DNA from: Prevotella sp.
GTDB taxonomy: Bacteria; Bacteroidota; Bacteroidia; Bacteroidales; Bacteroidaceae
Reading direction: 5' to 3'
Length of the DNA stretch: 63,742 nucleotides
Assembly (NCBI GenBank): GCA_017471245.1
Contig: JAFUVB010000100.1
Coordinates: 1 to 63,742 of the forward strand
Position 1 is the first letter of the stretch; every line of letters begins with the position of its first letter. The notes under the pieces were generated by a model. It searched no databases and was not told the DNA's origin. It saw only the letters and a program-made list of their open reading frames with translations. Shown here piece after piece: positions 1 through 63,742 of this stretch. The position numbers and the translations under genes were made by a program.

Positions 1-157
1 AAGAAGCAAGAAGCAAGAAGCAAGAGGTGAGAAGCAAGAGGCAAGAAGCAAGAAGCAAGAGATTAGTAATGAAGAGAAGCAAGAAGCAAGAAGCAAGAGG
101 CAAGAGGCAAGAGGTGAGAAGCAAGAGGTTAGAGGTGAGAGATTTGATGAGGAGAGG
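1..157 (+). repeat. GA-rich heptanucleotide tandem repeat
   Basis: Seen directly: degenerate 7-bp units (GCAAGAA, GCAAGAG, GTGAGAA and variants) run from the first base to about 157. Related tracts occur at 21.5, 29.8, 46.7 and 63.7 kb, all intergenic there. Here the forward frame starting at base 2 has no stop codon and leads straight into the CbiT domain, so this copy seems to be part of a gene. The true left end is outside the window. Confidence 0.9.
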
Positions 158-733
158 GTGCATCCCATACCCGAGCAGCTGTTTGAACTGCTCGACGGCA
201 GGGAGAAGATGATCACCAAAGCACCCATCCGCCAACTCACTCTCGCAGCCTTGGAACTCTATAAGCGCACTTCCTTCTGGGACATAGGTTTCTGCACGGG
301 CAGCGTCTCGATAGAGGCGAAGCTGCAATACCCCCACCTCCTCGTCACGGCATTTGAGATTCGCGAGGAAGGCAGGCAGCTGATGGAAACCAACAGCCAC
401 CGCTTCCATGCACCGGGCATTGCGACGGTGATTGGCGATTTCATGCTGTTGGATGTGGAGAGCTATCCTCAGCCCGATGCCGTGTTTATCGGCGGACATG
501 GCGGACAACTGCCTGAAATGATCCGCAAGGCAGAGAAATGCCTGAAAGCAGGCGGAGTACTGGTCTATAACTGTGTGTCGCCGGAGGCCGTCAGCGACAG
601 TCGTATCCGCACCGACAGCCGTCAGCGCTTCGTAGAAACGGCCGAGGCATGCGGCATGAAGGTGGAACTTCCGCTGCATGTTGCCATCAACGATTATCAT
701 CCCATTGACATATTAAAAGCAAGAAAGATATGA
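2..733 (+). CDS. cbiT: Cobalt-precorrin-6B/7 methyltransferase, CbiT domain (C-terminal part of a probable CbiET fusion; 5' end outside window)
   Basis: Methyltransferase of the corrin-ring branch of cobalamin synthesis: CbiT methylates C15 of cobalt-precorrin-6B/7 with decarboxylation. Visible: the CbiT N-terminal pattern (IPEQLFELLDGREKMITKAP), an SAM-binding loop (FWDIGFCTGSVSIEA), and a glycine-rich GGHGG segment. In Bacteroidota this domain usually follows a CbiE domain in one protein. The reading frame is open from base 2 through the GA-rich repeat, giving a lysine/arginine/glutamate-rich stretch before the domain, with no start codon before the GTG at 158. Either the protein continues from an upstream CbiE domain with the repeat as linker, or it starts at GTG 158 (191 aa). 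It overlaps the next gene by 4 bp (ATGA), so one operon is likely. Confidence 0.8.
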   Translation, partial: RSKKQEARGEKQEARSKKQEISNEEKQEARSKRQEARGEKQEVRGERFDEERVHPIPEQLFELLDGREKMITKAPIRQLTLAALELYKRTSFWDIGFCTGSVSIEAKLQYPHLLVTAFEIREEGRQLMETNSHRFHAPGIATVIGDFMLLDVESYPQPDAVFIGGHGGQLPEMIRKAEKCLKAGGVLVYNCVSPEAVSDSRIRTDSRQRFVETAEACGMKVELPLHVAINDYHPIDILKARKI

Positions 734-2505
734 AAACAGCCTTGATAGAAATTTCAGCCGAAAGCCATCGCGTGGCTCTTGCCATCGAAAAGGCGTGGGG
801 CGAACCCATGGAACACATCAGCCGCAAGGACGTGGGCAGTTGTTTCCACCACTTCGATGCCTTTATATTCATCGGTGCCATGGGCATCTGCGTGCGCACC
901 ATCGCCCCATTCATCGAAGACAAACATACCGACCCCGCCGTAGTATGTATCGACTCCACGGGCAGACATGTGGTATCAGTGTTGTCGGGCCATGTGGGCG
1001 GTGCCAACGAGCTGACCCGCAAGATTGCAGAAGCACTGAAAGCGGAGCCGGTGATCACCACACAGAGCGACAACACCGGGCTTTGGGCGCTCGATTTACT
1101 GGCAGGAAAATACGGATGGCAGTGCCGTGAACAGATGAACGATGCCATTTTTGCCTTCGTCAACCGCAAGCCCACGGCTCTGCTCTTGGATATCCGCGAT
1201 GCGGGAACGGATGAGCTGGAGCGCACGATGCCCGACCATGTGACATTGGTGAGCAGCATCGACGACATCAAGACCGGGCAATATGCCCTTGCCATCATCG
1301 TTTCCCACCGCCATTATGAGCCGGTGGCGGGTTTCAAGGTGCTGCAATACTTCCCGAAAGTGCTCACCGTGGGCATCGGTCTGGCACACCAGGCACCCCA
1401 CGTGGGACAGATTCTCTCCTCGATAGAGCGCATCATGGAAGACAATGGCTTGGATATGAGGGCTGTGCGCGACTATGCCACCATCGACGTAAAGGCAGAC
1501 GAACCGGTTGTGAAATGCCTGCAGGAGCGGGGCGACACCGTGCATTTCTTCACCGCCGAAGCACTTTCTCCCGTAGCCGTTCCCACGCCAAGCAGCGTGG
1601 TTGAGCAGCATGTGGGAACGCCAAGTGTGAGTGAGGCAGCGGCATTGCTCGCTTCGGGCGACGGATTGCTATTGTTGCCCAAGCAGAAAGACCATTCCAA
1701 GGAGTTCACCTTCGCCGTTGCCATCAACCGGAAGCACCTGCGCGAAGGTCATATAGAGATCGTTGGTGCCGGTCCGGGCGACCCCGATCTGGTGTCGGTG
1801 CGCGGCAGGAGGATGCTTGAACGTGCCGACCTGATCCTCTATGCCGGCTCGTTGGTGCCGCGCGAGCTCACTGAATGCCACAAGCCGGGGGCGGTTGTAC
1901 GCTCTTCGGCGGGCATGGATCTCGACGAACAGTGCAGCTTGATGAAAGAATTCTATGACAAAGGGAAGTTCATTGTGCGCCTGCATACGGGCGATCCCTG
2001 CATCTTCGGCGCCATTCAGGAGCAGATGGCATTCTTCGACAAGCACCACATGGCATACCATATCACACCCGGCATCTCATCGTTTCTTGCCGCAGCAGCC
2101 GAACTGCGCAGCCAGTTCACCATCCCGGAACGGTGCCAGACCATCATTCTGACACGAGGTGAGGGGCGCACACCTATGCCCGAGCGGGAAAAACTCCATC
2201 TGCTTGCACGCTCGCAGAGCACCATGTGCATCTTCCTGAGTGCCGCCATCGTGGATGATGTGCAGGCTGAGCTGCTGCAGGAATACCCGGAAACCACACC
2301 CGTTGCTGCCTGCTACCACCTCACCTGGCCTGATCAGCGCATCTACAGAGGACAGTTGAAAGACCTTGCCAAGATGGTTCACGACAACCATCTCACCCTT
2401 ACCACCATGCTCGTGGTGGGTGAAGCCATCGACAATCGTGAGCATCTGTCGAAGCTCTACGACCGTCGTTTCACGCATCTCTTCAGGGAAGGGAAGCAGG
2501 AATAG
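730..2505 (+). CDS. cbiGF: CbiG-CbiF fusion: cobalt-precorrin-5A hydrolase / precorrin-4 C11-methyltransferase
   Basis: Bifunctional cobalamin-biosynthesis enzyme of 591 aa. Residues 1 to about 335 are CbiG-like, with GAMGICVRTIAPF and LSGHVGGANELT in the N-terminal half and a CbiG C-terminal domain with GIGLAHQAP. CbiG opens the delta-lactone of cobalt-precorrin-5A. From about residue 340 a tetrapyrrole methylase (CbiF/CobM) begins with IVGAGPGDPDLVSVRG and later has LHTGDPCIFGA and TPGISSFLAAAAEL, both typical of the family. It methylates C11 of precorrin-4. The start ATG lies inside the end of the cbiT gene (4-bp overlap), implying translational coupling. The fusion joins two consecutive pathway steps and is common in Bacteroidota. 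Confidence 0.93.
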   Translation: MKTALIEISAESHRVALAIEKAWGEPMEHISRKDVGSCFHHFDAFIFIGAMGICVRTIAPFIEDKHTDPAVVCIDSTGRHVVSVLSGHVGGANELTRKIAEALKAEPVITTQSDNTGLWALDLLAGKYGWQCREQMNDAIFAFVNRKPTALLLDIRDAGTDELERTMPDHVTLVSSIDDIKTGQYALAIIVSHRHYEPVAGFKVLQYFPKVLTVGIGLAHQAPHVGQILSSIERIMEDNGLDMRAVRDYATIDVKADEPVVKCLQERGDTVHFFTAEALSPVAVPTPSSVVEQHVGTPSVSEAAALLASGDGLLLLPKQKDHSKEFTFAVAINRKHLREGHIEIVGAGPGDPDLVSVRGRRMLERADLILYAGSLVPRELTECHKPGAVVRSSAGMDLDEQCSLMKEFYDKGKFIVRLHTGDPCIFGAIQEQMAFFDKHHMAYHITPGISSFLAAAAELRSQFTIPERCQTIILTRGEGRTPMPEREKLHLLARSQSTMCIFLSAAIVDDVQAELLQEYPETTPVAACYHLTWPDQRIYRGQLKDLAKMVHDNHLTLTTMLVVGEAIDNREHLSKLYDRRFTHLFREGKQE

Positions 2506-2512
2506 CAACCGG

Positions 2513-3844
2513 CTATTCCACGGCTTCCCCTTTCAGGGTGGCACTGCTGCTGTCAACGATCTTCACGCGCACCGTTTCTCCAATATGGTGACTGCCTTTG
2601 TTGAAGATCACAGCCTTGTTTTGCTCGTTGCGCCCCATCAGTTGTTCGCGGCTGCGCTTGCTGAATCCTTCCACAAGTACGTCGAATTCCTTGCCCACAT
2701 CCTCGGCATTGCGGCGGGCGGAAATCTCTGTCTGCAAGGCGATGAGCTGGTTCAGGCGGCGTATTTTCTCCTCTTCAGGCACATTGTCGGGCAGATGCTT
2801 GGCGGCGTAAGTACCAGGGCGCTCGGAGTATTTGAACATGAATGCTGAGTCGAACTGCACCTCGCGCACCAAGGAAAGTGTCTGCAGGAAATCGTCTTCC
2901 GTCTCATCGCAATAGCCCACGAAGATGTCTGTCGACAGTCCACAGCCGGGAATGATGCGGCGTATCGCCTCCACCTTCTGCAAATAGTCCTCTCGTGTGT
3001 ACTTCCGGTTCATCAGTTTCAGCGTGTGGTTGCTGCCGCTCTGCGCCGGAAAGTGAATATGTCGGCAGAGGTTCGGCTCCTCGGCGATGGCATGAAGTAT
3101 CTCTTCGTCCATGTCTTCGGGATTGGATGTGGTGAATCTCACGCGCATCTGAGGCACCTCGCGTGCCACCAAGCGCAACAGTTCGGCAAAGCTGGTGCCG
3201 CCGGGAACAGGCTTTCCGGCAGGCGAAAGACCGTAGCTGTTCACGTTCTGCCCAAGAAGTGTCACCTCTTTGAAGCCTCGCTGCTGCAAGTCGCGCACCT
3301 CACGCAGAATGCTCTCCACATCTCTTGAACGCTCTCTTCCCCGGGTATAGGGAACGATGCAATAGTGGCAGAAGTTGTTACAGCCGCGCATGATGCTCAC
3401 AAAGCCGCCCACCTTGGCGGTGTGCAGGCGCTGCGGAATGATGTCGCGATAGGTCTCCGTGGTGGATAGCTCAATGTTGATGGCTTTCTGCCCCATTTCG
3501 CACTGCGCAATCAGGTCGGGAAGCGACAGATAGGCATCGGGACCGGCCACCAGATCCACATGGTGATTCTCCAACAGGTCGTCTTTCACGCGTTCTGCCA
3601 TACAGCCAAGCACGCCGATTATGAGCTTGCCCTTCTTTTTTCTCAGGGCGTTCAGTTCCTCTAACCGATGGTATATCTTCTGCTCGGCATTGTCGCGCAC
3701 GGAACAGGTGTTCAGAAACACGGCATCCGTTTCCTGAATATCCTCGCAAACTTCATAGCCTGCCATCTGCATCACCGATGCCACCACTTCGGAATCGGCA
3801 ACATTCATCTGACAGCCGTATGTCTCAATAAATAGTTTCTTCAT
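2513..3844 (-). CDS. miaB: tRNA-2-methylthio-N6-dimethylallyladenosine synthase MiaB
   Basis: Radical-SAM methylthiotransferase that adds the methylthio group to i6A37 of tRNAs reading UNN codons. Its 443 aa match the usual length. The N-terminal UPF0004 domain supplies three cysteines for the auxiliary cluster (C11, C47, C81). The radical-SAM triad CNNFCHYC is C155, C159, C162. YTRGRERSR and the C-terminal TRAM-like region (VLVEGFSKRSREQLMGRN) are typical of MiaB rather than MtaB or RimO. It is the last gene of a leftward operon, 4 bp after the DUF3298-like lipoprotein gene, and its 3' end converges on the cbiGF gene with a 7-bp gap. Confidence 0.96.
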   Translation of the reverse strand: MKKLFIETYGCQMNVADSEVVASVMQMAGYEVCEDIQETDAVFLNTCSVRDNAEQKIYHRLEELNALRKKKGKLIIGVLGCMAERVKDDLLENHHVDLVAGPDAYLSLPDLIAQCEMGQKAINIELSTTETYRDIIPQRLHTAKVGGFVSIMRGCNNFCHYCIVPYTRGRERSRDVESILREVRDLQQRGFKEVTLLGQNVNSYGLSPAGKPVPGGTSFAELLRLVAREVPQMRVRFTTSNPEDMDEEILHAIAEEPNLCRHIHFPAQSGSNHTLKLMNRKYTREDYLQKVEAIRRIIPGCGLSTDIFVGYCDETEDDFLQTLSLVREVQFDSAFMFKYSERPGTYAAKHLPDNVPEEEKIRRLNQLIALQTEISARRNAEDVGKEFDVLVEGFSKRSREQLMGRNEQNKAVIFNKGSHHIGETVRVKIVDSSSATLKGEAVE

Positions 3845-3848
3845 ACCT

Positions 3849-4709
3849 TTATTCTTCTATCAGTTCAAGAGCCTCGTCCGTGAGATACGGACGAATGTCG
3901 GCATAGCTGATGGTGAACGACGGCAATCCCACGGCATAGGCAGCGATTTCATACTGCTGATAGCAGAAAGCCACACCTTTCGGTGTCAGACTGGGCTCTG
4001 CCTGCGGCAGCGGAAGATTGCTGACGGAACCCTCAATGATGAGCATGTCCTTCAGTTGTTCGTCGCTTTCTACTTTCTCGCCGCACTCTTCGAAATACTG
4101 GCGCACACCTTTTATCATCAGTTTGCGGAACTCCGGCGTATCGGTTTTGGTCAGCATGTTCCATCCCATCCGCTTTCCGTCGCTCTTTCTGATGGTTGTT
4201 GCCGTGGCAATAAACGAGCCGTGAGGACCGCCCCGAAACTCTTCATATCCGCAATTCATGGTGATATATTTGTCGGTCTCGCAGTTTTTCGTGATGTTAA
4301 ACGAATAATAGAATGGAGGAAGACCCATTATGCCGTCAGCAATGATTTCATCCCGGTCTTCTTTCATCGTGCTATATCCTTTCCTTGCAGCAATTGCCAA
4401 GAGGGAATCCCTGTCGTTTGCCCACTGCTGATCAACGATCAGTGTCTCGGCAATATACCTGCGGATGGAATCAACCAGCACCTGCGGACCGCTCACAGGA
4501 TACTGCACGCTGAGTTTCACCTCAACGATGGAGTCGCTTTGCTCTGTTCCGATGGAATCGAAGGTGAGCACCTGCGGGCTTGCCGCCATATTTTTCTCCT
4601 GACCGTTTCCGCTGGCAGTCTTCGCTTGCTTGGCATTGTTGCATCCTGTTATCCCTGCCATCAGGCAGAGAAGCGCGGATGCCCATAACATGATTATACC
4701 TTTTTTCAT
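3849..4709 (-). CDS. DUF3298/RsiV-like lipoprotein
   Basis: Predicted exported lipoprotein of 286 aa. It begins with a lysine-rich signal peptide and a lipobox near residue 23 (GITGC). The rest resembles the DUF4163/DUF3298 family, known from the extracytoplasmic part of the anti-sigma factor RsiV: FYYSFNITKN, GGPHGSF and the late motif PKGVAFCYQQYEIAAYA are characteristic. The family's function in Bacteroidota is not established, though lysozyme or peptidoglycan sensing is known for RsiV. It sits 12 bp downstream of the PAP2 gene and 4 bp upstream of miaB, so it is probably co-transcribed. No transmembrane helix other than the signal is evident. Confidence 0.75.
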   Translation of the reverse strand: MKKGIIMLWASALLCLMAGITGCNNAKQAKTASGNGQEKNMAASPQVLTFDSIGTEQSDSIVEVKLSVQYPVSGPQVLVDSIRRYIAETLIVDQQWANDRDSLLAIAARKGYSTMKEDRDEIIADGIMGLPPFYYSFNITKNCETDKYITMNCGYEEFRGGPHGSFIATATTIRKSDGKRMGWNMLTKTDTPEFRKLMIKGVRQYFEECGEKVESDEQLKDMLIIEGSVSNLPLPQAEPSLTPKGVAFCYQQYEIAAYAVGLPSFTISYADIRPYLTDEALELIEE

Positions 4710-4721
4710 ATCTCTGTTTGT

Positions 4722-5711
4722 TTAGTGAAGTTTCATGGGACGTGATACATAGAGCAGCACGAAATAGATAATGATGCCTGAAACCAGTCCGGCAATGGTG
4801 TCGATGACATAGTGTGCCATGATGTAAACCGTGGAAATGCACAGCAGCACATAGAATGGCAGCAGGCACCAGAACAGGCGACGACAGCCCGTGCGCCACG
4901 ACAAGAGCATCAGAATGGTGCTTACGCCCACATGACTGCTGGGAAATGCCGCCGTGGGGCGCTCTCCTGCTTCATGGGCAGCTGCCACATGCTGATAGAA
5001 GAAACCGTCGCTCCATCCGGGACTGGGCAACCGTTCCATGGTGTGATTGAAGTAATCGTGGATATTCGGAAATACGCCTTGGGCGATGTTCTCCATACCT
5101 GCAGCGCCGAAATAGTATTGAGGACCTGTGACAGGCACCAGTATGAAGACAACATAATAGACGAAGAAGGATGTGAGAACGATGAATGTCACTCGCGCAA
5201 ACTCATTGTATCGCCACACGAAATAGAATGCAACGACCACTACAATCATCGGAAAATAGGAGGCATAGCCCATGTCCATCAGTTCGCTGAAGAAGCGTCC
5301 GGGCAGCACCTGCGAGAATAACAGTGCCGGCTGACAGCCAAACAGCTGCTGCTCCCATGAGGCAAAGAGATGGTCGAGGTTAGGAAACATCCTGTTGATT
5401 TCGTATGTATCGGGATACCACCACGATAGCAATGCCAACTGCAAAACAGCCCGGGCAAAGCGTGTAAACCGGCAAGGCAGCATGCGATAAACGGCATAGA
5501 GGGCGGCGGTGATGGCAACAATGCGCACTCGCCCCCATATCATGGCTTCCGGATTCTGCACCTTCGTGAAGCAGAACAGAATCATCAGAAGCGTCAGCAG
5601 CAGATAAGCCACCATCGCCCATTCATACGCAAAGAGACCTTTAAATGGTTTCTTCTCTATCTTGAATAGCTCTTTTAGAAATTTCACTTTTCGTTTTATT
5701 GAATCATACAA
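4722..5711 (-). CDS. PAP2-family membrane phosphatase/phosphotransferase
   Basis: Integral membrane protein of 329 aa with several hydrophobic helices. PAP2 acid-phosphatase motifs are visible: RPTAAFPSSH with H260, then MAHYVIDT with H300 and D304, the histidine pair used for phosphoryl transfer. The likely role is dephosphorylation or head-group transfer on a membrane lipid; the arrangement resembles Aur1/inositol-phosphoceramide-type PAP2 proteins, but the substrate cannot be told from sequence. Start choice: the stop codon of the upstream epimerase gene (5712-5714) is followed directly by a TTG at 5711. No in-frame ATG occurs until residue 33, so a TTG start with translational coupling is the simplest reading. 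Confidence 0.82.
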   Translation of the reverse strand: MYDSIKRKVKFLKELFKIEKKPFKGLFAYEWAMVAYLLLTLLMILFCFTKVQNPEAMIWGRVRIVAITAALYAVYRMLPCRFTRFARAVLQLALLSWWYPDTYEINRMFPNLDHLFASWEQQLFGCQPALLFSQVLPGRFFSELMDMGYASYFPMIVVVVAFYFVWRYNEFARVTFIVLTSFFVYYVVFILVPVTGPQYYFGAAGMENIAQGVFPNIHDYFNHTMERLPSPGWSDGFFYQHVAAAHEAGERPTAAFPSSHVGVSTILMLLSWRTGCRRLFWCLLPFYVLLCISTVYIMAHYVIDTIAGLVSGIIIYFVLLYVSRPMKLH

Positions 5712-6740
5712 TTACAGCCAGCCATGCGCGCGATACCACCCAATGGTGCGGCTGACACCTTCCTTCAGCTTCACTTCTGGATTGAAGCCCAGTTCTTTGC
5801 GTGCCGGACTGATGTCACAACGCCAGTTGCGCTGTTTCATGATATGGTATTTGTCATTGTTCAGGGCGGTCACCTTCCTCGTGATCCTCCCAATGTATTC
5901 TCCGAAGAACGTTACCACGCGCAGAACCCATATTGGAGCCTTCACGCGCAGGCACCAGGGGTTGCCCATTTCACGGAGAATCAGGTCGCTGAACGTTGCC
6001 GACTGGTACACTTCACCGTCGCTTAGGAAATACTTCCGTCCACATGCTCCGCGCTGCAATGCCAGAAAAACTGCCTGCACCACGTCGCTTACATAGACGA
6101 AGGTGATGTCCTGACGCTTGTAACCCACAGAAAAGTCGGTATGTCCCTTGATGCTCTTCGCCATCATGAAATAGTCTTTCTCACGTGGACCATACACACC
6201 CGTGGGACGGAGCACCACGTATGGGAATGCCGCATGCTCTCCTTCCTGCACCAGACTGTCAAGGAATTGCTCGGCAAGCAGTTTGCTTTTCCCGTATGCC
6301 GTGTTGGGTTCGGGCGTGTCTGATTCTCGGATTTCCTCATACGGCTGTTGCTCGCGTATCGGTCCGAAGATGCTCAGGCTACTGAGATAGACAAACTTCA
6401 CCAAGGGCATACTGAGTTGCTGCAACGCCTCAACCAGGTTTTTCGTCCCCTCCGTATTGATGCGATAGAAATCTTCAGCATGCAGACACTTGGTAACACC
6501 TGCGGCATGCACCACGTAGTCGAACTTTTCATCCTTCATCTGCCTCACCAGTTCATCGCGCGACGACAGGTTCAGCTCAATGAAATGGATGCGCCCGTCC
6601 TGCAGGAACTCGCGTGAGCTGCTCTTTCTCACAGCTGCCCACACCTGCATGTCCCTGCGCAACGCCTCTTCAACGATAAAACTACCGATGAATCCGCTGG
6701 CTCCAGTGATCAGTATTCGCCTCCCTGCCAGTGGTTCCAT
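5712..6740 (-). CDS. NAD-dependent epimerase/dehydratase (extended SDR)
   Basis: Rossmann-fold extended short-chain dehydrogenase acting on a nucleotide sugar or sterol-like substrate; the substrate is not identifiable. Visible: GASGFIGSF (GxxGxxG cofactor motif) near the start, HAAGVTKC, and the catalytic Tyr-Lys pair in TAYGKSK. The frame is open up to 6800, but a perfect promoter -7 box (6766-6773, minus strand) lies inside that extension, so translation must start later, at ATG 6740 (MEPLAG) or ATG 6758 (MEKNST). I chose 6740, which has a GGAG about 13 nt upstream; 342 aa. It is first in a four-gene leftward operon with the PAP2, DUF3298-like and miaB genes. Confidence 0.88.
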   Translation of the reverse strand: MEPLAGRRILITGASGFIGSFIVEEALRRDMQVWAAVRKSSSREFLQDGRIHFIELNLSSRDELVRQMKDEKFDYVVHAAGVTKCLHAEDFYRINTEGTKNLVEALQQLSMPLVKFVYLSSLSIFGPIREQQPYEEIRESDTPEPNTAYGKSKLLAEQFLDSLVQEGEHAAFPYVVLRPTGVYGPREKDYFMMAKSIKGHTDFSVGYKRQDITFVYVSDVVQAVFLALQRGACGRKYFLSDGEVYQSATFSDLILREMGNPWCLRVKAPIWVLRVVTFFGEYIGRITRKVTALNNDKYHIMKQRNWRCDISPARKELGFNPEVKLKEGVSRTIGWYRAHGWL

Positions 6741-6765
6741 TGTGCTATTTTTCTCCATTCGGCTG

Positions 6766-6773
6766 CAAAGGTA
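6766..6773 (-). promoter_or_regulatory. Bacteroidota -7 promoter box, epimerase-PAP2-lipoprotein-miaB operon
   Basis: TACCTTTG on the minus strand matches TAnnTTTG exactly. It lies 26 bp upstream of ATG 6740 and rules out the longer start at 6800. Confidence 0.75.
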
Positions 6774-6815
6774 CGAATTTTTCTCACTTTTTATGGTCAT
6801 TTGAAAATAAAATTG

Positions 6816-6823
6816 TATTTTTG
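6816..6823 (+). promoter_or_regulatory. Bacteroidota -7 promoter box for rnr
   Basis: TATTTTTG matches TAnnTTTG exactly, 27 bp upstream of the rnr start. It is back-to-back with the epimerase operon promoter about 45 bp away. Confidence 0.7.
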
Positions 6824-6849
6824 CGAAAAATAATCAAACTACGCATATT

Positions 6850-9048
6850 ATGGCTAAAGGTAAGAACAAAGGCACAAAGCGCCTGACGAAGAATAAAATG
6901 ACGGAGATTCTGTCCGCCTTGTTTCAGCAAAACCCCAATCAGACATTCTCGTTGAAACAAGTGTTCAAACAGCTTCATCTGACCACTCATCCTGCCAAGA
7001 TGCTCGCCATCGACATCATGGAGGAAATGTCTTGGGATGACTTTCTGAGCAAAGAGTCGGAATACAGCTACCGCCTCAACTTGAGTGGACAGGTGATGGA
7101 AGGTATATTCATTCGCAAAGCCAACGGAAAAAACTCGTTCATCCCCGATGGTAGCGACAAACCCATCTTCGTGGCAGAGCGCAATTCCATGTTTGCCCTG
7201 AACGGCGACCGCGTGAAAGTGACCATGATGGCACGGCGCGAGAAGCATATCAAGGAGGCAATGGTAACCGAAATCATCAAGCGCGCGCACGATCAGGTGG
7301 TGGGAAGACTGAAGGTGGAGAAAGACTTTGCCTTCCTCATCAGCGACGGAAATTTCTTTGTGCACGACGTTTTCATCCCGAAAAAGAAACTCAAGGGAGG
7401 CAAGACCAACGACAAAGCTGTGGTGAAGATCACGCAGTGGCCATCTGCCGAAAGCAAGAACATCGTGGGCGAAGTGGTTGACATTCTCGGCAAGACGGGT
7501 GAAAACAACGCAGAGATGCACGCTATCCTCGCACAATACGGGCTGCCCTATAAATATCCGAAACAGGTGGAAGAGGCTGCCAACCATATTGAGCCGGGTA
7601 TCACCGAGCAGGAGATAGCGCGCCGCGAAGACTTCCGCGACATAACCACCTTCACCATCGACCCGCACGATGCCAAGGATTTCGATGACGCACTGTCGAT
7701 TAGAGTAGTTGACAACTCGTCAACTTTATACGAAGTGGGCGTTCACATAGCCGACGTGTCACATTACGTGAAGGAAGGAAGCATCATCGACAAGGAGGCA
7801 CAGAAGCGGGCCACGAGTGTGTATCTCGTAGACCGCACCATCCCCATGCTTCCCGAGCGGCTCTGCAACTTCATCTGCTCATTGCGACCCGACGAGGAAA
7901 AGCTCTGCTACAGCGTCATCTTCATCCTCGACGGGGAAGCAAACATCAAAAGCTGGCACCTGGCACACACCGTCATACGCAGCAACCGCCGCTTTGCATA
8001 CGAGGAAGTGCAGCAGATTCTGGAGCAGAACGGCGTGGTTGACGGTACGGGACAGCCGGCTCCTGCCAAAAAAACGTATGTGGGTGACTTCGCCAAAGAA
8101 CTGATACTGCTTGATGCCCTGGCAAAGAAACTGCGCGAAAAGCGCTTCAAGAACGGTGCCGTGAAGTTCGACCGCGAGGAACTGCACTTCGATATCGACG
8201 AGAAAGGTAAGCCCACACGTGCCTATTTCAAGAAATCCAAGGATGCCAACAAACTCATCGAGGAGTTCATGCTGCTCGCCAACCGCACCGTGGCTGAATC
8301 AATCGGAAAGGTGCAGAAGGGTCAAAAGGCAAAGACACTGCCCTATCGTATCCACGACCAGCCAGATCCCACCAAGCTGGAACGCCTGCGCCAGTTCATC
8401 ACCCGCTTCGGCTATAAGGTGAAGACCACCGGCTCGAAGGGTGAAATCAGTCGCTCGCTCAACAAACTGATGGACGATGTGAACGGAAAACGCGAACAGA
8501 ACGTGATTGAGAGCGTGGCACTGAGAGCCATGATGAAAGCTAAATACAGCGTTTTCAACATCGGACACTACGGACTCGCTTTCGACTACTACACCCATTT
8601 CACATCGCCCATCCGCCGATACCCCGACACCATGGTGCACCGCCTGCTCACTCGCTACGAGCAAGGAGGGCGCTCAGCCAGCAAGGAGCACTACGAGGCA
8701 CTCTGCGAACACAGCAGCGACATGGAGCAGATTGCACAGAATGCCGAGCGCGACAGCATCAAATACAAGATGGTGGAGTTCATGTCCGATTTCATCGGCG
8801 ACGTGTTCGATGCACATATCAGTGGCATCACTGCCTTCGGCATCTATGCAGAGATCGACGAGAACCACTGCGAGGGAATGATACAGATTCACGACCTTGA
8901 CGACGACTACTACGAGTTCGACGAAAAGAACTACCAGCTCGTAGGTCGCCGCCACCACAACAAATACATGCTGGGCGACCCCATCCGCATTCAGGTGGCA
9001 AGGGCAAACATCGAGAAACGCCAGCTCGACTTCATCATCGCCGACTAA
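6850..9048 (+). CDS. rnr: Ribonuclease R
   Basis: 3'-5' exoribonuclease of the RNB family that degrades structured RNA; 732 aa, normal length. The N-terminus is basic and helix-turn-helix-like (residues 1-70), followed by cold-shock/OB domains (about 80-240) and the RNB catalytic domain. Metal-binding aspartates are in DPHDAKDFDDALS (D271, D274 region, D277, D279, D280). RRYPDTMVHRLL ends the RNB core, and an S1 domain follows (about 645-730, with ISGITAFGIYAEIDE). Transcribed alone from the promoter just upstream, divergent from the epimerase operon. Confidence 0.96.
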   Translation: MAKGKNKGTKRLTKNKMTEILSALFQQNPNQTFSLKQVFKQLHLTTHPAKMLAIDIMEEMSWDDFLSKESEYSYRLNLSGQVMEGIFIRKANGKNSFIPDGSDKPIFVAERNSMFALNGDRVKVTMMARREKHIKEAMVTEIIKRAHDQVVGRLKVEKDFAFLISDGNFFVHDVFIPKKKLKGGKTNDKAVVKITQWPSAESKNIVGEVVDILGKTGENNAEMHAILAQYGLPYKYPKQVEEAANHIEPGITEQEIARREDFRDITTFTIDPHDAKDFDDALSIRVVDNSSTLYEVGVHIADVSHYVKEGSIIDKEAQKRATSVYLVDRTIPMLPERLCNFICSLRPDEEKLCYSVIFILDGEANIKSWHLAHTVIRSNRRFAYEEVQQILEQNGVVDGTGQPAPAKKTYVGDFAKELILLDALAKKLREKRFKNGAVKFDREELHFDIDEKGKPTRAYFKKSKDANKLIEEFMLLANRTVAESIGKVQKGQKAKTLPYRIHDQPDPTKLERLRQFITRFGYKVKTTGSKGEISRSLNKLMDDVNGKREQNVIESVALRAMMKAKYSVFNIGHYGLAFDYYTHFTSPIRRYPDTMVHRLLTRYEQGGRSASKEHYEALCEHSSDMEQIAQNAERDSIKYKMVEFMSDFIGDVFDAHISGITAFGIYAEIDENHCEGMIQIHDLDDDYYEFDEKNYQLVGRRHHNKYMLGDPIRIQVARANIEKRQLDFIIAD

Positions 9049-9069
9049 AAGCCCGCTTCAACAATCGCC

Positions 9070-9204
9070 ATGCAAGGTATCATCACACAAAGAGAGTTCG
9101 AAAAGCTGTATAACGACAAGTATATGCAGCTTTACTACCTTGCGTATGACTATGTGGGCGACGAGGAGATCATGAAAGCCGTGGACAAGGCCATGAACAA
9201 GTAA
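9070..9204 (+). pseudogene. N-terminal fragment of an ECF sigma factor (44 codons)
   Basis: A short ORF begins with ATG 9070 and ends with TAA 9202-9204, 21 bp after rnr. Its product (FEKLYNDKYMQLYYLAYDYVGDEE) resembles region 2.1-2.2 of ECF sigma factors. The sigma factor at 30056 has FERVYREYYSRLYYFAYDFVED in the same place. Regions 2.3 to 4 are absent and a terminator-like hairpin follows at once. I read it as a truncated remnant; a tiny expressed protein is possible but unsupported. Confidence 0.5.
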
Positions 9205-9226
9205 GAACCCGACCAACCATTCCATT

Positions 9227-9276
9227 CTCTCCCCACTCTATCCTCTCAAGTGATAAGGTGGGGAGGGCTGTTTTTA
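9227..9276 (+). terminator. Hairpin plus U-run; shared with a copy at 21044
   Basis: The stem pairs CTCCCCAC (9229-9236) with GTGGGGAG (9258-9265), followed by GGCTGTTTTTA. It would terminate the rnr transcript. The loop (TCCTCTCAAGTGATA) is nearly identical to the loop of a second copy at 21044-21084. That is unusual for a plain terminator, so it is probably an interspersed repeat. Confidence 0.65.
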
Positions 9277-10404
9277 TAAAAACCGTTGTTTGAACCAGAG
9301 GGAAAAGACTGGATCTGTGGGATAGAGTTGTCGCATCTCAGAGAAAAGCAGGTCACGCTCGATAAGGGCATCTCGAAGGCGAACTATATTGGAAGGACTG
9401 CCTAAATCGAATTGGGAACGAACCTTTTTCTCATTGTAGCCTGAATGTATGCCGGAAACAACAGCGCGAAGCAAATTCATCTGATAACCAGAAAGAGGTT
9501 CAATCTGTTGCATATAAAGTGCCTCATTAGTACTAATCAGCTCTTTTATAGCTGAAGGCAAATGTTCGGCCGTTGCTGTTTCACCTACAGGAGTATTGTT
9601 GAGAACAATGGATGCCAAATGCTGCACGTATGACGGATAGAGATCCACAGACTCACAAATCTTAATAGCCGTCTCGTTGGAGATTCTCCGACCTGCACTC
9701 TCAAAATGACTTACAATATAGTCAGTCCAGTCGGATATCGGAATCTTCTGCAACCACATTAAATCTCCAAACTGATAAAAGGGCATATTGCGACTCAAGA
9801 ACATGCTGCTCATCATGTGTCGTTTGCTGCCGAAAAGACAATAGGATGTGTAATGATGATGTTGCCAGGCAGCACGAAGCTTTGCCTGAACTGACCTACT
9901 ATTCTCAAACTCTCCTACCTGTTGAAACTCATCAATGCAGACAACGATATGACGGTCCTTGCGTTTGGCTATCACCTCAACCATATTGAGAACCTCCTCA
10001 GGGCTGTGTGTTTCAGGAGTAATGCCAAGTGACACGCTTATTTCAGAGGTTGAATCTATTGGAATATTGATTCTTGGTGTGAGACGTGCCAAGAAGTCCT
10101 TAGCCTCATCCATCCATAATTGGATTTTTGAGGCAGTCTGTTTCAGTACAGCTGCAACCAAGACATTATAGAAGTCATATTCACTCTTACATCCGAAGAT
10201 ATCCAGACGAACCGTGATAATATTGCTATTCTCTAACTGTCGACATACATGATCTACCAAAGAAGTCTTACCCCAACGACGAGGTGAAATGAGAATGGAG
10301 TTAATTCCATTTTCGAAATTTTGTTTCAAACGGCGCGTTTCTTCTTCGCGTCCCGTAAAATTGTAGTCAGTAACAGCTACGCCATAAACAAAGCTTTTCT
10401 CCAT
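9274..10404 (-). CDS. AAA-type ATP-binding protein (archaeal-ATPase-like P-loop NTPase)
   Basis: P-loop ATPase of 376 aa from a family common and often multicopy in Bacteroidota; cellular role unknown. Walker A is ISPRRWGKTSLV, Walker B is HIVVCIDEFQQ, and LFGSKRHMM looks like a sensor region. A winged-helix-like C-terminus follows (SPSNIVRLRDALIERDLL), ending in DPVFSLWFKQRFL, typical of the family. The frame is open to 10467, but the -7 box at 10424-10431 lies inside that extension, so I start at ATG 10404 (MEKSFVYG). A perfect 37-bp palindrome sits just upstream of the promoter and may bind a regulator. Flanked by repeats on both sides. Confidence 0.8.
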   Translation of the reverse strand: MEKSFVYGVAVTDYNFTGREEETRRLKQNFENGINSILISPRRWGKTSLVDHVCRQLENSNIITVRLDIFGCKSEYDFYNVLVAAVLKQTASKIQLWMDEAKDFLARLTPRINIPIDSTSEISVSLGITPETHSPEEVLNMVEVIAKRKDRHIVVCIDEFQQVGEFENSRSVQAKLRAAWQHHHYTSYCLFGSKRHMMSSMFLSRNMPFYQFGDLMWLQKIPISDWTDYIVSHFESAGRRISNETAIKICESVDLYPSYVQHLASIVLNNTPVGETATAEHLPSAIKELISTNEALYMQQIEPLSGYQMNLLRAVVSGIHSGYNEKKVRSQFDLGSPSNIVRLRDALIERDLLFSEMRQLYPTDPVFSLWFKQRFL

Positions 10405-10423
10405 AACTTGCTGAATTTGAGAA

Positions 10424-10431
10424 CAAAAATA
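10424..10431 (-). promoter_or_regulatory. -7 promoter box of the AAA ATPase gene
   Basis: TATTTTTG on the minus strand matches TAnnTTTG, 20 bp upstream of ATG 10404. Confidence 0.65.
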
Positions 10432-10444
10432 GCAAAACTGCAGC

Positions 10445-10481
10445 AATTTCACAAGTTTGTGATTCACAAACTTGTGAAATT
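10445..10481. promoter_or_regulatory. Perfect 37-bp palindrome, operator candidate
   Basis: Two 17-bp arms (AATTTCACAAGTTTGTG and its exact complement) are separated by 3 bp. It lies 14 bp upstream of the ATPase -7 box, covering the expected -33 region. A dimeric regulator, perhaps the ATPase's own winged-helix domain, could bind here. It could also form a cruciform. Confidence 0.7.
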
Positions 10482-10516
10482 TAAGTTTTTTTATTTAAAT
10501 GGCGCCTATGTTTTCC

Positions 10517-10524
10517 TACTTTTG
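10517..10524 (+). promoter_or_regulatory. -7 promoter box with no protein gene behind it
   Basis: TACTTTTG matches TAnnTTTG exactly on the plus strand. The next recognisable protein gene in this direction starts about 500 bp later and has its own promoter, so this box probably drives the short transcript described next. Confidence 0.55.
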
Positions 10525-10529
10525 TACGT

Positions 10530-10619
10530 TCTGTAGTAATTGAAGTCATGATAACTATTTAACTTCTTAACTTCAGAGGCATGAGTCGCGCTATAAATGC
10601 GTTATCGTGACTTCTTTTT
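10530..10619 (+). ncRNA. Candidate small RNA with terminator-like stem
   Basis: About 6 bp after the TACTTTTG box a transcript of about 90 nt would contain a long-range stem: GAAGTCATGATAAC (10542-10555) pairs with GTTATCGTGACTTC (10601-10614) with one mismatch, followed by TTTTT (10615-10619). There is no ORF of note. Promoter, stem and U-run together suggest an independent small RNA. No family is recognised; expression data are lacking. Confidence 0.35.
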
Positions 10620-10631
10620 AGCTAAGATTAC

Positions 10632-10850
10632 AAGAAAATCTGTTTACTCGGCCGCAATTCCATATTTTTCAAAAGACCTTTATATGCCTTATTATCAAGA
10701 GGTTGCAGCTCCTGTGATTTAAGAATTTCGAGTTCGCGAAAGTTTCTGCGCCAAAAACTGCGAGTTTTCATTGCAAAAACAGGCAGTTTCCAATTCAAAA
10801 AGCCGCTGTTTTTGAAATAAACACTGCGAGTAACTCATGCAGTCACTTTG
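10632..10850. repeat. 219-bp interspersed repeat, copy A
   Basis: Aligns over its full length with copy B at 21281-21499 in the same orientation, at clearly high identity by eye. It holds short hairpins (for example AAAACTGCGAGTTTT). On the minus strand it also has a 47-codon ORF (10771 to 10628) starting MKTRSFWRRNFRELEI. Together with copy B it brackets uptake locus 1. The remaining intergenic sequence up to 10990 shows only a short A6CGT6 palindrome near 10940. Confidence 0.85.
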
Positions 10851-10990
10851 TCAATCCCCGTTTAAAACAGTTTTGAAACAATAGCTGCATGGAAGCACAA
10901 GTTGATAACAAACAGTCACAAATAGATAATCCTAAACGCAAAAAAACGTTTTTTCCATCCAAAAGAGTTCAAATTGTCAAAAAAAGAATG

Positions 10991-10998
10991 TATATTTG
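10991..10998 (+). promoter_or_regulatory. -7 promoter box of sigma factor 1
   Basis: TATATTTG matches TAnnTTTG, 34 bp upstream of ATG 11033. A TTG sits at 10974-10976 as a possible -33 element. Confidence 0.7.
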
Positions 10999-11032
10999 CA
11001 AACAAATCAGACAATCAAGCGCTTGAACCTTC

Positions 11033-11533
11033 ATGGAAGATACATTCGACATACTGTTCCGGCAGTATTACGCCCCGATGATTTTCTACGCTGATGGACG
11101 GCTGAACAACCGTGAGCAGGCGGAGGATGTCGTACAGGATGTCTTCAGTAAGTTGCTGGAGGCAGGCACTTCGTTTGAAGACATACAAAAGGCGCGCGGC
11201 TATCTCTTCACCGTTCTGAAGAACAAGATTATTGACATCTTCCGATATAACCGGCTGCACCCGCAGGGTGAGCTGAGCGACCATCTCGTTGAGGACACCA
11301 CGGAGGAGCGTCTTTTCGAGATAGAACTCTATGAGCAACTGTATCAGGAAGTAGAGAACTTACCCGTCAAGATATCCGAGGCGATGCAGCTTCGCATGCA
11401 AGGATATGACAACCATGAGATTGCAGAGATGCTAAACACCAACTACCACACAGTGCGTAGCCGCATCCATAAAGGCATCATGTTGCTGAGGGGGAAATTC
11501 GACAAAAATCTCCTTTATTCCATTTTCTTGTAA
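11033..11533 (+). CDS. FecI-type ECF RNA polymerase sigma factor (locus 1)
   Basis: ECF sigma-70 family protein of 166 aa with region 2 (NNREQAEDVVQDVFSKLLE, residues about 25-45) and region 4 helix-turn-helix (YDNHEIAEMLNTNYHTVRSRIHKGIMLLR, about 125-155). It heads a six-gene set: FecR-like anti-sigma, SusC, SusD, TlpA and aldo/keto reductase. By family knowledge, FecR and the STN domain of the SusC receptor should control this sigma factor in response to substrate. It has its own housekeeping-type promoter; the genes behind it may use the sigma factor's own promoter in the 65-bp gap before fecR. Confidence 0.93.
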   Translation: MEDTFDILFRQYYAPMIFYADGRLNNREQAEDVVQDVFSKLLEAGTSFEDIQKARGYLFTVLKNKIIDIFRYNRLHPQGELSDHLVEDTTEERLFEIELYEQLYQEVENLPVKISEAMQLRMQGYDNHEIAEMLNTNYHTVRSRIHKGIMLLRGKFDKNLLYSIFL

Positions 11534-11598
11534 AAAAATCCTTCTTTTTTAATCAAAACGACAGACATATTCGTTCTTAGGTTAAAAGAGATCAGAAA

Positions 11599-12747
11599 AT
11601 GAAGATTAAAAGAATCATACTCAAATCGATCTACGGCGGACTGACGGACGGCGAGCAGGTCTTTCTTGACAATTGGATGAAGGAAGACAATCATGCCAGT
11701 CTGTACAACCGCATCCGCAAGAACATACAAGAAAAGAAAGCTGTGGAGTATTTTGCAGGCATTGACGTGGAAGAGGCACTACATAGCCTTCGCGGCAGCG
11801 AGCACGTTTCCCGAAAGACCAAGGAAGATGCCCATCCAACCATCTTCCGCAGAATGCTCACCCCGCGGCTCTACCGTATCGCAGCTGTCATCGCCCTGCT
11901 CATCGTGGGCGGTGCCTACTGGTATCATCAAGACTACACCCGTGTGACCCCACCGGTGATCACTGACCTGATAGAGATGGCGATGGAGGAGAGTCAGAAG
12001 AACGGCATGCAAGGGGCAGAGATTATCACTGCGGATAACCGCAAGATGCCAGTTGTCACCCAAGAGGAACTGACACGATACCATGTGGATGAGCATTTCG
12101 CCAAGCAACTGGCTGACGCTCACCGCATTACCACCTATCACGATAAGGAGTATTGGGTGACCTTAGACGACGGCACCTTGGTACACCTTAATTATAATAG
12201 CCGTTTGATCTATCCGGAGAAGTTCGGCGACCGCCGTGACGTGATTCTTGAGGGCGAAGCTTATTTCATGGTCGCCAAGGACAGAAGCCGGCAGTTTGTG
12301 GTGCATACTCCACAGGGTGACGTGAAGGTTTATGGCACGGAGTTTAATGTCAACACCCGCAAGGAAGAGGGCATGGTGAGTGTCGTACTGGTGGAAGGCT
12401 CGGTGAGTTTCACACCCGCGTCGGGTAATGAGCGGATGATGGTTCCCGGTCAGGAACTGTCCATCATGGATAATCAGTTAACTCTGAATAATATCGACAC
12501 CGCGCCATATACAGCTTGGAACGAAGGGAAGTTCTCCTTCGATGATTGGCCGTTGGAGCGAATCATGCAGGTGATCGGCCGATGGTATGGCCGCACGGTA
12601 GAGTTTACCGCAGAAGACATCAAGACGAAGACCTACTCTGGCAACTTCGACCGCTATGAGGACATCCGTCCGACGATGGAGGCCATTGAAATGATTACAG
12701 GACTGAAGGTAACCATAATGCCAGACAAAATATTATTAGAACCATAA
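11599..12747 (+). CDS. FecR-like anti-sigma factor (locus 1)
   Basis: Membrane anti-sigma regulator of 382 aa. The cytoplasmic N-terminal part (1-90, with EQVFLDNWMKE) binds the sigma factor in this family. One transmembrane helix follows (RIAAVIALLIVGGAYWY, about 93-110). The periplasmic FecR domain includes LDDGTLVHLNYNSRLIYPEKF, EGEAYFMVAKD and VYGTEFNVNTR. The C-terminal DUF4974-like part has FDDWPLERIMQVIGRWYG. It lies between its sigma factor and the SusC gene, the usual order for surface-signalling operons. Confidence 0.93.
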   Translation: MKIKRIILKSIYGGLTDGEQVFLDNWMKEDNHASLYNRIRKNIQEKKAVEYFAGIDVEEALHSLRGSEHVSRKTKEDAHPTIFRRMLTPRLYRIAAVIALLIVGGAYWYHQDYTRVTPPVITDLIEMAMEESQKNGMQGAEIITADNRKMPVVTQEELTRYHVDEHFAKQLADAHRITTYHDKEYWVTLDDGTLVHLNYNSRLIYPEKFGDRRDVILEGEAYFMVAKDRSRQFVVHTPQGDVKVYGTEFNVNTRKEEGMVSVVLVEGSVSFTPASGNERMMVPGQELSIMDNQLTLNNIDTAPYTAWNEGKFSFDDWPLERIMQVIGRWYGRTVEFTAEDIKTKTYSGNFDRYEDIRPTMEAIEMITGLKVTIMPDKILLEP

Positions 12748-12763
12748 CAACAAATTCCTAAAA

Positions 12764-15700
12764 ATGAGAAAAACCGATCTATTGAGAGGCATCAGGCAAC
12801 TGATGCTACTGGCGCTCTTGCTCTTTTCCGCGTCAGTATCAGTGAAAGCGGCCATGCCCGCAGACACTCCTGTGAGCATCAATTTCAAGTCGGAACAAGT
12901 GACCACTGTGCTGAAAGAGGTACAGAAGCAGTCGGGCTTGAATTTCTTCTACAGTACGGAGGTTTCCAAAGAATGGCCCCGCATCACCATTCGCATGACG
13001 AAGAAGCCTGCCAGGGACGTGGTGGCACAGATAGCCAGTCTGATTGGCTGTGAGTACACCATCAAGGACAATATCGTGACCATCAGCAAGCAACAGGTGA
13101 GCGGCCGCGAGCGCACCATCAAGGGTTATGTGCGCGATGCTGACGGCGAGCCGCTGGTAGGCGTACCTGTCTGCATTGGCGAGAGCCGTGTCTGCACAGT
13201 GACCGATGCCGACGGTTTCTACACCTTCCCCATCCCCACGGAAGAAACCGTACTGAAATTCTCTTACGTGGGCATGAATACGGAATACACCCGCATTGCG
13301 GCTGGAACGGGAACCGTGACACGCGACATCGTGATGCGTTCCGACAACAGGCTTGATGATGTGGTAGTGACTGGTTATCAGACGATATCTCGTGAGCGCA
13401 GCGCTGGTTCTTATAACATATTAAAAGGCGAAGATGTCGCAAAAAAGGCGATAGTGAGCAACAGCATTATCAGTGCGCTTGAGGGCTTAACAACAGGACT
13501 TCAGGTAAACAATGCTCCCTATGCCGACAAATTTACCATTCGCGGCATTACCTCGATTGATTCAAACCGTTTACCTCTGTTTGTCGTTGATGGCGTGCCA
13601 CTCGAACTTGACCAAGTGGAAAACATGGTGAGCAGCAATGATATTCAGAGTGTCACAGTCTTGAAAGATGCTACCGCCGCCAGTATTTGGGGATCACAGG
13701 CTGCCAATGGTGTGGTGGTCATGCAGACTAAGAAAGGGCAACAAGCGACCAAGCCTCGTGTCAGTTACAAAGGTTCTTTTACCTTCTGTGGCAAACCCGA
13801 CTATGATTACTATAACTATATGGACGGGCAGACTTGGATGGATAACGCAAAGGAACTTTTTGATATTTATTCGCAGGTATATAGTTATGATCAGGTTCAG
13901 TCGGGTACAACAGGGCTGACAAAGTCAGGCTCTGCTGCAGTTGTATGGCCCCACGAACATGCAATGTATCAGACTAAAATGGGAATCATGACACAGGCTG
14001 AATGTGAGAATATTCTGGCACGGCTGGCTGCGCAAAATGGACGTGAACAATATGAGAAGTACTTTATGAGTAACCTGTTCTTCACCCAACACAACATATC
14101 AGTACAAGGCGGAAACAATAAATCTACATACTATCTTTCTGCCAACTACAAAGGAGATCAATACACAGACAAGGACTGGACTAACAGAATAACTCTAAAT
14201 GGCTATCAGGATTACCAAATTACTGACTGGATGAAATGGGATGTAACCATGAATGTGGCATTTGGAAATACTCGCGCTCACGTCAATCCTTTTGCTGATT
14301 CAGAGTTTAATTTCATGTCGAATAATACTTATTATGATCTCCCCTATAACATATTCCGCGATGCAAATGGGTGGGTTGATCAGCAGCCCATGGTATTGCT
14401 TGACAAAGACCGCCAGAATGCAGAAGCAGTTTCAGGCATTGATCTGGGTTTCTATCCTGTAGAAGACTTCAATAGCTCCACTGACCGCACGACGAACTCA
14501 AATATCCGTATCAATACTGGTTTAACTATCAATCTGCTGAAGGGTCTCAAGTATGAAGGTCGTTTTCAATACACTCGACTCAATTCGCGCCGTGAGCAAT
14601 TCCGTCCGTCGGAGACATTCAGTGTGAGGGAGGAACGGGCAGGGACCTTTAATATCGGTACGGCAAGTTACACAGATCCCTATGGGCTGCGAGTACCCCG
14701 TACGGGCGGTCATTATATTCTGAACAACGACATTACCTCAGACTGGACGCTGCGCAACCAATTATCGTATGATGCCAGTTTTGACGAGGGGCGCCATCTG
14801 ATTACAGCCTTGGCAGGAACGGAGGTAAGAGCCTATAAGGCGACCGGCTATGCCACCTATCTACGTGGCTACAATATGCAGACAATGGAACATGAAACCT
14901 ACAACAACTCCATCTTCCGTGACTTTTATATATTTGACACACTCCTTGGTTCATACGGGGCGGGGCGTTACTCTGAAAATTCGCAATCAGAAAGCTGTAG
15001 GAAGTATTTTTCGCTTTATGCCAATGCCGCCTACACCTATTTGGAGAGATATACCCTGAATGCGAGCCTTAGGATGGACCAAAGCAACTTGTTCGGGTCT
15101 GATCCAAGCACACAATACAAGCCAATCTGGTCAATGGGTATTGCCTGGCGCATTGGCAAGGAAGAGTGGTTGAAAAATCAGCAGTGGATAAACGATTTAA
15201 CTCTGCGCACCAGCTATGGGTTTGCGGGAAACTCACCCCGACCGGAATCAGGAGGTCGCTACGACATATTAAGTACGGATAACAACCCTTCATTTGAGTC
15301 ACCAGGCTATTTGGTTATAACACCAGCCAATAAGATGCTGACTTGGGAAAAGACACGTACCATTAATTTTGGCTTTGATGTGGCTCTGTTATCAAATCGT
15401 ATACGACTGACGTTTGACTACTATGATAAATATACGACAGACTTGATTGGAAACATGACATTAAATCCAACCACAGGCTGGCTTACGACAGTAGGCAATG
15501 TTGGGAAAATGAGCAACAGGGGAGTCGAATTAATGCTGAGCACACACAATGTGAGAAGTCGTGTGTTCAATTGGTACACTATACTCACTCTGTCGCACAA
15601 TAGTAATAAGATAAAGAAAATCGTTTTGCTACAACCCATAAACACAGCTAACGATATGCTTCAGGCTTATTATCACGAAGGCTATCCCTTAGGAGCAATG

Positions 15701-16339
15701 TTTTCCTATCGCTATGCAGGACTTGATGAGCATGGATCACCTAAAGCACTTGACAAAAACGGTGAGGAAATGTCGGGCGTAAATGCCTCATACGACATGG
15801 ATAAGGACGATCTGGTTTACTCAGGTACATATATTCCAAAGGTCTATGGTGGCTTCACTAATAGACTGACTTATAAGGATTTTGAGTTATCGTTTATGTT
15901 TGCTTACAACTTGGGGCATAAAATGCGCGCTCCCTATCAACAGGTCTATGGCAGGCTTAGTGGTAGTCTTACCAAGGAGTTCGGGAATCGGTGGAAGAGC
16001 CCTGGTGATGAGGCTCTCACTGATATACCGCGCTATACCGTTACCATGTATGACTCTGACTATAGCATGAACTATAACTTTTATGCGCTGAGCGACAAGA
16101 ATATCCTTGATGCGTCGTTTATCAAGTTGCGCGACTTGAGCCTTTCATGGAATGTGCCATCAAACTGGTGCCGGAAATTGTATGCAGAGAATATCAAACT
16201 TACGGCACAGGCAGGAAATCTTTTTGTCATTGCCTTTAATGGAAAGGGCATAGATCCTGAAGCTTATAACCTGACGAGCGGTAAGCGGCAAGCTAAGTTT
16301 GGACCTTCTTATTCTGTGGGAATTAATATTGGTTTTTGA
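12764..16339 (+). CDS. SusC/RagA-family TonB-dependent receptor with STN domain (locus 1)
   Basis: Outer-membrane active transporter of 1191 aa. Order: signal peptide (to about residue 30), STN/secretin-N signalling domain (about 35-110, SINFKSEQVTTVLKEVQ), carboxypeptidase-regulatory-like domain (about 118-190, VRDADGEPLVGVPV), plug with DDVVVTGYQTISRERSAGS and FVVDGVPL, and a beta-barrel ending in VGINIGF. The STN domain fits signalling to the FecR/sigma pair upstream. The GYQTISRER segment also appears in locus 3 (GYQTISKERTTG), placing both in one SusC subgroup distinct from locus 2 (VGYGQQSRRNLTG). The substrate cannot be named; polysaccharides and oligopeptides are both known for this superfamily. 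Confidence 0.93.
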   Translation: MRKTDLLRGIRQLMLLALLLFSASVSVKAAMPADTPVSINFKSEQVTTVLKEVQKQSGLNFFYSTEVSKEWPRITIRMTKKPARDVVAQIASLIGCEYTIKDNIVTISKQQVSGRERTIKGYVRDADGEPLVGVPVCIGESRVCTVTDADGFYTFPIPTEETVLKFSYVGMNTEYTRIAAGTGTVTRDIVMRSDNRLDDVVVTGYQTISRERSAGSYNILKGEDVAKKAIVSNSIISALEGLTTGLQVNNAPYADKFTIRGITSIDSNRLPLFVVDGVPLELDQVENMVSSNDIQSVTVLKDATAASIWGSQAANGVVVMQTKKGQQATKPRVSYKGSFTFCGKPDYDYYNYMDGQTWMDNAKELFDIYSQVYSYDQVQSGTTGLTKSGSAAVVWPHEHAMYQTKMGIMTQAECENILARLAAQNGREQYEKYFMSNLFFTQHNISVQGGNNKSTYYLSANYKGDQYTDKDWTNRITLNGYQDYQITDWMKWDVTMNVAFGNTRAHVNPFADSEFNFMSNNTYYDLPYNIFRDANGWVDQQPMVLLDKDRQNAEAVSGIDLGFYPVEDFNSSTDRTTNSNIRINTGLTINLLKGLKYEGRFQYTRLNSRREQFRPSETFSVREERAGTFNIGTASYTDPYGLRVPRTGGHYILNNDITSDWTLRNQLSYDASFDEGRHLITALAGTEVRAYKATGYATYLRGYNMQTMEHETYNNSIFRDFYIFDTLLGSYGAGRYSENSQSESCRKYFSLYANAAYTYLERYTLNASLRMDQSNLFGSDPSTQYKPIWSMGIAWRIGKEEWLKNQQWINDLTLRTSYGFAGNSPRPESGGRYDILSTDNNPSFESPGYLVITPANKMLTWEKTRTINFGFDVALLSNRIRLTFDYYDKYTTDLIGNMTLNPTTGWLTTVGNVGKMSNRGVELMLSTHNVRSRVFNWYTILTLSHNSNKIKKIVLLQPINTANDMLQAYYHEGYPLGAMFSYRYAGLDEHGSPKALDKNGEEMSGVNASYDMDKDDLVYSGTYIPKVYGGFTNRLTYKDFELSFMFAYNLGHKMRAPYQQVYGRLSGSLTKEFGNRWKSPGDEALTDIPRYTVTMYDSDYSMNYNFYALSDKNILDASFIKLRDLSLSWNVPSNWCRKLYAENIKLTAQAGNLFVIAFNGKGIDPEAYNLTSGKRQAKFGPSYSVGINIGF

Positions 16340-16366
16340 TAGTCTAACAAATAAACAACGATTATA

Positions 16367-17884
16367 ATGAAAAAATACATATATATATTGATAGGTGTCG
16401 TCCTGCAGCTTTCTACGACGGGATGTAATGACTTCCTTGACGAGCAGCCACGTGGAAGTGCAATTGCGGAAACGACAGATGACTATAACGGTCTGTTCAA
16501 TGCCACTCAGATGATGAATATGCTTTATGCCGATTACACAAAATGGCTGAACCCGGATATCGTTCACACGGCAACAACGCTGCAGAACCTGAATGTTCAG
16601 TCTACATACAATATGACGGGAAACACAACCTATTCCATATCATCTGCAAACGCCTATCGGTTACTCCCCAATCCATACGTCGATGTTGAGACCTGTGACA
16701 TGTGGGGAACAATCTTTCAGCGCATCTATGTCTACAATATGATAGCCAACGGTGTGATGGATTCTCGTGGCGGCACCGAGTTGCAGAAAAAAGCACTGCG
16801 GGCAGAAGCCCGTATCAGCAGGGCTTGGCTGCATTTCCTGCTGCTGCAAGTCTTTTCTAAGCCATACCAAATGGGAGGAGACGATGAACTGTCCATTCCT
16901 ATTGTCAGCGAAGCAAACTCAATGCAGACAGACTTCACTCTTGTAACCAAAAAGGCCGCTTATAGTTTTATAGAGAATGAACTTACGGAGTCTGTAGAAG
17001 ATCTGGAAGACAGACCCGACCACAAGATGCGGATATACAAGACCACAGGCTACGCATTGCTTGGCAAGTATTATTGGCTGACGGGACAATACGAGAAAGC
17101 GACCGCACCCCTGCGGGCAGCCTACGAGCGTCTTAAGAATGAGGCAGACTTCGGACTGATTAACTATAATGACTATGATTCACCAGGCAACCCCGACACG
17201 AACCTCAGCAATAGTTATGTTCATCCTTATTTTTCCTATAGCTCTGAGGCATTGTGGGTGAAGCAGAACAGCGGTTTCCGGGGTGCTTCCATGCTCGGGT
17301 CGTATGGTCCGGCGTATTACATCAGCAAGGAACTTTACGAACTATACGACGAGTATGACATCCGTCGCAACTATGTGCCGACATCTGCAAAGGTAACAGA
17401 TTATGTTTACAATCCCGAAACAGGGGGATGGAGTCTGATAACGAAAGAGCAGGCATACGAAGCACCTGTTGGCTGCATCAGAGGAAACCAGGAAAACTAT
17501 GGGGTGGAAATCCCTGAGGTGTATCTCGCCCTTGCAGAGTGTGAGGCAAGAAGCGGCAGTCTGGAAAATGCAAGGAATCTGCTTGCTGAATTCCGCTGTT
17601 GCCGTTTGGCATCCGGACATGAAGGTGTGCCTGAAAATGTGATAACCCGGAACGATCTCATTGTTTTCTGTGTTGATGAACAGAGGCGTGAGTTTGCCGA
17701 CCGCCAGAACGGTTTCTATACGCTTCGCCGCCTCTGGGATGATCCCGTCTTCCAGTATCGGAAGCCCTACACGCGTTCTGATGGAGAACAGACGTTTACA
17801 ATGACAGAAGACAACCTCTATTTCCGTCTTCCTGAAGGAGTGCTGAAGTGGAACGATCAATGGAGAAACATCATTAATGACTAA
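16367..17884 (+). CDS. SusD/RagB-family substrate-binding lipoprotein (locus 1)
   Basis: Surface lipoprotein of 505 aa that caps its SusC partner. The lipobox is STTGC at about residue 20, followed by NDFLDEQPRG, the usual SusD N-terminus. TPR-like helices are evident (RAEARISRAWLHFLLLQVF, YALLGKYYWLTGQYEKA) and the C-terminal SusD signature DEQRREFADRQNGFYTLRR is present. It starts 27 bp after the SusC stop codon. Confidence 0.93.
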   Translation: MKKYIYILIGVVLQLSTTGCNDFLDEQPRGSAIAETTDDYNGLFNATQMMNMLYADYTKWLNPDIVHTATTLQNLNVQSTYNMTGNTTYSISSANAYRLLPNPYVDVETCDMWGTIFQRIYVYNMIANGVMDSRGGTELQKKALRAEARISRAWLHFLLLQVFSKPYQMGGDDELSIPIVSEANSMQTDFTLVTKKAAYSFIENELTESVEDLEDRPDHKMRIYKTTGYALLGKYYWLTGQYEKATAPLRAAYERLKNEADFGLINYNDYDSPGNPDTNLSNSYVHPYFSYSSEALWVKQNSGFRGASMLGSYGPAYYISKELYELYDEYDIRRNYVPTSAKVTDYVYNPETGGWSLITKEQAYEAPVGCIRGNQENYGVEIPEVYLALAECEARSGSLENARNLLAEFRCCRLASGHEGVPENVITRNDLIVFCVDEQRREFADRQNGFYTLRRLWDDPVFQYRKPYTRSDGEQTFTMTEDNLYFRLPEGVLKWNDQWRNIIND

Positions 17885-17892
17885 GTATAAAA

Positions 17893-19293
17893 ATGAAAAA
17901 GAGATTTTTACTGGCGACTGCTTGTATCTGCAGTCTGTCTGCGCTGGCTGACAACCGCGGTATGCTGAAGGGGCGGATAGGAAACTATCCTGACGACGTG
18001 AAGGTGCTTGTTATGTATCAGCAGGATAAGAAGACGGAGGTTGACACCATGACGCTTGATGCCGGGAAGACGTTTACATACGAAACGGATCTTCCTACGC
18101 CTTCGCTGCGCTATGTCGTTTTGCAGTATAAGAAAGAGAATAAGCCGCATTCTTCTATGACAGCCTGCTATATGACTGCGGGCGAAACACTGGAAGTTGA
18201 TTTCGAGAACCCGGAGACGGAGCCCTCGTTTTCAGGAAAGACTGCAGCAGAGAGCCGATACTATAACTATCGCCCCAGCCAGAATCGGCAGTATACTGAT
18301 GATGATGGGAATCTGCTTCCGTTTTCGGCCATCAAGCAGCAAATGGCTATCATACAGAATCAGTACCGCCTGCATTTGGAAGGCACGTCGAAGGAGTTTT
18401 CGGAGGAACGAAATAAGGAGATTGACGAAATGCCCTGGATGGCTTATATGGCGTATGAGGAAAAAGCCAGGCAGATGGGTGTCGACAACAGCAAGAATCC
18501 TGAGTTCATGGCTTTCATCCACAGCATAGACTTGAATAAAGATCAGCCTGCGGCAGACTATGTAAGGAACGGCCTGACACCTAACGCGACATTGAAAGAT
18601 GCCAAGGTCATGTTTTTGCTGAGGCATTTCCCGGAACTTTATCCCGAAGAGTCGGATGAAGTGAGGTATATGCGGTTGGTGGGTGACAGCATATCCAATG
18701 TGAGTGTGAGAGAGTTTCTGAGCGATTATTGTATGGAAGGAGTGTTGGCCTTGGGAGGACATCCTGACATGGATAAGATATACAGAATATATCGACCTCT
18801 CTCGTCAAGCAAAAGGGCAGAACACAACGAAAAGGTCTACCATACGCTGAAATCTCTCCAGCCAGGGGGAACCGTATCCGATTTTGAGTTGTATGATGCT
18901 ACAGGAAACGCCATTCGTTTTCATCAAATTGTGTGTATGGGCAAAGTCACGTATATTGATTTCTGGGCTACATGGTGCACTCCTTGCAAGATGGAGATTC
19001 CCTATATCAGGACGTTGGTAGATAAGTATGCCGATAATCCTAATATTCAGTTCGTCAGCATCTCAATGGACCGAAATATTGAGGCATGGAAACAAATGAT
19101 AGAGAAGGACAACCCGTCATGGGAACAATACGTACTTCCTGATAATTTTAATTCAAGTTTTGCGAAGGAATACAATATTGTAGCCATTCCCCGGTTTATG
19201 GTGTTTGATGGAGAAGGGCGTATCATTAACATTAATGAAGAACGGCCATCAGCAGAAAACATAGAGGAAATACTGAATGGTTATATTCAATAA
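17893..19293 (+). CDS. TlpA-like thiol-disulfide oxidoreductase (locus 1)
   Basis: Exported thioredoxin-family protein of 466 aa. A signal peptide (to about residue 20) is followed by a DUF4369-like N-terminal region and a C-terminal TlpA/ResA thioredoxin domain with active site FWATWCTPC (C362, C365) and the cis-proline segment VAIPRFMV. The family reduces or rearranges periplasmic disulfides. It is 8 bp after the SusD gene and overlaps the next gene by 1 bp, so it belongs to the uptake operon. This suggests the imported substrate or a partner needs a thiol step; a similar protein occurs in locus 2. Confidence 0.9.
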   Translation: MKKRFLLATACICSLSALADNRGMLKGRIGNYPDDVKVLVMYQQDKKTEVDTMTLDAGKTFTYETDLPTPSLRYVVLQYKKENKPHSSMTACYMTAGETLEVDFENPETEPSFSGKTAAESRYYNYRPSQNRQYTDDDGNLLPFSAIKQQMAIIQNQYRLHLEGTSKEFSEERNKEIDEMPWMAYMAYEEKARQMGVDNSKNPEFMAFIHSIDLNKDQPAADYVRNGLTPNATLKDAKVMFLLRHFPELYPEESDEVRYMRLVGDSISNVSVREFLSDYCMEGVLALGGHPDMDKIYRIYRPLSSSKRAEHNEKVYHTLKSLQPGGTVSDFELYDATGNAIRFHQIVCMGKVTYIDFWATWCTPCKMEIPYIRTLVDKYADNPNIQFVSISMDRNIEAWKQMIEKDNPSWEQYVLPDNFNSSFAKEYNIVAIPRFMVFDGEGRIININEERPSAENIEEILNGYIQ

Positions 19294-20732
19294 TGGACAG
19301 GCGGGAATTTCTGAAGAGGGGCATGGGAGCAGCGGTGGTTTCTTCGTCGTTGTTCTCGGCTTGTAAGGGCAGCAAGAAACAGCAGGTGAAAGGACAGGGC
19401 GAGCTGGACGGTGGCGGCGAGATGACCATGCGCACAAACCCGAATACGGGCGACCAGGTGTCGCTGTTGGGCTACGGCATGATGCGCCTGCCCGTAGAGG
19501 GAGGCGGCACGGTACATGAGAGTCCAGATGCCCCCGTTGACCAGGAGCAAGTGAATCGGCTGGTGGACTACGCCATTGAGCACGGCGTGAACTATTTCGA
19601 CACGGCTCCCGTCTATTGCAAGGGATTCTCGGAACACGCCACGGGCATCGCCCTCTCTCGCCATCCGCGAAATTCATATTTCATTGCCACCAAAATGTCA
19701 AACCACAACATGGTGGGGCAAGGGCTATCGCACGATGAGATCTACAGACGGTCGGTCGAAATGTATCGCAATTCCATGAAGGAACTACAAGTGGATTACA
19801 TCGACTACTATCTGCTGCACTCCATCGGTGGCGGCGTAGCCTACGGCTCGAATACCGACGACGGGATGCCCGTACTGCGTGAGCGATTCCTTGACAGCGG
19901 TGTGCTCGACTTCCTCATGGCCGAGCGTCGCGCAGGACGCATACGCAACCTCGGTTTCTCGTTCCACGGCGACGTGAAGGTGTTTGACTTTATGTTGCGT
20001 CAGCACGACGAGGGGCGCTACCACTGGGACTTCGTACAAATTGAACTGAATTATCTGGACTGGAACTATGCCCACCAGATAAACGAGCGAAACACCAATG
20101 CATCCTACCTTTACAACGAGGTGCACCGACGGGGCATTCCGGCAACCATCATGGAGCCGCTGCTCGGAGGTAGGCTCGCCCGTCAGCCCGACTTCATCGT
20201 GCGCCGCATGAAGCAGCGCGAGCCCGAAAGCCCTGTTGCCCGCTGGGCCTTCCGCTATGCTGGTACGCCCGACGGTGTGCTGACGGTGCTCAGCGGCATG
20301 ACCTATATGGAACACTTGCAGCAGAATGTGGCCACCTTCTCTCCCCTGCGCCCCATGACTGACGAAGAAGACAAGTTCCTAATGGAGATCGCCGACGAAC
20401 TGTTCCGCCTCAATGCCATACCCTGCACCGCCTGCCAGTATTGCATGCCCTGTCCCTACGGCTTGAATATTCCCGCCATATTCACCCATTTCAACAAGTG
20501 CCTCACGGAGAGCGAACTCATCAGTGGTCGTCTGACGGGCAACGAGTACCTCCGCCTTCGCCGTGCATTCCTCATCGGTTACGACCGTTCCGTACCCCGC
20601 CTGCGTCAGGCCGACCATTGCATCGGTTGCGGCCAGTGCGCCCCTCATTGCCCCCAACGTATTGACATTCCCCGCCAGATGCGCCGCATTGACGAGCTTG
20701 TGGAACAACTGAAACGGAGCGTACCGGCGTAA
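19293..20732 (+). CDS. Exported aldo/keto reductase with two C-terminal 4Fe-4S motifs (locus 1)
   Basis: Protein of 479 aa. It starts with a twin-arginine-like motif (MDRREFLKRG) and a lipobox-like SAC at about residues 22-24, so a folded, exported lipoprotein is likely. The middle is an aldo/keto reductase barrel (LGYGMMRLP, YFDTAPVYCKG, LQVDYIDYYLLH). The C-terminus has CTACQYCMPCP (from C378) and CIGCGQCAPHC (from C443), ferredoxin-type cluster ligands, as in Fe-S AKRs of anaerobes. Its ATG overlaps the stop of the TlpA gene by 1 bp. Together these suggest redox chemistry on an imported compound; the substrate is unknown. Confidence 0.88.
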   Translation: MDRREFLKRGMGAAVVSSSLFSACKGSKKQQVKGQGELDGGGEMTMRTNPNTGDQVSLLGYGMMRLPVEGGGTVHESPDAPVDQEQVNRLVDYAIEHGVNYFDTAPVYCKGFSEHATGIALSRHPRNSYFIATKMSNHNMVGQGLSHDEIYRRSVEMYRNSMKELQVDYIDYYLLHSIGGGVAYGSNTDDGMPVLRERFLDSGVLDFLMAERRAGRIRNLGFSFHGDVKVFDFMLRQHDEGRYHWDFVQIELNYLDWNYAHQINERNTNASYLYNEVHRRGIPATIMEPLLGGRLARQPDFIVRRMKQREPESPVARWAFRYAGTPDGVLTVLSGMTYMEHLQQNVATFSPLRPMTDEEDKFLMEIADELFRLNAIPCTACQYCMPCPYGLNIPAIFTHFNKCLTESELISGRLTGNEYLRLRRAFLIGYDRSVPRLRQADHCIGCGQCAPHCPQRIDIPRQMRRIDELVEQLKRSVPA

Positions 20733-21043
20733 ACACCGCAGCATTTTTGAAATCCTTTATACATTTCATTATCAAGATCAGGAAAAAACCGCAACTTTGC
20801 ACCTGAAAGTTCGGAAAAGTGTATATATCATACACAAAAACGAACTATTTAGGGTAAACAGCAGCATCGCCTTTGGCTGGATGGCTTGAAAAACTCTTCA
20901 GATTAATTCCTAAATGAATGGAGAAAGCCGACAGCCGATTATCTTTGTTGTGACCCGCAAGATCAGTTTCATTGGCATCAAAGTTACGCCTTGTCGTTGC
21001 CTATGTTACGTCTCGTCGCATTTGAAGTTATGCTTCACAATCT
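20733..21043. other. Intergenic sequence, part repeat remnant
   Basis: No convincing gene. The first 40 bp (about 20741-20780: TTTTTGAAATCCTTTAT and CATTATCAAGA) resemble the middle of the 219-bp repeat and may be a third, decayed copy. A small palindrome GTGTAT/ATACAC lies at 20819-20835. ORFs that cross this stretch have no protein-like features. Confidence 0.45.
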
Positions 21044-21084
21044 CCCTCCCCACCCTGTCCTCCCAAGTGATACGGTGGGGAGGG
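21044..21084 (+). repeat. Hairpin repeat, second copy (see 9227)
   Basis: A perfect 11-bp stem, CCCTCCCCACC with GGTGGGGAGGG, encloses a loop whose TCCTCCCAAGTGATA is shared with the copy at 9227. It could end transcription of locus 1, though no long U-run follows (CTTTGCATTTTCC). Confidence 0.65.
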
Positions 21085-21280
21085 CTTTGCATTTTCCAAA
21101 TAATATGATTGTAAACTCCTGTAAAGATAATGTTTATTTCTCATTTGAGCAAAATTCACAGACGAAAATTGCTGAAATGATGATTCAAAACAATCATTTG
21201 AGCAAAATTGGAAACAAACGACAAGGGAACAAGCAATGCGGTGGAGAAGGGCTAAATGATAATTTGTGACCTGTTTTCTG

Positions 21281-21499
21281 CCGAAAATCGGATTTACTCG
21301 GCCGCAATTCCATATTTTCAAAAGACATTTATATGCCTTATTATCAAGAGGTTGCAGCTTCTGCGATTTGAGAAATTCGAGTTCGTGAAAGTTTTTACGC
21401 CAAAAACTGCGAGTTTTCATCGCAAAAACAAGCAGTTTTCAATTCAAAAAGCCGCTGTTTTTAAATCTCAAACTGCCAGTAACCCGCAGCCATACTTTG
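21281..21499. repeat. 219-bp interspersed repeat, copy B
   Basis: Same orientation and length as copy A (10632-10850). The minus-strand ORF of copy A is partly kept (MKTRSFWRKNFHELEF) but loses its frame after about 36 codons through a 1-nt difference in an A-run. Confidence 0.85.
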
Positions 21500-21509
21500 A
21501 ATGTAATTA

Positions 21510-21763
21510 GTTTTTTAGAGGCAAGAAGCAAGTTTTTAGTAGATTAGAGGTGAGGGGTGAGAGGATTAGAGATTTCTTTAGTATATTAGAAGTCAGAGGT
21601 GAGAGGTGAGAGAATAGAACTATGATATAGGCATGAGAATAGAGCTCTGTATCTCAGTGCATATCTCTAATATACTCACCTCTCACCTCTAATATACTAA
21701 AAGCTCATCCTCTCATCCTCTAAATACTCTCCTCCACTTCTAAAAATAATTAAATTAATTGTG
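21510..21763. repeat. Purine-arm/core/pyrimidine-arm element, copy 1
   Basis: A left arm of GA-rich units (GAGGTGAGAG type) is followed by a 58-bp core (21610-21667), a right arm of the complementary CT-rich units, and a 54-bp right flank (21710-21763) identical to that of the copy at 29778. Relative to that copy, arms and flanks keep their orientation but the core is reverse-complemented (about 5 differences in 58). It lies just beyond the 3' end of sigma factor 2. Confidence 0.85.
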
Positions 21764-21779
21764 ATTCCAATGCAGGGAG

Positions 21780-22340
21780 TTATGTTAAGAAAAGAATGGT
21801 GAGAAGCCTTTGCATTTCGTCGTTGCCGATGAACTTCTTACGAAGCATGGCAACCATTCTTTCTTTGCGCTTGCTGACACCACTGATTGTGATACCCAGC
21901 AATTTGGCAATCTCGGCATTACTCAGAGCCTGCTCATAGCTTAACTCGAACACTTGCCGATACTTCTCGGGCAGTTCTTCTATAGCCTCATATAGAAGAT
22001 CTAACGTCTCTTGCTGTGCAATGTTGGCAGCCAAGTCATCGTTGAGCAATCCTTGATGGCTGAGGTAGCTCTCCTGACTCTTTGCTTTCCTGAGAATATC
22101 AATGCACTGGTTATGAATGCACGCATACAGGAACGACTTCAGCTGTGAGGCAGAACTGAATGTTTCCCTGTTTCTGTAGGCTTTCAATATAGAGTCCTGC
22201 ACACAGTCTTCCGCCATCAGTGCGTAATGATCCGTCAGACAGTGGGCTGCAAAAGCTTTCATTGACGAATAATTCTCATGATACAAACTGTCCAAGCGAC
22301 CCTTGACAAAATCGGCATAAATGTTCTCTCCAATATGCAT
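21780..22340 (-). CDS. ECF RNA polymerase sigma factor (locus 2, divergent)
   Basis: ECF sigma-70 protein of 186 aa with region 2 (HYALMAEDCVQDSILKAYRNRETF and SFLYACIHNQCIDILRK) and region 4 (SNAEIAKLLGITISGVSKRKERMVAMLRKKF). The open frame extends to 22919, but that part overlaps the divergent TlpA gene. ATG 22340 (MHIGENIY) follows a perfect -7 box at 22361-22368. Transcribed away from the TlpA-FecR-SusC-SusD genes it should control, an arrangement unlike loci 1 and 3. Confidence 0.92.
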   Translation of the reverse strand: MHIGENIYADFVKGRLDSLYHENYSSMKAFAAHCLTDHYALMAEDCVQDSILKAYRNRETFSSASQLKSFLYACIHNQCIDILRKAKSQESYLSHQGLLNDDLAANIAQQETLDLLYEAIEELPEKYRQVFELSYEQALSNAEIAKLLGITISGVSKRKERMVAMLRKKFIGNDEMQRLLTILFLT

Positions 22341-22360
22341 AATCGTTACAAATTTGGGGA

Positions 22361-22368
22361 CAAAGATA
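22361..22368 (-). promoter_or_regulatory. -7 promoter box of sigma factor 2
   Basis: TATCTTTG on the minus strand matches TAnnTTTG, 20 bp upstream of the sigma start. No such box is seen for the divergent TlpA gene, which may instead use the ECF sigma factor. Confidence 0.7.
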
Positions 22369-22374
22369 GCACTT

Positions 22375-22428
22375 TTATTATACAACTGAAATTTTTTCTT
22401 TAAAAAAACAACAAAATTTGTATAATAA
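22375..22428. promoter_or_regulatory. 11-bp inverted repeat between divergent locus-2 promoters
   Basis: TTATTATACAA (22375-22385) and its exact complement (22418-22428) flank 32 AT-rich bases. Placed between the sigma promoter and the TlpA-SusCD operon, it could be an operator or a pair of oppositely directed promoter elements. Confidence 0.5.
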
Positions 22429-22484
22429 TGAGATTTGGTTACGTATAAGGAGTAAAAGATCAATAAAGAAAACTGAAACATCTT

Positions 22485-23873
22485 ATGAGAGTCTTCAAGA
22501 TTGCCGTTCCCATGATTGCGTTTGCGATGGCCACGCCAGTATGCGCCAGACAGATAGAAGGAGTGATAAGCGACCCTGAAATAGAAAAGGTGACGCTCGT
22601 ATTCTGTCCAAATGGAATCAGCGAAGAAAGCCGTTATGTGGACGCTGCGGTCAACAATGGCCGCTTCGATTTCTCTATAGATGGCATTGATGCCGAAGGA
22701 ACCGACGTTGAAATCGTTATTGGTCGTAGCCGCTTGGGAGCCCATATTTACAGAGACAGCACCCTGCTGATGCGGGTCACAAAAAGCGACATCGGCTACT
22801 CCGCTTCTTTTTCTGGCGCAGGATCTCAGGAAAGCAGATTCTACAACCGCTACGTACAGGCGTACAACATTGTGCGCTATTTCTCGCTCAACGATGAGAA
22901 AGAGGATGATGTAAACCACTTCCTTCAGCTGCTTGCCAGCGAATATCAGGCAGTCAAAGCGATGCTTCCCGTGGTTGGCAATTTCTATAGACGCGCCTAC
23001 TATGAGAAACTGAACGATTCTAAATACAAGAGCATGCAGGCTTATCTATTAGCCAACCATGCACGCAAGACCGGGAAAAACGTAAAAAACTGTACAGAAT
23101 ATACAGCCCTTTTAAACGATATTGATATCAATGACGACATCCACAGGAAGACTGGTCTGGTGCAGAAAGCCCTGTTGATGCAAGTCGGAGCGACAGTAGA
23201 ATCCAAGTGCGATGCAACTCCTTTCTGTCAGGAACTCATGCAAATAACCTGCGACAAGGTGAGTAATCCCCTACTTCGCCGTGAGATAGTGAGAATGGTG
23301 GGTAACCATTATTTTGCAGGCGACGGTTCCGGCGACAATCAGGCATTCTGGAATGATTTTGCGGAATTCGCAGGGGCTGACAATGCCGACATTCTCCTTC
23401 AATATAATGATGCACTGGTGCGCTTTGAACAATTGAAAAGAGGGAACCGCGCGCCAGATGTGATGCTCACCCGCAACAATGACACCACGGTATGGTTGTC
23501 GGAGATTGCATCGGGGAAAACTGTTTACATAGACGTTTGGGCAACATGGTGCGGCCCCTGTCTGGCAGAGATGCCTGCCATGGTGCAGCTCGTGGAAAAG
23601 TTCAAGGACAATCCCAAAGTGATGTTCGTCAGCATTTCAGTGGACAAGGATGCCGATGCTTGGAAAAAGCACTTACAAAGCAATCCGTCTTCATGGGCAC
23701 AGTATCACGTTCAGGGCGAAGCAGCGCATCTTTTATCTAAGCACTGGCACATTACCAGCATTCCACGGTTCATTATCATCGACCGTCACGGTCTTATCTA
23801 TTCTGCCGACGCTCCGCGTCCTTCAAGTCCTCGCACCGAGGCATTACTGCAAGAAATAAGTGAAATAAAATGA
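22485..23873 (+). CDS. TlpA-like thiol-disulfide oxidoreductase (locus 2)
   Basis: Exported protein of 462 aa: signal peptide to about residue 21 (ATPVCA), a DUF4369-like N-terminal region (IEGVISDPEIEKVTLVF), a helical middle and a C-terminal TlpA domain with DVWATWCGPC (C356, C359) and ITSIPRFIII. It is the same architecture as the locus-1 protein at 17893, but here it is the first gene of the operon, 7 bp before the FecR-like gene. The start ATG at 22485 gives a good signal peptide. Likely role: periplasmic disulfide reduction linked to substrate uptake; target unknown. Confidence 0.9.
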   Translation: MRVFKIAVPMIAFAMATPVCARQIEGVISDPEIEKVTLVFCPNGISEESRYVDAAVNNGRFDFSIDGIDAEGTDVEIVIGRSRLGAHIYRDSTLLMRVTKSDIGYSASFSGAGSQESRFYNRYVQAYNIVRYFSLNDEKEDDVNHFLQLLASEYQAVKAMLPVVGNFYRRAYYEKLNDSKYKSMQAYLLANHARKTGKNVKNCTEYTALLNDIDINDDIHRKTGLVQKALLMQVGATVESKCDATPFCQELMQITCDKVSNPLLRREIVRMVGNHYFAGDGSGDNQAFWNDFAEFAGADNADILLQYNDALVRFEQLKRGNRAPDVMLTRNNDTTVWLSEIASGKTVYIDVWATWCGPCLAEMPAMVQLVEKFKDNPKVMFVSISVDKDADAWKKHLQSNPSSWAQYHVQGEAAHLLSKHWHITSIPRFIIIDRHGLIYSADAPRPSSPRTEALLQEISEIK

Positions 23874-23880
23874 ACGAAAC

Positions 23881-25038
23881 ATGAATTATGAAGAAATAGC
23901 ACTGCTAATCGGCCGCCTGCTCACTGACACTATCAGCGATGAGGATATTGAAAAACTGAACATTTGGCGCAGACAAAACGATTTCAACGAAACCGTTTTT
24001 CAACACTTGACCGACAAAGAATGGCTCACTCGCGAGCATATTCGGCGAAAGCTTACCAACTCTGAAAGACCATTAACGGAAATGAAACACAGGATAGAAG
24101 GTGAGCGGAAACTGAATGGGCATCGCAGATGGTATTGGGCTGCTGCCATCGCATTGTTGATATGCGGCGGGGCGACCCTGCTCTATGGACCTCTTTTCGA
24201 AACCCACAAGCAACAACCCACAACCATTGCTCATGAGACTGCTTCAGAAATACGCCCCGGAACAACGGTAGCAATCTTGACACAGGATGGCAAAAAGAGG
24301 ATTAAATTGACTGACGAAGCAAGTTTTGAGAGGCTGAGCATACAACGCAAGCAGGATCAACAAAAAACCGACTCCAAATCTTTGGCATTCAACAATCTGT
24401 CAACCCCGCGTGGGGGCGAGTTTAAGATAACGCTGGAAGACGGAACGGAAGTATGGCTCAATGCTGAAACCACATTGCGTTACCCTGAATGCTTCGGTAC
24501 GGATGAACGACGTGTTGAAGTGTCGGGAGAGGCATATTTCAAGGTGGCAAAAGAGCAGGATCGCCCTTTCTGTGTGGTTTGTGGCGGTCAGGAAGTATTA
24601 GTTCATGGAACAGAGTTTAATGTCAACGGCTACAACGATGAATCCGACATCTACACCACATTGGTGAATGGTAGTATTTCATTGCACTCTATTAAAGGTA
24701 ATGGCAGCGAGCTGATACTGACACCCGGTTTGCAGGCTGTTTTCAACCGAAGTAGCGAGTCAGCACGCGTCGGTCGTGTCAATACTTATGTGATGACCAG
24801 TTGGCGCAACGGCATGTTTGTGTTTGAAAACCAAAGCATGGAGCAGATCATGCACACGCTGAGCCGATGGTATAATTTCGAATATGAGTTTTCTTCTCAA
24901 AGTGTAGCAAAAACCGTTCTTATGGGCAGCATTCCGCGATATAGCTCATTTGCCGAGGTGGTGGATATCTTTCATAAGTTAGGGGGCATCCATCTGAAAC
25001 AGGTGAACAACAAGGTGATTATTACAACTCAAAAATAA
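23881..25038 (+). CDS. FecR-like anti-sigma factor (locus 2)
   Basis: Anti-sigma regulator of 385 aa. The N-terminal cytoplasmic part is followed by one transmembrane helix (WYWAAAIALLICGGATLLYG, about 82-101). The periplasmic part has the FecR domain (STPRGGEFKITLEDGTEVWLN, VSGEAYFKVAKEQDRPF, VHGTEFNVNGYNDE) and a DUF4974-like C-terminus (FENQSMEQIMHTLSRWYN). STPRGGEF is typical of FecR proteins paired with glycan-type SusC receptors. The cognate sigma factor is the divergent gene at 21780. Confidence 0.93.
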   Translation: MNYEEIALLIGRLLTDTISDEDIEKLNIWRRQNDFNETVFQHLTDKEWLTREHIRRKLTNSERPLTEMKHRIEGERKLNGHRRWYWAAAIALLICGGATLLYGPLFETHKQQPTTIAHETASEIRPGTTVAILTQDGKKRIKLTDEASFERLSIQRKQDQQKTDSKSLAFNNLSTPRGGEFKITLEDGTEVWLNAETTLRYPECFGTDERRVEVSGEAYFKVAKEQDRPFCVVCGGQEVLVHGTEFNVNGYNDESDIYTTLVNGSISLHSIKGNGSELILTPGLQAVFNRSSESARVGRVNTYVMTSWRNGMFVFENQSMEQIMHTLSRWYNFEYEFSSQSVAKTVLMGSIPRYSSFAEVVDIFHKLGGIHLKQVNNKVIITTQK

Positions 25039-25065
25039 CATACTGATTAACAAACCAAAAAGAAC

Positions 25066-28000
25066 ATGAAAAGATTATTATTCATTTTGTCGGTTACGCT
25101 GGCGCTGACGGTGGCACTCCCATTAGCTGCTGATGCTCAGACTTACGATGTAAGCTACAAGAACCAGACATTGGAATCCGTTACGCAGGATCTGCGACTG
25201 AAGACTGGCTATGCCTTTGTTTACAAGAAAGACATTGAGGTGGGACTTCCCCGTATTTCATGCACACTCAAGAACGCCACGCTGGAACAATTACTGAATG
25301 GCGTGTTCTCTTCCATTGGTCTCGACTATGAGATTGCCAAGGGAAAAACCGTTGTTCTGAAACTGGCAGACAGGAACGTACAGTCCAAAGGGTTGCGCAT
25401 CAGAGGTGTTGTCACCGACCGCAACGGTGAGGCTCTTCCCGGTGCAGCCGTACTGGTAAAAGGGAAAAGCACGGGAGCCGTAACAGGTGCTGACGGTCAG
25501 TTCTTCATCGAGCAAAAAGAAGAAAACTGCGTATTGGAGATTTCATACGTTGGCATGAAGACGCAGTCGGTACGAGTGTCTTCTGCCAACAACCGCTTTC
25601 TCAACATAAGCCTTGATACCGATGAGAACATCCTTGACGATGTGATCATCGTGGGCTATGGTCAACAGTCGCGCAGGAATCTTACCGGTTCGGTGGCAAA
25701 GGTGAAGGGTTCCACGATTGAGTCTGCTACGCAGGATGCTCCCATTCTTGCATTGCAGGGTAATGCTGCTGGTGTTTACATCACTCAGGGTTCGGGAGTT
25801 CCTGGTGGTGGCTTGTCACAGATTATAATCCGAGGATTTAATTCTCTTGGTACGACGCGCGATAAAAGCAAACCTCTTTATATCGTGGATGGTGTTCCCC
25901 TTAATTCAAATCCACAGAATCCTGTTTCCACTACAGATACCGGTCTCTTTGGACTGCCCGACGCGCTGTCGTTTATCAATCCCAGCGATATTGAAAGCAT
26001 TGACATCCTGAAAGATGCTGATGCCACAGCTATCTATGGAACACGCGGCTCAAATGGCGTGGTTCTCATAACCACCAAAAAGGGAAAACAAGGTAAGGTG
26101 AGAGTAGACTTGCAACTGAGCAGTACCGCCCAGTGGGTTGGAAAACGGCTTGATTTCCTCAGCACAGAGGAATATCTTGATCTGCGACGCAAAGCTTTTG
26201 AGACAGACAAGGAGATGGGGTTCTCAACCGATGCAAACATGAACACGACAAACTTTCCTGATTTACTACTCTGGGATCAGCATAAAGACTACGACTGGCA
26301 AGACATCGTGATGGGCAACACAGCATGGGCTACCGATGGAAAAGTGAACATTTCTGGCGGCAACCGCAACACCTCATTTCTTGTCAGCGGATCATACTAT
26401 AAGTCAGGTACGGTAACTGTTGGCGATGATCAGTACAAACGTTTTACCGGGCATGCCAATGTGCTGCATAAAAGCGACGACGGCAAGCTGACTCTTGAAG
26501 CAGGGTTCACCGTGTCGAAGCTCAATATGTATGCTGATGCGGCAACAACGGCCTACTCTTATCTAAACACTGCCCCGAACACTCCTCCTTATGATGAGGA
26601 TGGCAAAGTTTACTGGATACCCAATAGTACGAGTTTCACGGCACCGCTACAGATGCTAAACTATACAGCTGAGAACAGAGCCGACAATCTGATAGCCAAT
26701 CTCACCGGAAGCTATAAGATATGGAAGGAGCTTGCACTGAAACTGACAATGGGATATGAGCACAGTGCCGGCACGCAAGACATTCTTTACGAGCGCAATT
26801 ACTACAACCCCTTCTCTACATATTATTATAATCAGGGAACATATTATTCGCTTAACACATCTATCTTAAACGTGGAGCCACAGATAACCTATCAGACAGC
26901 TATTCTCGGCGGCAATGCCAACTTCTTGCTGGGCGCCACTTACCAAAAGGGAGAAACGCGGTATATCTACATGACTGGAGTAGACTATCCGAGCGACATG
27001 TCGCTCAAGAATGCAACAGCAGCTTCGCGTGTGAGCACACACTCAAACCCCGTGACGCAAACCAAAACAGCTTCGGCGTTTGCCCGATTCACCTATAATT
27101 ATCAGAGCCGCTATTTGCTGAATGCCGTGGCGAGGCGCGATGGCAGTTCTCGTTTCGGAAGCAACTACAGATACGGAAACTTCTATTCGATCGGCGCGGG
27201 CTGGCTTTTCTCTAATGAGAAATTCATAAGAGATGTTACTGGCGAATGGCTCAGTCATGGAAAACTGCGCATCAGTTATGGAAAGACTGGTAATGACAAT
27301 ATTGCCGACTATGCATATATCACCAAGTACGCATATAACGGTTACCCCTACGAAGGACATGTGGGCTTGGCACCAAGCAATCTCGCCAATGAGGATTTAC
27401 ATTGGGAGAGCACCAAGAAGTTTGACCTGGGAATTGAACTCGGCTTCTTCGATGACAGGATTTTGCTGAATGTTACCCGATACAGAAACAGAAGCACAGA
27501 CCTGCTCACCACGCTTTCTACTCCTGCACAAACAGGATTCACATCGATTTCGACAAATCAGAAAGCCACAATAGACAATAAGGGAGTGGAAGTGGAATTG
27601 AATACTCATAACATCAAGTCGAAGGATTTCAACTGGAGCACATCGCTTAACTTGACCTTCCCCAGAAACAAACTTGTGGACTATCCGAATCTTGATGCTT
27701 CATCTTACTCTAACACCTATAGGATTGGCGAGTCGATCAATATCGTCAGGGGATACAAGTATCTTGGCGTGAACAAAGAGAACGGTTTGCCAGAGGTTGA
27801 GGATGTGAATGGAGACGGGCGCTTCAGCAGCACAGATGACTATCAGACGCTTGGAACGCGTGACCCGAAATTCTATGGGGGACTTACAAATACCATCAAC
27901 TATAAGGATTTCTCACTCGACTTTACGTTCTATTTCCGCAAAATGGATTATCAAAGCGGATACCTCTATCTTTTCTACACTCCAGTGGGCATGATGAGAA

Positions 28001-28350
28001 ACGTTACGCGCTCCATGGTAACCGATTATTGGACAACTCCCGGACAGGAAGCCAAGAATCCCCGCATCACCAGCTCTACGTCGAGTGATGCCTACAGATA
28101 CTATTACAACTACTACACCATGTCGGATGCCGCCTACAGCAGCGGATCCTACATCAGGCTGAGCAACGTGAAGCTGTCTTATAACATTCCGAAAACAATT
28201 CTTAGGCCGATGGGCGTGAATGCCTTGCAGCTATACCTTCAGGCGAAGAACCTGTTTACGGTTTCTAATTACGATGGCTATAATCCCGAAACGGGCAATG
28301 CCCTGCCGCCACTCGTTTCATTCACCTTTGGTTTCAACTTAACATTTTAA
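25066..28350 (+). CDS. SusC/RagA-family TonB-dependent receptor with STN domain (locus 2)
   Basis: Outer-membrane transporter of 1094 aa. Signal peptide to about residue 24, STN domain (about 28-105, DVSYKNQTLESVTQDLRLKT), carboxypeptidase-regulatory-like domain (RGVVTDRNGEALPGAAVLVK), plug with DDVIIVGYGQQSRRNLTGSV and IVDGVPLN, and barrel ending FTFGFNLTF. VGYGQQSRRNLTGSV is the motif of the common SusC type, whereas loci 1 and 3 carry GYQTIS, so the substrate class probably differs. It lies 27 bp after the anti-sigma gene. Confidence 0.94.
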   Translation: MKRLLFILSVTLALTVALPLAADAQTYDVSYKNQTLESVTQDLRLKTGYAFVYKKDIEVGLPRISCTLKNATLEQLLNGVFSSIGLDYEIAKGKTVVLKLADRNVQSKGLRIRGVVTDRNGEALPGAAVLVKGKSTGAVTGADGQFFIEQKEENCVLEISYVGMKTQSVRVSSANNRFLNISLDTDENILDDVIIVGYGQQSRRNLTGSVAKVKGSTIESATQDAPILALQGNAAGVYITQGSGVPGGGLSQIIIRGFNSLGTTRDKSKPLYIVDGVPLNSNPQNPVSTTDTGLFGLPDALSFINPSDIESIDILKDADATAIYGTRGSNGVVLITTKKGKQGKVRVDLQLSSTAQWVGKRLDFLSTEEYLDLRRKAFETDKEMGFSTDANMNTTNFPDLLLWDQHKDYDWQDIVMGNTAWATDGKVNISGGNRNTSFLVSGSYYKSGTVTVGDDQYKRFTGHANVLHKSDDGKLTLEAGFTVSKLNMYADAATTAYSYLNTAPNTPPYDEDGKVYWIPNSTSFTAPLQMLNYTAENRADNLIANLTGSYKIWKELALKLTMGYEHSAGTQDILYERNYYNPFSTYYYNQGTYYSLNTSILNVEPQITYQTAILGGNANFLLGATYQKGETRYIYMTGVDYPSDMSLKNATAASRVSTHSNPVTQTKTASAFARFTYNYQSRYLLNAVARRDGSSRFGSNYRYGNFYSIGAGWLFSNEKFIRDVTGEWLSHGKLRISYGKTGNDNIADYAYITKYAYNGYPYEGHVGLAPSNLANEDLHWESTKKFDLGIELGFFDDRILLNVTRYRNRSTDLLTTLSTPAQTGFTSISTNQKATIDNKGVEVELNTHNIKSKDFNWSTSLNLTFPRNKLVDYPNLDASSYSNTYRIGESINIVRGYKYLGVNKENGLPEVEDVNGDGRFSSTDDYQTLGTRDPKFYGGLTNTINYKDFSLDFTFYFRKMDYQSGYLYLFYTPVGMMRNVTRSMVTDYWTTPGQEAKNPRITSSTSSDAYRYYYNYYTMSDAAYSSGSYIRLSNVKLSYNIPKTILRPMGVNALQLYLQAKNLFTVSNYDGYNPETGNALPPLVSFTFGFNLTF

Positions 28351-28371
28351 AATCAATAATACACTCGATAT

Positions 28372-29769
28372 ATGAAAAAGTCTTTGTTTTTATTAGTGCT
28401 CGCCGCTACAGTTCTTACAGCATGCGACAGCATTCTGGATATTGACGACCCGACGACCACCGTTTCCTCCAATCAGGTGTATAGCAGTACAGAGGGAATA
28501 CGTACAGCTGTGACCGGACTCTATACAGCAAATTTCCTGAACTATATGATGATTTATCAAAACCTGGACTACTATTACAGTTATTTCTCTGACGATCTAA
28601 AAGCTGCAAATTCAAATTTCAGTGAGTACTACCAGAGCAATTACAGTCCATCATCATCATTCATTCTCAACATCTGGCAGAATTCTTACAGAGCAATCTT
28701 TCACAGCAACGACTTCATAACTCGTATTGACGGAACGACACTCATTCCTGAAGCAGAGAGAAATCAATATGTGGGCGAGGCTCTTTGGTTCAGGGCTTTC
28801 TATTATTTAACCCTAATCAATACCTTCGGAGATGTTCCTCTTGTACTTACCACTGATGTGGGTACGAATGCAACTCTTCCAAGAACCCCGATAGCTGATA
28901 TCAACGCTCAAATAATTAAAGATTTGGAGCAGTCTATTGAGCTACAGGCAAATTCAACAAACCCAAAGACACGTATCACGCGTGATGCGTCAATCGCATT
29001 GCTGGCAAGAGCATATCTCTATCAGGAGCAGTGGCAAAAGGCATTGGAAACTGCCAATTTGCTGATTCCCAGTTCTGACGGAGGGCTTGGTGGGAACAAA
29101 TATGAATTGGAAACTCCAGAAAAGGTCTTCATCTCCAACAGCAAGGAACAGATTCTTCAAAACAACATGGAAGGATATTCGGGAACGGGAACATACAGAG
29201 GTTACACATTGGTGGGATCCTATCTCTTTATCCCCAGCACCGCAACAGTTAACTACTTTCTGAGTGACGAGCTGATTGCTGAATTTCAAAAAGTTCCAGA
29301 CGACCAACGATGGAAATGGATAGGAAGTTCTGTAAACAGTGGACAGACTTACTATTATCCTTACAAATATAAGAACAAAACGACTCCAAGCAGTGCCAAT
29401 GACTATGAATATCATTCTGTGTTGCGTTTGGCCGAACAATACCTCATACGCTCTGAGGCTAATGCTCAATTAAATAATATTCCAAACGCCGTGAGTGATA
29501 TCAACATCATTCGCAGGCGCGCAGGATTGGAACCGTTGTCTGCCAGTATCTCGCAAGCCGACTTGCTTAGGGCTATTGAGACAGAACGTCGGAAAGAGTT
29601 CTTTGCTGAGCAGGGGCACCGCTGGTTCGACATACGCCGCACCGGCAGGATTGATGCGGTGATGGAGGCCACAAGCTACAAGCTTTGGAATTCATACAAA
29701 TCTCTTTTGCCAATTCCACAGCAAGAAATCAATAGGAACAAGAACCTTACGCAAAACACGGGCTATTAA
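28372..29769 (+). CDS. SusD/RagB-family substrate-binding lipoprotein (locus 2)
   Basis: Lipoprotein of 465 aa with lipobox LTAC at about residue 18 followed by DSILDIDDPTT. SusD hallmarks are WFRAFYYLTLINTFGDVPLV in the N-terminal half, the TPR-like SIALLARAYLYQEQWQKALE, and near the end ERRKEFFAEQGHRWFDIRRTGR followed by LLPIPQQEINRNKNLTQNTGY. It pairs with the SusC protein 21 bp upstream. The purine/pyrimidine element begins a few bases after its stop. Confidence 0.94.
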   Translation: MKKSLFLLVLAATVLTACDSILDIDDPTTTVSSNQVYSSTEGIRTAVTGLYTANFLNYMMIYQNLDYYYSYFSDDLKAANSNFSEYYQSNYSPSSSFILNIWQNSYRAIFHSNDFITRIDGTTLIPEAERNQYVGEALWFRAFYYLTLINTFGDVPLVLTTDVGTNATLPRTPIADINAQIIKDLEQSIELQANSTNPKTRITRDASIALLARAYLYQEQWQKALETANLLIPSSDGGLGGNKYELETPEKVFISNSKEQILQNNMEGYSGTGTYRGYTLVGSYLFIPSTATVNYFLSDELIAEFQKVPDDQRWKWIGSSVNSGQTYYYPYKYKNKTTPSSANDYEYHSVLRLAEQYLIRSEANAQLNNIPNAVSDINIIRRRAGLEPLSASISQADLLRAIETERRKEFFAEQGHRWFDIRRTGRIDAVMEATSYKLWNSYKSLLPIPQQEINRNKNLTQNTGY

Positions 29770-29777
29770 GAAGATCT

Positions 29778-29978
29778 TTTAGTAGAGAGGCAAGAGGCAA
29801 CATTGAGAAGCAAGAGGCAAGAAGCAAGAAGCAAGAGATATGCACTGAGATACAGTGTTCTATACTAATGCCTATATCATGGTTCTATTCTCTTGCTTCT
29901 TGCCTCTTGCCTCTTGCTTCTCACCTCTCATCCTCTAAATACTCTCCTCCACTTCTAAAAATAATTAAATTAATTGTG
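29778..29978. repeat. Purine-arm/core/pyrimidine-arm element, copy 2
   Basis: Left arm of GCAAGAA/GCAAGAG units, 58-bp core (29835-29892), CT-rich right arm, and a 54-bp right flank (29925-29978) identical to 21710-21763. The core is inverted relative to copy 1. With copy 1 it brackets the whole of locus 2. A transcript across it would form a long GA/CU stem. Confidence 0.85.
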
Positions 29979-30007
29979 TTTTCATTGCTTGATAATAGTA
30001 TTATCAT

Positions 30008-30015
30008 TATATTTG
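30008..30015 (+). promoter_or_regulatory. -7 promoter box of sigma factor 3
   Basis: TATATTTG matches TAnnTTTG, 40 bp upstream of ATG 30056. Confidence 0.7.
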
Positions 30016-30055
30016 CATGTTTTTTAACAATCAGAAAAAGATTCTGTGAGCCACA

Positions 30056-30616
30056 ATGACAGAGAGTAGAAACCATGCGCAGGAGTTTGAGAGAGTCTAC
30101 CGTGAATACTATTCACGGCTCTACTACTTTGCGTATGATTTTGTGGAAGACACGGAACAGAGCAAAGACATTGTCAGCGAGGTGTTTGAAACCATCTGGA
30201 ACAACTGGGAGCAGATGGATATGCAGCGCATTGGCAGCTACCTGTTCGTGAGCGTGAAGAACAAATGCATCAACCACCTTCGCAGAAACCGCCATACTGA
30301 CAGCTACGAGGATTTTCTCAATACGATAGCCGACGAAGACCCGCAATACTGGACGGAGATGGACGAGATGCTCAGGGAGGTGATGCGGGTTATCGACACG
30401 CTGCCTCCCAAGACCCGCCGCGTGTTTGAGGAGTGCTATTTCAACAACCACACCTATAAAGAAGCGGCAGAGATTATCGGCATTACGCCAAGCGGCATCA
30501 AGAAACATATCGTGACGGGACTTGCTGCCCTGCGCGATCATTTCCGGATAAAGAAAAAAGATAAAAATACTAAATTTAGTACCCTGCTCACCTTCTTGGG
30601 TGTACTATTTATATAG
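30056..30616 (+). CDS. ECF RNA polymerase sigma factor (locus 3)
   Basis: ECF sigma-70 protein of 186 aa: region 2 (YYFAYDFVEDTEQSKDIVSEVFETIWNNW, about 22-50, with SYLFVSVKNKCINHLR) and region 4 (YKEAAEIIGITPSGIKKHIVTGLAALRDHF, about 139-168). The C-terminus is hydrophobic (STLLTFLGVLFI). It precedes a FecR-like gene, SusC, SusD and a DsbD-alpha protein. The 44-codon fragment at 9070 resembles its N-terminus. Confidence 0.93.
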   Translation: MTESRNHAQEFERVYREYYSRLYYFAYDFVEDTEQSKDIVSEVFETIWNNWEQMDMQRIGSYLFVSVKNKCINHLRRNRHTDSYEDFLNTIADEDPQYWTEMDEMLREVMRVIDTLPPKTRRVFEECYFNNHTYKEAAEIIGITPSGIKKHIVTGLAALRDHFRIKKKDKNTKFSTLLTFLGVLFI

Positions 30617-30635
30617 TTCATAATTCATAGTTAAA

Positions 30636-30691
30636 GAGTTCATACTTAAGAATCATATTTAAAGAGTTCATAGTTAAGAATCATATTTAAA
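30636..30691 (+). repeat. Two 28-bp tandem repeats between sigma 3 and its anti-sigma gene
   Basis: Units 30636-30663 and 30664-30691 differ at one position (GAGTTCATAsTTAAGAATC then ATATTTAAA). A partial third unit precedes them. The second ends just before ATG 30694, so it supplies the A-rich initiation region. Confidence 0.85.
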
Positions 30692-30693
30692 GA

Positions 30694-31767
30694 ATGAAGA
30701 ATGAGGAATTAGACATATTGGATGCCGACGGCTTGGAGCAGCAGCTGCCATCTGATCATGAAGCACTGACCATCAAGCGCGCGCTCCGGCGCAAGCATAT
30801 CCCTTCGCCGGATGTAGATCAGGAATGGGAGTTATTTGCCGCCTCGCATGCCGCATCCTCACACCCCGCCAGTCAAAGAAAAGCACACATCGTTGGGTTC
30901 CTGCTCGGTGTGGCTGCCACCATTGCCGCCATGCTGGTGGTCTATCCCTTCGTGAAGTCTTCGCTCGTTGAGCAGTCGCCTTACGAGGGGGTGCAGATAT
31001 TCAGTGCCAACGATAATCCCACAGAGGTGATGCTGGCACAGAACGAAGACAAGCCGGAAGCCGTGAAAGACAACACCCTGGTGTTCGGCAAGGCGGCTGA
31101 GCAGACATCCGAGAGTGTAAAGGCAAAGATGCTCACCCTCACCACTCCCCGCGGCAAAGACTATCACCTGACACTCGCCGACGGCACCAAGGTATGGATG
31201 AACGCCGAGAGCAAACTGGAGTTTCCGGAAACATTCAAGGGCAATACCCGCGAGGTGATCCTCCACGGTGAAGCCTATTTCGAAGTGGCAAAGGATGCCA
31301 AGCATCCGTTCATCGTGAAGACCGACTACTTTCAGACCCGAGTGCTCGGCACATCGTTTAATATCCGTGCCTACTCCGAGCGCGATGCCAATGTGGTGCT
31401 TGTAGACGGCAGCGTATCGCTCATGCTCAACAAGAACAACAGCGAGGCCATTACGCTTGCTCCTAACCAGCAGGCCATCCTCAATGCGAAACGCTCAACG
31501 CTGAATATCAAAGAGGTGGACACCTACCCCTATACCCAATGGCGCGACGGATTCTTCTATTTCGACGATACCCCCATGATAGAGATTATGCAGGAGCTGG
31601 GGCGCTGGTATAACGTGAACATCATCTTCGAGGAAGCCAAGTATATGAACACCCACCTCCACTTCGTTGCCGAGCGCAGCCTGCCCCTGTCTGCAATCAT
31701 CAGAAACATCAACGACCTCGGCATCGTGAACGTGGAAATGCAGAAAGACGCCGTTATTGTTAATTAA
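30694..31767 (+). CDS. FecR-like anti-sigma factor (locus 3)
   Basis: Anti-sigma protein of 357 aa. N-terminal cytoplasmic part, one transmembrane helix (IVGFLLGVAATIAAMLVVYPF, about 66-86), then the periplasmic FecR domain (LTTPRGKDYHLTLADGTKVWM, LHGEAYFEVAKDAKHPF, VLGTSFNIRAYSE) and a DUF4974-like C-terminus (FDDTPMIEIMQELGRWYNVNI). Its start follows directly on the 28-bp tandem repeats. Confidence 0.93.
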   Translation: MKNEELDILDADGLEQQLPSDHEALTIKRALRRKHIPSPDVDQEWELFAASHAASSHPASQRKAHIVGFLLGVAATIAAMLVVYPFVKSSLVEQSPYEGVQIFSANDNPTEVMLAQNEDKPEAVKDNTLVFGKAAEQTSESVKAKMLTLTTPRGKDYHLTLADGTKVWMNAESKLEFPETFKGNTREVILHGEAYFEVAKDAKHPFIVKTDYFQTRVLGTSFNIRAYSERDANVVLVDGSVSLMLNKNNSEAITLAPNQQAILNAKRSTLNIKEVDTYPYTQWRDGFFYFDDTPMIEIMQELGRWYNVNIIFEEAKYMNTHLHFVAERSLPLSAIIRNINDLGIVNVEMQKDAVIVN

Positions 31768-31847
31768 TGTTTAATTAGTACCTTGTACCTTCTTTCTTGT
31801 GTACTATAGTTAGAATTATCATTTATTAACTATTAACACCAAGAATC

Positions 31848-34800
31848 ATGAAGAAAGAAAAGGCTCTGTTTGCATGCCTTTGTTTCGCCTTGTTGCTTCT
31901 GACGGCTCCCGCCCATGCACAGGACAAGGGAAACAAAGTGACATTGTCGTGTAAAGACACGCCACTGCCCGCTGCCCTGAGAAGCGTGGAACAACAGTCG
32001 GGCTATTACAAAATCAACTACAACCAAGACGATGCCCGCAGGTACAAGGTTACCGCCAACATCAAGGATGCTTCCGCCGAAGATGCCGTCAAGCGAATCA
32101 TCAGCGGACTGCCTTTCGCTGTTTCAGTGAAAGACCGCTACATCCAAATCCGCCGCACACAGCAGCTGGCAGATGCTCCTGCCAAGAAGAACACGGTGCA
32201 CGGTAAGATCTACGACGCACAGGGCGAGCCTCTGATAGGTGTGACCGTGCAGGTGGAGGGAACCAACAAGGGAACCGTGACCGACTACGACGGCAACTTC
32301 GCGCTTGAAGGAGTGAGTGAGGGCGAACTCATCACCTATTCTTATATAGGCAAGCAGTCGCTCAAGCGCAAGGCTTCCTATAAACCCGTGGTGATTATCT
32401 TGGAAGATGAGTCGTTCATGGTTGACGATGTGGTGGTGACTGGTTATCAGACCATCTCGAAGGAACGCACGACAGGCGCCTTTAACAAGATTGATGCCAA
32501 TACCCTTAACGAGCGCCCCACATCCGACCTGTCTTCTGCCTTACAAGGATTGGTGGCAGGTATGCAGGCAACAGAAAATGAAGACGGAAGCGTCGCATTC
32601 AGGATACGCGGACAAAGCACACTCTATGCCGATGCCAGTCCGCTGGTGGTTGTTGACGGATTCCCCATCGAGGGCGATTTCTCAAGTATCAACCCTAACG
32701 ACGTGGAAAGTGTCACTATACTTAAAGATGCGTCTGCCGCCTCTATCTGGGGAGCGCGCTCTGCCAACGGTGTGATTGTGGTTACGACCAAGAAAGCACA
32801 TGACAAGAAACTGACCATTGGAGGAAAAGCATTTTGGCGCATACAGACCAATCCAGACCTTGACTACATACTCAATCAGGCAGACAGCAGGTCGACAGTT
32901 GACTATGAGATACGTGCCATGGAAAACGGATGGGATATGGGAAGTTCATACGCACCAAGTGTCAGCAACCTTTACGGCACACCACTCTCATTGGCACAAC
33001 AGTATTATTTTTCCAACAAATATTACGGAATGTCTGAGGCTGAGATGAAGGCTGGTCTTGAGGCTCTCCGAAACACGAGCAACCGGCAACAGCTGAAAGA
33101 CTACCTGATGCAGACTGCCTTGCTGCAACAGTACAACGTGAGTGTTTCAGGGGGAAGCGACAAGATCTCCAACTATCTTTCTTTGATGTATGAAAAGAAC
33201 GACGAAAGAACCATCAAGCGCGGATACAACCGTTTTATGTTGAACTACAACAACGAGTACCGCATCAACAACATATTCACAGCCTCAGCTGCTGCTACCT
33301 TACAGAAGCGCTCACAGGATTTCTCCGGAGTGACACTGCAGGAATTTACCAATCTGTCACCATACGAGCTCCTGCTGAACAGCGACGGCAGCTATGTTGA
33401 TCAGGCATACGAATATAATAACTTTGAACTTGATAAGATTGACCGCTCATCGTTCCCTTACGAGAATTTCCGCTATAATATGTTACAAGAGGTAAGGAAC
33501 AGGGCGTATAAGACCACGACATCAAACTATCGGGTACAGCTGGGACTCAACGCAAAGATTCTCAAAGGACTGACATACGACATTAAGTATCAGTATGAGC
33601 GACATGAGTATGACACCAATCAATACGATAATGAGGAGACATACTATACCCGTGGTTTGGTTAACTTCTTCAGCACTTTCGACACTTCCAGTTTAAAGGC
33701 AACCAAGAGCTATCTGCCGACAGGTGGAATCAAACGCTCAAGCAGTTCCGTAAACTACAACGACGTGCTGCGTAATCAATTGAGCTACGACCAGATTTTC
33801 GGTAAACACGACATCACTGCCATCGCCGGTATTGAAATGAGTCGGTATGTGATACGGGAAACTATCTATCCTACGGTTTACGGATACTCTGAAACAACCA
33901 ATACTTCAGTGATTCCTTATTACGGACAGAGCGATAACATTGGCAATATTGTAAACTATTCCGCTAATAACGCTACTTACTTCAACTCACTTGCCACTAC
34001 CTATGCCGACCGTGAGGATCGTTATATTTCTTACTATGGCAATGCGGCATACATGTATGATGAACGCTATGGCGCCACCTTCAGCATTCGCTCTGACGGT
34101 TCGAACTTCGTTTCAAAAAATACCTCTCTGCGCTGGTCGCCGATGTGGTCGGTAGGATTAAAATGGAATGCGCACAAGGAGTCTTTTCTGAAATCGGCAG
34201 AATGGATTAACCGACTGAGTCTGCGTGCCACATACGGATTGAACGGAAACGCCGAAAAGTCAACCTCCACGGAGACCTTGATCAGTGCCTCGACAAGCTC
34301 CGTCACTCATGGCACAGTAGCCAGCGTGGTTAGTTATGGCAATCCGCTGTTAAAATGGGAGCGGACAAAGACATTCAATGTGGGTGTCGACTTCTCCTTC
34401 TTCCGTAATGTTCTCAGCGGAAAGGTGGATGTATACAACCGCAAGTCATTCGATGTCATCGGAAACGTGGTCATCCCGAGTGTTTATGGTACTTCCTCGC
34501 AGCGGTTCAACAATGCGGAAATATCCAACAAGGGTATAGAGACAGAATTGACCGGTAATTTCAAGATTCCATCCCTTGGATTAGGAATCAAGTCAACCGT
34601 GACATATTCATATAACAAAAACAAGATTGAGAAGCTCTACAACCCGTCCTTATACAGTTATCAATTGGTTTTGCCGACAACATTCGTAGAGGGTCGGTCA
34701 ATCGGCGGTATCTACTCGTATGAGTTTGCTGAAACGGTTGATGGCGTACCCTATGTGAAGGGTGTTAACGGAGAACCTTCATCCATGAACGTTCTGACAC

Positions 34801-35333
34801 TGCATAACAATACCATCGGTCTGGACATCTTGGATTACAGTGGAACCACAATACCCCCACATGCATTAGGCTGGAACACACAATTATCATGGAAAGGACT
34901 GCATCTTTCCGTATTCCTGACGGGCAATTTCGGAGCTGTCTTCCGTGCCCCAATGACATACATTCCGCCTGTAACATCGAAAGTATTCGTCAGCAAGCAA
35001 ATAGAATTATATGAGGTTAGCGACGGCACGTTATATCCTACTTGGCCCAACGCCAACGAGGTTAATATGTACAGATGGGATCGCTATATTCCAAACCTCA
35101 GCTATTTCGTGGAAAGTGCTGATTTCATCAAATTGAAAGAAATCGACCTCTCATGGAATGTTCCGAGAAGATGGTTGAACAAACTACATGTGCAGGATAT
35201 GTCTCTCTTTGTGCAAGCACGTGACTTAGGCGTTGTATGGGCAGCCAACCAGTATGGATACGATCCTGAATGGTTGCCTGGTACAAATCGACCTTCAACA
35301 AGTGTTACGCTGGGTGTCAATATTCATTTTTGA
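31848..35333 (+). CDS. SusC/RagA-family TonB-dependent receptor with STN domain (locus 3)
   Basis: Outer-membrane transporter of 1161 aa: signal peptide (to about 25, APAHAQ), STN domain (about 28-100, VTLSCKDTPLPAALRSVEQQ), carboxypeptidase-regulatory-like domain (HGKIYDAQGEPLIGVTVQVEG), plug with DDVVVTGYQTISKERTTGAF and VVVDGFPIEG, barrel ending VTLGVNIHF. It shares the GYQTIS subgroup motif with locus 1. This subgroup, as I recall, is often found with thioredoxin-like or protease genes rather than glycoside hydrolases; no CAZyme accompanies it here. Substrate unknown. Confidence 0.93.
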   Translation: MKKEKALFACLCFALLLLTAPAHAQDKGNKVTLSCKDTPLPAALRSVEQQSGYYKINYNQDDARRYKVTANIKDASAEDAVKRIISGLPFAVSVKDRYIQIRRTQQLADAPAKKNTVHGKIYDAQGEPLIGVTVQVEGTNKGTVTDYDGNFALEGVSEGELITYSYIGKQSLKRKASYKPVVIILEDESFMVDDVVVTGYQTISKERTTGAFNKIDANTLNERPTSDLSSALQGLVAGMQATENEDGSVAFRIRGQSTLYADASPLVVVDGFPIEGDFSSINPNDVESVTILKDASAASIWGARSANGVIVVTTKKAHDKKLTIGGKAFWRIQTNPDLDYILNQADSRSTVDYEIRAMENGWDMGSSYAPSVSNLYGTPLSLAQQYYFSNKYYGMSEAEMKAGLEALRNTSNRQQLKDYLMQTALLQQYNVSVSGGSDKISNYLSLMYEKNDERTIKRGYNRFMLNYNNEYRINNIFTASAAATLQKRSQDFSGVTLQEFTNLSPYELLLNSDGSYVDQAYEYNNFELDKIDRSSFPYENFRYNMLQEVRNRAYKTTTSNYRVQLGLNAKILKGLTYDIKYQYERHEYDTNQYDNEETYYTRGLVNFFSTFDTSSLKATKSYLPTGGIKRSSSSVNYNDVLRNQLSYDQIFGKHDITAIAGIEMSRYVIRETIYPTVYGYSETTNTSVIPYYGQSDNIGNIVNYSANNATYFNSLATTYADREDRYISYYGNAAYMYDERYGATFSIRSDGSNFVSKNTSLRWSPMWSVGLKWNAHKESFLKSAEWINRLSLRATYGLNGNAEKSTSTETLISASTSSVTHGTVASVVSYGNPLLKWERTKTFNVGVDFSFFRNVLSGKVDVYNRKSFDVIGNVVIPSVYGTSSQRFNNAEISNKGIETELTGNFKIPSLGLGIKSTVTYSYNKNKIEKLYNPSLYSYQLVLPTTFVEGRSIGGIYSYEFAETVDGVPYVKGVNGEPSSMNVLTLHNNTIGLDILDYSGTTIPPHALGWNTQLSWKGLHLSVFLTGNFGAVFRAPMTYIPPVTSKVFVSKQIELYEVSDGTLYPTWPNANEVNMYRWDRYIPNLSYFVESADFIKLKEIDLSWNVPRRWLNKLHVQDMSLFVQARDLGVVWAANQYGYDPEWLPGTNRPSTSVTLGVNIHF

Positions 35334-35357
35334 TAATTAAATAAAAAGAGAACAATT

Positions 35358-36842
35358 ATGAAAGAAAACAAAATAATCACCATCTTACTGATTGTGACAA
35401 TGGCATTATTCCAGATGTCGTGCAGCGACTACCTGGATAAGAATCCTTCCAAATCGAGCAATGCACCCATTTCGAATGCAGACCAGCTCTTTGCGCTGTT
35501 GGACTATGTAAGCAACACCTACGAGACCAATATGGCAGCCGTTTACACAACTGATGACTGTGGATTGTCAATGGGATTGTTGGACGCTTTCCGCACTGCT
35601 GTGAATTACGCAGATTATTACACATTCCACCACGAAGGACTGGCAGCCTTGGCGACCGATGCTCTTTGGTCGGGAGAGTATAAGAAAATATATACTGCTA
35701 ATACCATCATAGCCTCGGCAGGAGATGTTGACAACCAGACCTTGGCAAAAGAGGCACTGGCAAATGCATACTTCACCAGGGCATGGTCTTACTTTACACT
35801 CACACAGTATTACTGTCTGCCATACTGCGATGCCAATAAGCAGACGACGGGACTGCCGCTCAGGAAAAGTACCGATTTTGAGGAGGATGTGAGCAGAGCT
35901 ACACTTGAGGAGACCTTTGCATTCATCTTGGATGACCTGAAGAAAGCGGAGGAGGTGTCGTTGAACTCACCAGACCCTGATAGACGATGGAGAGCCAGCA
36001 AATGTGCCGTCAACGCTTTCTATGCCCGACTGAATCTTGTCATGGGCAACTATCAGGAAGCGTTGACCTATGCCAACAATGCTTTAGGTTCAGCTCCCGC
36101 ACTGTTCGACTACAACAGTTTCGCCCAAGGGAATACCGCCTCTTATGCCGCCACGGCTGTCTTGCCTGCACAAACCCTGTATTACTGCGAGACAAACCAA
36201 TGGTCAGAGAGCAAATTCCTTTACTTCCCGGAGTATATCTTCACCCGTTTCGCCTACTGCAGATATCAGTGGATGATTCCGTCGGCAGAACTGGTATCGA
36301 TATATGATCAGGAAAACGACATGCGTTTCAAATGGTTCATGATTCCTCACAGCAACCGTCGTTTCAACTGTGCTTACGATGAATACCGATACGATCAGTT
36401 CTACGATGGCCGATATGCTTTCACAGGTTTGTCCACTGCTGAGCTGATGCTTATCAAGGCAGAATGTGAGGTGCGCACAGGCAACTGGCAACAGGGCATC
36501 CGTGATCTTGATGCATTAAGGGCTAAGCGATATCTTACAGGAGCGGAAAGCGCGCTCACTGCCACGTCACAACAAGACGCTCTGAAAAAAGTATTGGAGG
36601 AACGCCGCAGGGAAATGCCATTCACACAACGTATGACAGATATTAAACGGTTTGCCGTCAACGAAACCAGTGAAGATGACGTAACCATCACCCGTGATTT
36701 TTACGAGATGACACTGAGCGGTGCTAACACATCTGTTGTTAAACATTTTTCAGTTGGTGGCAACGATGTTAATCTGCTGCTACCCATCACTGATATTGAG
36801 ATCAATGCCAGCCAAGGAAGAATACAGCAGAACCCGTATTAA
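35358..36842 (+). CDS. SusD/RagB-family substrate-binding lipoprotein (locus 3)
   Basis: Lipoprotein of 494 aa with lipobox MSC at about residue 22 followed by SDYLDKNPSK. TPR-like segments (AKEALANAYFTRAWSYFTLTQYY, KCAVNAFYARLNLVMGNYQEAL) and a C-terminal EERRREMPFTQRMTDIKRFAV with the closing LLLPITDIEINASQGRIQQNPY are typical of SusD proteins. It follows the SusC gene by 24 bp and precedes the DsbD-alpha protein by 32 bp. Confidence 0.93.
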   Translation: MKENKIITILLIVTMALFQMSCSDYLDKNPSKSSNAPISNADQLFALLDYVSNTYETNMAAVYTTDDCGLSMGLLDAFRTAVNYADYYTFHHEGLAALATDALWSGEYKKIYTANTIIASAGDVDNQTLAKEALANAYFTRAWSYFTLTQYYCLPYCDANKQTTGLPLRKSTDFEEDVSRATLEETFAFILDDLKKAEEVSLNSPDPDRRWRASKCAVNAFYARLNLVMGNYQEALTYANNALGSAPALFDYNSFAQGNTASYAATAVLPAQTLYYCETNQWSESKFLYFPEYIFTRFAYCRYQWMIPSAELVSIYDQENDMRFKWFMIPHSNRRFNCAYDEYRYDQFYDGRYAFTGLSTAELMLIKAECEVRTGNWQQGIRDLDALRAKRYLTGAESALTATSQQDALKKVLEERRREMPFTQRMTDIKRFAVNETSEDDVTITRDFYEMTLSGANTSVVKHFSVGGNDVNLLLPITDIEINASQGRIQQNPY

Positions 36843-36874
36843 TCCGAAACCAGAAGCATTAATCCAGATGAAAC

Positions 36875-38806
36875 ATGGATAAGAAAACTATCCTTTCAAT
36901 AATGCTCTTTCTTTACTGCGTCATGTCAAGTGCCGCAGTAAAGAAAAGCAACTTGCGAGTGCTCTACGTGGGTGGCAGCAGCAACATCGAGACCTCTGCG
37001 GGGAAAATAGACAGCAGCAAGGTGGCAGCAAGTGCCAAGGAGCGTGCTGCCTCGTTTGAGGCTTTTCTGAAGACTTACTTCACCTCCGTAAAGGCTATCG
37101 ATGCAAAGGCATACAGCCCCGACATGTCGAATGACTTCGACGTGACCATCATCGACGGCATTCCAACGCCCAAACGCCCCCGCAAGATTCTCTACGATGA
37201 GCAGGGCAACTATGCAGGAACGATTCAGGCTCTCTATTTCCCCGACGATTTCGATCGCCCCGTCATCACCATTGCTGATGCAAGCGACAGGTTAGGACGC
37301 GGTATCGGACTGAAAACCGACTGGTATTGCCTCTGCTTGGATGCCGACGCTCATCATTTGGTGAAAGACCATCCCATCTTCAAAGGTCCGTGGAAGACAA
37401 AAATCACCATGACGTTGAAACCCACGCCGGAAGATGCCAAGCACTATACATATTTTTATGACGCACCGCTGCCTGACTCCACGATGATGTGGACAGTGCA
37501 GAAACGGGGATATATGAGCCATCCGGGATTCCGTGTAGGTATGGTGTCACGCCCTTGGGGCTTCACCGACTCTCCGGATGCTGAGTATATCAGCAGCGGC
37601 GTATGTGCCAAGACCATCGATGCCGTAGCCATCGGCAGGCACGCCAACTTCTTGCATTGGGGATTTGCTGCCTCGCCTGCCGACATGACGGATGAGGCAA
37701 AGGTGGTATTTGCCAATGCCGTTGTTTATATATCGAAGTTTGCAGGAAAGCATCCTCTCGCCCGCAAATACAACGACAGGCGCGGAACGCGTGAATATGT
37801 GAAAGAACTGAAATACCTCAGCACGCGCCAATCATGGTTAGACCGTCAGCTGTCTGACAGCATCTTCTATTCAGAAATTAAAAAGATCAAGGATACAGCC
37901 ATCGCTAAACAGAAGCGGGGAGAGCAGCTGAACGATGAGGAGAAACAATATATAGATTTTGAGATACCAAAAAAGAAAACGTATGAAGAATACCTGATCA
38001 GATACCAAAAAGAAACCTTCCAGCTTTTTGGCACTGACGAGGAAGCATACGCCCGGTATTATGATGAGAACAAGCCTTACTTTTATTGCCCGGATGCTTT
38101 TTATGTGTTAGAGATAGATGAGGACGCGAAGAGCCTGGGCATTGCCAACAACGACATGCGACTGATAGACAAAGCCATCAACCTTTGGGAGACGGGCACC
38201 GACGTGGAGAAAGGGCGCCGAATCCTGAAGCGCTACACCCTGTGCCGGTTCGATACTCCGCAGCAATGGAGAGAATGGTTCAACAAATACCAGAGCAAAC
38301 TGTTCTTTACAGAGAGTGGCGGCTGGCTGTGGCTTGTGGATACCGAAGACCCGACCGTTCCCGGTAACGACTACTCCATACTGGAAAAAGAAAAGGAAGA
38401 GGCAAGCAGAATGCCGGAAATCAACGGGGAGACCAGCCATCAGAACCCCGTGCTGGCATCTGCCATTGTGAAATCATCAGCCGACGGGCAGAAAGAAGTG
38501 GTGCTCCGGGTAAAGATTCACCCTGGCTATCACATCTATGGAAAGGTTTCCGACCAAGATCCTTATATCCCGACAGAGATTAAAGTGGAAACGACGGGGA
38601 ACTGGCATAACGACGGAAGCCTGCAACTGCCGGTTGCCAAGCCTTTGAATCAGACTGGCACCACCATCTATGAAGATGATGTGGTATTCCGTCAGAGAAT
38701 CATCGGAACGGGCGAAGGGTCGGCAAAGGTGACTATTAGCTGGCAATGCTGCGATGACCATATCTGCATGCCGCCCCAAGAGAAAACGTTCAGCATTAAA
38801 TTCTGA
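36875..38806 (+). CDS. Exported protein: ThuA/glutamine-amidotransferase-like N-terminus and DsbD-alpha-like C-terminus
   Basis: 643 aa with a signal peptide (to about residue 21). Residues about 25-290 look like a ThuA or class-I-amidotransferase-like fold (LRVLYVGGSSN, DFDVTIIDGIPTPKR, RPVITIADASDR, HPIFKGPW, ANFLHWGFAASPADM); this assignment is tentative. A charged helical middle follows. Residues about 535-643 resemble the DsbD N-terminal (alpha) domain (VLRVKIHPGYHIYG, VTISWQCCDDHICMPP), whose paired cysteines pass electrons to periplasmic partners. As last gene of locus 3 it takes the place the TlpA proteins hold in loci 1 and 2. I know of no named family with this architecture. Confidence 0.7.
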   Translation: MDKKTILSIMLFLYCVMSSAAVKKSNLRVLYVGGSSNIETSAGKIDSSKVAASAKERAASFEAFLKTYFTSVKAIDAKAYSPDMSNDFDVTIIDGIPTPKRPRKILYDEQGNYAGTIQALYFPDDFDRPVITIADASDRLGRGIGLKTDWYCLCLDADAHHLVKDHPIFKGPWKTKITMTLKPTPEDAKHYTYFYDAPLPDSTMMWTVQKRGYMSHPGFRVGMVSRPWGFTDSPDAEYISSGVCAKTIDAVAIGRHANFLHWGFAASPADMTDEAKVVFANAVVYISKFAGKHPLARKYNDRRGTREYVKELKYLSTRQSWLDRQLSDSIFYSEIKKIKDTAIAKQKRGEQLNDEEKQYIDFEIPKKKTYEEYLIRYQKETFQLFGTDEEAYARYYDENKPYFYCPDAFYVLEIDEDAKSLGIANNDMRLIDKAINLWETGTDVEKGRRILKRYTLCRFDTPQQWREWFNKYQSKLFFTESGGWLWLVDTEDPTVPGNDYSILEKEKEEASRMPEINGETSHQNPVLASAIVKSSADGQKEVVLRVKIHPGYHIYGKVSDQDPYIPTEIKVETTGNWHNDGSLQLPVAKPLNQTGTTIYEDDVVFRQRIIGTGEGSAKVTISWQCCDDHICMPPQEKTFSIKF

Positions 38807-38815
38807 CTTTCGAAG

Positions 38816-38966
38816 GAGTGTCAAAAAACAGATATTCCTATAGATACAACGGATTTCACGGATTCTACGGATAATTTAAGTTCCTGAGTATCAGCATGGC
38901 TTAAATCCGTAAAAATCCGTGAAATCCGTTGTTTCTATAGGAATGCCTGTATGGGGAGCACACCCC
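38816..38966. repeat. MITE-like palindromic element, copy 1
   Basis: About 150 bp whose two halves are imperfect inverted repeats: the ends are GGAGTGTCAAAA and GAGCACACCCC, and the inner arms carry CAACGGATTTCACGGATT and the complement AAATCCGTGAAATCCGTTG. A related element lies at 45555-45694. No ORF. It fills the gap between the locus-3 and cysS genes, whose 3' ends converge. Confidence 0.8.
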
Positions 38967-38999
38967 TTCGTCAGCATCCAATGAATTATTGTGTGCTTG

Positions 39000-40490
39000 T
39001 TATTTGTTCAGCTTCCATGTCACCCCGTCCTTGGTGTCTTTCACCTCGAAGCCGGCGGCGGCGAGCTGGTCGCGAATCTGGTCGCTGGTAGCCCAGTCCT
39101 TGGCTGCCTTTGCCTTGGCGCGCAGGTCGAGCACCATGTCAACCACCTTGCCGTAAGCCTCCTCGCGGGCAGTGTTGTCGGCACCCTTGTCGTTGCGCAG
39201 TCCGAGCAGGTCGACGGCGAAGAGTTGGTAGGTGGATTTCAGCTCGTCGAGACATTCCTGACAGATCTGTGCCTTGTGGTCGAGCAGCGTGTTGATGACG
39301 CGGCAAGCCTCGAAGAGATGGCTGATGACGATCTGCGTGAGGAAATCGTCGTTCATGGCATCATAGCATTTCTGGCGCAGTTGCTTCACAAACTGCTCGG
39401 TGGCGGGGTCGCATTTGGGTGAAACCGGCACGCGCTCCAAATCGTTCAGTCCGTTCATCAACCGCTCCAGTCCTTTCTCGCTTGCCTTCAGGGCATCGTC
39501 GGAGAAGTCAACCGTGCTGCGATAGTGGGCAGAAAGGATGAAGAAGCGGATGGTCATGGGCGAATAGGGCTGGCTGAGCAGTTCATGGTTGCCCGTGAAG
39601 AACTGCTCCAAGGTGATGAAGTTGCCCAACGACTTGCCCATCTTCTGTCCGTTGATGGTGATCATGTTGTTGTGCATCCAGTATTTCACCATGTCGTCGC
39701 CCTGCGATGCCGTGGCTTGCGCAATCTCGCACTCATGGTGGGGGAACACCAGATCCATGCCTCCGCCGTGGATATCGAAGTGGCTGCCCAAGTATTTGCG
39801 CCCCATGGCCGTGCATTCGCAGTGCCATCCGGGGAAGCCGTCGCTCCAAGGCGAAGGCCAGCGCATGATATGCTCGGGCGATGCTTTCTTCCACAAGGCG
39901 AAGTCGGCCTGGTTGCGCTTCTCGCCTACACCGTCGAGGGCGCGGCTCTCGTTGATTACGTTTTCCAACGAGCGGCCTGAGAGCTTGCCATAGTGGTATT
40001 TCTTGTTGTATGCCTCAATGTCGAAATAGATGCTTCCGTTGCTTTCGTAGGCGAATCCATTGTCGAGAATCTCCTGCACAAGCTGCTGCTGCTCGATGAT
40101 ATGCCCCGTGGCGTGAGGCTCGATGCTGGGCGGCAGCACGTTCAATGCCTCCATTGCCTGATGGTAGCGGTTGGTATAGAACTGCGCAATCTCCATCGGC
40201 TCCAACTGCTCTACCCGTGCTTTCTTTGCAATCTTGTCTTCTCCCTCGTCGGCATCGTGCTCCAAGTGACCCACATCGGTGATGTTGCGCACATAGCGCA
40301 CTTTATAGCCGAGATGGCGAAGATAGCGGAAGAGGATGTCGAAGGTGATGGCTGGTCGCGCATGACCTAAATGCGGGTCGCCATAGACGGTGGGACCGCA
40401 AACATACATGCCCACGTTGGGGGCATGGAGGGGTTCGAAACGCTCCTTCTGGCGGTGAAGGGTATTATAAATAAGCAGGGTCTGTTCCAT
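39000..40490 (-). CDS. cysS: Cysteinyl-tRNA synthetase
   Basis: Class I aminoacyl-tRNA synthetase of 496 aa that charges tRNA-Cys. HIGH-like motif HLGH (40-43), zinc-site C31 in [26 protein letters not shown] for the central zinc/cysteine pocket, and KMGKS (283-287) in the KMSKS position. Length is normal. It has its own promoter at 40523-40530 and transcribes leftwards, away from the repeat-rich 40.5-41.0 kb intergenic region. Confidence 0.97.
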
Positions 40491-40522
40491 ATTTCTCTCT
40501 TTTAATCATTGATAATTCGGTG

Positions 40523-40530
40523 CAAAGATA
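40523..40530 (-). promoter_or_regulatory. -7 promoter box of cysS
   Basis: TATCTTTG on the minus strand matches TAnnTTTG, 32 bp upstream of the cysS start. Confidence 0.7.
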
Positions 40531-40627
40531 ATAGAATTCGGCGGGATTACAAAATTATTTGGCGGGTTTCTATTATCTGCAAACGTTGACCTGTTCTTCT
40601 TTTAGTTTGATTCATCAGCCCTCAGAG

Positions 40628-40725
40628 CATAGGTTTTGATGGCTGACAGCATAGGTTTCAACGCGTGGAACCATAGGTATTATGCCCTGAAAACATAGGT
40701 TTTGTTGAAAGAAAGCATAGGTTTT
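40628..40725 (+). repeat. Five direct repeats CATAGGTWTT with exact 22-bp period
   Basis: Copies start at 40628, 40650, 40672, 40694 and 40716: CATAGGTTTT, CATAGGTTTC, CATAGGTATT, CATAGGTTTT, CATAGGTTTT. The 12-bp spacers are unrelated. A 22-bp period is about two helical turns, so all copies face the same side of DNA, as in iteron or operator arrays. It lies about 100 bp upstream of the cysS promoter. Confidence 0.85.
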
Positions 40726-40789
40726 AATAAAACGCAAATGCATGTATGCTGTGCATAAATCACTGATTATCAGATGTTTCCCAAAAGTG

Positions 40790-40894
40790 CTGCGTTACCT
40801 GCTGCGTTACCTGCTGCGTTACTGGCTGCGCATTTTTGTAGTGCAGAAGGTAACGTGGTTAGTAACGCAGCAGGTAACGCAGCGGGTAACGCAG
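40790..40894. repeat. Symmetrical array: 4 + 4 inverted 9-bp units at 12-bp period
   Basis: CTGCGTTAC starts at 40790, 40802, 40814 and, diverged, 40826. Its complement GTAACGCAG starts at 40850 (diverged), 40862, 40874 and 40886. Both half-arrays keep a strict 12-bp period around a centre near 40842, giving a stem of about 45 bp. The rest of 40491-40984 holds only a TATCTTTG box (40942-40949, plus strand) inside an ATGCATA/TATGCAT inverted repeat, and no gene. Confidence 0.85.
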
Positions 40895-40984
40895 AATTCT
40901 CTTTAAGTGTCTATTGGCCAGAGATTTACGCGCAGCGCATGCATATCTTTGTGCTATGCATAGGGTTGGCTGCCTCTCTCACTG

Positions 40985-41869
40985 CTACAAACAGATTCCA
41001 AAGGTGAGTGAGCGGAACTTCACCCCGTCTTTGAGCACATCGTTAGGACTGTATTTGAGATAGAGATCCACCTCTGGAGTGAAGATAATCCCCATCATGT
41101 CGAATGTCACCTTGCGCTGGTTGATGTGCTTGTCAACGTCCTTGAACTTGCCGCCGTCCTTTCTATAGCGCGTCTTGATGCTTGCATAGGTATTGAAGTT
41201 GACAACCGGTCCGAGGGAGAGTCCCCACTTCTTGCCGAAATAGGTGTCGAAGAGCAAGGCGCTGGAGATGCTGAACACCTTGATGCGCGAGAATTTCGGC
41301 TTTGCGCCCTCTGGATAGGGTGCCAGCTCCACGCAGCCTTTTTCGTTCTTCACGAAGCGCATGTCGCCCGTCATCCTGTAGTTGCGCCAGTCGAGATACA
41401 TGTTGAGCGAGAAGCCGGCATGCTTCTTCTTGTCGAAGTAATAGTTGCAAGCCAGGAAAGGAACGGCTATCTCCCATGAGCTGAATGTGCTGAAATCGGT
41501 TCCCGATGCCGTATGCGTGGGTGCACTGAACCCAATCAAAGGCATGCCTCCCAATATCACCTCACCGTGGGAATTGCGCTTGTTGCTGTTCACATTGACA
41601 GAAGGAAGCACGCTGCGCAAGCTCCACGTGTCTTTGTTTATCTCGGTGTTGCTCACATAGTTGCTGTCCACCAGCAGGATGGTGTTGGTGTATTCATAAT
41701 TGTCGTTGTCCTCCTTGCCCTTCACGATGATTTTCTGGATGGAGTCGCCGGTTATCACCGTCACTTTCTTGGGGTTCTTGATCACCACGGTGTCGTTATC
41801 GTTTGCTGCGGCATGAGCCAGCAGGGGCATGGCAGCGATTGCCAAAACTATCAGATTCTTCATATTCAT
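40985..41869 (-). CDS. Outer-membrane beta-barrel protein, unnamed
   Basis: Exported protein of 294 aa with a signal peptide (AMPLLAHAA). Alternating hydrophobic/polar strands and a C-terminal pattern ending in FGICL suggest a small outer-membrane barrel (WEIAVPFLACNYYFDKKKHAGFSLNMYLDW, GLSLGPVVNFNTY). No enzyme motif. It is the last gene of a four-gene leftward operon (sigma, anti-sigma, periplasmic protein, this gene) with 6 bp between it and the preceding gene, so it is probably a target or sensor of that ECF system. Confidence 0.75.
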   Translation of the reverse strand: MNMKNLIVLAIAAMPLLAHAAANDNDTVVIKNPKKVTVITGDSIQKIIVKGKEDNDNYEYTNTILLVDSNYVSNTEINKDTWSLRSVLPSVNVNSNKRNSHGEVILGGMPLIGFSAPTHTASGTDFSTFSSWEIAVPFLACNYYFDKKKHAGFSLNMYLDWRNYRMTGDMRFVKNEKGCVELAPYPEGAKPKFSRIKVFSISSALLFDTYFGKKWGLSLGPVVNFNTYASIKTRYRKDGGKFKDVDKHINQRKVTFDMMGIIFTPEVDLYLKYSPNDVLKDGVKFRSLTFGICL

Positions 41870-41875
41870 TATGGT

Positions 41876-42358
41876 TTATTTGACTGTTACTTGCAGGATG
41901 CTCTTCAGTTTTTCCAATGAGGGCAGGGCGCCCTCCATGTAGATGACTGTCACCTCATTCTTTTTCAGCACCAAGGGAGATGACTTGTAGCAGAGATATC
42001 GGTTGAGGTCGCCACGCGGTTTCAGCCGCAGCAGGTAGGTGGTGGCCTCCTTTCCCGATTCGCTCCGTTGCATTATCGACAAATGAGCTTCGCCACCCGA
42101 CTGAGCGCCGTTAGCGTCTTTGTCTTTTTCCACCAGCTCCTTGATGCGCGCCAGCTCATCGGCACTTGCGATGAAGCGCAGGCTGTGGAAATAAGAGAGC
42201 TGATACTTGGCAATCATCTTGCCTCTCACCACGGTCTCCATCATGTGTTCCTTGGGAATGATGCGCCCGCTGAAAAGCTCATTCACATGCAGTCCTTGCT
42301 GGGCATGAGCCCCCAACAGGGTTGCCGCCATCGCCATTAATACTATGATTCTTTTCAT
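41876..42358 (-). CDS. Small exported protein, possibly DUF6108-like
   Basis: 160 aa. The open frame reaches 42436, but ATG 42358 gives a proper signal peptide (MKRIIVLMAMAATLLGAHAQ) and I start there. The mature part (LHVNELFSGRIIPKEHMMET, SYFHSLRFIASADELARI) contains no motif I can assign to an activity; it recalls a Bacteroidota family I know as DUF6108, from memory only. Position third in the sigma/anti-sigma operon suggests an envelope role. Confidence 0.65.
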   Translation of the reverse strand: MKRIIVLMAMAATLLGAHAQQGLHVNELFSGRIIPKEHMMETVVRGKMIAKYQLSYFHSLRFIASADELARIKELVEKDKDANGAQSGGEAHLSIMQRSESGKEATTYLLRLKPRGDLNRYLCYKSSPLVLKKNEVTVIYMEGALPSLEKLKSILQVTVK

Positions 42359-42390
42359 ATCTGGTTCTCTTTTTTTGATTCCAAACACAT

Positions 42391-42849
42391 TTAATTGATT
42401 CCGAACAAATCGTTCAGCTGGTTTTCTACCACCCACTCATCGCCGTTGGTCACATCAGAGATAGTGCGCTGCAGCTCTTGCAGCACCACTTTTTGGTCGG
42501 TGCATTTCTTTCCGTAGATATAAGCCACGCATTCGTTCTGCTGATCGTTCCAAAGCAGCGCTCCGCCCATCACTAACAGCACTAACAGGGAGGCTGCCAC
42601 GAGCAGCCATCGGTTCCAGCGTGGCTTCATCTGCCGGTGTTCCGGCTGAGGCAACGCTGCGGTTTCCCCGTTCTCTTCATCCTGAAGGGAGACGGCATCC
42701 AGCCCCATGAACATTGGTCGCAAAGCCAACAGATCGTCAGGCAGGTCGTCGCGGCGGTAGTATTCATACAGCTCGCGCTCCTCGGCCAGTGTCGTTTCTC
42801 CTTCCAGGAATCGCTCAGTCAGTGTTCTTATTTTTAATAAATCGCTCAT
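42391..42849 (-). CDS. Short transmembrane anti-sigma-like protein
   Basis: 152 aa with an N-terminal cytoplasmic half containing TERFLEGETTLAEERELYEYY (an anti-sigma-type sigma-binding pattern seen in Bacteroidota), one transmembrane helix (WLLVAASLLVLLVMGGALLW, about 80-99) and a short periplasmic tail. It lacks the FecR domain, unlike the three FecR-like genes in this window. Only 3 bp separate it from the sigma gene upstream, so it is the likely partner of that sigma factor. Confidence 0.75.
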   Translation of the reverse strand: MSDLLKIRTLTERFLEGETTLAEERELYEYYRRDDLPDDLLALRPMFMGLDAVSLQDEENGETAALPQPEHRQMKPRWNRWLLVAASLLVLLVMGGALLWNDQQNECVAYIYGKKCTDQKVVLQELQRTISDVTNGDEWVVENQLNDLFGIN

Positions 42850-42852
42850 ATC

Positions 42853-43326
42853 CTATTGTTTTTTCTCCATTACTTTCATTGCCACAGCCTTTCGCGCCCG
42901 GCTCAAGGCCTTTCTCACCGCCACTTCGGTCATTCCCGTCAGCTGTGCAATGTCTTTCATTTCCATTCCTTCCATGTGTCGCAACCGGATAATGGTCTGC
43001 TGCATGGCAGGTAGCGTTTCGATGATGCTCATCGTGTGCTCCAAGAGTCCGCCGTCAGCGGGTTCTTCACCCACATCTGCCACCTGCTCCATTCTGAGCA
43101 GGGGTTTCCGTCGCCTCACTTTATCGATGCAGAGGTTTCTCGTCAGGATTCCCGCCAACGAATGAATCGGCAGGCGCAACGAATCTACCATCTGCCAGAG
43201 GCGCAGCAGCACTTCCTGCACTGCGTCTTCCGCCTCCTCTGCATCGTCGAGATATCTCCTTGCCGTGACCACCATCTGTGGTCTGATGCGCTGGATTTCC
43301 TGTTCGAATTCTTCCTTTGTCATCAT
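42853..43326 (-). CDS. ECF RNA polymerase sigma factor (sigma/anti-sigma/barrel operon)
   Basis: ECF sigma-70 protein of 157 aa: region 2 (ARRYLDDAEEAEDAVQEVLLRLWQM, about 22-46, and LAGILTRNLCIDKVRRRKP) and region 4 (RLRHMEGMEMKDIAQLTGMTEVAVRKALSRARKA). The open frame continues far upstream but overlaps the divergent Fur gene. Start at ATG 43326 or the adjacent ATG 43323. Upstream on the minus strand is TATCTTGC, one base off the -7 consensus. Confidence 0.92.
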   Translation of the reverse strand: MMTKEEFEQEIQRIRPQMVVTARRYLDDAEEAEDAVQEVLLRLWQMVDSLRLPIHSLAGILTRNLCIDKVRRRKPLLRMEQVADVGEEPADGGLLEHTMSIIETLPAMQQTIIRLRHMEGMEMKDIAQLTGMTEVAVRKALSRARKAVAMKVMEKKQ

Positions 43327-43400
43327 GACTCTGTTTGCCCTTATTACGCAAGATAACGCATTTTGTGACAAGAAAAATATATTTTTTTCTGATTTTTTTG

Positions 43401-43408
43401 TAATTTTG
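43401..43408 (+). promoter_or_regulatory. -7 promoter box of the Fur-family gene
   Basis: TAATTTTG matches TAnnTTTG, 20 bp upstream of ATG 43429. Confidence 0.7.
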
Positions 43409-43428
43409 CCGAAGTAAAAACAAAGGTT

Positions 43429-43848
43429 ATGAACGAAAAAAAATGCACAGAACTGTTGGAGCAGCACAACATAAAGCCAACGGCAAACCGTATCGTGGTG
43501 GTAAAAGCACTGGCAAGGGCAGACAGACCGATGTCGCTCAGCGAACTGGAATTTGACATTCTCTCCATCGACAAGTCGGGCATCTTCCGCGCACTCACAC
43601 TCTTCCGCGAACACCATCTGGTGCACGTGATTGAAGATGGTAGCGACGGTGTGCGCTACGAACTGTGCATGAGCCACCATGAGGATGAAGATGATGACAT
43701 GCATGTGCATTTCCATTGCGAGCGATGCCACAAGACTTTCTGCATGGAAGACCTGCCCATTCCTGCCGTGCCGCTGCCTGAGGGCTATGAAATGCATACC
43801 GCCAACTTCGTGGTGAAGGGCTACTGCCCCGACTGTGCAAAACCATAA
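43429..43848 (+). CDS. Fur-family transcriptional regulator
   Basis: Metal-responsive repressor of 139 aa. N-terminal winged helix (LLEQHNIKPTANRIVVVKAL; SELEFDILSIDKSGIFRALTLF) and C-terminal dimerisation/metal domain with HVHFHCERC (C97, C100) and CPDC (C133, C136), the structural zinc site. An acidic/histidine run (HHEDEDDDMHVHFH) could form a regulatory metal site. Whether it is Fur, Zur or PerR is not decidable by eye. It is divergent from the ECF sigma operon; no neighbour suggests a specific metal. Confidence 0.9.
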   Translation: MNEKKCTELLEQHNIKPTANRIVVVKALARADRPMSLSELEFDILSIDKSGIFRALTLFREHHLVHVIEDGSDGVRYELCMSHHEDEDDDMHVHFHCERCHKTFCMEDLPIPAVPLPEGYEMHTANFVVKGYCPDCAKP

Positions 43849-43936
43849 GAGGTGGAAATAGGGGGCGGAAACGTGAAAAATTCAAAAGGCAGACATAATA
43901 TTTTGCCCTTCATGCCTTATTTCTCATTTAAATTAC

Positions 43937-43944
43937 TACCTTTG
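43937..43944 (+). promoter_or_regulatory. -7 promoter box of the CoA-transferase gene
   Basis: TACCTTTG matches TAnnTTTG, 31 bp upstream of ATG 43976. Confidence 0.75.
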
Positions 43945-43975
43945 CACCCAGAATCTTAATAACTAGTTATTTAAA

Positions 43976-45481
43976 ATGGCTTATACACGTATGACGGCTG
44001 CCGAGGCTGCAGCCCTTATCAAGAACAATGAGAATCTGGCTCTTAGCGGATTCACACCTGCTGGTGTGGCTAAGGCGGTGACAAAAGAACTTGCAAAGAT
44101 TGCAGTAAAAGAGCATGAAGCTGGCCGCGAGTTCAAAGTAGGTATCTTCACCGGTGCTTCCACCGGGCAGAGCACAGATGGTGACCTTGCCAACGCTCAG
44201 GCCATCAAATACCGTGCTCCTTACACAACAAACCCCGATTTCCGTAAGCACGTGAACATGGGAGAGATTCCATACAACGACCTTCACCTGAGCCACATGG
44301 CACAGGAGCTGCGCTATGGTTTCTACGGAGAAATAGACTGGGCAATCCTCGAGGTTTGCGACATTGAGGAGACTCCAACGGAGTATCGCGCCTATCTCAC
44401 CGCTGCCGGTGGCATCAGTCCCACAGCAGCCCGTCTCGCCAAGAGAGTGATTCTTGAATTGAATTCTTTCCACAATCCCAATGCCAAGTTCATCCACGAC
44501 GTTTATGAACCGCTCGATCCCCCTTACCGCAAGGCTATTCCCATTGAGCATGTAGGCGACCGCATTGGCGTGCCTTATGTCTCCATCCCGAAAGAAAAGC
44601 TGGTAGGCGTGGTTGAATGCAATATCCCCGATGAGGCTCGTGCCTTCAAAGACAGCGACCCCGTTACGGATAAGATTGGCTATCTCACAGCCGAATTCCT
44701 CGTTGATGAACTGCACAAAGGTCGCATTCCCAAGGAGTTCCTGCCGTTGCAGAGTGGTGTGGGCTCGACAGCAAATGCCATCCTCGGCGCATTGGGACAG
44801 GACAAGCATGTGCCCGACTTCAATATCTATACTGAAGTTATCCAGAACTCCGTCATCGACATGATGCTCAACGGCCGCGTGAAAGATGCCTCTGCCTGCT
44901 CTCTTACTGTCAGCAACGAATGCCTGATGCAGGTTTACGACAACATGGACTACTTCAAGGATCACCTGACACTGCGCCAGAGCGAGATTTCAAACAATCC
45001 CGAAATTATCCGCCGTTTAGGCGTTATCGCCATCAACACTGCCATTGAGGTTGACCTCTATGGTAATGCCAACTCCACACATATCAGTGGTGTGAAGATG
45101 ATGAACGGTATCGGTGGTTCAGGTGACTTTGAGCGCAATGCTTACCTCAGCATCTTCACCTGCCCGTCAACAGCAAAGGGTGGACTGATCAGTTCTGTGG
45201 TTCCTTTCGTAAGCCATCAGGATCACTCCGAGCACGATGTGAACATCATCGTTACCGAACAGGGTGTTGCCGACTTGCGCGGCAAGAGTCCGGCACAGCG
45301 CGCCGAGCACATCATTGAGCAGTGCGTACATCCCGACTACAAGCAGTTGCTTTGGGACTACCTGAAGATTGCAAAGGGCGGTCACACACGTCACAACCTG
45401 CCCGCTGCATTCGCCATGCACGACTCTTTGGCTCGTAAGGGCGACATGCGCCTCACCGACTTTGCTGAATACGTGAAGTAA
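43976..45481 (+). CDS. Succinyl-CoA:acetate CoA-transferase (acetyl-CoA hydrolase/transferase family)
   Basis: Family I-type CoA-transferase of 501 aa that probably exchanges CoA between succinyl-CoA and acetate (or propionate), a step in succinate/acetate-forming fermentation of Prevotella-like anaerobes. Visible: GFTPAGVAKAVTKEL and FTGASTG near the N-terminus, the oxyanion glycine loop SGVGSTANAI, the catalytic glutamate in IYTEVIQNS (E287), and VTEQGVADLRGKSP. Length matches AarC/SCACT-type enzymes. Monocistronic, with its own strong-looking promoter. Confidence 0.9.
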   Translation: MAYTRMTAAEAAALIKNNENLALSGFTPAGVAKAVTKELAKIAVKEHEAGREFKVGIFTGASTGQSTDGDLANAQAIKYRAPYTTNPDFRKHVNMGEIPYNDLHLSHMAQELRYGFYGEIDWAILEVCDIEETPTEYRAYLTAAGGISPTAARLAKRVILELNSFHNPNAKFIHDVYEPLDPPYRKAIPIEHVGDRIGVPYVSIPKEKLVGVVECNIPDEARAFKDSDPVTDKIGYLTAEFLVDELHKGRIPKEFLPLQSGVGSTANAILGALGQDKHVPDFNIYTEVIQNSVIDMMLNGRVKDASACSLTVSNECLMQVYDNMDYFKDHLTLRQSEISNNPEIIRRLGVIAINTAIEVDLYGNANSTHISGVKMMNGIGGSGDFERNAYLSIFTCPSTAKGGLISSVVPFVSHQDHSEHDVNIIVTEQGVADLRGKSPAQRAEHIIEQCVHPDYKQLLWDYLKIAKGGHTRHNLPAAFAMHDSLARKGDMRLTDFAEYVK

Positions 45482-45554
45482 AAGGTTGACACGCACCTCA
45501 CTGATTTCACCTAATACAAGAAATATAATTCTTTTTTATGGATTGATTTTAACG

Positions 45555-45694
45555 AGGGCGTGTCAAAAAGAAACCACAACGGATTTCACGGATTCTACGG
45601 ATTATTTAAGTTCCTGATTTTCAGCATGACTTAAATCCGTAAAATCCGTGAAATCTGTTGTTTCTATAGGAACCTCTGTATTTTGAACACACCA
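45555..45694. repeat. MITE-like palindromic element, copy 2
   Basis: About 140 bp with outer ends GGGCGTGTCAAAA and TTTTGAACACACC and inner arms CAACGGATTTCACGGATT / AAATCCGTGAAATCTGTTG, homologous to 38816-38966. It occupies most of the 361-bp gap between the CoA-transferase and transketolase genes; the remainder to 45842 is AT-rich with no gene. Confidence 0.8.
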
Positions 45695-45788
45695 TCCCCT
45701 TTTTTCATCCGTTTACGATAATAACATAAATAATGTTAACCCTCTGCAGTTTTCTTTCGTTTCCTTTCGTTTTCTGATATTTTTTTAT

Positions 45789-45796
45789 TTCCTTTG
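45789..45796 (+). promoter_or_regulatory. Near-consensus -7 box for the transketolase/kinase/isomerase operon
   Basis: TTCCTTTG differs from TAnnTTTG at one base. It is 46 bp upstream of ATG 45843 and the only candidate I see. Confidence 0.4.
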
Positions 45797-45842
45797 CAAG
45801 ATAAAAAAGGTAATACTTCTTGTAAAGTTAAAAATATAGTCT

Positions 45843-46679
45843 ATGGAAACAAAGCAATTAAAGCTTCAAGCTGAGAAAAACCGCAGACGCTTGATAGAGA
45901 TTGTTTATAATGCTAAAGCGGGACACATTGGCGGGGATTTGTCATGTCTGAATGTAATGACCGCCCTTTATTTTCATATTATGAACGTGAACCCGGAGGA
46001 TCCAAAAATGGCTGGGCGCGACCGCTTCGTGCTGAGCAAGGGTCACTGTGTTGAGGCTCTCTATGCCACATTGGAAGCTCGCGGTTTTATCAAGAAAGAA
46101 TTAGTGGACACCTTGGGCAAGTTCGGATCGCCGTTGGCAGGACATCCCACCATCGAAGTTCCTGGCATTGAAGTGAACTCAGGTGCCCTCGGACACGGAC
46201 TGTCCATCGGAACGGGCATGGCAATTGCCGCCAAGATGGATAATAAACCATGGCATACCTATGTGCTGATGGGCGACGGTGAGCAGGGCGAAGGTTCTAT
46301 CTACGAGGCAGCCATGGCTGGCAATCAATATCATTTGGACAATCTGGTTGCCATCATCGACAGAAACCACCTGCAGATTAGCGGTAACACAGAGGATGTG
46401 ATGGCAATCGACAGCATAGTTGACCGCTGGACTGCCTTTGGCTGGGATGTGAAGGAAATGAACGGTGACGACATGGAGTCAATCATCAGCACCTTCAACA
46501 GTATTGACTACACGAATGGCAAGCCTCATCTCCTGATTTCCTACACCACGAAAGGCAAGGGCGTCAGCTATATGGAGAATATCGCCAAGTGGCACCATGG
46601 CATGTTCGATGCAGAACAGTATGCTCAGGCTTTGTCTGAAATTGATGCACGAATAGCAGATCTTACCCAACAACTCTAA
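45843..46679 (+). CDS. Transketolase, N-terminal (TPP-binding) subunit; probable apulose-4-phosphate transketolase subunit A
   Basis: 278-aa protein equal to the N-terminal half of transketolase: HIGGDLSCLNVMTALYFH, GHPTIEVPGIEVNSGALGHGL, and the TPP motif MGDGEQGEGSIYEAAM...NLVAIIDRNHLQISG. Split transketolases are common, but here the pair is followed by an FGGY kinase and a fucose-isomerase-like protein. That order fits the transketolase route for D-apiose described in Bacteroides and Actinobacillus (isomerase, apulose kinase, AptA/AptB). Inference only; ordinary pentose-phosphate transketolase is the alternative. The CT-rich repeat follows the stop directly. Confidence 0.85.
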   Translation: METKQLKLQAEKNRRRLIEIVYNAKAGHIGGDLSCLNVMTALYFHIMNVNPEDPKMAGRDRFVLSKGHCVEALYATLEARGFIKKELVDTLGKFGSPLAGHPTIEVPGIEVNSGALGHGLSIGTGMAIAAKMDNKPWHTYVLMGDGEQGEGSIYEAAMAGNQYHLDNLVAIIDRNHLQISGNTEDVMAIDSIVDRWTAFGWDVKEMNGDDMESIISTFNSIDYTNGKPHLLISYTTKGKGVSYMENIAKWHHGMFDAEQYAQALSEIDARIADLTQQL

Positions 46680-46683
46680 AATA

Positions 46684-46768
46684 CGTGTCTCTCATTTCTA
46701 AAATGCTCACCTCTAATATTCTCACCTCTTACCCCTAATATACTCACCTCTAAAATACTCATCAAAAA
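46684..46768 (-). repeat. CT-rich tract of the heptad-repeat family between the transketolase subunits
   Basis: Units such as CTCACCTCTAATA and ACTCACCTCTAAAATACTCATC; the complementary strand has the GAGGTGAG units seen at 1-157 and 21.5 kb. It separates two genes that should be coupled and leaves no Shine-Dalgarno for the second. Confidence 0.8.
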
Positions 46769-46769
46769 T

Positions 46770-47693
46770 ATGATTGCATGTAGAAAAAGTTTCACAGACA
46801 CTTTGCTGGAACTGGCAAAGGCTGACAAAGATATCATAGCAGTAACATCTGACGCGCGCGGCAGCGTAACACTGGGCGATTTTGCCAAGGAGCTGCCAGA
46901 GCAGTTCGTAGAAGTGGGCATCGCCGAACAGGATGCCGTTGGAATTGGTGCCGGATTGGCTCACAGTGGAAAGAAAGTTTTCGTCTGCGGTCCTGCCTGT
47001 TTCTATGTAGCCCGCTCATTAGAGCAGGTAAAGGTGGATATGGCGTACAGCCAGAACCCCGTAAAGATCTTGGGCGTGAGTGGCGGCGTGGCATACGGAG
47101 CCTTGGGTGCAACCCACCACAGCCTTCACGACATTGCTGTGCTGCGCACCTTCCCCGGCATGAACGTAGTGCTTCCCTGCGATGCACGCCAAACCCGTAA
47201 GCTGGTAAAGCAGCTGGTTGATTATCCGAAACCCGTATATGTACGTGTAGGCCGCGCTGCTGTTCCCGATGTCTATGAAAATGATGATTTCGAATTTGAG
47301 ATAGGCAAGGCAAACATGCTGATGAACGGCACCGACCTTACCATCATTGCTGCCGGAGAAACAGTCTACCATGCTTTTGAGGCAGGCAAGATGCTGAAGG
47401 AACAAGGCATCTCGGCACGCGTGCTTGACATGTCATGGATTAAGCCATGCGACCAGGAAGCCGTGTTGAAAGCAGCTGCCGACACCCGAAGGATTATCAC
47501 CGTGGAAGAGCACAGCAAGTTCGGCGGACTGGGAGCAATGGTGGCTGAGATTATCTCTGAGAACCCCGTCCCCTTGCGCATCCTCGGCATTCCCGACGAG
47601 AACGTGGTGCACGGCACAAACAAGGAAATATTCCACCACTACGGTCTGGATGCTGAAGGCATCGTAAAGGCAGCTACCGATTTTCTGAAATAA
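46770..47693 (+). CDS. Transketolase, C-terminal subunit; probable apulose-4-phosphate transketolase subunit B
   Basis: 307-aa protein equal to the pyrimidine-binding and C-terminal domains: VEVGIAEQDAVGIGAGLA (catalytic glutamate region), GGVAYGALGATHHSLHDIAVLRTFPGMNV, VYVRVGRAAVPDV, and VEEHSKFGGLGAMVAE. It must assemble with the product of 45843. Gap of 90 bp, filled by the CT-rich repeat; 28 bp then separate it from the kinase. See the subunit-A entry for the apiose reasoning. Confidence 0.85.
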   Translation: MIACRKSFTDTLLELAKADKDIIAVTSDARGSVTLGDFAKELPEQFVEVGIAEQDAVGIGAGLAHSGKKVFVCGPACFYVARSLEQVKVDMAYSQNPVKILGVSGGVAYGALGATHHSLHDIAVLRTFPGMNVVLPCDARQTRKLVKQLVDYPKPVYVRVGRAAVPDVYENDDFEFEIGKANMLMNGTDLTIIAAGETVYHAFEAGKMLKEQGISARVLDMSWIKPCDQEAVLKAAADTRRIITVEEHSKFGGLGAMVAEIISENPVPLRILGIPDENVVHGTNKEIFHHYGLDAEGIVKAATDFLK

Positions 47694-47721
47694 ACGACAA
47701 CCAAACTACTACAGAACAAAC

Positions 47722-49203
47722 ATGAAAACGTACATCATTGCCATCGACCAGAGCACATCCGCCACCAAGGCGATGCTGTTTTCCGAGAAATGCGAAATGC
47801 TCCGACGGGTTAATGTGGTGCACAAACAATACTATCCCAAGGCGGGATGGGTGGAACATGACCCGGAAGAAATCTACCAGAATGTGCTCAAGGCAATAGA
47901 AGGGCTGCTCAAGGAGGAAAAGACACTCGACGCTTCCTACTCTCTGGCCATCACCAACCAGCGCGAAACGGTAGTGGTGTGGGACAAGACCACGGGTAAA
48001 CCCGTTTACAATGCCGTCGTGTGGCAGTGCATGCGCGGTGCCGACATCTGTAACCAACTGAAGGAAGAGGGCTACGGACCAATGGTACAGGAGAAGAGCG
48101 GACTGCTCATTGATCCTTATTTCGCTGCCAGCGGCGCCAAATGGATTCTCGACAATGTGGAGGGTGCCAGAGAGAAAGCTGAGGCTGGCGATTTGCTGAT
48201 GGGAACCATTGATGCATGGCTTGTATGGAAGCTCACTGACGGTCGTGTGCATGCCACCGACCTAACCAACGCCTCGCGCACCATGCTGATGAATATCCAC
48301 ACCTTGCAATGGGACGACGAACTGCTCAGACTCTTCACCATTCCCCGTTCCATGATGCCAGAGATAAGAGCCTGCGACGGCACCTACGGAGAAACAACGC
48401 TTGGGGGACTACTCGACAGACCTGTCCAGATAGCAGGTGTGTTGGGCGACAGCCACGGAGCCTTGACAGGACAGATGTGCTTTGAGGAAGGATTGGGAAA
48501 GACAACCTATGGAACAGGTTCTTCTGTGATGGTGAATATCGGCGAACAGTTTGCAGCAGCACCAGAAGGACTGGTTACCTCCATCGGCTTCGCTGCCCTT
48601 GGAAAGACTTTCTATGCCTTCGAGGGGAATATCCACAGCACGGGTGCCACCCTGAAATGGTTAGAGCAGCAGCTGCAGATGATCGGTTCGCCTAATGAAG
48701 TGGAGGCAGAGGCAAACAAAGTGGCAGACAATGGCGGTGTGTATTTCGTACCGGCATTCGCCGGACTCGGTGCTCCCTGGTGGAACGACAAGGTGAAAGC
48801 AGCCGTGTTTGGCATGACACTCGGCACCACGCGCAGTCATTTCCTGCGTGCAGCCCTGGAATCCATTGCCTATCAGGTGAACGACCTCGTGAAAGCCATG
48901 ACGCGCAAGGCGGGCATTGCCCTGAAAGAAATCCGCGTGGATGGCGGTCCTACAAAGAACAAGACACTGATGCAGTTCCAAGCCGACTGCCTGCGCGTAC
49001 CCATCAACTGTTCCGATGTGGAGGAAGCCTCCGCCATGGGTGCCGTGGTGATGAACTTGCTGAGCCGTGGTGTCTATCGTTCTTTCAACGAGATAGCCGC
49101 CCTCCGCAAGAGTCGCTGGACCATTCAGCCGCAAGACAATGAAGAACTGATGGAAAGCTATATTGCCGGTTGGCAGGAAGCCGTGCATCAACTGATCAAA
49201 TAA
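47722..49203 (+). CDS. FGGY-family carbohydrate kinase, glycerol-kinase-like (candidate apulose kinase)
   Basis: 493-aa sugar/polyol kinase of the ASKHA fold. N-terminal phosphate loop IDQSTSATKAMLF, AITNQRETVVVWDKTTGKP as in glycerol kinase, GDSHGALTGQMC, TTYGTGSSVMVNIG, and FGGY signature near VDGGPTKNKTLMQFQADCL. By overall pattern it would be called GlpK, yet no glpF or glpD is nearby. Its position after a split transketolase and before an isomerase-like gene suits a ketose kinase such as apulose kinase (ApsK). Which substrate it uses must be measured. Confidence 0.85.
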   Translation: MKTYIIAIDQSTSATKAMLFSEKCEMLRRVNVVHKQYYPKAGWVEHDPEEIYQNVLKAIEGLLKEEKTLDASYSLAITNQRETVVVWDKTTGKPVYNAVVWQCMRGADICNQLKEEGYGPMVQEKSGLLIDPYFAASGAKWILDNVEGAREKAEAGDLLMGTIDAWLVWKLTDGRVHATDLTNASRTMLMNIHTLQWDDELLRLFTIPRSMMPEIRACDGTYGETTLGGLLDRPVQIAGVLGDSHGALTGQMCFEEGLGKTTYGTGSSVMVNIGEQFAAAPEGLVTSIGFAALGKTFYAFEGNIHSTGATLKWLEQQLQMIGSPNEVEAEANKVADNGGVYFVPAFAGLGAPWWNDKVKAAVFGMTLGTTRSHFLRAALESIAYQVNDLVKAMTRKAGIALKEIRVDGGPTKNKTLMQFQADCLRVPINCSDVEEASAMGAVVMNLLSRGVYRSFNEIAALRKSRWTIQPQDNEELMESYIAGWQEAVHQLIK

Positions 49204-49237
49204 GAATCCGGAATAACAAACAAAAACATTATAGAAT

Positions 49238-50662
49238 ATGAGGAACAACAAGACTTGCTTCGGTGTCATCATCGGCACACGAGCCTATTTCAATTCTGAA
49301 CTCGCACGCGATGTTCGCACACAGCTCCTGAAGACCATTGAGGAACAGGGCTATGAATATGTTATCCTGCCTGAGGACGCAACACCCACGGGCAGCAGTT
49401 CTATCGAGACCTTGGAAGACGGTGTGCTCTGCTCTGAGCTCTTCCGTCAACACCGTGACGAGATCGACGGAATTATCGTAAGCCTGCCTAACTTCGGCTT
49501 CGAGATTGGCATCATCAATGCCATTAGTCGTGCCGAACTGAACGTGCCGGTATTGGTACAGGCATGCGACGACGAGAACGACAAGGTGGATCTTGACAGC
49601 CGCCGCGATGCGTTCTGCGGAAAGATTTCCGTCTGCAACAACCTCTATCAGTATGGCATTCCTTTCACTGACACTACGCTCCACACCTATTCTATATATA
49701 GTGACACGCTGGTGAAGGATATCAACAAGTTTGCTGCTGTATGCCGCGTGGTAAACACCCTGCGCCATTGCCGCATCGGACAGATCGGAACGCGCCCATT
49801 GGGATTCAACACCTGCCGCGCAAGCGAGAAACTGCTGCAGCGCAGTGGCATCACAGTCGTACCTGCCGACCTCTCCGAACTGCTCTTTGCTGCCGAGAAG
49901 ATTGCCGACGATGATCCTGCACTGGCAAAGAAGATGGAAGATATCCGTGGCTATGCCAAGGTGCCTGCGTCATACGAGGATAAACTCAAGACACAAGCTA
50001 AGTTCGGCGTTGCTGTGGAGAACTGGGTGAAAGTGAACAAGGTGGATGCCGTGGCACTTCAGTGCTGGGACTCTTTAGAGGTGAACTATGGCTGTGCTCC
50101 TTGCATTACGATGGCCATGCTGGGCGACATGGGCATTCCGTGTGCCTGCGAGACCGACATCGCAGGTGCCGTTTCCATGCTGGCGCTGCATCTGGCATCC
50201 AGCAACGCTTCGGCTCTCGCTGACTGGAACAACAACTTCGCCGAAGACCGCAACAAGTGCGTATGCACTCACTGCGGAAACTTCCCCAAATCATTCGTTG
50301 GCAACAACGACGTGAAGCTCGGACCGCTCGGCGTGCTCGGCCGCACTCTCGGCAAGGTGCGCACATTCGGTGCCGTATATGCCAAGGTATCCGAAGGCGA
50401 CTTCACCTTCTTCCGCATCTCCACCGACGATCCACGCGGCTGCATCAAGGCCTACCTCGGCGAAGGCAAGATCACAAACGAGCCTTACGGTATGGATGGC
50501 TGTATAGCCGTAACAAAGGTGGACAACTTGCAGAAACTCATGAAATACATCTGCAAGAACGGTTTCGAACATCATGTGGCACTCGTGCGCAGCAATGTGG
50601 CTGATATCATCCAGGAGGCTTTGGAGACTTATCTCGGATGGGAACTCTACGTACACGAGTAA
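49238..50662 (+). CDS. L-fucose/arabinose-isomerase-family protein (candidate D-apiose isomerase)
   Basis: 474 aa. N-terminal fucose-isomerase-like domain (FGVIIGTRAYFNSELARDVR, DGIIVSLPNFGFEIGIINAI), central IGTRPLGFNTC, and a C-terminal segment with CWDSLEVNYGCAPCITMAMLGDMGIPCACETDIAGAVSM, in which E and D side chains typical for metal binding are present. Members of this superfamily interconvert aldoses and ketoses. With the kinase and split transketolase it completes a plausible isomerase-kinase-transketolase route. The exact aldose (apiose versus another) is inferred from context. Confidence 0.8.
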   Translation: MRNNKTCFGVIIGTRAYFNSELARDVRTQLLKTIEEQGYEYVILPEDATPTGSSSIETLEDGVLCSELFRQHRDEIDGIIVSLPNFGFEIGIINAISRAELNVPVLVQACDDENDKVDLDSRRDAFCGKISVCNNLYQYGIPFTDTTLHTYSIYSDTLVKDINKFAAVCRVVNTLRHCRIGQIGTRPLGFNTCRASEKLLQRSGITVVPADLSELLFAAEKIADDDPALAKKMEDIRGYAKVPASYEDKLKTQAKFGVAVENWVKVNKVDAVALQCWDSLEVNYGCAPCITMAMLGDMGIPCACETDIAGAVSMLALHLASSNASALADWNNNFAEDRNKCVCTHCGNFPKSFVGNNDVKLGPLGVLGRTLGKVRTFGAVYAKVSEGDFTFFRISTDDPRGCIKAYLGEGKITNEPYGMDGCIAVTKVDNLQKLMKYICKNGFEHHVALVRSNVADIIQEALETYLGWELYVHE

Positions 50663-50671
50663 TGCTTTAAC

Positions 50672-51886
50672 ATGAAAAAACTACTGACCATTCTCGCCCT
50701 TCTTCCCTGTGTGCTTCTCGCCCAGAACCCAAACCCAAAGAAGGACTACATCAAGCTTGCCAACTACGATGAGAGCAAGATTCCACAATATACCCTGCCC
50801 GACGTGCTCGTGTGCAAGGACGGACAACGCGTATTGACGAAAAGGGACTGGGAGAAGAAGCGCCGCCACGAGGTGTTGGGCATTCTGACGAAATACATGT
50901 ATGGCAAGATGCCCGTCGTGAAGAAACGCCTGCCCGCCACTGTCGTCTCTGAGGAAGAGGTAACCGTGGGCAGCACGCCTGCCTTGCGCAAGCTCATCGA
51001 CATGTCGCTCAGCAACAAGAGCAATGCCACACACGTGGAAGTGCAGCTCTACCTGCCACGCAACAGTGCTGAAAAGAAGGCACCGGTGTTCGTGGGAATG
51101 TGTTTCAGGAAGAATGAGGCAGTCACCGGCGAGCAGAAGGAGTCATGGCAGCTGGAGCGCATCCTTCAGCATGGCTATGGTCTTGCCACCTTCTGCTACA
51201 CCGACGTGGCTCCCGACAAGATACAGGATGTCACCACGGGCGTTCTTGCCGACTATCTCCATCCAGGGCATCCCTACCCGTTCCCAGATGAATGGGGAAG
51301 CATCGCAGCCTGGGCATGGACAGCAAGCCGCGTGCTCGACTACTTGGAGACCGACAAGCAGACCGATGCCACCCGTGCAGCGGTCATCGGACATTCACGT
51401 TTGGGAAAGGCTGCACTGTGGGCTGGTGCCACCGACCAGCGCTTCGCACTCACCATCCCCGTGAACAGCGGATGCTGCGGCGCGGCATTGTCGAACCGCA
51501 AGATCGGGGAGACCGTGGAATGCGTGAACGATCATTTCCCCTATTGGTTCAACGGCAACTTCCTGCAGTTCGCCAACCGCGAGCCATACATGCCCTTCGA
51601 CCAGCATTTCGCCGTGGCACTCTGTGCGCCACGCGCTGTCTACATTGCTTCTGCCAGTGAAGACAACTGGGCCGACCAGCGCGGAGAGTTTCTGGGCGGA
51701 TGGAATGCGAACCCGGTATACGCCCTCTACGGACTAAAAGGTGTGGCTGCCGACCAGCTCCCACCTGTCGACCAGCCCGTAACAGGAGGGCAGATTGGCT
51801 ATCACATCCGCACGGGAAGGCATGCTGTGCTGCCTTTCGACTGGGAACAATTCCTGCTTTTTGCCCAAAAGGTATTCGGGAAATAG
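50672..51886 (+). CDS. Secreted alpha/beta-hydrolase esterase, CE15-like / pectin-associated
   Basis: 404 aa with a signal peptide (to about residue 17). Alpha/beta hydrolase with nucleophile elbow GHSRLGKAALW (S242) and NSGCCGAAL after it, LCAPRAVYIASASEDNWADQRGEF (acid region) and a late GRHAVLPFDW histidine. This is the glucuronoyl-esterase-like (CE15) pattern. From memory, B. thetaiotaomicron rhamnogalacturonan-II loci pair a related esterase with a GH28 enzyme, as here. It probably removes a methyl or other ester from a uronic acid polymer in the periplasm or at the surface. 9 bp after the isomerase gene. Confidence 0.82.
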   Translation: MKKLLTILALLPCVLLAQNPNPKKDYIKLANYDESKIPQYTLPDVLVCKDGQRVLTKRDWEKKRRHEVLGILTKYMYGKMPVVKKRLPATVVSEEEVTVGSTPALRKLIDMSLSNKSNATHVEVQLYLPRNSAEKKAPVFVGMCFRKNEAVTGEQKESWQLERILQHGYGLATFCYTDVAPDKIQDVTTGVLADYLHPGHPYPFPDEWGSIAAWAWTASRVLDYLETDKQTDATRAAVIGHSRLGKAALWAGATDQRFALTIPVNSGCCGAALSNRKIGETVECVNDHFPYWFNGNFLQFANREPYMPFDQHFAVALCAPRAVYIASASEDNWADQRGEFLGGWNANPVYALYGLKGVAADQLPPVDQPVTGGQIGYHIRTGRHAVLPFDWEQFLLFAQKVFGK

Positions 51887-51918
51887 ACAAACATACCACT
51901 AAACAACGCACCTGTATA

Positions 51919-53481
51919 ATGAAGAAATCCATACTTATCTGTTTGCTGGCAGCCTCTCTCTTTGAATGTCTGCAAACAAGCGCACAGTCGCTGCTCACCC
52001 GCGAACAAGTGGGTGCAGCCTGCATGCCGCAGCAAATCGCTCCGATAGAGGCTCCCTTTGATATGCCGCAGCTCCGGCGGAACGTTTTCCCCGACCTCAC
52101 CGTTACCGTCAAACTCAAGAAAGCCGACAAGAAAGGACTCATCACGCCGAAGGTGCAGGCAGCCATCGACGAGGTGAATGCCAAGGGCGGTGGCACGGTC
52201 GTCATCCCACAGGGAGAGTGGAACACAGGGCGCATCATTCTGAAGAGCAACGTGAACCTGAACATCCCCGAGGGCGTGACACTGAATTTCAGCGAGCGCG
52301 TGGAAGACTACCTGCCCGTAGTGTTCACCCGCAGCGCAGGCATCGAAGGCATGTCGACAGGAGCACTGATCTATGCCTTTGAACAAGACAACATCGCTAT
52401 TACCGGTGGCGGACTGTTGGTGGGTCCGCCCATGGATGCGCCCCTCCGCAAGGCATCCGTCAACTACGGCAACTATGATAAGGACTTCGACTACAGCGTT
52501 CCGCCCACTCAACGTTTCTACGATGGTGTGGACCGAGACGGAAAAATCTTCGCTCCCACGTTCATCGGACCGGTGCGCTGCACCAATGTATTGATAGAAG
52601 GGGTGAGCCTGCTGCGCTCGCCCTTCTGGAACGTGGTACCCACCTATTGCGAGAATGTCATCATCCGCGGCATCAACGTGGAGAGCGAGACACCCTGGCA
52701 CATTGACTGTGGCGACGGAATGGACATCGAGTCGTGCAAGAACATCCTCATTGAATACTGCACAGTAAATACTGGCGACGACGGATTCACCATCAAGTCG
52801 GGACGCGGAGAGGACGGTCTCCGCGTGAACAAGCCCACCGAGAACCTCGTCATCCGCTATTGTCTGGCAAAGAAATGCCACGGTGGAGTGACCTGTGGCA
52901 GTGAGACTGCCGGCATGATACGCGATGTATATGTACACGACTGCGTGTTCGACGGCTCCAGCGTCGGCATCCGCTTCAAGACACGCCGACCGCGAGGCGG
53001 TGGGGGAGAGAACCTGTATTATGAGCGCATCACGATGAACAACGTGGGATCCGCCATCCGTTTCGACATGCTCGGCTCTGCCATCTATGTGGGCAATGCT
53101 TCGCAACGGGTTGCCATGCGCCGCGACCAGTTCACGCCCGTCTACCGCAACATCACCATCAGCGACCTCGATATCAGCAATGCCAACTATTTCCTCAACG
53201 TGACGGGCATTCCCGAGTCACCAGCCATGAATGTGCGCATCCAGCGCGTCAAGTCGTCATCCAAGCGTCTGATGGCACTGCACGACATCAACAACCTGGT
53301 GGTGCATGACTGCCAGCTTACATCCGACGAGAACATCATCGACATTCTCGACGGTCGCAACATCACCTTCAGCAACTTGCGGTTCACCACGACCGACGGC
53401 ACAGTGAAGCTGAAAACCGACGGCTCATTGACAGAGAACAACCGCTTCGTTGACTGTTCTCCCATGCCGGTTGAAATGTAA
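51919..53481 (+). CDS. GH28-family glycoside hydrolase (polygalacturonase-like)
   Basis: 520 aa. The open frame begins at 51700 inside the esterase gene; ATG 51919 gives a signal peptide (MKKSILICLLAASLFE...AQS) and is the sensible start. Right-handed beta-helix with GH28 motifs: NTGDDGFTIKSG (N284, D287, D288), CHGGVTCGSE (C320-H321-G322, equivalent to GHG) and IRFKTRRPRGGGG (R352-F-K354). Such enzymes cleave galacturonan or rhamnogalacturonan linkages. It ends the cluster and ties the sugar pathway to pectin, the usual source of apiose. Confidence 0.92.
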   Translation: MKKSILICLLAASLFECLQTSAQSLLTREQVGAACMPQQIAPIEAPFDMPQLRRNVFPDLTVTVKLKKADKKGLITPKVQAAIDEVNAKGGGTVVIPQGEWNTGRIILKSNVNLNIPEGVTLNFSERVEDYLPVVFTRSAGIEGMSTGALIYAFEQDNIAITGGGLLVGPPMDAPLRKASVNYGNYDKDFDYSVPPTQRFYDGVDRDGKIFAPTFIGPVRCTNVLIEGVSLLRSPFWNVVPTYCENVIIRGINVESETPWHIDCGDGMDIESCKNILIEYCTVNTGDDGFTIKSGRGEDGLRVNKPTENLVIRYCLAKKCHGGVTCGSETAGMIRDVYVHDCVFDGSSVGIRFKTRRPRGGGGENLYYERITMNNVGSAIRFDMLGSAIYVGNASQRVAMRRDQFTPVYRNITISDLDISNANYFLNVTGIPESPAMNVRIQRVKSSSKRLMALHDINNLVVHDCQLTSDENIIDILDGRNITFSNLRFTTTDGTVKLKTDGSLTENNRFVDCSPMPVEM

Positions 53482-53501
53482 TCAAGAAAAACAAGAATAA
53501 A

Positions 53502-53527
53502 GGTGTGTCAAAATGAAGTGCACCCCC
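53502..53527. repeat. Isolated end of the MITE-like element or of an insertion sequence
   Basis: GGTGTGTCAAAATG...GCACCCCC resembles the termini at 38816 and 45555 and the inverted-repeat end of some Bacteroidota insertion sequences. No transposase gene follows; to 53700 only AT-rich non-coding sequence is seen. Confidence 0.4.
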
Positions 53528-53709
53528 AAAAAAGATAGACAATCGTACCAACGTTTATGTGCCGCCAGACAGATAATCTTTGGTTCATATTTATTCAAAA
53601 AGTAGGGACAAAGAAAGGTTGAGGTGGCATTTTGAAGCAAAATGATGATTTCTTTGGCCAAATTCAGTTTTTTTCTTTGTAAAAGTTTGGCTATTTCAAA
53701 TTAAAGCTG

Positions 53710-53717
53710 TACTTTTG
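53710..53717 (+). promoter_or_regulatory. -7 promoter box upstream of the Abi_2 remnant
   Basis: TACTTTTG matches TAnnTTTG. Transcription would begin near 53723, about 60 nt before the abi start. Confidence 0.65.
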
Positions 53718-53722
53718 CACTA

Positions 53723-53776
53723 CCAGAACCCGCCAAGCCTCTCCACGATGCTCAAATGTGCGGGTCGTTTTATTTT
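53723..53776 (+). ncRNA. Structured leader / candidate Abi-associated small RNA
   Basis: The leader has a stem ACCCGC (53728-53733) with GCGGGT (53760-53765), a 26-nt loop, and then CGTTTTATTTTT, so it looks like a short terminated RNA or an attenuator placed between promoter and toxin-like gene. Known: AbiF-type Abi_2 HEPN proteins have been reported with an upstream structured RNA that acts as antitoxin and is thought related to Cas13 guide repeats. Inference: this is such an RNA beside a decayed partner. Confidence 0.45.
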
Positions 53777-53781
53777 TATCA

Positions 53782-54132
53782 ATGAGCAACAGAATTCCAT
53801 TTCAGAAGCCGTACACCAATGCGCACGATCTTGTCAGTCTCTTGCAGTCACGAGGTTTAACAGTTACAGACATTGCTAAGGCTGAGGATTATCTTGAGTA
53901 TATAGGCTATTACCGTCTGTCAGCCTATATGTATCCGTTGCTACAGATGCCAAAGGAGCAACACCGTTATAAACCGAACACAACGTTCAGCCAAGTGATG
54001 ATGCTCTATCGTTTCGACAAGAAACTACGCCTGCTCATCTTCAATGAGATAGAGAAGATTGAGGTGGCAGTACGAACCGCTGTGGAAAATACCTGTTGTT
54101 TTATAAAGCGAAACAGATATATCGGGATTTAA
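53782..54132 (+). pseudogene. Truncated Abi_2 (AbiD/AbiF-type abortive infection) gene
   Basis: 116 codons from ATG 53782 (IPFQKPYTNAHDLVSLLQSRGL, YRLSAYMYPLLQ, YRFDKKLRLLIFNEIEKIEVAVRTAV) match the first part of Abi_2 proteins, which normally reach about 300 aa. The HEPN RNase motif (R-x4-6-H) lies in the missing part. Similarity stops after VAVRTAVEN, and the frame ends just before the direct repeat that starts the GxxExxY unit, so that unit probably replaced the rest. Likely inactive. Confidence 0.75.
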
Positions 54133-54142
54133 CGAACTAAAA

Positions 54143-54173
54143 GAGTGTCCTTCGGACAGAAATCCCACAAATC
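54143..54173 (+). repeat. Left direct repeat with TTC-loop hairpin, GxxExxY unit
   Basis: GAGTGTCCTTCGGACAGAAA then TCCCACAAATC. It contains GTCC-TTC-GGAC, a 4-bp stem. Matches the right repeat at 54629-54661. Confidence 0.7.
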
Positions 54174-54201
54174 TTTACAAATCACACAGATATGTTTGCA
54201 A

Positions 54202-54627
54202 ATGGACTTGATTGCAGAATATAACAAGAAGTATGAGTTCTTCCGCGAAATCACAGGTGTGGCTATGAAGGTGCATAGTAAATATCACTATGGCCTGTTG
54301 GAGTCCGCCTACGAAGCCGCACTGAAATATCTTTTAGAGTTACAAGGATACAAGGTTGAACGACAGGTGTTTCTGCCTATCTATTGGGATGACGTTCAAC
54401 TTGACCAAACCTATAGGATGGACTTGGTGATTGACGGCAATATTATTGTAGAACTGAAGGCTATTGCACATATTGACACACCCCATCGCCGACAACTTTG
54501 GAATTATATGAATCTGACGCATTTGCCATACGGGATGCTCATCAATTTCAGCCCCGATGGTCTCTATTCTGAATGGTATCATCGTGACCATGCAACAGGT
54601 ATTGTTGATAAGATTAAGTTAATGTAA
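54202..54627 (+). CDS. GxxExxY protein (PD-(D/E)XK nuclease-like family)
   Basis: 141 aa from ATG 54202 (MDLIAEYNKKYEFFREITG); an earlier ATG at 54145 falls in the direct repeat and is unlikely. The family motif appears as GLLESAY. The pattern D-x-V-(I/V)-x-x-x-I-I-V-E-L-K-A (MDLVIDGNIIVELKAI) resembles the PD-(D/E)XK nuclease core, and MLINF follows near the C-terminus. The family is widespread and its function unknown. Here it sits between two direct repeats inside an accessory region and next to a truncated Abi gene, suggesting a mobile or defence-related unit. Confidence 0.82.
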   Translation: MDLIAEYNKKYEFFREITGVAMKVHSKYHYGLLESAYEAALKYLLELQGYKVERQVFLPIYWDDVQLDQTYRMDLVIDGNIIVELKAIAHIDTPHRRQLWNYMNLTHLPYGMLINFSPDGLYSEWYHRDHATGIVDKIKLM

Positions 54628-54628
54628 T

Positions 54629-54661
54629 GAGTGTCACTTCGTGACAGAAATCCCACATATC
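54629..54661 (+). repeat. Right direct repeat with TTC-loop hairpin, GxxExxY unit
   Basis: GAGTGTCACTTCGTGACAGA then AATCCCACATATC. The hairpin GTCAC-TTC-GTGAC has one more base pair than the left copy, with complementary changes on both sides of the stem. Confidence 0.7.
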
Positions 54662-54812
54662 ATTTCAAATCATTCAAAATAGATTTGTATTATTTGTTTA
54701 GATTTGAAAGATTTCTCGCGAAGCGACTCCAGATAAATTCCAATTTTTCGGGCAATCATCAGATAGCTTCTATCTATCTCGACATCCCCTGTTGGCACTT
54801 CTGATCTTTTAA

Positions 54813-54836
54813 TGATCACAGAACCTCCTTCTGGTC
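54813..54836 (-). repeat. REP-like 24-bp motif (diverged)
   Basis: Minus-strand copy of the GACCAGGGGACGGTTCTG-TGATCA family (here GACCAGAAGGAGGTTCTG then TGATCA). Confidence 0.55.
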
Positions 54837-54913
54837 AACCTTTACTTGTATTTTATCTCAGAATCAAAAACCAGTTCCCTTGATTCCTCCTGTTGATTCA
54901 TGATCCTCGGCAC

Positions 54914-55186
54914 AATGTCACTTTTTGCCGCATTTGTCTGATTATAAACAAGTTATATATGGTGACATTGAATCAATCAATGTCACTTTCACCACTTCTG
55001 CATATTATTCAAAAGTAAAACAACTTGTTTTACCTTCCCAAAACGATGCTTTCATTCTCTACTAACGGCATTCCATAAACTAAAACAACTTGTTTCACTC
55101 CCACAAAAACGAAGTGACATTGATTGTTTTAATGTCACTCAATCTATCACACTGTATATCAGCGACTTGGAATAAAAAGTGACATT
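54914..55186. repeat. Cluster of GTGACATT and AACAACTTGTT inverted repeats
   Basis: GTGACATT or its complement occurs at 54914, 54962, 54979, 55114, 55131 and 55179. Two pairs form 25-bp inverted repeats of equal length (54962-54986 and 55114-55138). AACAACTTGTT-type palindromes alternate with them near 54947, 55015-55033 and 55083. No ORF in 54662-55313; this is the main content of that gap. Confidence 0.75.
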
Positions 55187-55267
55187 AATGGCGAAATTGC
55201 TAATAAGAGGATGATGGGTGCAAAGCAGACTCCGTGATTCTACGTTTTCTTAGACTTCAAAACACTG

Positions 55268-55303
55268 ACCAAGGGACGGTACAGGATTGTCCCCTGATTG
55301 GCA
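55268..55303 (+). repeat. REP-like motif, diverged, in head-to-head form
   Basis: GACCAAGGGACGGTAC followed by GTCCCCTGATTGG gives two facing halves of the REP-like motif, close to the 3' end of the 55314 gene, and could act as its terminator hairpin. Confidence 0.45.
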
Positions 55304-55313
55304 ATAGTTGCCT

Positions 55314-55841
55314 TCATTCTATTCCTCTGACAATTTCTTTCCGAGTCATATATTTTCTCGTTTTGTCATTTGATTGTTTATCTTTATCCACATAGCTGAC
55401 AATAATGTTGTCAATGATTTTCTTCAAAGAGTCCTGATTGGAAAATCCAAGTTGGGCAAGATAATCTTGGGTAAGAACTATTTTAAGTAAAACAGAAGTG
55501 TGAGGTCGGACAGTCTTTTTATCAAACAAATATGTGGGTATACTTACATGTTTATCGTTTCGGCTAAGCTGAAAGAAGACTGCATCCATCTCATCATGCT
55601 TTTCGGTATATAGGCTGAAATCATGATCGGTATGATTCCACACATGGTAAAACAGAGACACTCTTCTGCTCTCTTGCCTTGTCATTACTCGTGGCAGATT
55701 GTCCATATAGTTTGACATCATGAACTCTATTCCTTCACTATCATCAAGATTGGAAAGAGACTGGCCCTCTTCCGTCTTACTATTATTGCAAGAAAAGAAG
55801 CTTAACAAAAATAATACGATTAAATAATAAGACTTTCTCAT
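55314..55841 (-). CDS. Hypothetical lipoprotein
   Basis: 175 aa from ATG 55841 (MRKSYYLIVLFLLSFFSCNN), with lipobox FFSC at about residue 18. The frame is open to 55958, but the -7 box at 55871-55878 lies inside that extension. The mature protein (LFYHVWNHTDHDFSLYTEKHD; TSVLLKIVLTQDYLAQLG) has no recognisable domain. It is AT-rich and rich in lysine, aspartate and serine, as are other genes in this accessory region. Confidence 0.65.
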   Translation of the reverse strand: MRKSYYLIVLFLLSFFSCNNSKTEEGQSLSNLDDSEGIEFMMSNYMDNLPRVMTRQESRRVSLFYHVWNHTDHDFSLYTEKHDEMDAVFFQLSRNDKHVSIPTYLFDKKTVRPHTSVLLKIVLTQDYLAQLGFSNQDSLKKIIDNIIVSYVDKDKQSNDKTRKYMTRKEIVRGIE

Positions 55842-55870
55842 AGACCCGCGTAAGTATTTGTTCTCCGATG

Positions 55871-55878
55871 CAAAGATA
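55871..55878 (-). promoter_or_regulatory. -7 promoter box of the 55841 lipoprotein gene
   Basis: TATCTTTG on the minus strand matches TAnnTTTG. A REP-like motif begins 48 bp upstream. Confidence 0.7.
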
Positions 55879-55918
55879 CTAACATATTCCCATATTCCAA
55901 AATGATTACTTGATAAAG

Positions 55919-55943
55919 TGATCAGCAGAACCGCCCTCTGGTC
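55919..55943 (-). repeat. REP-like motif upstream of the lipoprotein promoter
   Basis: On the minus strand GACCAGAGGGCGGTTCTG then CTGATCA; 48 bp upstream of the -7 box, the same spacing as at 60334 and 62350. Confidence 0.6.
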
Positions 55944-56025
55944 ATAATTGTTCATCAAAGCTGTAACCCATCTGACGCATTTACTGATTTTGTCTTTTTT
56001 TATTTGTTTATTCAGAAAAAAAGGG

Positions 56026-56033
56026 TATCTTTG
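56026..56033 (+). promoter_or_regulatory. -7 promoter box of the YoeB-type toxin-antitoxin operon
   Basis: TATCTTTG matches TAnnTTTG, 23 bp upstream of the antitoxin start. Confidence 0.7.
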
Positions 56034-56056
56034 CAGCAGAAAAAAGAAATGAAGTC

Positions 56057-56290
56057 ATGACAGCCATACAGATGAATGCCGAAATTCTCCGCAATATGAG
56101 TATCATTGCAGAGGACGAGTATCTGCTCAAGCGAGTAGCAAAATATTTGCGCAAACTCGTAGCAGAGAAAGAAGACTCCACGCTTTTCACAAAAGAAGAG
56201 TTCTTTGCACGCATAGATCAAGCAAGGAAACAGCCTGGTAAGCAGTTTGCCAGCGTAGAAGAACTTGACCAATACATCCGCAACCTATGA
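56057..56290 (+). CDS. Antitoxin of a YoeB/Txe-type toxin-antitoxin pair
   Basis: 77-aa acidic/helical protein (MTAIQMNAEILRNMSIIAED; LLKRVAKYLRKLVAEKED; FFARIDQARKQPGKQFASVE). It overlaps the toxin gene by 4 bp (ATGA), the usual arrangement. Its DNA-binding type (DUF2683/RelB-like) is not certain. The N-terminal part probably binds the operon promoter and the C-terminus wraps the toxin. Confidence 0.82.
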   Translation: MTAIQMNAEILRNMSIIAEDEYLLKRVAKYLRKLVAEKEDSTLFTKEEFFARIDQARKQPGKQFASVEELDQYIRNL

Positions 56291-56565
56291 GCCGCTATAT
56301 TGTCGAGATTAAGGCTCAGGCTCAAGAAGACCTTAAAGCACTGAGCAAAAACGAACCCAATGCCTATCGAAAAGCCTTAGCACTTATTTCTGAACTCTAT
56401 GAACACCCTCAGACCGGCACAGGAAAACCAGAACAGCTCAAGTGGAGCGGAGGCACCTTGTGGAGTCGTCGTATCACTCAGAGGCACCGCCTGATTTACG
56501 AGATATTTGAAAAGGTGGTTCATGTGGACGTTCTTTCCGCTTACGGACACTATAATGACAAGTAA
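56287..56565 (+). CDS. Txe/YoeB-family mRNA interferase toxin
   Basis: 92 aa with the RelE-fold YoeB signature: EHPQTGTGKPEQLKWSGG, LWSRRITQRHRLIYEI and a C-terminal SAYGHY. The catalytic set of YoeB is kept as E49, R68, H88 and Y89. YoeB cleaves mRNA in the ribosomal A site. Complete and in frame with an intact antitoxin, so the module looks functional. A strong hairpin terminator follows at 56588. Confidence 0.92.
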   Translation: MSRYIVEIKAQAQEDLKALSKNEPNAYRKALALISELYEHPQTGTGKPEQLKWSGGTLWSRRITQRHRLIYEIFEKVVHVDVLSAYGHYNDK

Positions 56566-56587
56566 TAATTCTGTAACAGACCATCAT

Positions 56588-56641
56588 CCACCTCCGCACT
56601 GATACCGGCAATTCGTCTGCCACGAAACAGTGCGGAGGTGG
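56588..56641 (+). terminator. Strong hairpin terminator, copy X of a duplicated segment
   Basis: CCACCTCCGCACTG pairs perfectly with CAGTGCGGAGGTGG; U-rich sequence follows (CATTTATTGCTTTTTAA). It serves the YoeB operon. The segment 56588-56789 duplicates 57724-57925. Confidence 0.8.
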
Positions 56642-56654
56642 CATTTATTGCTTT

Positions 56655-56789
56655 TTAATAAATGCCGAATTTGGCATTCCTTATAATCATGGAGTCTTGG
56701 GGATTGTCAATATTGTAGAGCACGCCGTCAAGTCTTCCTTCAACAAGAGGAACCCCTTGATAATCACTCTTCCTCACCACGTCAATATA
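56655..56789 (-). pseudogene. 3' fragment of the 57791 lipoprotein gene (duplicate)
   Basis: The last 45 codons including the stop are the same, base for base as far as I can compare, as the end of the gene at 57791-58366. Identity ends abruptly at 56789, where a REP-like motif begins. No start codon region. From 56817 to 56926 a second small remnant (minus strand, DIFDDDEDYLRMTRVSYGV then a stop) has no recognisable origin. Confidence 0.85.
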
Positions 56790-56792
56790 GGT

Positions 56793-56816
56793 AATCAGGG
56801 GACGGTTCTGTGATCA
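56793..56816 (+). repeat. REP-like motif at the duplication breakpoint
   Basis: AATCAGGGGACGGTTCTG then TGATCA, adjacent to the end of the duplicated segment. Confidence 0.65.
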
Positions 56817-56926
56817 ATTTCTTTATTCATAATTTCTGTATAACTCCGTAAGAGACACGTGTCATCCGAAGATAATCCTCATCGTCATCAAAGATATCCT
56901 TACGGTTGATAGCTCAATGCTTATGG

Positions 56927-57289
56927 TTAATATCCCAACATAGCTGCTGGCGTTATTCCTAAAGTGACACAGAGCAAACGGGCTATCCTTAGAGTAGGCT
57001 CTGCCCTTCCGGAAATGTAGTCGCTGATGCGTGAAGGACTAACCCCAATCTCAGTAGCCAGTTGTTTCTGGCTCATATTTTTCTCGTCCAACGACAGTTG
57101 TATCAACTGGGCTACAGTAGGTTTGCCTATGGGATAGTGCTCCTTCTCATAGTCTATGACGACATCCGACATCATCGTCAACTCCACGGCATTACGGTCG
57201 CTGGCGGGCGTGTTGTCATCTACCATCGGCAACAGTTCCTCAATCCGTGCCAATGCAAACTCATATTGTGCTTTTGTAATCTTTGCCAT
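56927..57289 (-). CDS. HigA-like XRE-family antitoxin
   Basis: 120 aa from ATG 57289 (MAKITKAQYEFALARIEELL) with a Shine-Dalgarno-like AGGTAAG before it. C-terminal Cro/C1 helix-turn-helix (MSQKQLATEIGVSPSRISDYISGRAEPTLRIARLL). The N-terminal extension (TMMSDVVIDYEKEHYPIGKPT) is as in HigA proteins of Bacteroidota. It follows the HigB toxin gene by 16 bp; toxin-first order is characteristic of higBA. Confidence 0.9.
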   Translation of the reverse strand: MAKITKAQYEFALARIEELLPMVDDNTPASDRNAVELTMMSDVVIDYEKEHYPIGKPTVAQLIQLSLDEKNMSQKQLATEIGVSPSRISDYISGRAEPTLRIARLLCVTLGITPAAMLGY

Positions 57290-57305
57290 ATTCTTACCTC
57301 CTATA

Positions 57306-57605
57306 TTATATCGTTGAAACGTCAATCTTATCGTATTCACTATGAGTACCCACAAATCGGATGAAGATATGAGCGATTGTGAACTTTACAACCACCACAA
57401 GACGATATTTATTGCCCCTAATGTCAAAGACATAATGTTGGTTCCCTACGTAGTCTGTCGAAGGGAAGTCAGCCTTTATATCCGCCAGATTCTTCCATTC
57501 TGCCTTTTCTGCGATGTCATACCATCGTTCAAGTGCAGCCTGAGCGTCGCCATGTCCTTCCAAGCTATAGAACTCAACTAATCGTCTATGTGATACAATT
57601 CTCAT
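57306..57605 (-). CDS. HigB-type mRNA interferase toxin
   Basis: 99 aa from ATG 57605 (MRIVSHRRLVEFYS); an upstream ATG (57626) lies at the promoter box and is not used. HigB-toxin features: ALERWYDIAEKAEW, ADFPSTDYVG, YVFDIRGNKYRLVV and IRFVGTHSEYDKID near the end. These ribosome-dependent RNases are neutralised by HigA. Promoter at 57614-57621. Confidence 0.9.
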   Translation of the reverse strand: MRIVSHRRLVEFYSLEGHGDAQAALERWYDIAEKAEWKNLADIKADFPSTDYVGNQHYVFDIRGNKYRLVVVVKFTIAHIFIRFVGTHSEYDKIDVSTI

Positions 57606-57613
57606 ATTGGGTG

Positions 57614-57621
57614 CAAAATTA
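57614..57621 (-). promoter_or_regulatory. -7 promoter box of the higBA-type operon
   Basis: TAATTTTG on the minus strand matches TAnnTTTG, 8 bp upstream of the toxin ATG, so the leader is very short or absent. Confidence 0.65.
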
Positions 57622-57723
57622 TACAATTATTTTGAATTTCAAAAGAAAGTTGATAATTATTTCGGATTTTTAGAATTTTCTCCTGATTTTCTTTCAAACG
57701 TTCTGAGAACAACATACCAACAA

Positions 57724-57776
57724 CCACCTCCGCACTGATACCGGCAATTCGTCTGACACGAAACAGTACGGAGGTG
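57724..57776 (-). terminator. Hairpin after the 57791 lipoprotein gene, copy Y
   Basis: CCACCTCCGCACTG and CAGTACGGAGGTGG form a long stem (one mismatch relative to copy X). It lies directly after the stop of the lipoprotein gene, so this is probably its original terminator and X the copy. Confidence 0.7.
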
Positions 57777-57790
57777 GTTTTTATTGCTGT

Positions 57791-58366
57791 TTAATAAATG
57801 CCGAATTTGGCATTCCTTATAATCATGGAGTCTTGGGGATTGTCAATATTGTAGAGCACGCCGTCAAGTCTTCCTTCAACAAGAGGAACCCCTTGATAAT
57901 CACTCTTCCTCACCACGTCAATATATATCCATAAAGGCATCCAGTGCTCATCAGGAACGTAGAGCGTCTTGCGGACATCCAGCTCACCACTCTTCCAGAC
58001 ATGGGCTCCAACGAGCCGCTTGTCCTCGAATTGCGCTGTTTCTGTATCCTTTTCCACAAGATAGGAAGTTGTGGGAACGGGAGAAACAATATACAAGCTC
58101 AGCCCGTATTTCTCCGCTTCTGACACATCATGAAGGATAACACTCCAATAGACGTATGTATCCTCGGCCTTTGAACCGCCCAACGACCAATACTTGCTGA
58201 AGAGTCCATAGTTTTCCTCGCGGTCTTGTATGCTGATGGAATCACCGTTTATGTTTCCCTCAAACATCCCATACTTACAGAGCTTGGTTTCATTTTCATC
58301 ATCGTCACTGCACGATGCCAGCATACCCATGCAGGCTATCGCGAATAATAAAAATAATTTTTTCAT
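57791..58366 (-). CDS. Hypothetical lipoprotein (DUF5025-like)
   Basis: 191 aa with signal peptide and lipobox ASC (about residue 19), followed by an acidic linker SDDDENE. The mature part is predicted beta-rich (MFEGNINGDSISIQDREENY, YWSVILHDVSEAEKYGLSLYI, LEGRLDGVLYN-like region near the end) and resembles small Bacteroidota lipoproteins called DUF5025; this is from memory. Its 3' end and terminator are duplicated at 56588-56789, on the far side of the higBA module. Confidence 0.7.
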   Translation of the reverse strand: MKKLFLLFAIACMGMLASCSDDDENETKLCKYGMFEGNINGDSISIQDREENYGLFSKYWSLGGSKAEDTYVYWSVILHDVSEAEKYGLSLYIVSPVPTTSYLVEKDTETAQFEDKRLVGAHVWKSGELDVRKTLYVPDEHWMPLWIYIDVVRKSDYQGVPLVEGRLDGVLYNIDNPQDSMIIRNAKFGIY

Positions 58367-58394
58367 CGTTTACTTATTTTTTTAATTGCGGCTG

Positions 58395-58402
58395 CAAAGG
58401 TA
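58395..58402 (-). promoter_or_regulatory. -7 promoter box of the 58366 lipoprotein gene
   Basis: TACCTTTG on the minus strand matches TAnnTTTG, 28 bp upstream of the ATG. Confidence 0.7.
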
Positions 58403-58495
58403 GTCGTTTGCAAATAAACAGGCAAGAAAATGAAAGAATCAGAATTTACTAAAAATTTACTGATTCCCAACTCCCTGATATTAAAAACTTTACAG

Positions 58496-60127
58496 TCAGC
58501 AGATTCTTTGCAGAAGTTCGTCCAATTCTCTTACAGAGTGACCTTCATTAAACAGTTTTTGCAAAATACTGTTACGCATTTTTGTAACATAAGGCTGTGA
58601 AATGCCCAACATATTACTGATCTCAAGCGGTTTGAAATACAAACGGGTGAGAAGGCAGACTTGATACTCCAGCATGCTCAGCTCTGCTTCTACAGATGAG
58701 ATGTATTCATAGAATTTGGGAATCTGACTAATCACGATTTCACGCACTAACGCCTTTTCTTCATCAGACAGTTCCTTTCCTCTTTGGGCACAGGTAGCTA
58801 TAGTTCTGTAGGAACTGCTCGACATGATCTTCTCCTTCATGCTCCCTATGCTGTCAAGCTGCCTGAAAGGAAGACGGCTGATTTTTTCCTTTTGCTCTGA
58901 AACAATAGCTTCCAATCTGCGGATAACATCCTCTGAACGTATTTCCTTGTCTCGTAACTGCACAAGCATGTAATTGGCTGTCCCTAACTGCTTCACGCTC
59001 TCTTCATACTCTTTTATCAGTCTCTCCCGCCTTTTCTTATCCAGACTATAAATAATGTATGCAATCAAGGCAACCACGAAGATGCCAATGCATGCAATCC
59101 ACAGCCTGCGCTCTTGCATGTGGGCCTCCAACGCTTTCTTCTGAGCTATTTTAGCATAATGGCTATAATCGTAGAGCGACTGCATTTGCTTAACGTCTCT
59201 CGTTGCCATCTGCGCATACATGGAGTCGTTCATCTCATAACTGTAGAGGGCATATTTTGCTGCAGAATCAGGCTCATGGCATTCTCGGAACAACTGTGCC
59301 AGCCCTCGCGATGCGGCATTTTGATTGCTGAAATCCCTGCCCTCGCGTAGTTCCTTTCGGAACCAATACTCCGCGGAATCGTATTGATGGATTGCCAGAT
59401 AATACTTCCCCTTTGTATAATAATAAATCTCACATCCCTTCTCAATGTTGCCCTTTCCATCGAAGCGACGTGATTCAGACTCATATATATCCATGTATGA
59501 TTTTGCCTTCTCATATTCTCCTCGTTCTACGTATGGATCGATACTTGAGCACAATGCTATAGCGGAAAGATCTGAACGTCCGAGCTTTTTGTACATCCTC
59601 GACACTCTTTGTCCGATTGCTATGATGGAATCCGGCATGTTTAATCGCGAATATGCACTTACCTTTTGTGCTGCCATGGTAAGTGACAACAATGTATCTT
59701 TTATCATCATCGCACAGTGCTCCGCAGCATTGGCGTGCAGAATCATTTCACTTAATAAATTCTGATGATAAAAGAGATTTGCCATCTGTATGTTTACTAT
59801 ACCTAATTGACGGTAGTCGCAATCTTCACTGGTGGTATCTGCTGCCTCGATGGCATCTTTGAAGCACTCTATCGCCATGGGCGCATCATGCATGTCGCTG
59901 TAGGCGCGGCCTAACAGATAATGGGCGAGCATCCGCTCATTGGGTGTTCCATGGTGCCTGAAATAGCGCACTAAGCGCTGGGCCTCTGCCGTGGAGGTAA
60001 AGACGGTGTCAGCCTGATTCTTCTCGCTGAGCACGTGCAAGTCGTGCTGCATGCGATTATAGCGTGCGCTGCATGCTGTCAGCAGAGCGGTCAGAATTAA
60101 TATCAGAGGAATGGTTCTTTGGTTCAT
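58496..60127 (-). CDS. Membrane TPR regulator with C-terminal LuxR-like helix-turn-helix
   Basis: 543 aa. A signal/lipobox (LLTAC, about residue 19) leads into TPR-like helices (about 50-330, ERMLAHYLLGRAYSDMHDAP; MIECFKDAIEAA-type repeats). A transmembrane helix follows (LWIACIGIFVVALIAYIIYSL, about 345-365), then a coiled coil (YEESVKQLGTANYMLVQLRD) and a C-terminal DNA-binding helix-turn-helix (LTRLYFKPLEISNMLGISQPYVTKMRNSI). This one-component membrane regulator design is frequent in Bacteroidota; the signal and targets are unknown. Monocistronic from the promoter at 60196. Confidence 0.82.
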   Translation of the reverse strand: MNQRTIPLILILTALLTACSARYNRMQHDLHVLSEKNQADTVFTSTAEAQRLVRYFRHHGTPNERMLAHYLLGRAYSDMHDAPMAIECFKDAIEAADTTSEDCDYRQLGIVNIQMANLFYHQNLLSEMILHANAAEHCAMMIKDTLLSLTMAAQKVSAYSRLNMPDSIIAIGQRVSRMYKKLGRSDLSAIALCSSIDPYVERGEYEKAKSYMDIYESESRRFDGKGNIEKGCEIYYYTKGKYYLAIHQYDSAEYWFRKELREGRDFSNQNAASRGLAQLFRECHEPDSAAKYALYSYEMNDSMYAQMATRDVKQMQSLYDYSHYAKIAQKKALEAHMQERRLWIACIGIFVVALIAYIIYSLDKKRRERLIKEYEESVKQLGTANYMLVQLRDKEIRSEDVIRRLEAIVSEQKEKISRLPFRQLDSIGSMKEKIMSSSSYRTIATCAQRGKELSDEEKALVREIVISQIPKFYEYISSVEAELSMLEYQVCLLTRLYFKPLEISNMLGISQPYVTKMRNSILQKLFNEGHSVRELDELLQRIC

Positions 60128-60195
60128 TCTTGATTAGAATTAAGGGGGATTTCTGCGAGCATTGAGCATCTCTAAGACAACCCCGTTGTTTCGTG

Positions 60196-60203
60196 CAAAG
60201 GTA
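60196..60203 (-). promoter_or_regulatory. -7 promoter box of the TPR regulator gene
   Basis: TACCTTTG on the minus strand matches TAnnTTTG, 68 bp upstream of the ATG. Confidence 0.65.
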
Positions 60204-60286
60204 GCTACAAAAACTGGAACTGCAAAAAGAAATCGGAAAAAAGTGAATCTGTGGGAATGATTGTTGGCTATACTGTTTCTCGATGA

Positions 60287-60294
60287 CAAAGTTA
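60287..60294 (-). promoter_or_regulatory. Second -7-like box, part of a duplicated promoter block
   Basis: TAACTTTG on the minus strand. The block about 60277-60360 resembles 62290-62372 (shared TCGATGACAAAG, CCAAATAATA/GCAAATAATA and CGATTAAA), including the REP-like motif 47 bp upstream. It may be a leftover promoter or a second promoter of the TPR gene. Confidence 0.5.
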
Positions 60295-60333
60295 CTGACT
60301 TGTTCTCAAACAACCAAATAATAGACGATTAAA

Positions 60334-60357
60334 TGATCACAGAACCGTCACCTGGTC
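60334..60357 (-). repeat. REP-like motif
   Basis: Minus strand GACCAGGTGACGGTTCTG then TGATCA, 47 bp upstream of the -7 box at 60287. Confidence 0.65.
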
Positions 60358-60377
60358 ACCATGAAAACGCTTTCTGT

Positions 60378-61244
60378 TCAGAAGCATATTCTCATCTTCT
60401 CTGGCGGAGTGTTGCCTGTATGTCTTATCTCAAAAGGTATGACATTTGCGTCTTTATCCCGGAACTCTTTTTCGGTCTTCGGATTTAGCATCCAATCGGA
60501 ATTAGTAATGTAATCTTTATCATGTTTAAGATACTTCTTTATATATTTTTCCAATTCTTCTGGCATTTTCTGTTTTTGTGGGATTATATATATTCTGCCT
60601 TTTTTGATAAACCCCAACACCCCCGTTGCCTTATATAATGGCTTTGGCTCACCTTGGACATGCAAATATAATATATCTTTCTTAATGTATCCAGATCCTC
60701 TTATAACTCTATGATTTAAATATATGAGTGCTTCAGGGTTATAGTTCTTACATATTTGTAAAAACTCCTTTGTTTGTTTTTCCCATTGTTGATAACTGTT
60801 CACATCTTTGTCGATGGTGAAATCAATGTATGAATAAGGTTTGCCTGCAACATCTGTGATGCCAACAGGTTTTCGTTTTTCATCAAGAACAATCAAAACG
60901 ACAGACAATGTACTGTCTATAATAATATGATTATAGATGCTCTCATGGCTATCGAAGTTCTTCATTTTGTAGAAGTTGAGGGCTACTAATGGAATGACCT
61001 CTCTCTCTTGCAGATTGATATCGGATGGTGTATACCAAGAAGGCATCTCTGTTTTGGTGGGGAGGGAATCCCTCAGCCATGTGTTGAATTGGGCCATGCC
61101 TTCCGCGATATTCTCTTTATAGCAGTCGATATCTATGTTCTTATAGAAATCTACCATCGTATCTACTGATATTGACTGGGGAAAACCACCAATACATATT
61201 CGCATCAAAATAATGACCGATAAAAATACTCTTTTATGTTGCAT
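60378..61244 (-). CDS. Hypothetical exported protein, paralogue of the 61316 gene
   Basis: 288 aa from ATG 61244 (MQHKRVFLSVIILMRICIGG), with a signal peptide. A TTG two codons earlier is less likely. It shares a pattern with the next gene: VDFYKNIDIDCYKENIAEGM versus LDFYNNADLGYYEEMCQKQI, and YNHIIIDSTLSVVLIVLDE versus YDHIVIDTLSPFVIACMDD. No known domain is recognised. AT-rich, lysine-rich composition and rare-looking codons compared with the core genes suggest acquisition. Only near-consensus promoter sequence (AATCTTTG) precedes it. Confidence 0.65.
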   Translation of the reverse strand: MQHKRVFLSVIILMRICIGGFPQSISVDTMVDFYKNIDIDCYKENIAEGMAQFNTWLRDSLPTKTEMPSWYTPSDINLQEREVIPLVALNFYKMKNFDSHESIYNHIIIDSTLSVVLIVLDEKRKPVGITDVAGKPYSYIDFTIDKDVNSYQQWEKQTKEFLQICKNYNPEALIYLNHRVIRGSGYIKKDILYLHVQGEPKPLYKATGVLGFIKKGRIYIIPQKQKMPEELEKYIKKYLKHDKDYITNSDWMLNPKTEKEFRDKDANVIPFEIRHTGNTPPEKMRICF

Positions 61245-61315
61245 ACTCAAAGATTGTAACCTATTGTTTTTTTAACTCTCTTTATATCTATCATGCAGAG
61301 ATAACGAGTACATAT

Positions 61316-62044
61316 TTATTGACAGGTTATGGTTTTATGACTACGTCCAAATGTCCTTAAATAAATCAACGGCACCTCATGGGCATATTCTGTCAATTCA
61401 ATGCCTTTTTTCCTATATACATCATAAACATATATTTTGCTGTTCTTTATATAGTAAAACGTGTTACCTAAACCCGTATATATGAGCAAGGCTTGCGGTT
61501 TGAATGAGTTAAGTGCAGACACAACGTCTTTATCATTTTCAAGCGCCTTCTTGGCTCTTCTCTTGCTTCCTCCAATAAGTGTAAACTCTTCTACTCTTGT
61601 GTAACGACCTAAATAGTCATAATTTACATACCCTTTCACTTTACCGTTATCATCCATGCAGGCAATAACGAAAGGGCTTAATGTGTCAATGACAATATGA
61701 TCATATATGTCGTCAGAGCGGCTGAAGTTTTCCATGTCCTTAAATGAAATACTAAGCAAGAACTGCTTCTTCTCCTTCTTTAAATCCAGATGACTTGCCT
61801 TATGATATGGCTCCATTCCATTCTTTATGGCATATCCATCAATAAAGAAAGAGTCCGGCCATGTGGTCATAAACGAGTCTTCAACCCACTTGTCATATTC
61901 ATCAATCTGCTTTTGACACATTTCCTCATAATACCCCAAATCTGCATTATTGTAGAAATCTAAGATTTCATTTACTATCGCCTTGTCTTGGGCATATATA
62001 TTTTGGAATGACACGACTACTATTGCTATAATTAAATATTTCAT
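61316..62044 (-). CDS. Hypothetical exported protein, paralogue of the 60378 gene
   Basis: 242 aa from ATG 62044 (MKYLIIAIVVVSFQNIYAQ), a good signal peptide; ATG 62050 is possible. The frame stays open to 62158 only because it crosses REP-like repeats. Homologous to its downstream neighbour across the N-terminal two thirds; function unknown. A probable promoter at 62302 would give a leader of about 250 nt holding four REP-like motifs. The pair looks like a tandem duplication that has since diverged strongly. Confidence 0.65.
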   Translation of the reverse strand: MKYLIIAIVVVSFQNIYAQDKAIVNEILDFYNNADLGYYEEMCQKQIDEYDKWVEDSFMTTWPDSFFIDGYAIKNGMEPYHKASHLDLKKEKKQFLLSISFKDMENFSRSDDIYDHIVIDTLSPFVIACMDDNGKVKGYVNYDYLGRYTRVEEFTLIGGSKRRAKKALENDKDVVSALNSFKPQALLIYTGLGNTFYYIKNSKIYVYDVYRKKGIELTEYAHEVPLIYLRTFGRSHKTITCQ

Positions 62045-62087
62045 ATACATAAGAAACTTTTGGAAGAGTTGAATATTTTCTATTTGT

Positions 62088-62176
62088 GACCAGGGGACTC
62101 TGAATTGACCAGGGGACGGAATTGACCAGGGGACGGTTCTGTGATCATAATTGACCATGGGACGGTTCTGTGATCA
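62088..62176 (+). repeat. Four tandem REP-like motifs
   Basis: GACCAGGGGAC copies start at 62088, 62107, 62124 and 62153. The last two are complete (GACCAKGGGACGGTTCTG then TGATCA). The first two are cut short and joined by GAATT/AATT spacers. Confidence 0.8.
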
Positions 62177-62301
62177 TTTTGTCTTTATGAACAAATCCAA
62201 ATGAAACGCCTGCAAGCATTGACGGATTGCAGATTTCCGCTTTTCTTTTTATTGTCGCCGTAGTCATACATATATATATTAGTCATATTGTTTTTCGATG
62301 A

Positions 62302-62309
62302 CAAAGATA
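62302..62309 (-). promoter_or_regulatory. -7 promoter box for the 62044 gene
   Basis: TATCTTTG on the minus strand matches TAnnTTTG. A degenerate REP-like motif starts 48 bp upstream (62350). Confidence 0.55.
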
Positions 62310-62483
62310 ATAACTCTTTCGCAAATAAGCAAATAATACCCGATTAAAATGATCAATATAACCGATCCCGTGATTCTAAAGCGAGCGGAATGCGAAAGGA
62401 AAACTATTTTTTCTTTCTCGAAAACGGCACTTTTCAAGCGCGAGAGCGGCACTTTGGAGCCTTGAAAACGCAGAGATGGAAAA

Positions 62484-62571
62484 GTAAATCAATTTAATTT
62501 GCTGAGTAAATCAAATTGATTTGAAAAACAATTCATATTGATTTGCAAGGTAAATCAATTTGATTTGCTGG
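62484..62571. repeat. Palindrome array 1: four 22-bp units of GTAAATCAAtTTGATTTG type
   Basis: Units start at 62484, 62506, 62528 and 62550 with an exact 22-bp period. The core AAATCAATTTGATTT is self-complementary in the best unit; the others vary slightly. About 55 bp before the array (GGCACTTTGGAGCC, GAGATGGAAAA) are repeated before array 2. Confidence 0.9.
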
Positions 62572-62681
62572 GGCAGGACGCTGTTTTGGAGCGAGAAAAA
62601 TGGCGAATTATTGCGATGAAATCGGCGATTTTTAAGCAAGAGGGCGGCACTTTGGAGCCTCGGAAACGCTGAGATGGAAAA

Positions 62682-62769
62682 GTAAATTAAATTAATTTGC
62701 TGAGTAAATTAAATTAAATTGAAAAGTAAACTAAATTAATTTGCGCGGTAAATTAAATTAATTTGCCGA
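62682..62769. repeat. Palindrome array 2: four 22-bp units of GTAAATTAAaTTAATTTG type
   Basis: Units start at 62682, 62704, 62726 and 62748, exactly 198 bp after those of array 1. Compared with array 1, C-to-T changes in left half-sites are matched by G-to-A changes in right half-sites, so palindromy is kept. It lies about 190 bp upstream of the barrel gene. Apart from these arrays and the promoter boxes, 62177-62955 contains no gene. Confidence 0.9.
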
Positions 62770-62898
62770 AGCGGGGCTGCGAGAAAGAGGGCGGAAATAT
62801 GGCAGATGGATGATGGAAAGCGCCGTTAAACATGCGCAAATAGGGTTTTTCCTTTTCGAATTAGGGAAAAATCCCTTGACGGATTGTTGGAAAATCAC

Positions 62899-62906
62899 TT
62901 TCTTTG
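62899..62906 (+). promoter_or_regulatory. Near-consensus -7 box of the barrel gene
   Basis: TTTCTTTG differs from TAnnTTTG at one base; 49 bp upstream of ATG 62956, with TTGAC at 62875 upstream. Confidence 0.45.
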
Positions 62907-62955
62907 CAGCAGAGAACATGCAAAAGTATTATTCACTTTTTAAAAACAGAAGGAT

Positions 62956-63672
62956 ATGAAAAAGTATTTATTGATGGCAATCTTCGGCATCCTTGCCGTT
63001 CTGCCCACTGATGCACAAGTATACCGCAACAGCCGCTACTACAATCCCGGCAGCGGCAGGTTGGACTATAGCAGGAACCACCGCACGACAAGGGCTCCGC
63101 GACATGGCAGCTACTGGTATGACGAAGACTCTTATTTCGGCTTTCGTGTAGGTCCTGCGTTCACCACGGTGAGCAGCGACGATCCCTATTTGGACGGCAG
63201 CAGCATGAAGACAGGACTGAATATAGGTATGGCTGCCGGCTTTGCCGTGGCTCCGCGCGCCCCGTTGTTCTTCGAGACAGGCCTATACTACACGGAAAAA
63301 GGCGGCAAGGCTAAGGGAAACCATGTGAACTTCACATACAACCTTGACTACTTGGAGGTGCCGTTAGTGTTCAAATACAAGTATGCCATCGACCGCGACG
63401 TGACGGTGGAGCCGTTCCTCGGCGGATACCTTGCCTGCGGTGTGGGCGGCAAGATCAAGGATTTCGGTGAACGGGCGGCCTACAGCTCATTCTCCGACAA
63501 TCCCTATTCATTCCAGCGTTTCGACGGCGGTCTGCGGTTGGGATGCGGCATGTCGTACGACATCTTCTATGCCGATCTCACCTACGACTTAGGACTGGCG
63601 AACATCTGTCACGATGATTTCGACACGAGCAAGAATCAGGCACTGATGCTTACGGTGGGGTTGAACTTTTAG
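62956..63672 (+). CDS. Outer-membrane beta-barrel protein (PorT-like/OMP_b-brl family)
   Basis: 238 aa: signal peptide to about residue 20 (AVLPTDAQ), a short arginine/tyrosine-rich segment (YRNSRYYNPGSGRLDYSRNH), then an eight-strand-type barrel (FGFRVGPAFTTVSSDD, LNIGMAAGFAVAPRAPLFFETGLYYTEKGG, LDYLEVPLVFKYKYA, VEPFLGGYLACGVGGKI, FDGGLRLGCGMSYDIFYADL) ending in LTVGLNF, an outer-membrane C-terminal pattern. No enzymatic role seen. The palindrome arrays upstream probably regulate it. Confidence 0.85.
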   Translation: MKKYLLMAIFGILAVLPTDAQVYRNSRYYNPGSGRLDYSRNHRTTRAPRHGSYWYDEDSYFGFRVGPAFTTVSSDDPYLDGSSMKTGLNIGMAAGFAVAPRAPLFFETGLYYTEKGGKAKGNHVNFTYNLDYLEVPLVFKYKYAIDRDVTVEPFLGGYLACGVGGKIKDFGERAAYSSFSDNPYSFQRFDGGLRLGCGMSYDIFYADLTYDLGLANICHDDFDTSKNQALMLTVGLNF

Positions 63673-63673
63673 T

Positions 63674-63742
63674 TTTAAGAAGCAAGATGCAAGAAGCAAG
63701 AAGCAAGAGGCAAGAAGCAAGAAGCAAGAGATTTTTAGAGAA
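63674..63742 (+). repeat. GA-rich heptanucleotide repeat at the right window edge
   Basis: Same 7-bp units (GCAAGAA, GCAAGAG, GCAAGAT) as at 1-157, beginning right after the stop codon of the barrel gene and running to the last base. Confidence 0.85.

Follow-up and report, generated by a model that had tools for sequence, protein, structure and literature searches.

The nearest described element to the arrays considered here is BrickBuilt of Porphyromonas gingivalis, a set of 23-nt intergenic tandem arrays at 19 loci for which bidirectional promoter activity has been reported (PMC4596501). BrickBuilt elements reach up to 22.8 units and possess a leader and a tail with inverted-repeat ends; the shortest, BrickBuilt_14 (84 nt; Table 1 of that paper), lies between PGN_0871 (-) and PGN_0872 (+), the latter annotated as ‘DNA-binding protein (PF00216)’, which by position puts the element upstream of an HU-type gene (PMC4596501). 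A binding protein is not proposed in the abstract or section 5 of that paper (PMC4596501). The Prevotella arrays resemble BrickBuilt in being intergenic tandem arrays dispersed in a Bacteroidales genome and differ in their unit, 22 bp as against 23 nt, the two being compared by description only. REP/BIME elements, which go with a RAYT transposase, are likewise dispersed intergenic palindromes forming a mosaic of two motif types, but the Prevotella arrays differ from them in a regular 22-bp register and in palindromes that are private to a species. Noc, SlmA, and MatP each have tens of dispersed palindromic sites per genome for one protein; their sites, however, are single or few, conserved in sequence, and also found within genes. 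Finally, the sequence specificity of HU proteins is known to be weak for the most part. HU/IHF dimers introduce two kinks 9 bp apart, the same distance that separates the half-site centres in the present arrays, and the IHF consensus, WATCAR, resembles AATCAA. However, we know of no HU target that consists of palindrome arrays with co-changing, species-specific halves, and literature searches on HU-HIG, on Prevotella palindromic or tandem repeats, and on HU arrays returned no description of such a system.

The window, which is the whole stretch of 63,742 nucleotides of Prevotella DNA analysed, was initially annotated as holding two arrays of four 22-bp units, offset by 198 bp, ahead of an outer-membrane barrel gene (see Table), and this anatomy was borne out. 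Core starts map to 62486, 62508, 62530, and 62552 in array 1 and to 62684, 62706, 62728, and 62750 in array 2, such that the unit step is 22 bp, the offset is 9 x 22 bp, and 132 bp (6 x 22) separate the last core start of array 1 from the first of array 2. A unit generally consists of AAATYA-N3-TRATTT and a linker of 7 bp, which in the middle of the array is mainly GAAAAGT; the palindrome of the unit comprises 15 bp, with two 6-bp half-sites around a 3-bp centre. The two half-site types that had been noted both exist, as C-type (AAATCA..TGATTT) in array 1 and T-type (AAATTA..TAATTT) in array 2. Array 1 is non-uniform, as its unit 1, AAATCAATTTAATTT, is a hybrid with C in the left half and A in the right, and its unit 3 reads AATTCATATTGATTT; irregularities of array 2 include the ending AAATT of unit 2 and the start AAACT of unit 3. 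Both arrays are embedded in a 158-nt direct repeat (62420-62577 and 62618-62775; 80% identity). The pattern GTAAATYAANTTRATTTGC has 15 matches in the window on both strands with up to three mismatches, 13 of them within the arrays, as against a mean of 0.29 in shuffled sequence, where none of 100 shuffles reached 15. A sequence-blind search of the 63.7 kb for at least three palindromes at a constant step of 12-45 bp found a single array, array 2, array 1 being too imperfect for this rule. A CRISPR array, in which unique spacers split the repeats, does not describe the locus, as the 22-bp units are contiguous and the 7-bp linkers recur.

Table. Coordinates of the arrays, their surroundings, and the related HU-HIG loci (window positions unless a contig of the own genome, G000, is named)
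Feature	Position	Strand	Description
Array 1	62484..62568	+	Four 22-bp units, C-type; unit types CA, CG, CG, CG
Array 2	62682..62766	+	Four 22-bp units, T-type; unit types TA x4
22-bp-phased, GC-richer flank of array 1	62420..62483	+	GAAAANGGCNNTTTTC-like units; direct repeat, duplicated before array 2; lag-22 signal
Inter-array spacer	62569..62681	+	In 22-bp register; contains the duplicated flank, 62618-62681
Outer-membrane beta-barrel gene	62956..63672	+	Pfam matches PF13568, PF13505
Divergent neighbour ORF	61316..62158	-	Without Pfam match
Promoter-like TTCTTTG, upstream of barrel gene	62900..62906	+	Read from sequence; aligned and conserved in UBA4268 (L205)
Palindrome pair (G/C)TAAAACAACTTGTTT(T/C)AC, 65 bp apart	55015..55098	.	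Site type of the second HU-HIG paralog's promoter (G000:C7)
HU-HIG gene	G000:C6:25479-25859		Four-unit T-type array in own promoter
HU-HIG paralog	G000:C7:433-828		AAAACAAnTTGTTTT sites

These arrays are members of a dispersed family. In G000, matches to the unit pattern number 454 over the two strands as against 21 for a reversed control, and the array model places arrays at no fewer than 54 places in at least 45 clusters, the 54 having been obtained by merging 120 listed rows (both strands) by hand. At least 50 intergenic arrays have three units or more, and 42 of these 50 have exactly four. By the same rule, at least 70 arrays exist in Prevotella sp. UBA4268 (G422), a MAG and close relative whose long coding matches are mostly 76-88% identical; chains of fewer than three units were dropped from both counts, which are lower bounds, as only 150 of 1290 first-look candidates in G000 and 150 of 1142 in UBA4268 were scored. 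In the latter, 75 places were typed, two short ones being left out. Among 84,980 species genomes, an exact two-unit pattern was found in 26 stretches, 25 from UBA4268 and one from RUG037, an uncultured Prevotellaceae. Palindromy beyond what array composition provides was significant in G000 (P 0.004) and not significant in UBA4268 (P 0.28). No array place of G000 lies inside a called ORF, a few overlapping an ORF end by at most 17 bp, and the genes around the clusters are convergent in 13 cases, divergent in 9, tandem in 15, and undetermined at contig ends in 8. With respect to flanking ORFs, arrays are 5' of 142 and 3' of 155; a promoter role is thus not general, and an architectural or boundary role may be as likely as promoter control. 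Of 36 gaps with an array, 11 are convergent, compared with 16 among 130 other neighbouring ORF pairs (P 0.02); this bias was lost against array-free gaps of at least 200 bp (6 of 31; P 0.40), and a preference for convergent genes, as for a terminator, was set aside as weak.

Similar arrays are spread through the genus. The array model scored in 9 genomes among 60 relatives, the own genome included, and at a stricter cut-off in 36 of 398 genus genomes. Other species carry other palindromes at the same 22-bp step (AAATTCACTGAATTT, AAAATAGCCTATTTT, AAAACAAATTGTTTT, AAAATAAATTATTTT, and more), and in many of them the palindrome is kept while its letters change completely. In unbiased 400-kb samples searched over periods 13-44, 22 was the commonest period, shared by five of the 12 tandem arrays of G015 and by four of the five of G023, and 362 kb from three other genera contained no 22-bp array. 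Several of the 22-bp arrays in G015 and G023 are non-palindromic, such that a lack of palindromy in relatives, named earlier as grounds for refuting the paired-change proposal, is seen only in part. The earlier proposal that palindromes kept at a constant 22-bp step are dimer sites stacked every two turns is supported, and such sites may well be what the units represent.

The protein for which such sites may exist was suggested by their neighbours. Clustering of array-flanking genes revealed, unasked, an HU-like family beside arrays in six species, with the array 31-85 bp upstream. The two proteins scanned, from G000 contig C6 and from G034, score 74.5 and 85.6 bits, respectively, against HU-HIG (PF18291; gathering cut-off 26.2). 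A survey found matches in 45 of 80 genomes, and upstream regions were read for 55 loci (the 30 best hits, 4 met earlier, 20 lower-ranked, and G439). A lag-22 array (at least 0.7) is present within 350 bp upstream at 14 of the 30 best-hit loci, whereas any single other period from 14 to 40 occurs in at most one of 30. In a tree of 53 proteins, identical ones among the 55 having been dropped, 30 HU-HIG proteins form a clade with support 100/97. Delimited on a tree drawn with the array label known, this clade has, at 26 of 30 genes, an array or a perfect palindrome in the 350 bp upstream, and at none downstream; among 25 other HU genes, 3 have one upstream and 2 have one downstream (clade versus others upstream, P 1.9e-8). 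The four exceptions to this preset rule are L291 and L289, which by eye or with a wider gap have one palindrome and two units, respectively, L277, with an array 1.3 kb upstream, and L293, with nothing. Paralogs of the clade have differing palindromes within each of G027, G067, G026, G031, and G000, while b-type orthologs share them (G027 with G067; G031 with G000, G024, and G080), which indicates that the sites follow the protein and not the species. Protein and site distances are correlated: when a script chose the sites, the Mantel r was 0.24, and it was 0.34 once other sites had been substituted for two poor choices, L328 and L329 (P 0.0002 in both cases). Further, palindromes taken solely from HU promoters in G092 and G067 predicted sites throughout those genomes, with 110 + 160 and 28 + 30 matches, respectively, the promoter's own units included, and none for controls. 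This HU type is rarely met beyond the genus (2 of 149 genomes of the order, own included); the second case, G439, has a palindromic array of 22-bp step lying immediately 3' of its HU gene, the only one in 400 kb sampled. A phmmer search against solved structures with E up to 1 gave three HU chains as weak matches (E 0.34-0.84), and no beta-arm specificity residues were singled out in the clade alignment. In G023, HU-HIG has eight matches with E no higher than 1e-12, several nearly identical, and the five promoters read among them (L295, L331, L332, L334, and L335) lack a 22-bp array; these copies are possibly an amplified mobile family.

That palindromes varying between species recur in the promoters of a fast-evolving HU-like family suggests a protein and DNA system in co-evolution, and a model can be drawn in which the binder is the HU-HIG protein of the PF18291 clade, represented here by the C6 protein and its C7 paralog. 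In this model, each 15-bp palindrome would accommodate one dimer, and the 22-bp step would align four dimers on one DNA face as a compact complex, such that an array serves as a high-density platform. The protein would regulate its own promoter through the array located there and would occupy tens of intergenic arrays genome-wide, possibly as a local architectural or regulatory complex. Protein and sites would change together, giving each species its own palindromes, while copying or conversion may keep the arrays within a genome alike. The mostly weak sequence specificity of HU proteins weighs against it; judged from sequence, we consider this model moderately probable. If true, it would provide dozens of natural protein/site pairs for understanding how HU/IHF-type proteins gain sequence specificity, along with a case of a bacterial chromosomal protein and its genome-wide sites changing together species by species. 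It would further hint at the kind of binder that may serve the BrickBuilt repeats of P. gingivalis, and furnish genus-specific regulatory landmarks for Prevotella, which is abundant in gut and rumen and for which few tools exist.

How the arrays of one genome come to be alike can be followed at the present locus. Array 2 had been thought to derive from array 1-like units by in-place compensatory mutation of both half-sites. The paired C-to-T / G-to-A difference itself stands for units 2, 3, and 4 of the four aligned pairs and fails for unit 1, which differs on one side only. The route proposed for it is not supported, as a second T array within G000, C62:23272, lies nearer to array 2 (distance 0.049) than does the array at the UBA4268 ortholog of the barrel gene (0.16; rank 34 of 53), a single mixed array (CA CG CA CG) in the place of array 2. 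The nearest relative of array 1 is C73:880 (0.062), the UBA4268 array ranking third of 53 at 0.148. Across 95 arrays with exactly four units, the mean distance between orthologous arrays (16 pairings, with arrays that face a double locus entered twice) was 0.204 as against 0.195 for random cross-species pairs, and for 82 of the 95 the nearest neighbour was in the same species, where about 48 would be expected. Since orthologs are no closer than random pairs and nearest relatives are conspecific, the arrays evolve in concert by copying or conversion; array replacement would account for the paired change better than would point mutations arising in pairs, and half-site symmetry is, on these comparisons, a property of the family. 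About 20 array positions are common to G000 and UBA4268; they were sought only in G000 stretches chosen for carrying arrays, and were matched manually through the neighbouring genes, in some cases on a single side. The window, a stretch not so chosen, holds the counterpart of one UBA4268 array, that at the barrel-gene locus. Three further UBA4268 arrays with both flanks matched, L192, L253, and, more weakly, L231, have none at the corresponding sites (near 43392-43416, 2496-2521, and 31634-31927, respectively), and neither does L215, with one flank matched. Arrays have evidently been gained or lost between the two species.

These observations could alternatively reflect a dispersed, non-autonomous MITE- or BIME-like mosaic repeat that spreads by transposition or recombination, its palindromes serving some transposase or none and its link to HU genes being a side effect. 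Such a repeat would account for copies that share flanks and subfamilies, for concerted evolution, and for the three UBA4268 arrays absent from matched window sites. In addition, BrickBuilt, the similar intergenic 23-nt repeat of P. gingivalis, has been assigned to the MITEs (PMC4596501). However, the one empty site read by eye has no clear target duplication, although the two species have diverged, and the positions shared with UBA4268, sought only where G000 has arrays, speak against a mobile repeat, as does the survival of palindromes whose letters change between species. The sole RAYT-type transposase gene found has other palindromes and no 22-bp array in about 1.1 kb of printed flanks, with none among the arrays listed on its contig, and identity with REP/RAYT was rejected on the difference between those palindromes and the arrays. 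Viral_contigs, phages, and plasmids contain no match for the arrays, and the two HU proteins searched have no relative in viral_contigs, such that a phage or plasmid origin was set aside. A mobile repeat is accordingly regarded as unlikely, if still to be taken seriously, beside the binding of HU-HIG dimers.

Selection might instead act on intrinsic DNA bending, with A/T tracts about 11 bp apart and the letters between them free. In most of the species read, A/T does occupy the outer positions, and the 22-bp phase runs on beyond the arrays: with the arrays masked at 34 own-genome loci, flanks and spacers have their top lag at 22 (match 0.313 versus a mean of 0.268). However, units of one genome closely resemble each other in their inner letters, which are palindromic, GC cores such as AATATGGCCCATATT and AAACCTGGCAGGATT included, and bending by itself appears quite improbable as the selected property. 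The reading that the barrel gene is controlled by a single classical regulator, with the arrays as operators and array 2 retargeted to another regulator by paired mutation, draws on the array that precedes this gene both here and in UBA4268. Against it, the same arrays recur at 45 or more own-genome clusters, whatever the orientation of the adjoining genes, the closest relative of array 2 is a T array elsewhere in the genome, and 28 of 30 barrel-gene homolog loci lack an upstream 22-bp tandem, one of the two exceptions being the window itself. UBA4268, fetched separately, is a third barrel-gene locus with such a tandem. In this control set, period 21 is found in 3 of 30 upstream regions, such that near-22 tandems also occur elsewhere, a point against the HU link. 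The arrays may have some effect on the barrel gene, but their designation as its operator is largely refuted and scarcely credible.

The C and T types are distributed differently in single and double loci. All eight double loci of G000 (arrays at most 400 bp apart) pair one C-type with one T-type array, their order and orientation varying between loci, although these loci share a C subfamily and do not amount to eight independent events. Homotypic units account for 61 of 64 in doubles as against 82 of 148 in singles (Fisher P 9e-10), and pure C arrays number seven in doubles and none in 34 singles; unit words are partly copy families, one six-unit word, CG CG TA CG TA TA, being common to four loci, and the counts are therefore not independent. 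Core distances between the arrays of a double are a multiple of 22 in five of eight and off by one in three. In UBA4268, both doubles split into C and T, one T array holding one hybrid unit, and the 66 singles include 14 pure T and 2 pure C. Singles thus often mix C and T within a unit where doubles separate them, as if two related subunits were to bind, either as a heterodimer or as two homodimers, and C and T half-sites may represent two specificities. A more far-reaching version of the HU-HIG model, to which we give somewhat less than even credence, would have a genus-wide, rapidly co-evolving system in which the HU-like clade reads species-private palindromes in strict 22-bp arrays and autoregulates, the arrays being rewritten genome-wide, often at shared positions. 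Paralogous subunits would then form a C/T half-site code, with hybrid units for heterodimers in singles and homotypic C and T arrays in doubles. A transcribed hairpin or single-strand DNA element, for which outer T-G / G-T pairs would permit wobble on one strand, is the least credible reading, given that inner hybrids are found in either polarity with respect to the array (31 CA + 37 TG in G000; 67 + 32 in UBA4268), that 61900-63200 has no Rfam match at the gathering threshold, and that AT-rich stems form weak hairpins.

Several other features accompany the arrays. The TTCTTTG upstream of the barrel gene resembles a known promoter type. HU promoters in the subclade of the C7 paralog have a palindrome pair 66 bp apart; in the C7 promoter itself the pair is about 66 bp apart, with the second copy placed by eye, alongside a similar TGACATTGAA..TTCAATGTCA repeat, also read by eye. 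In the window, the GTAAAACAACTTGTTTTAC-type pair is bordered on both sides, by eye, by TGACATT..AATGTCA inverted repeats (54950-55140). A 29-bp tandem repeat, AATTGACCAGGGGACGGTTCTGTGATCAT, lies near the start of the divergent ORF (62087-62177), and a stretch resembling it, GACCAAGGGACGG, occurs at about 55266. AAGAAGC heptamer repeats form both contig ends (1-126 and 63677-63729) and may have broken the assembly. Elsewhere in G000, the RAYT-type Y1 transposase gene (L178; G000:C33:4618-4956) has REP-like palindromes nearby, read by eye as GGCCTGAAAGGCC and CCCAGGGC..GCCCTGGG. At L205 of UBA4268, a non-palindromic 22-bp tandem, AAAACCATAGGAAYGGAGCSTN, abuts the array by eye, as if 22-bp steps duplicate whatever sequence adjoins. 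Short tandems of period 22 and other sequence are also present in the window at 10752-10801, 21665-21713, and 46709-46751, which would be in line with 22 bp as a favoured step of the genus.
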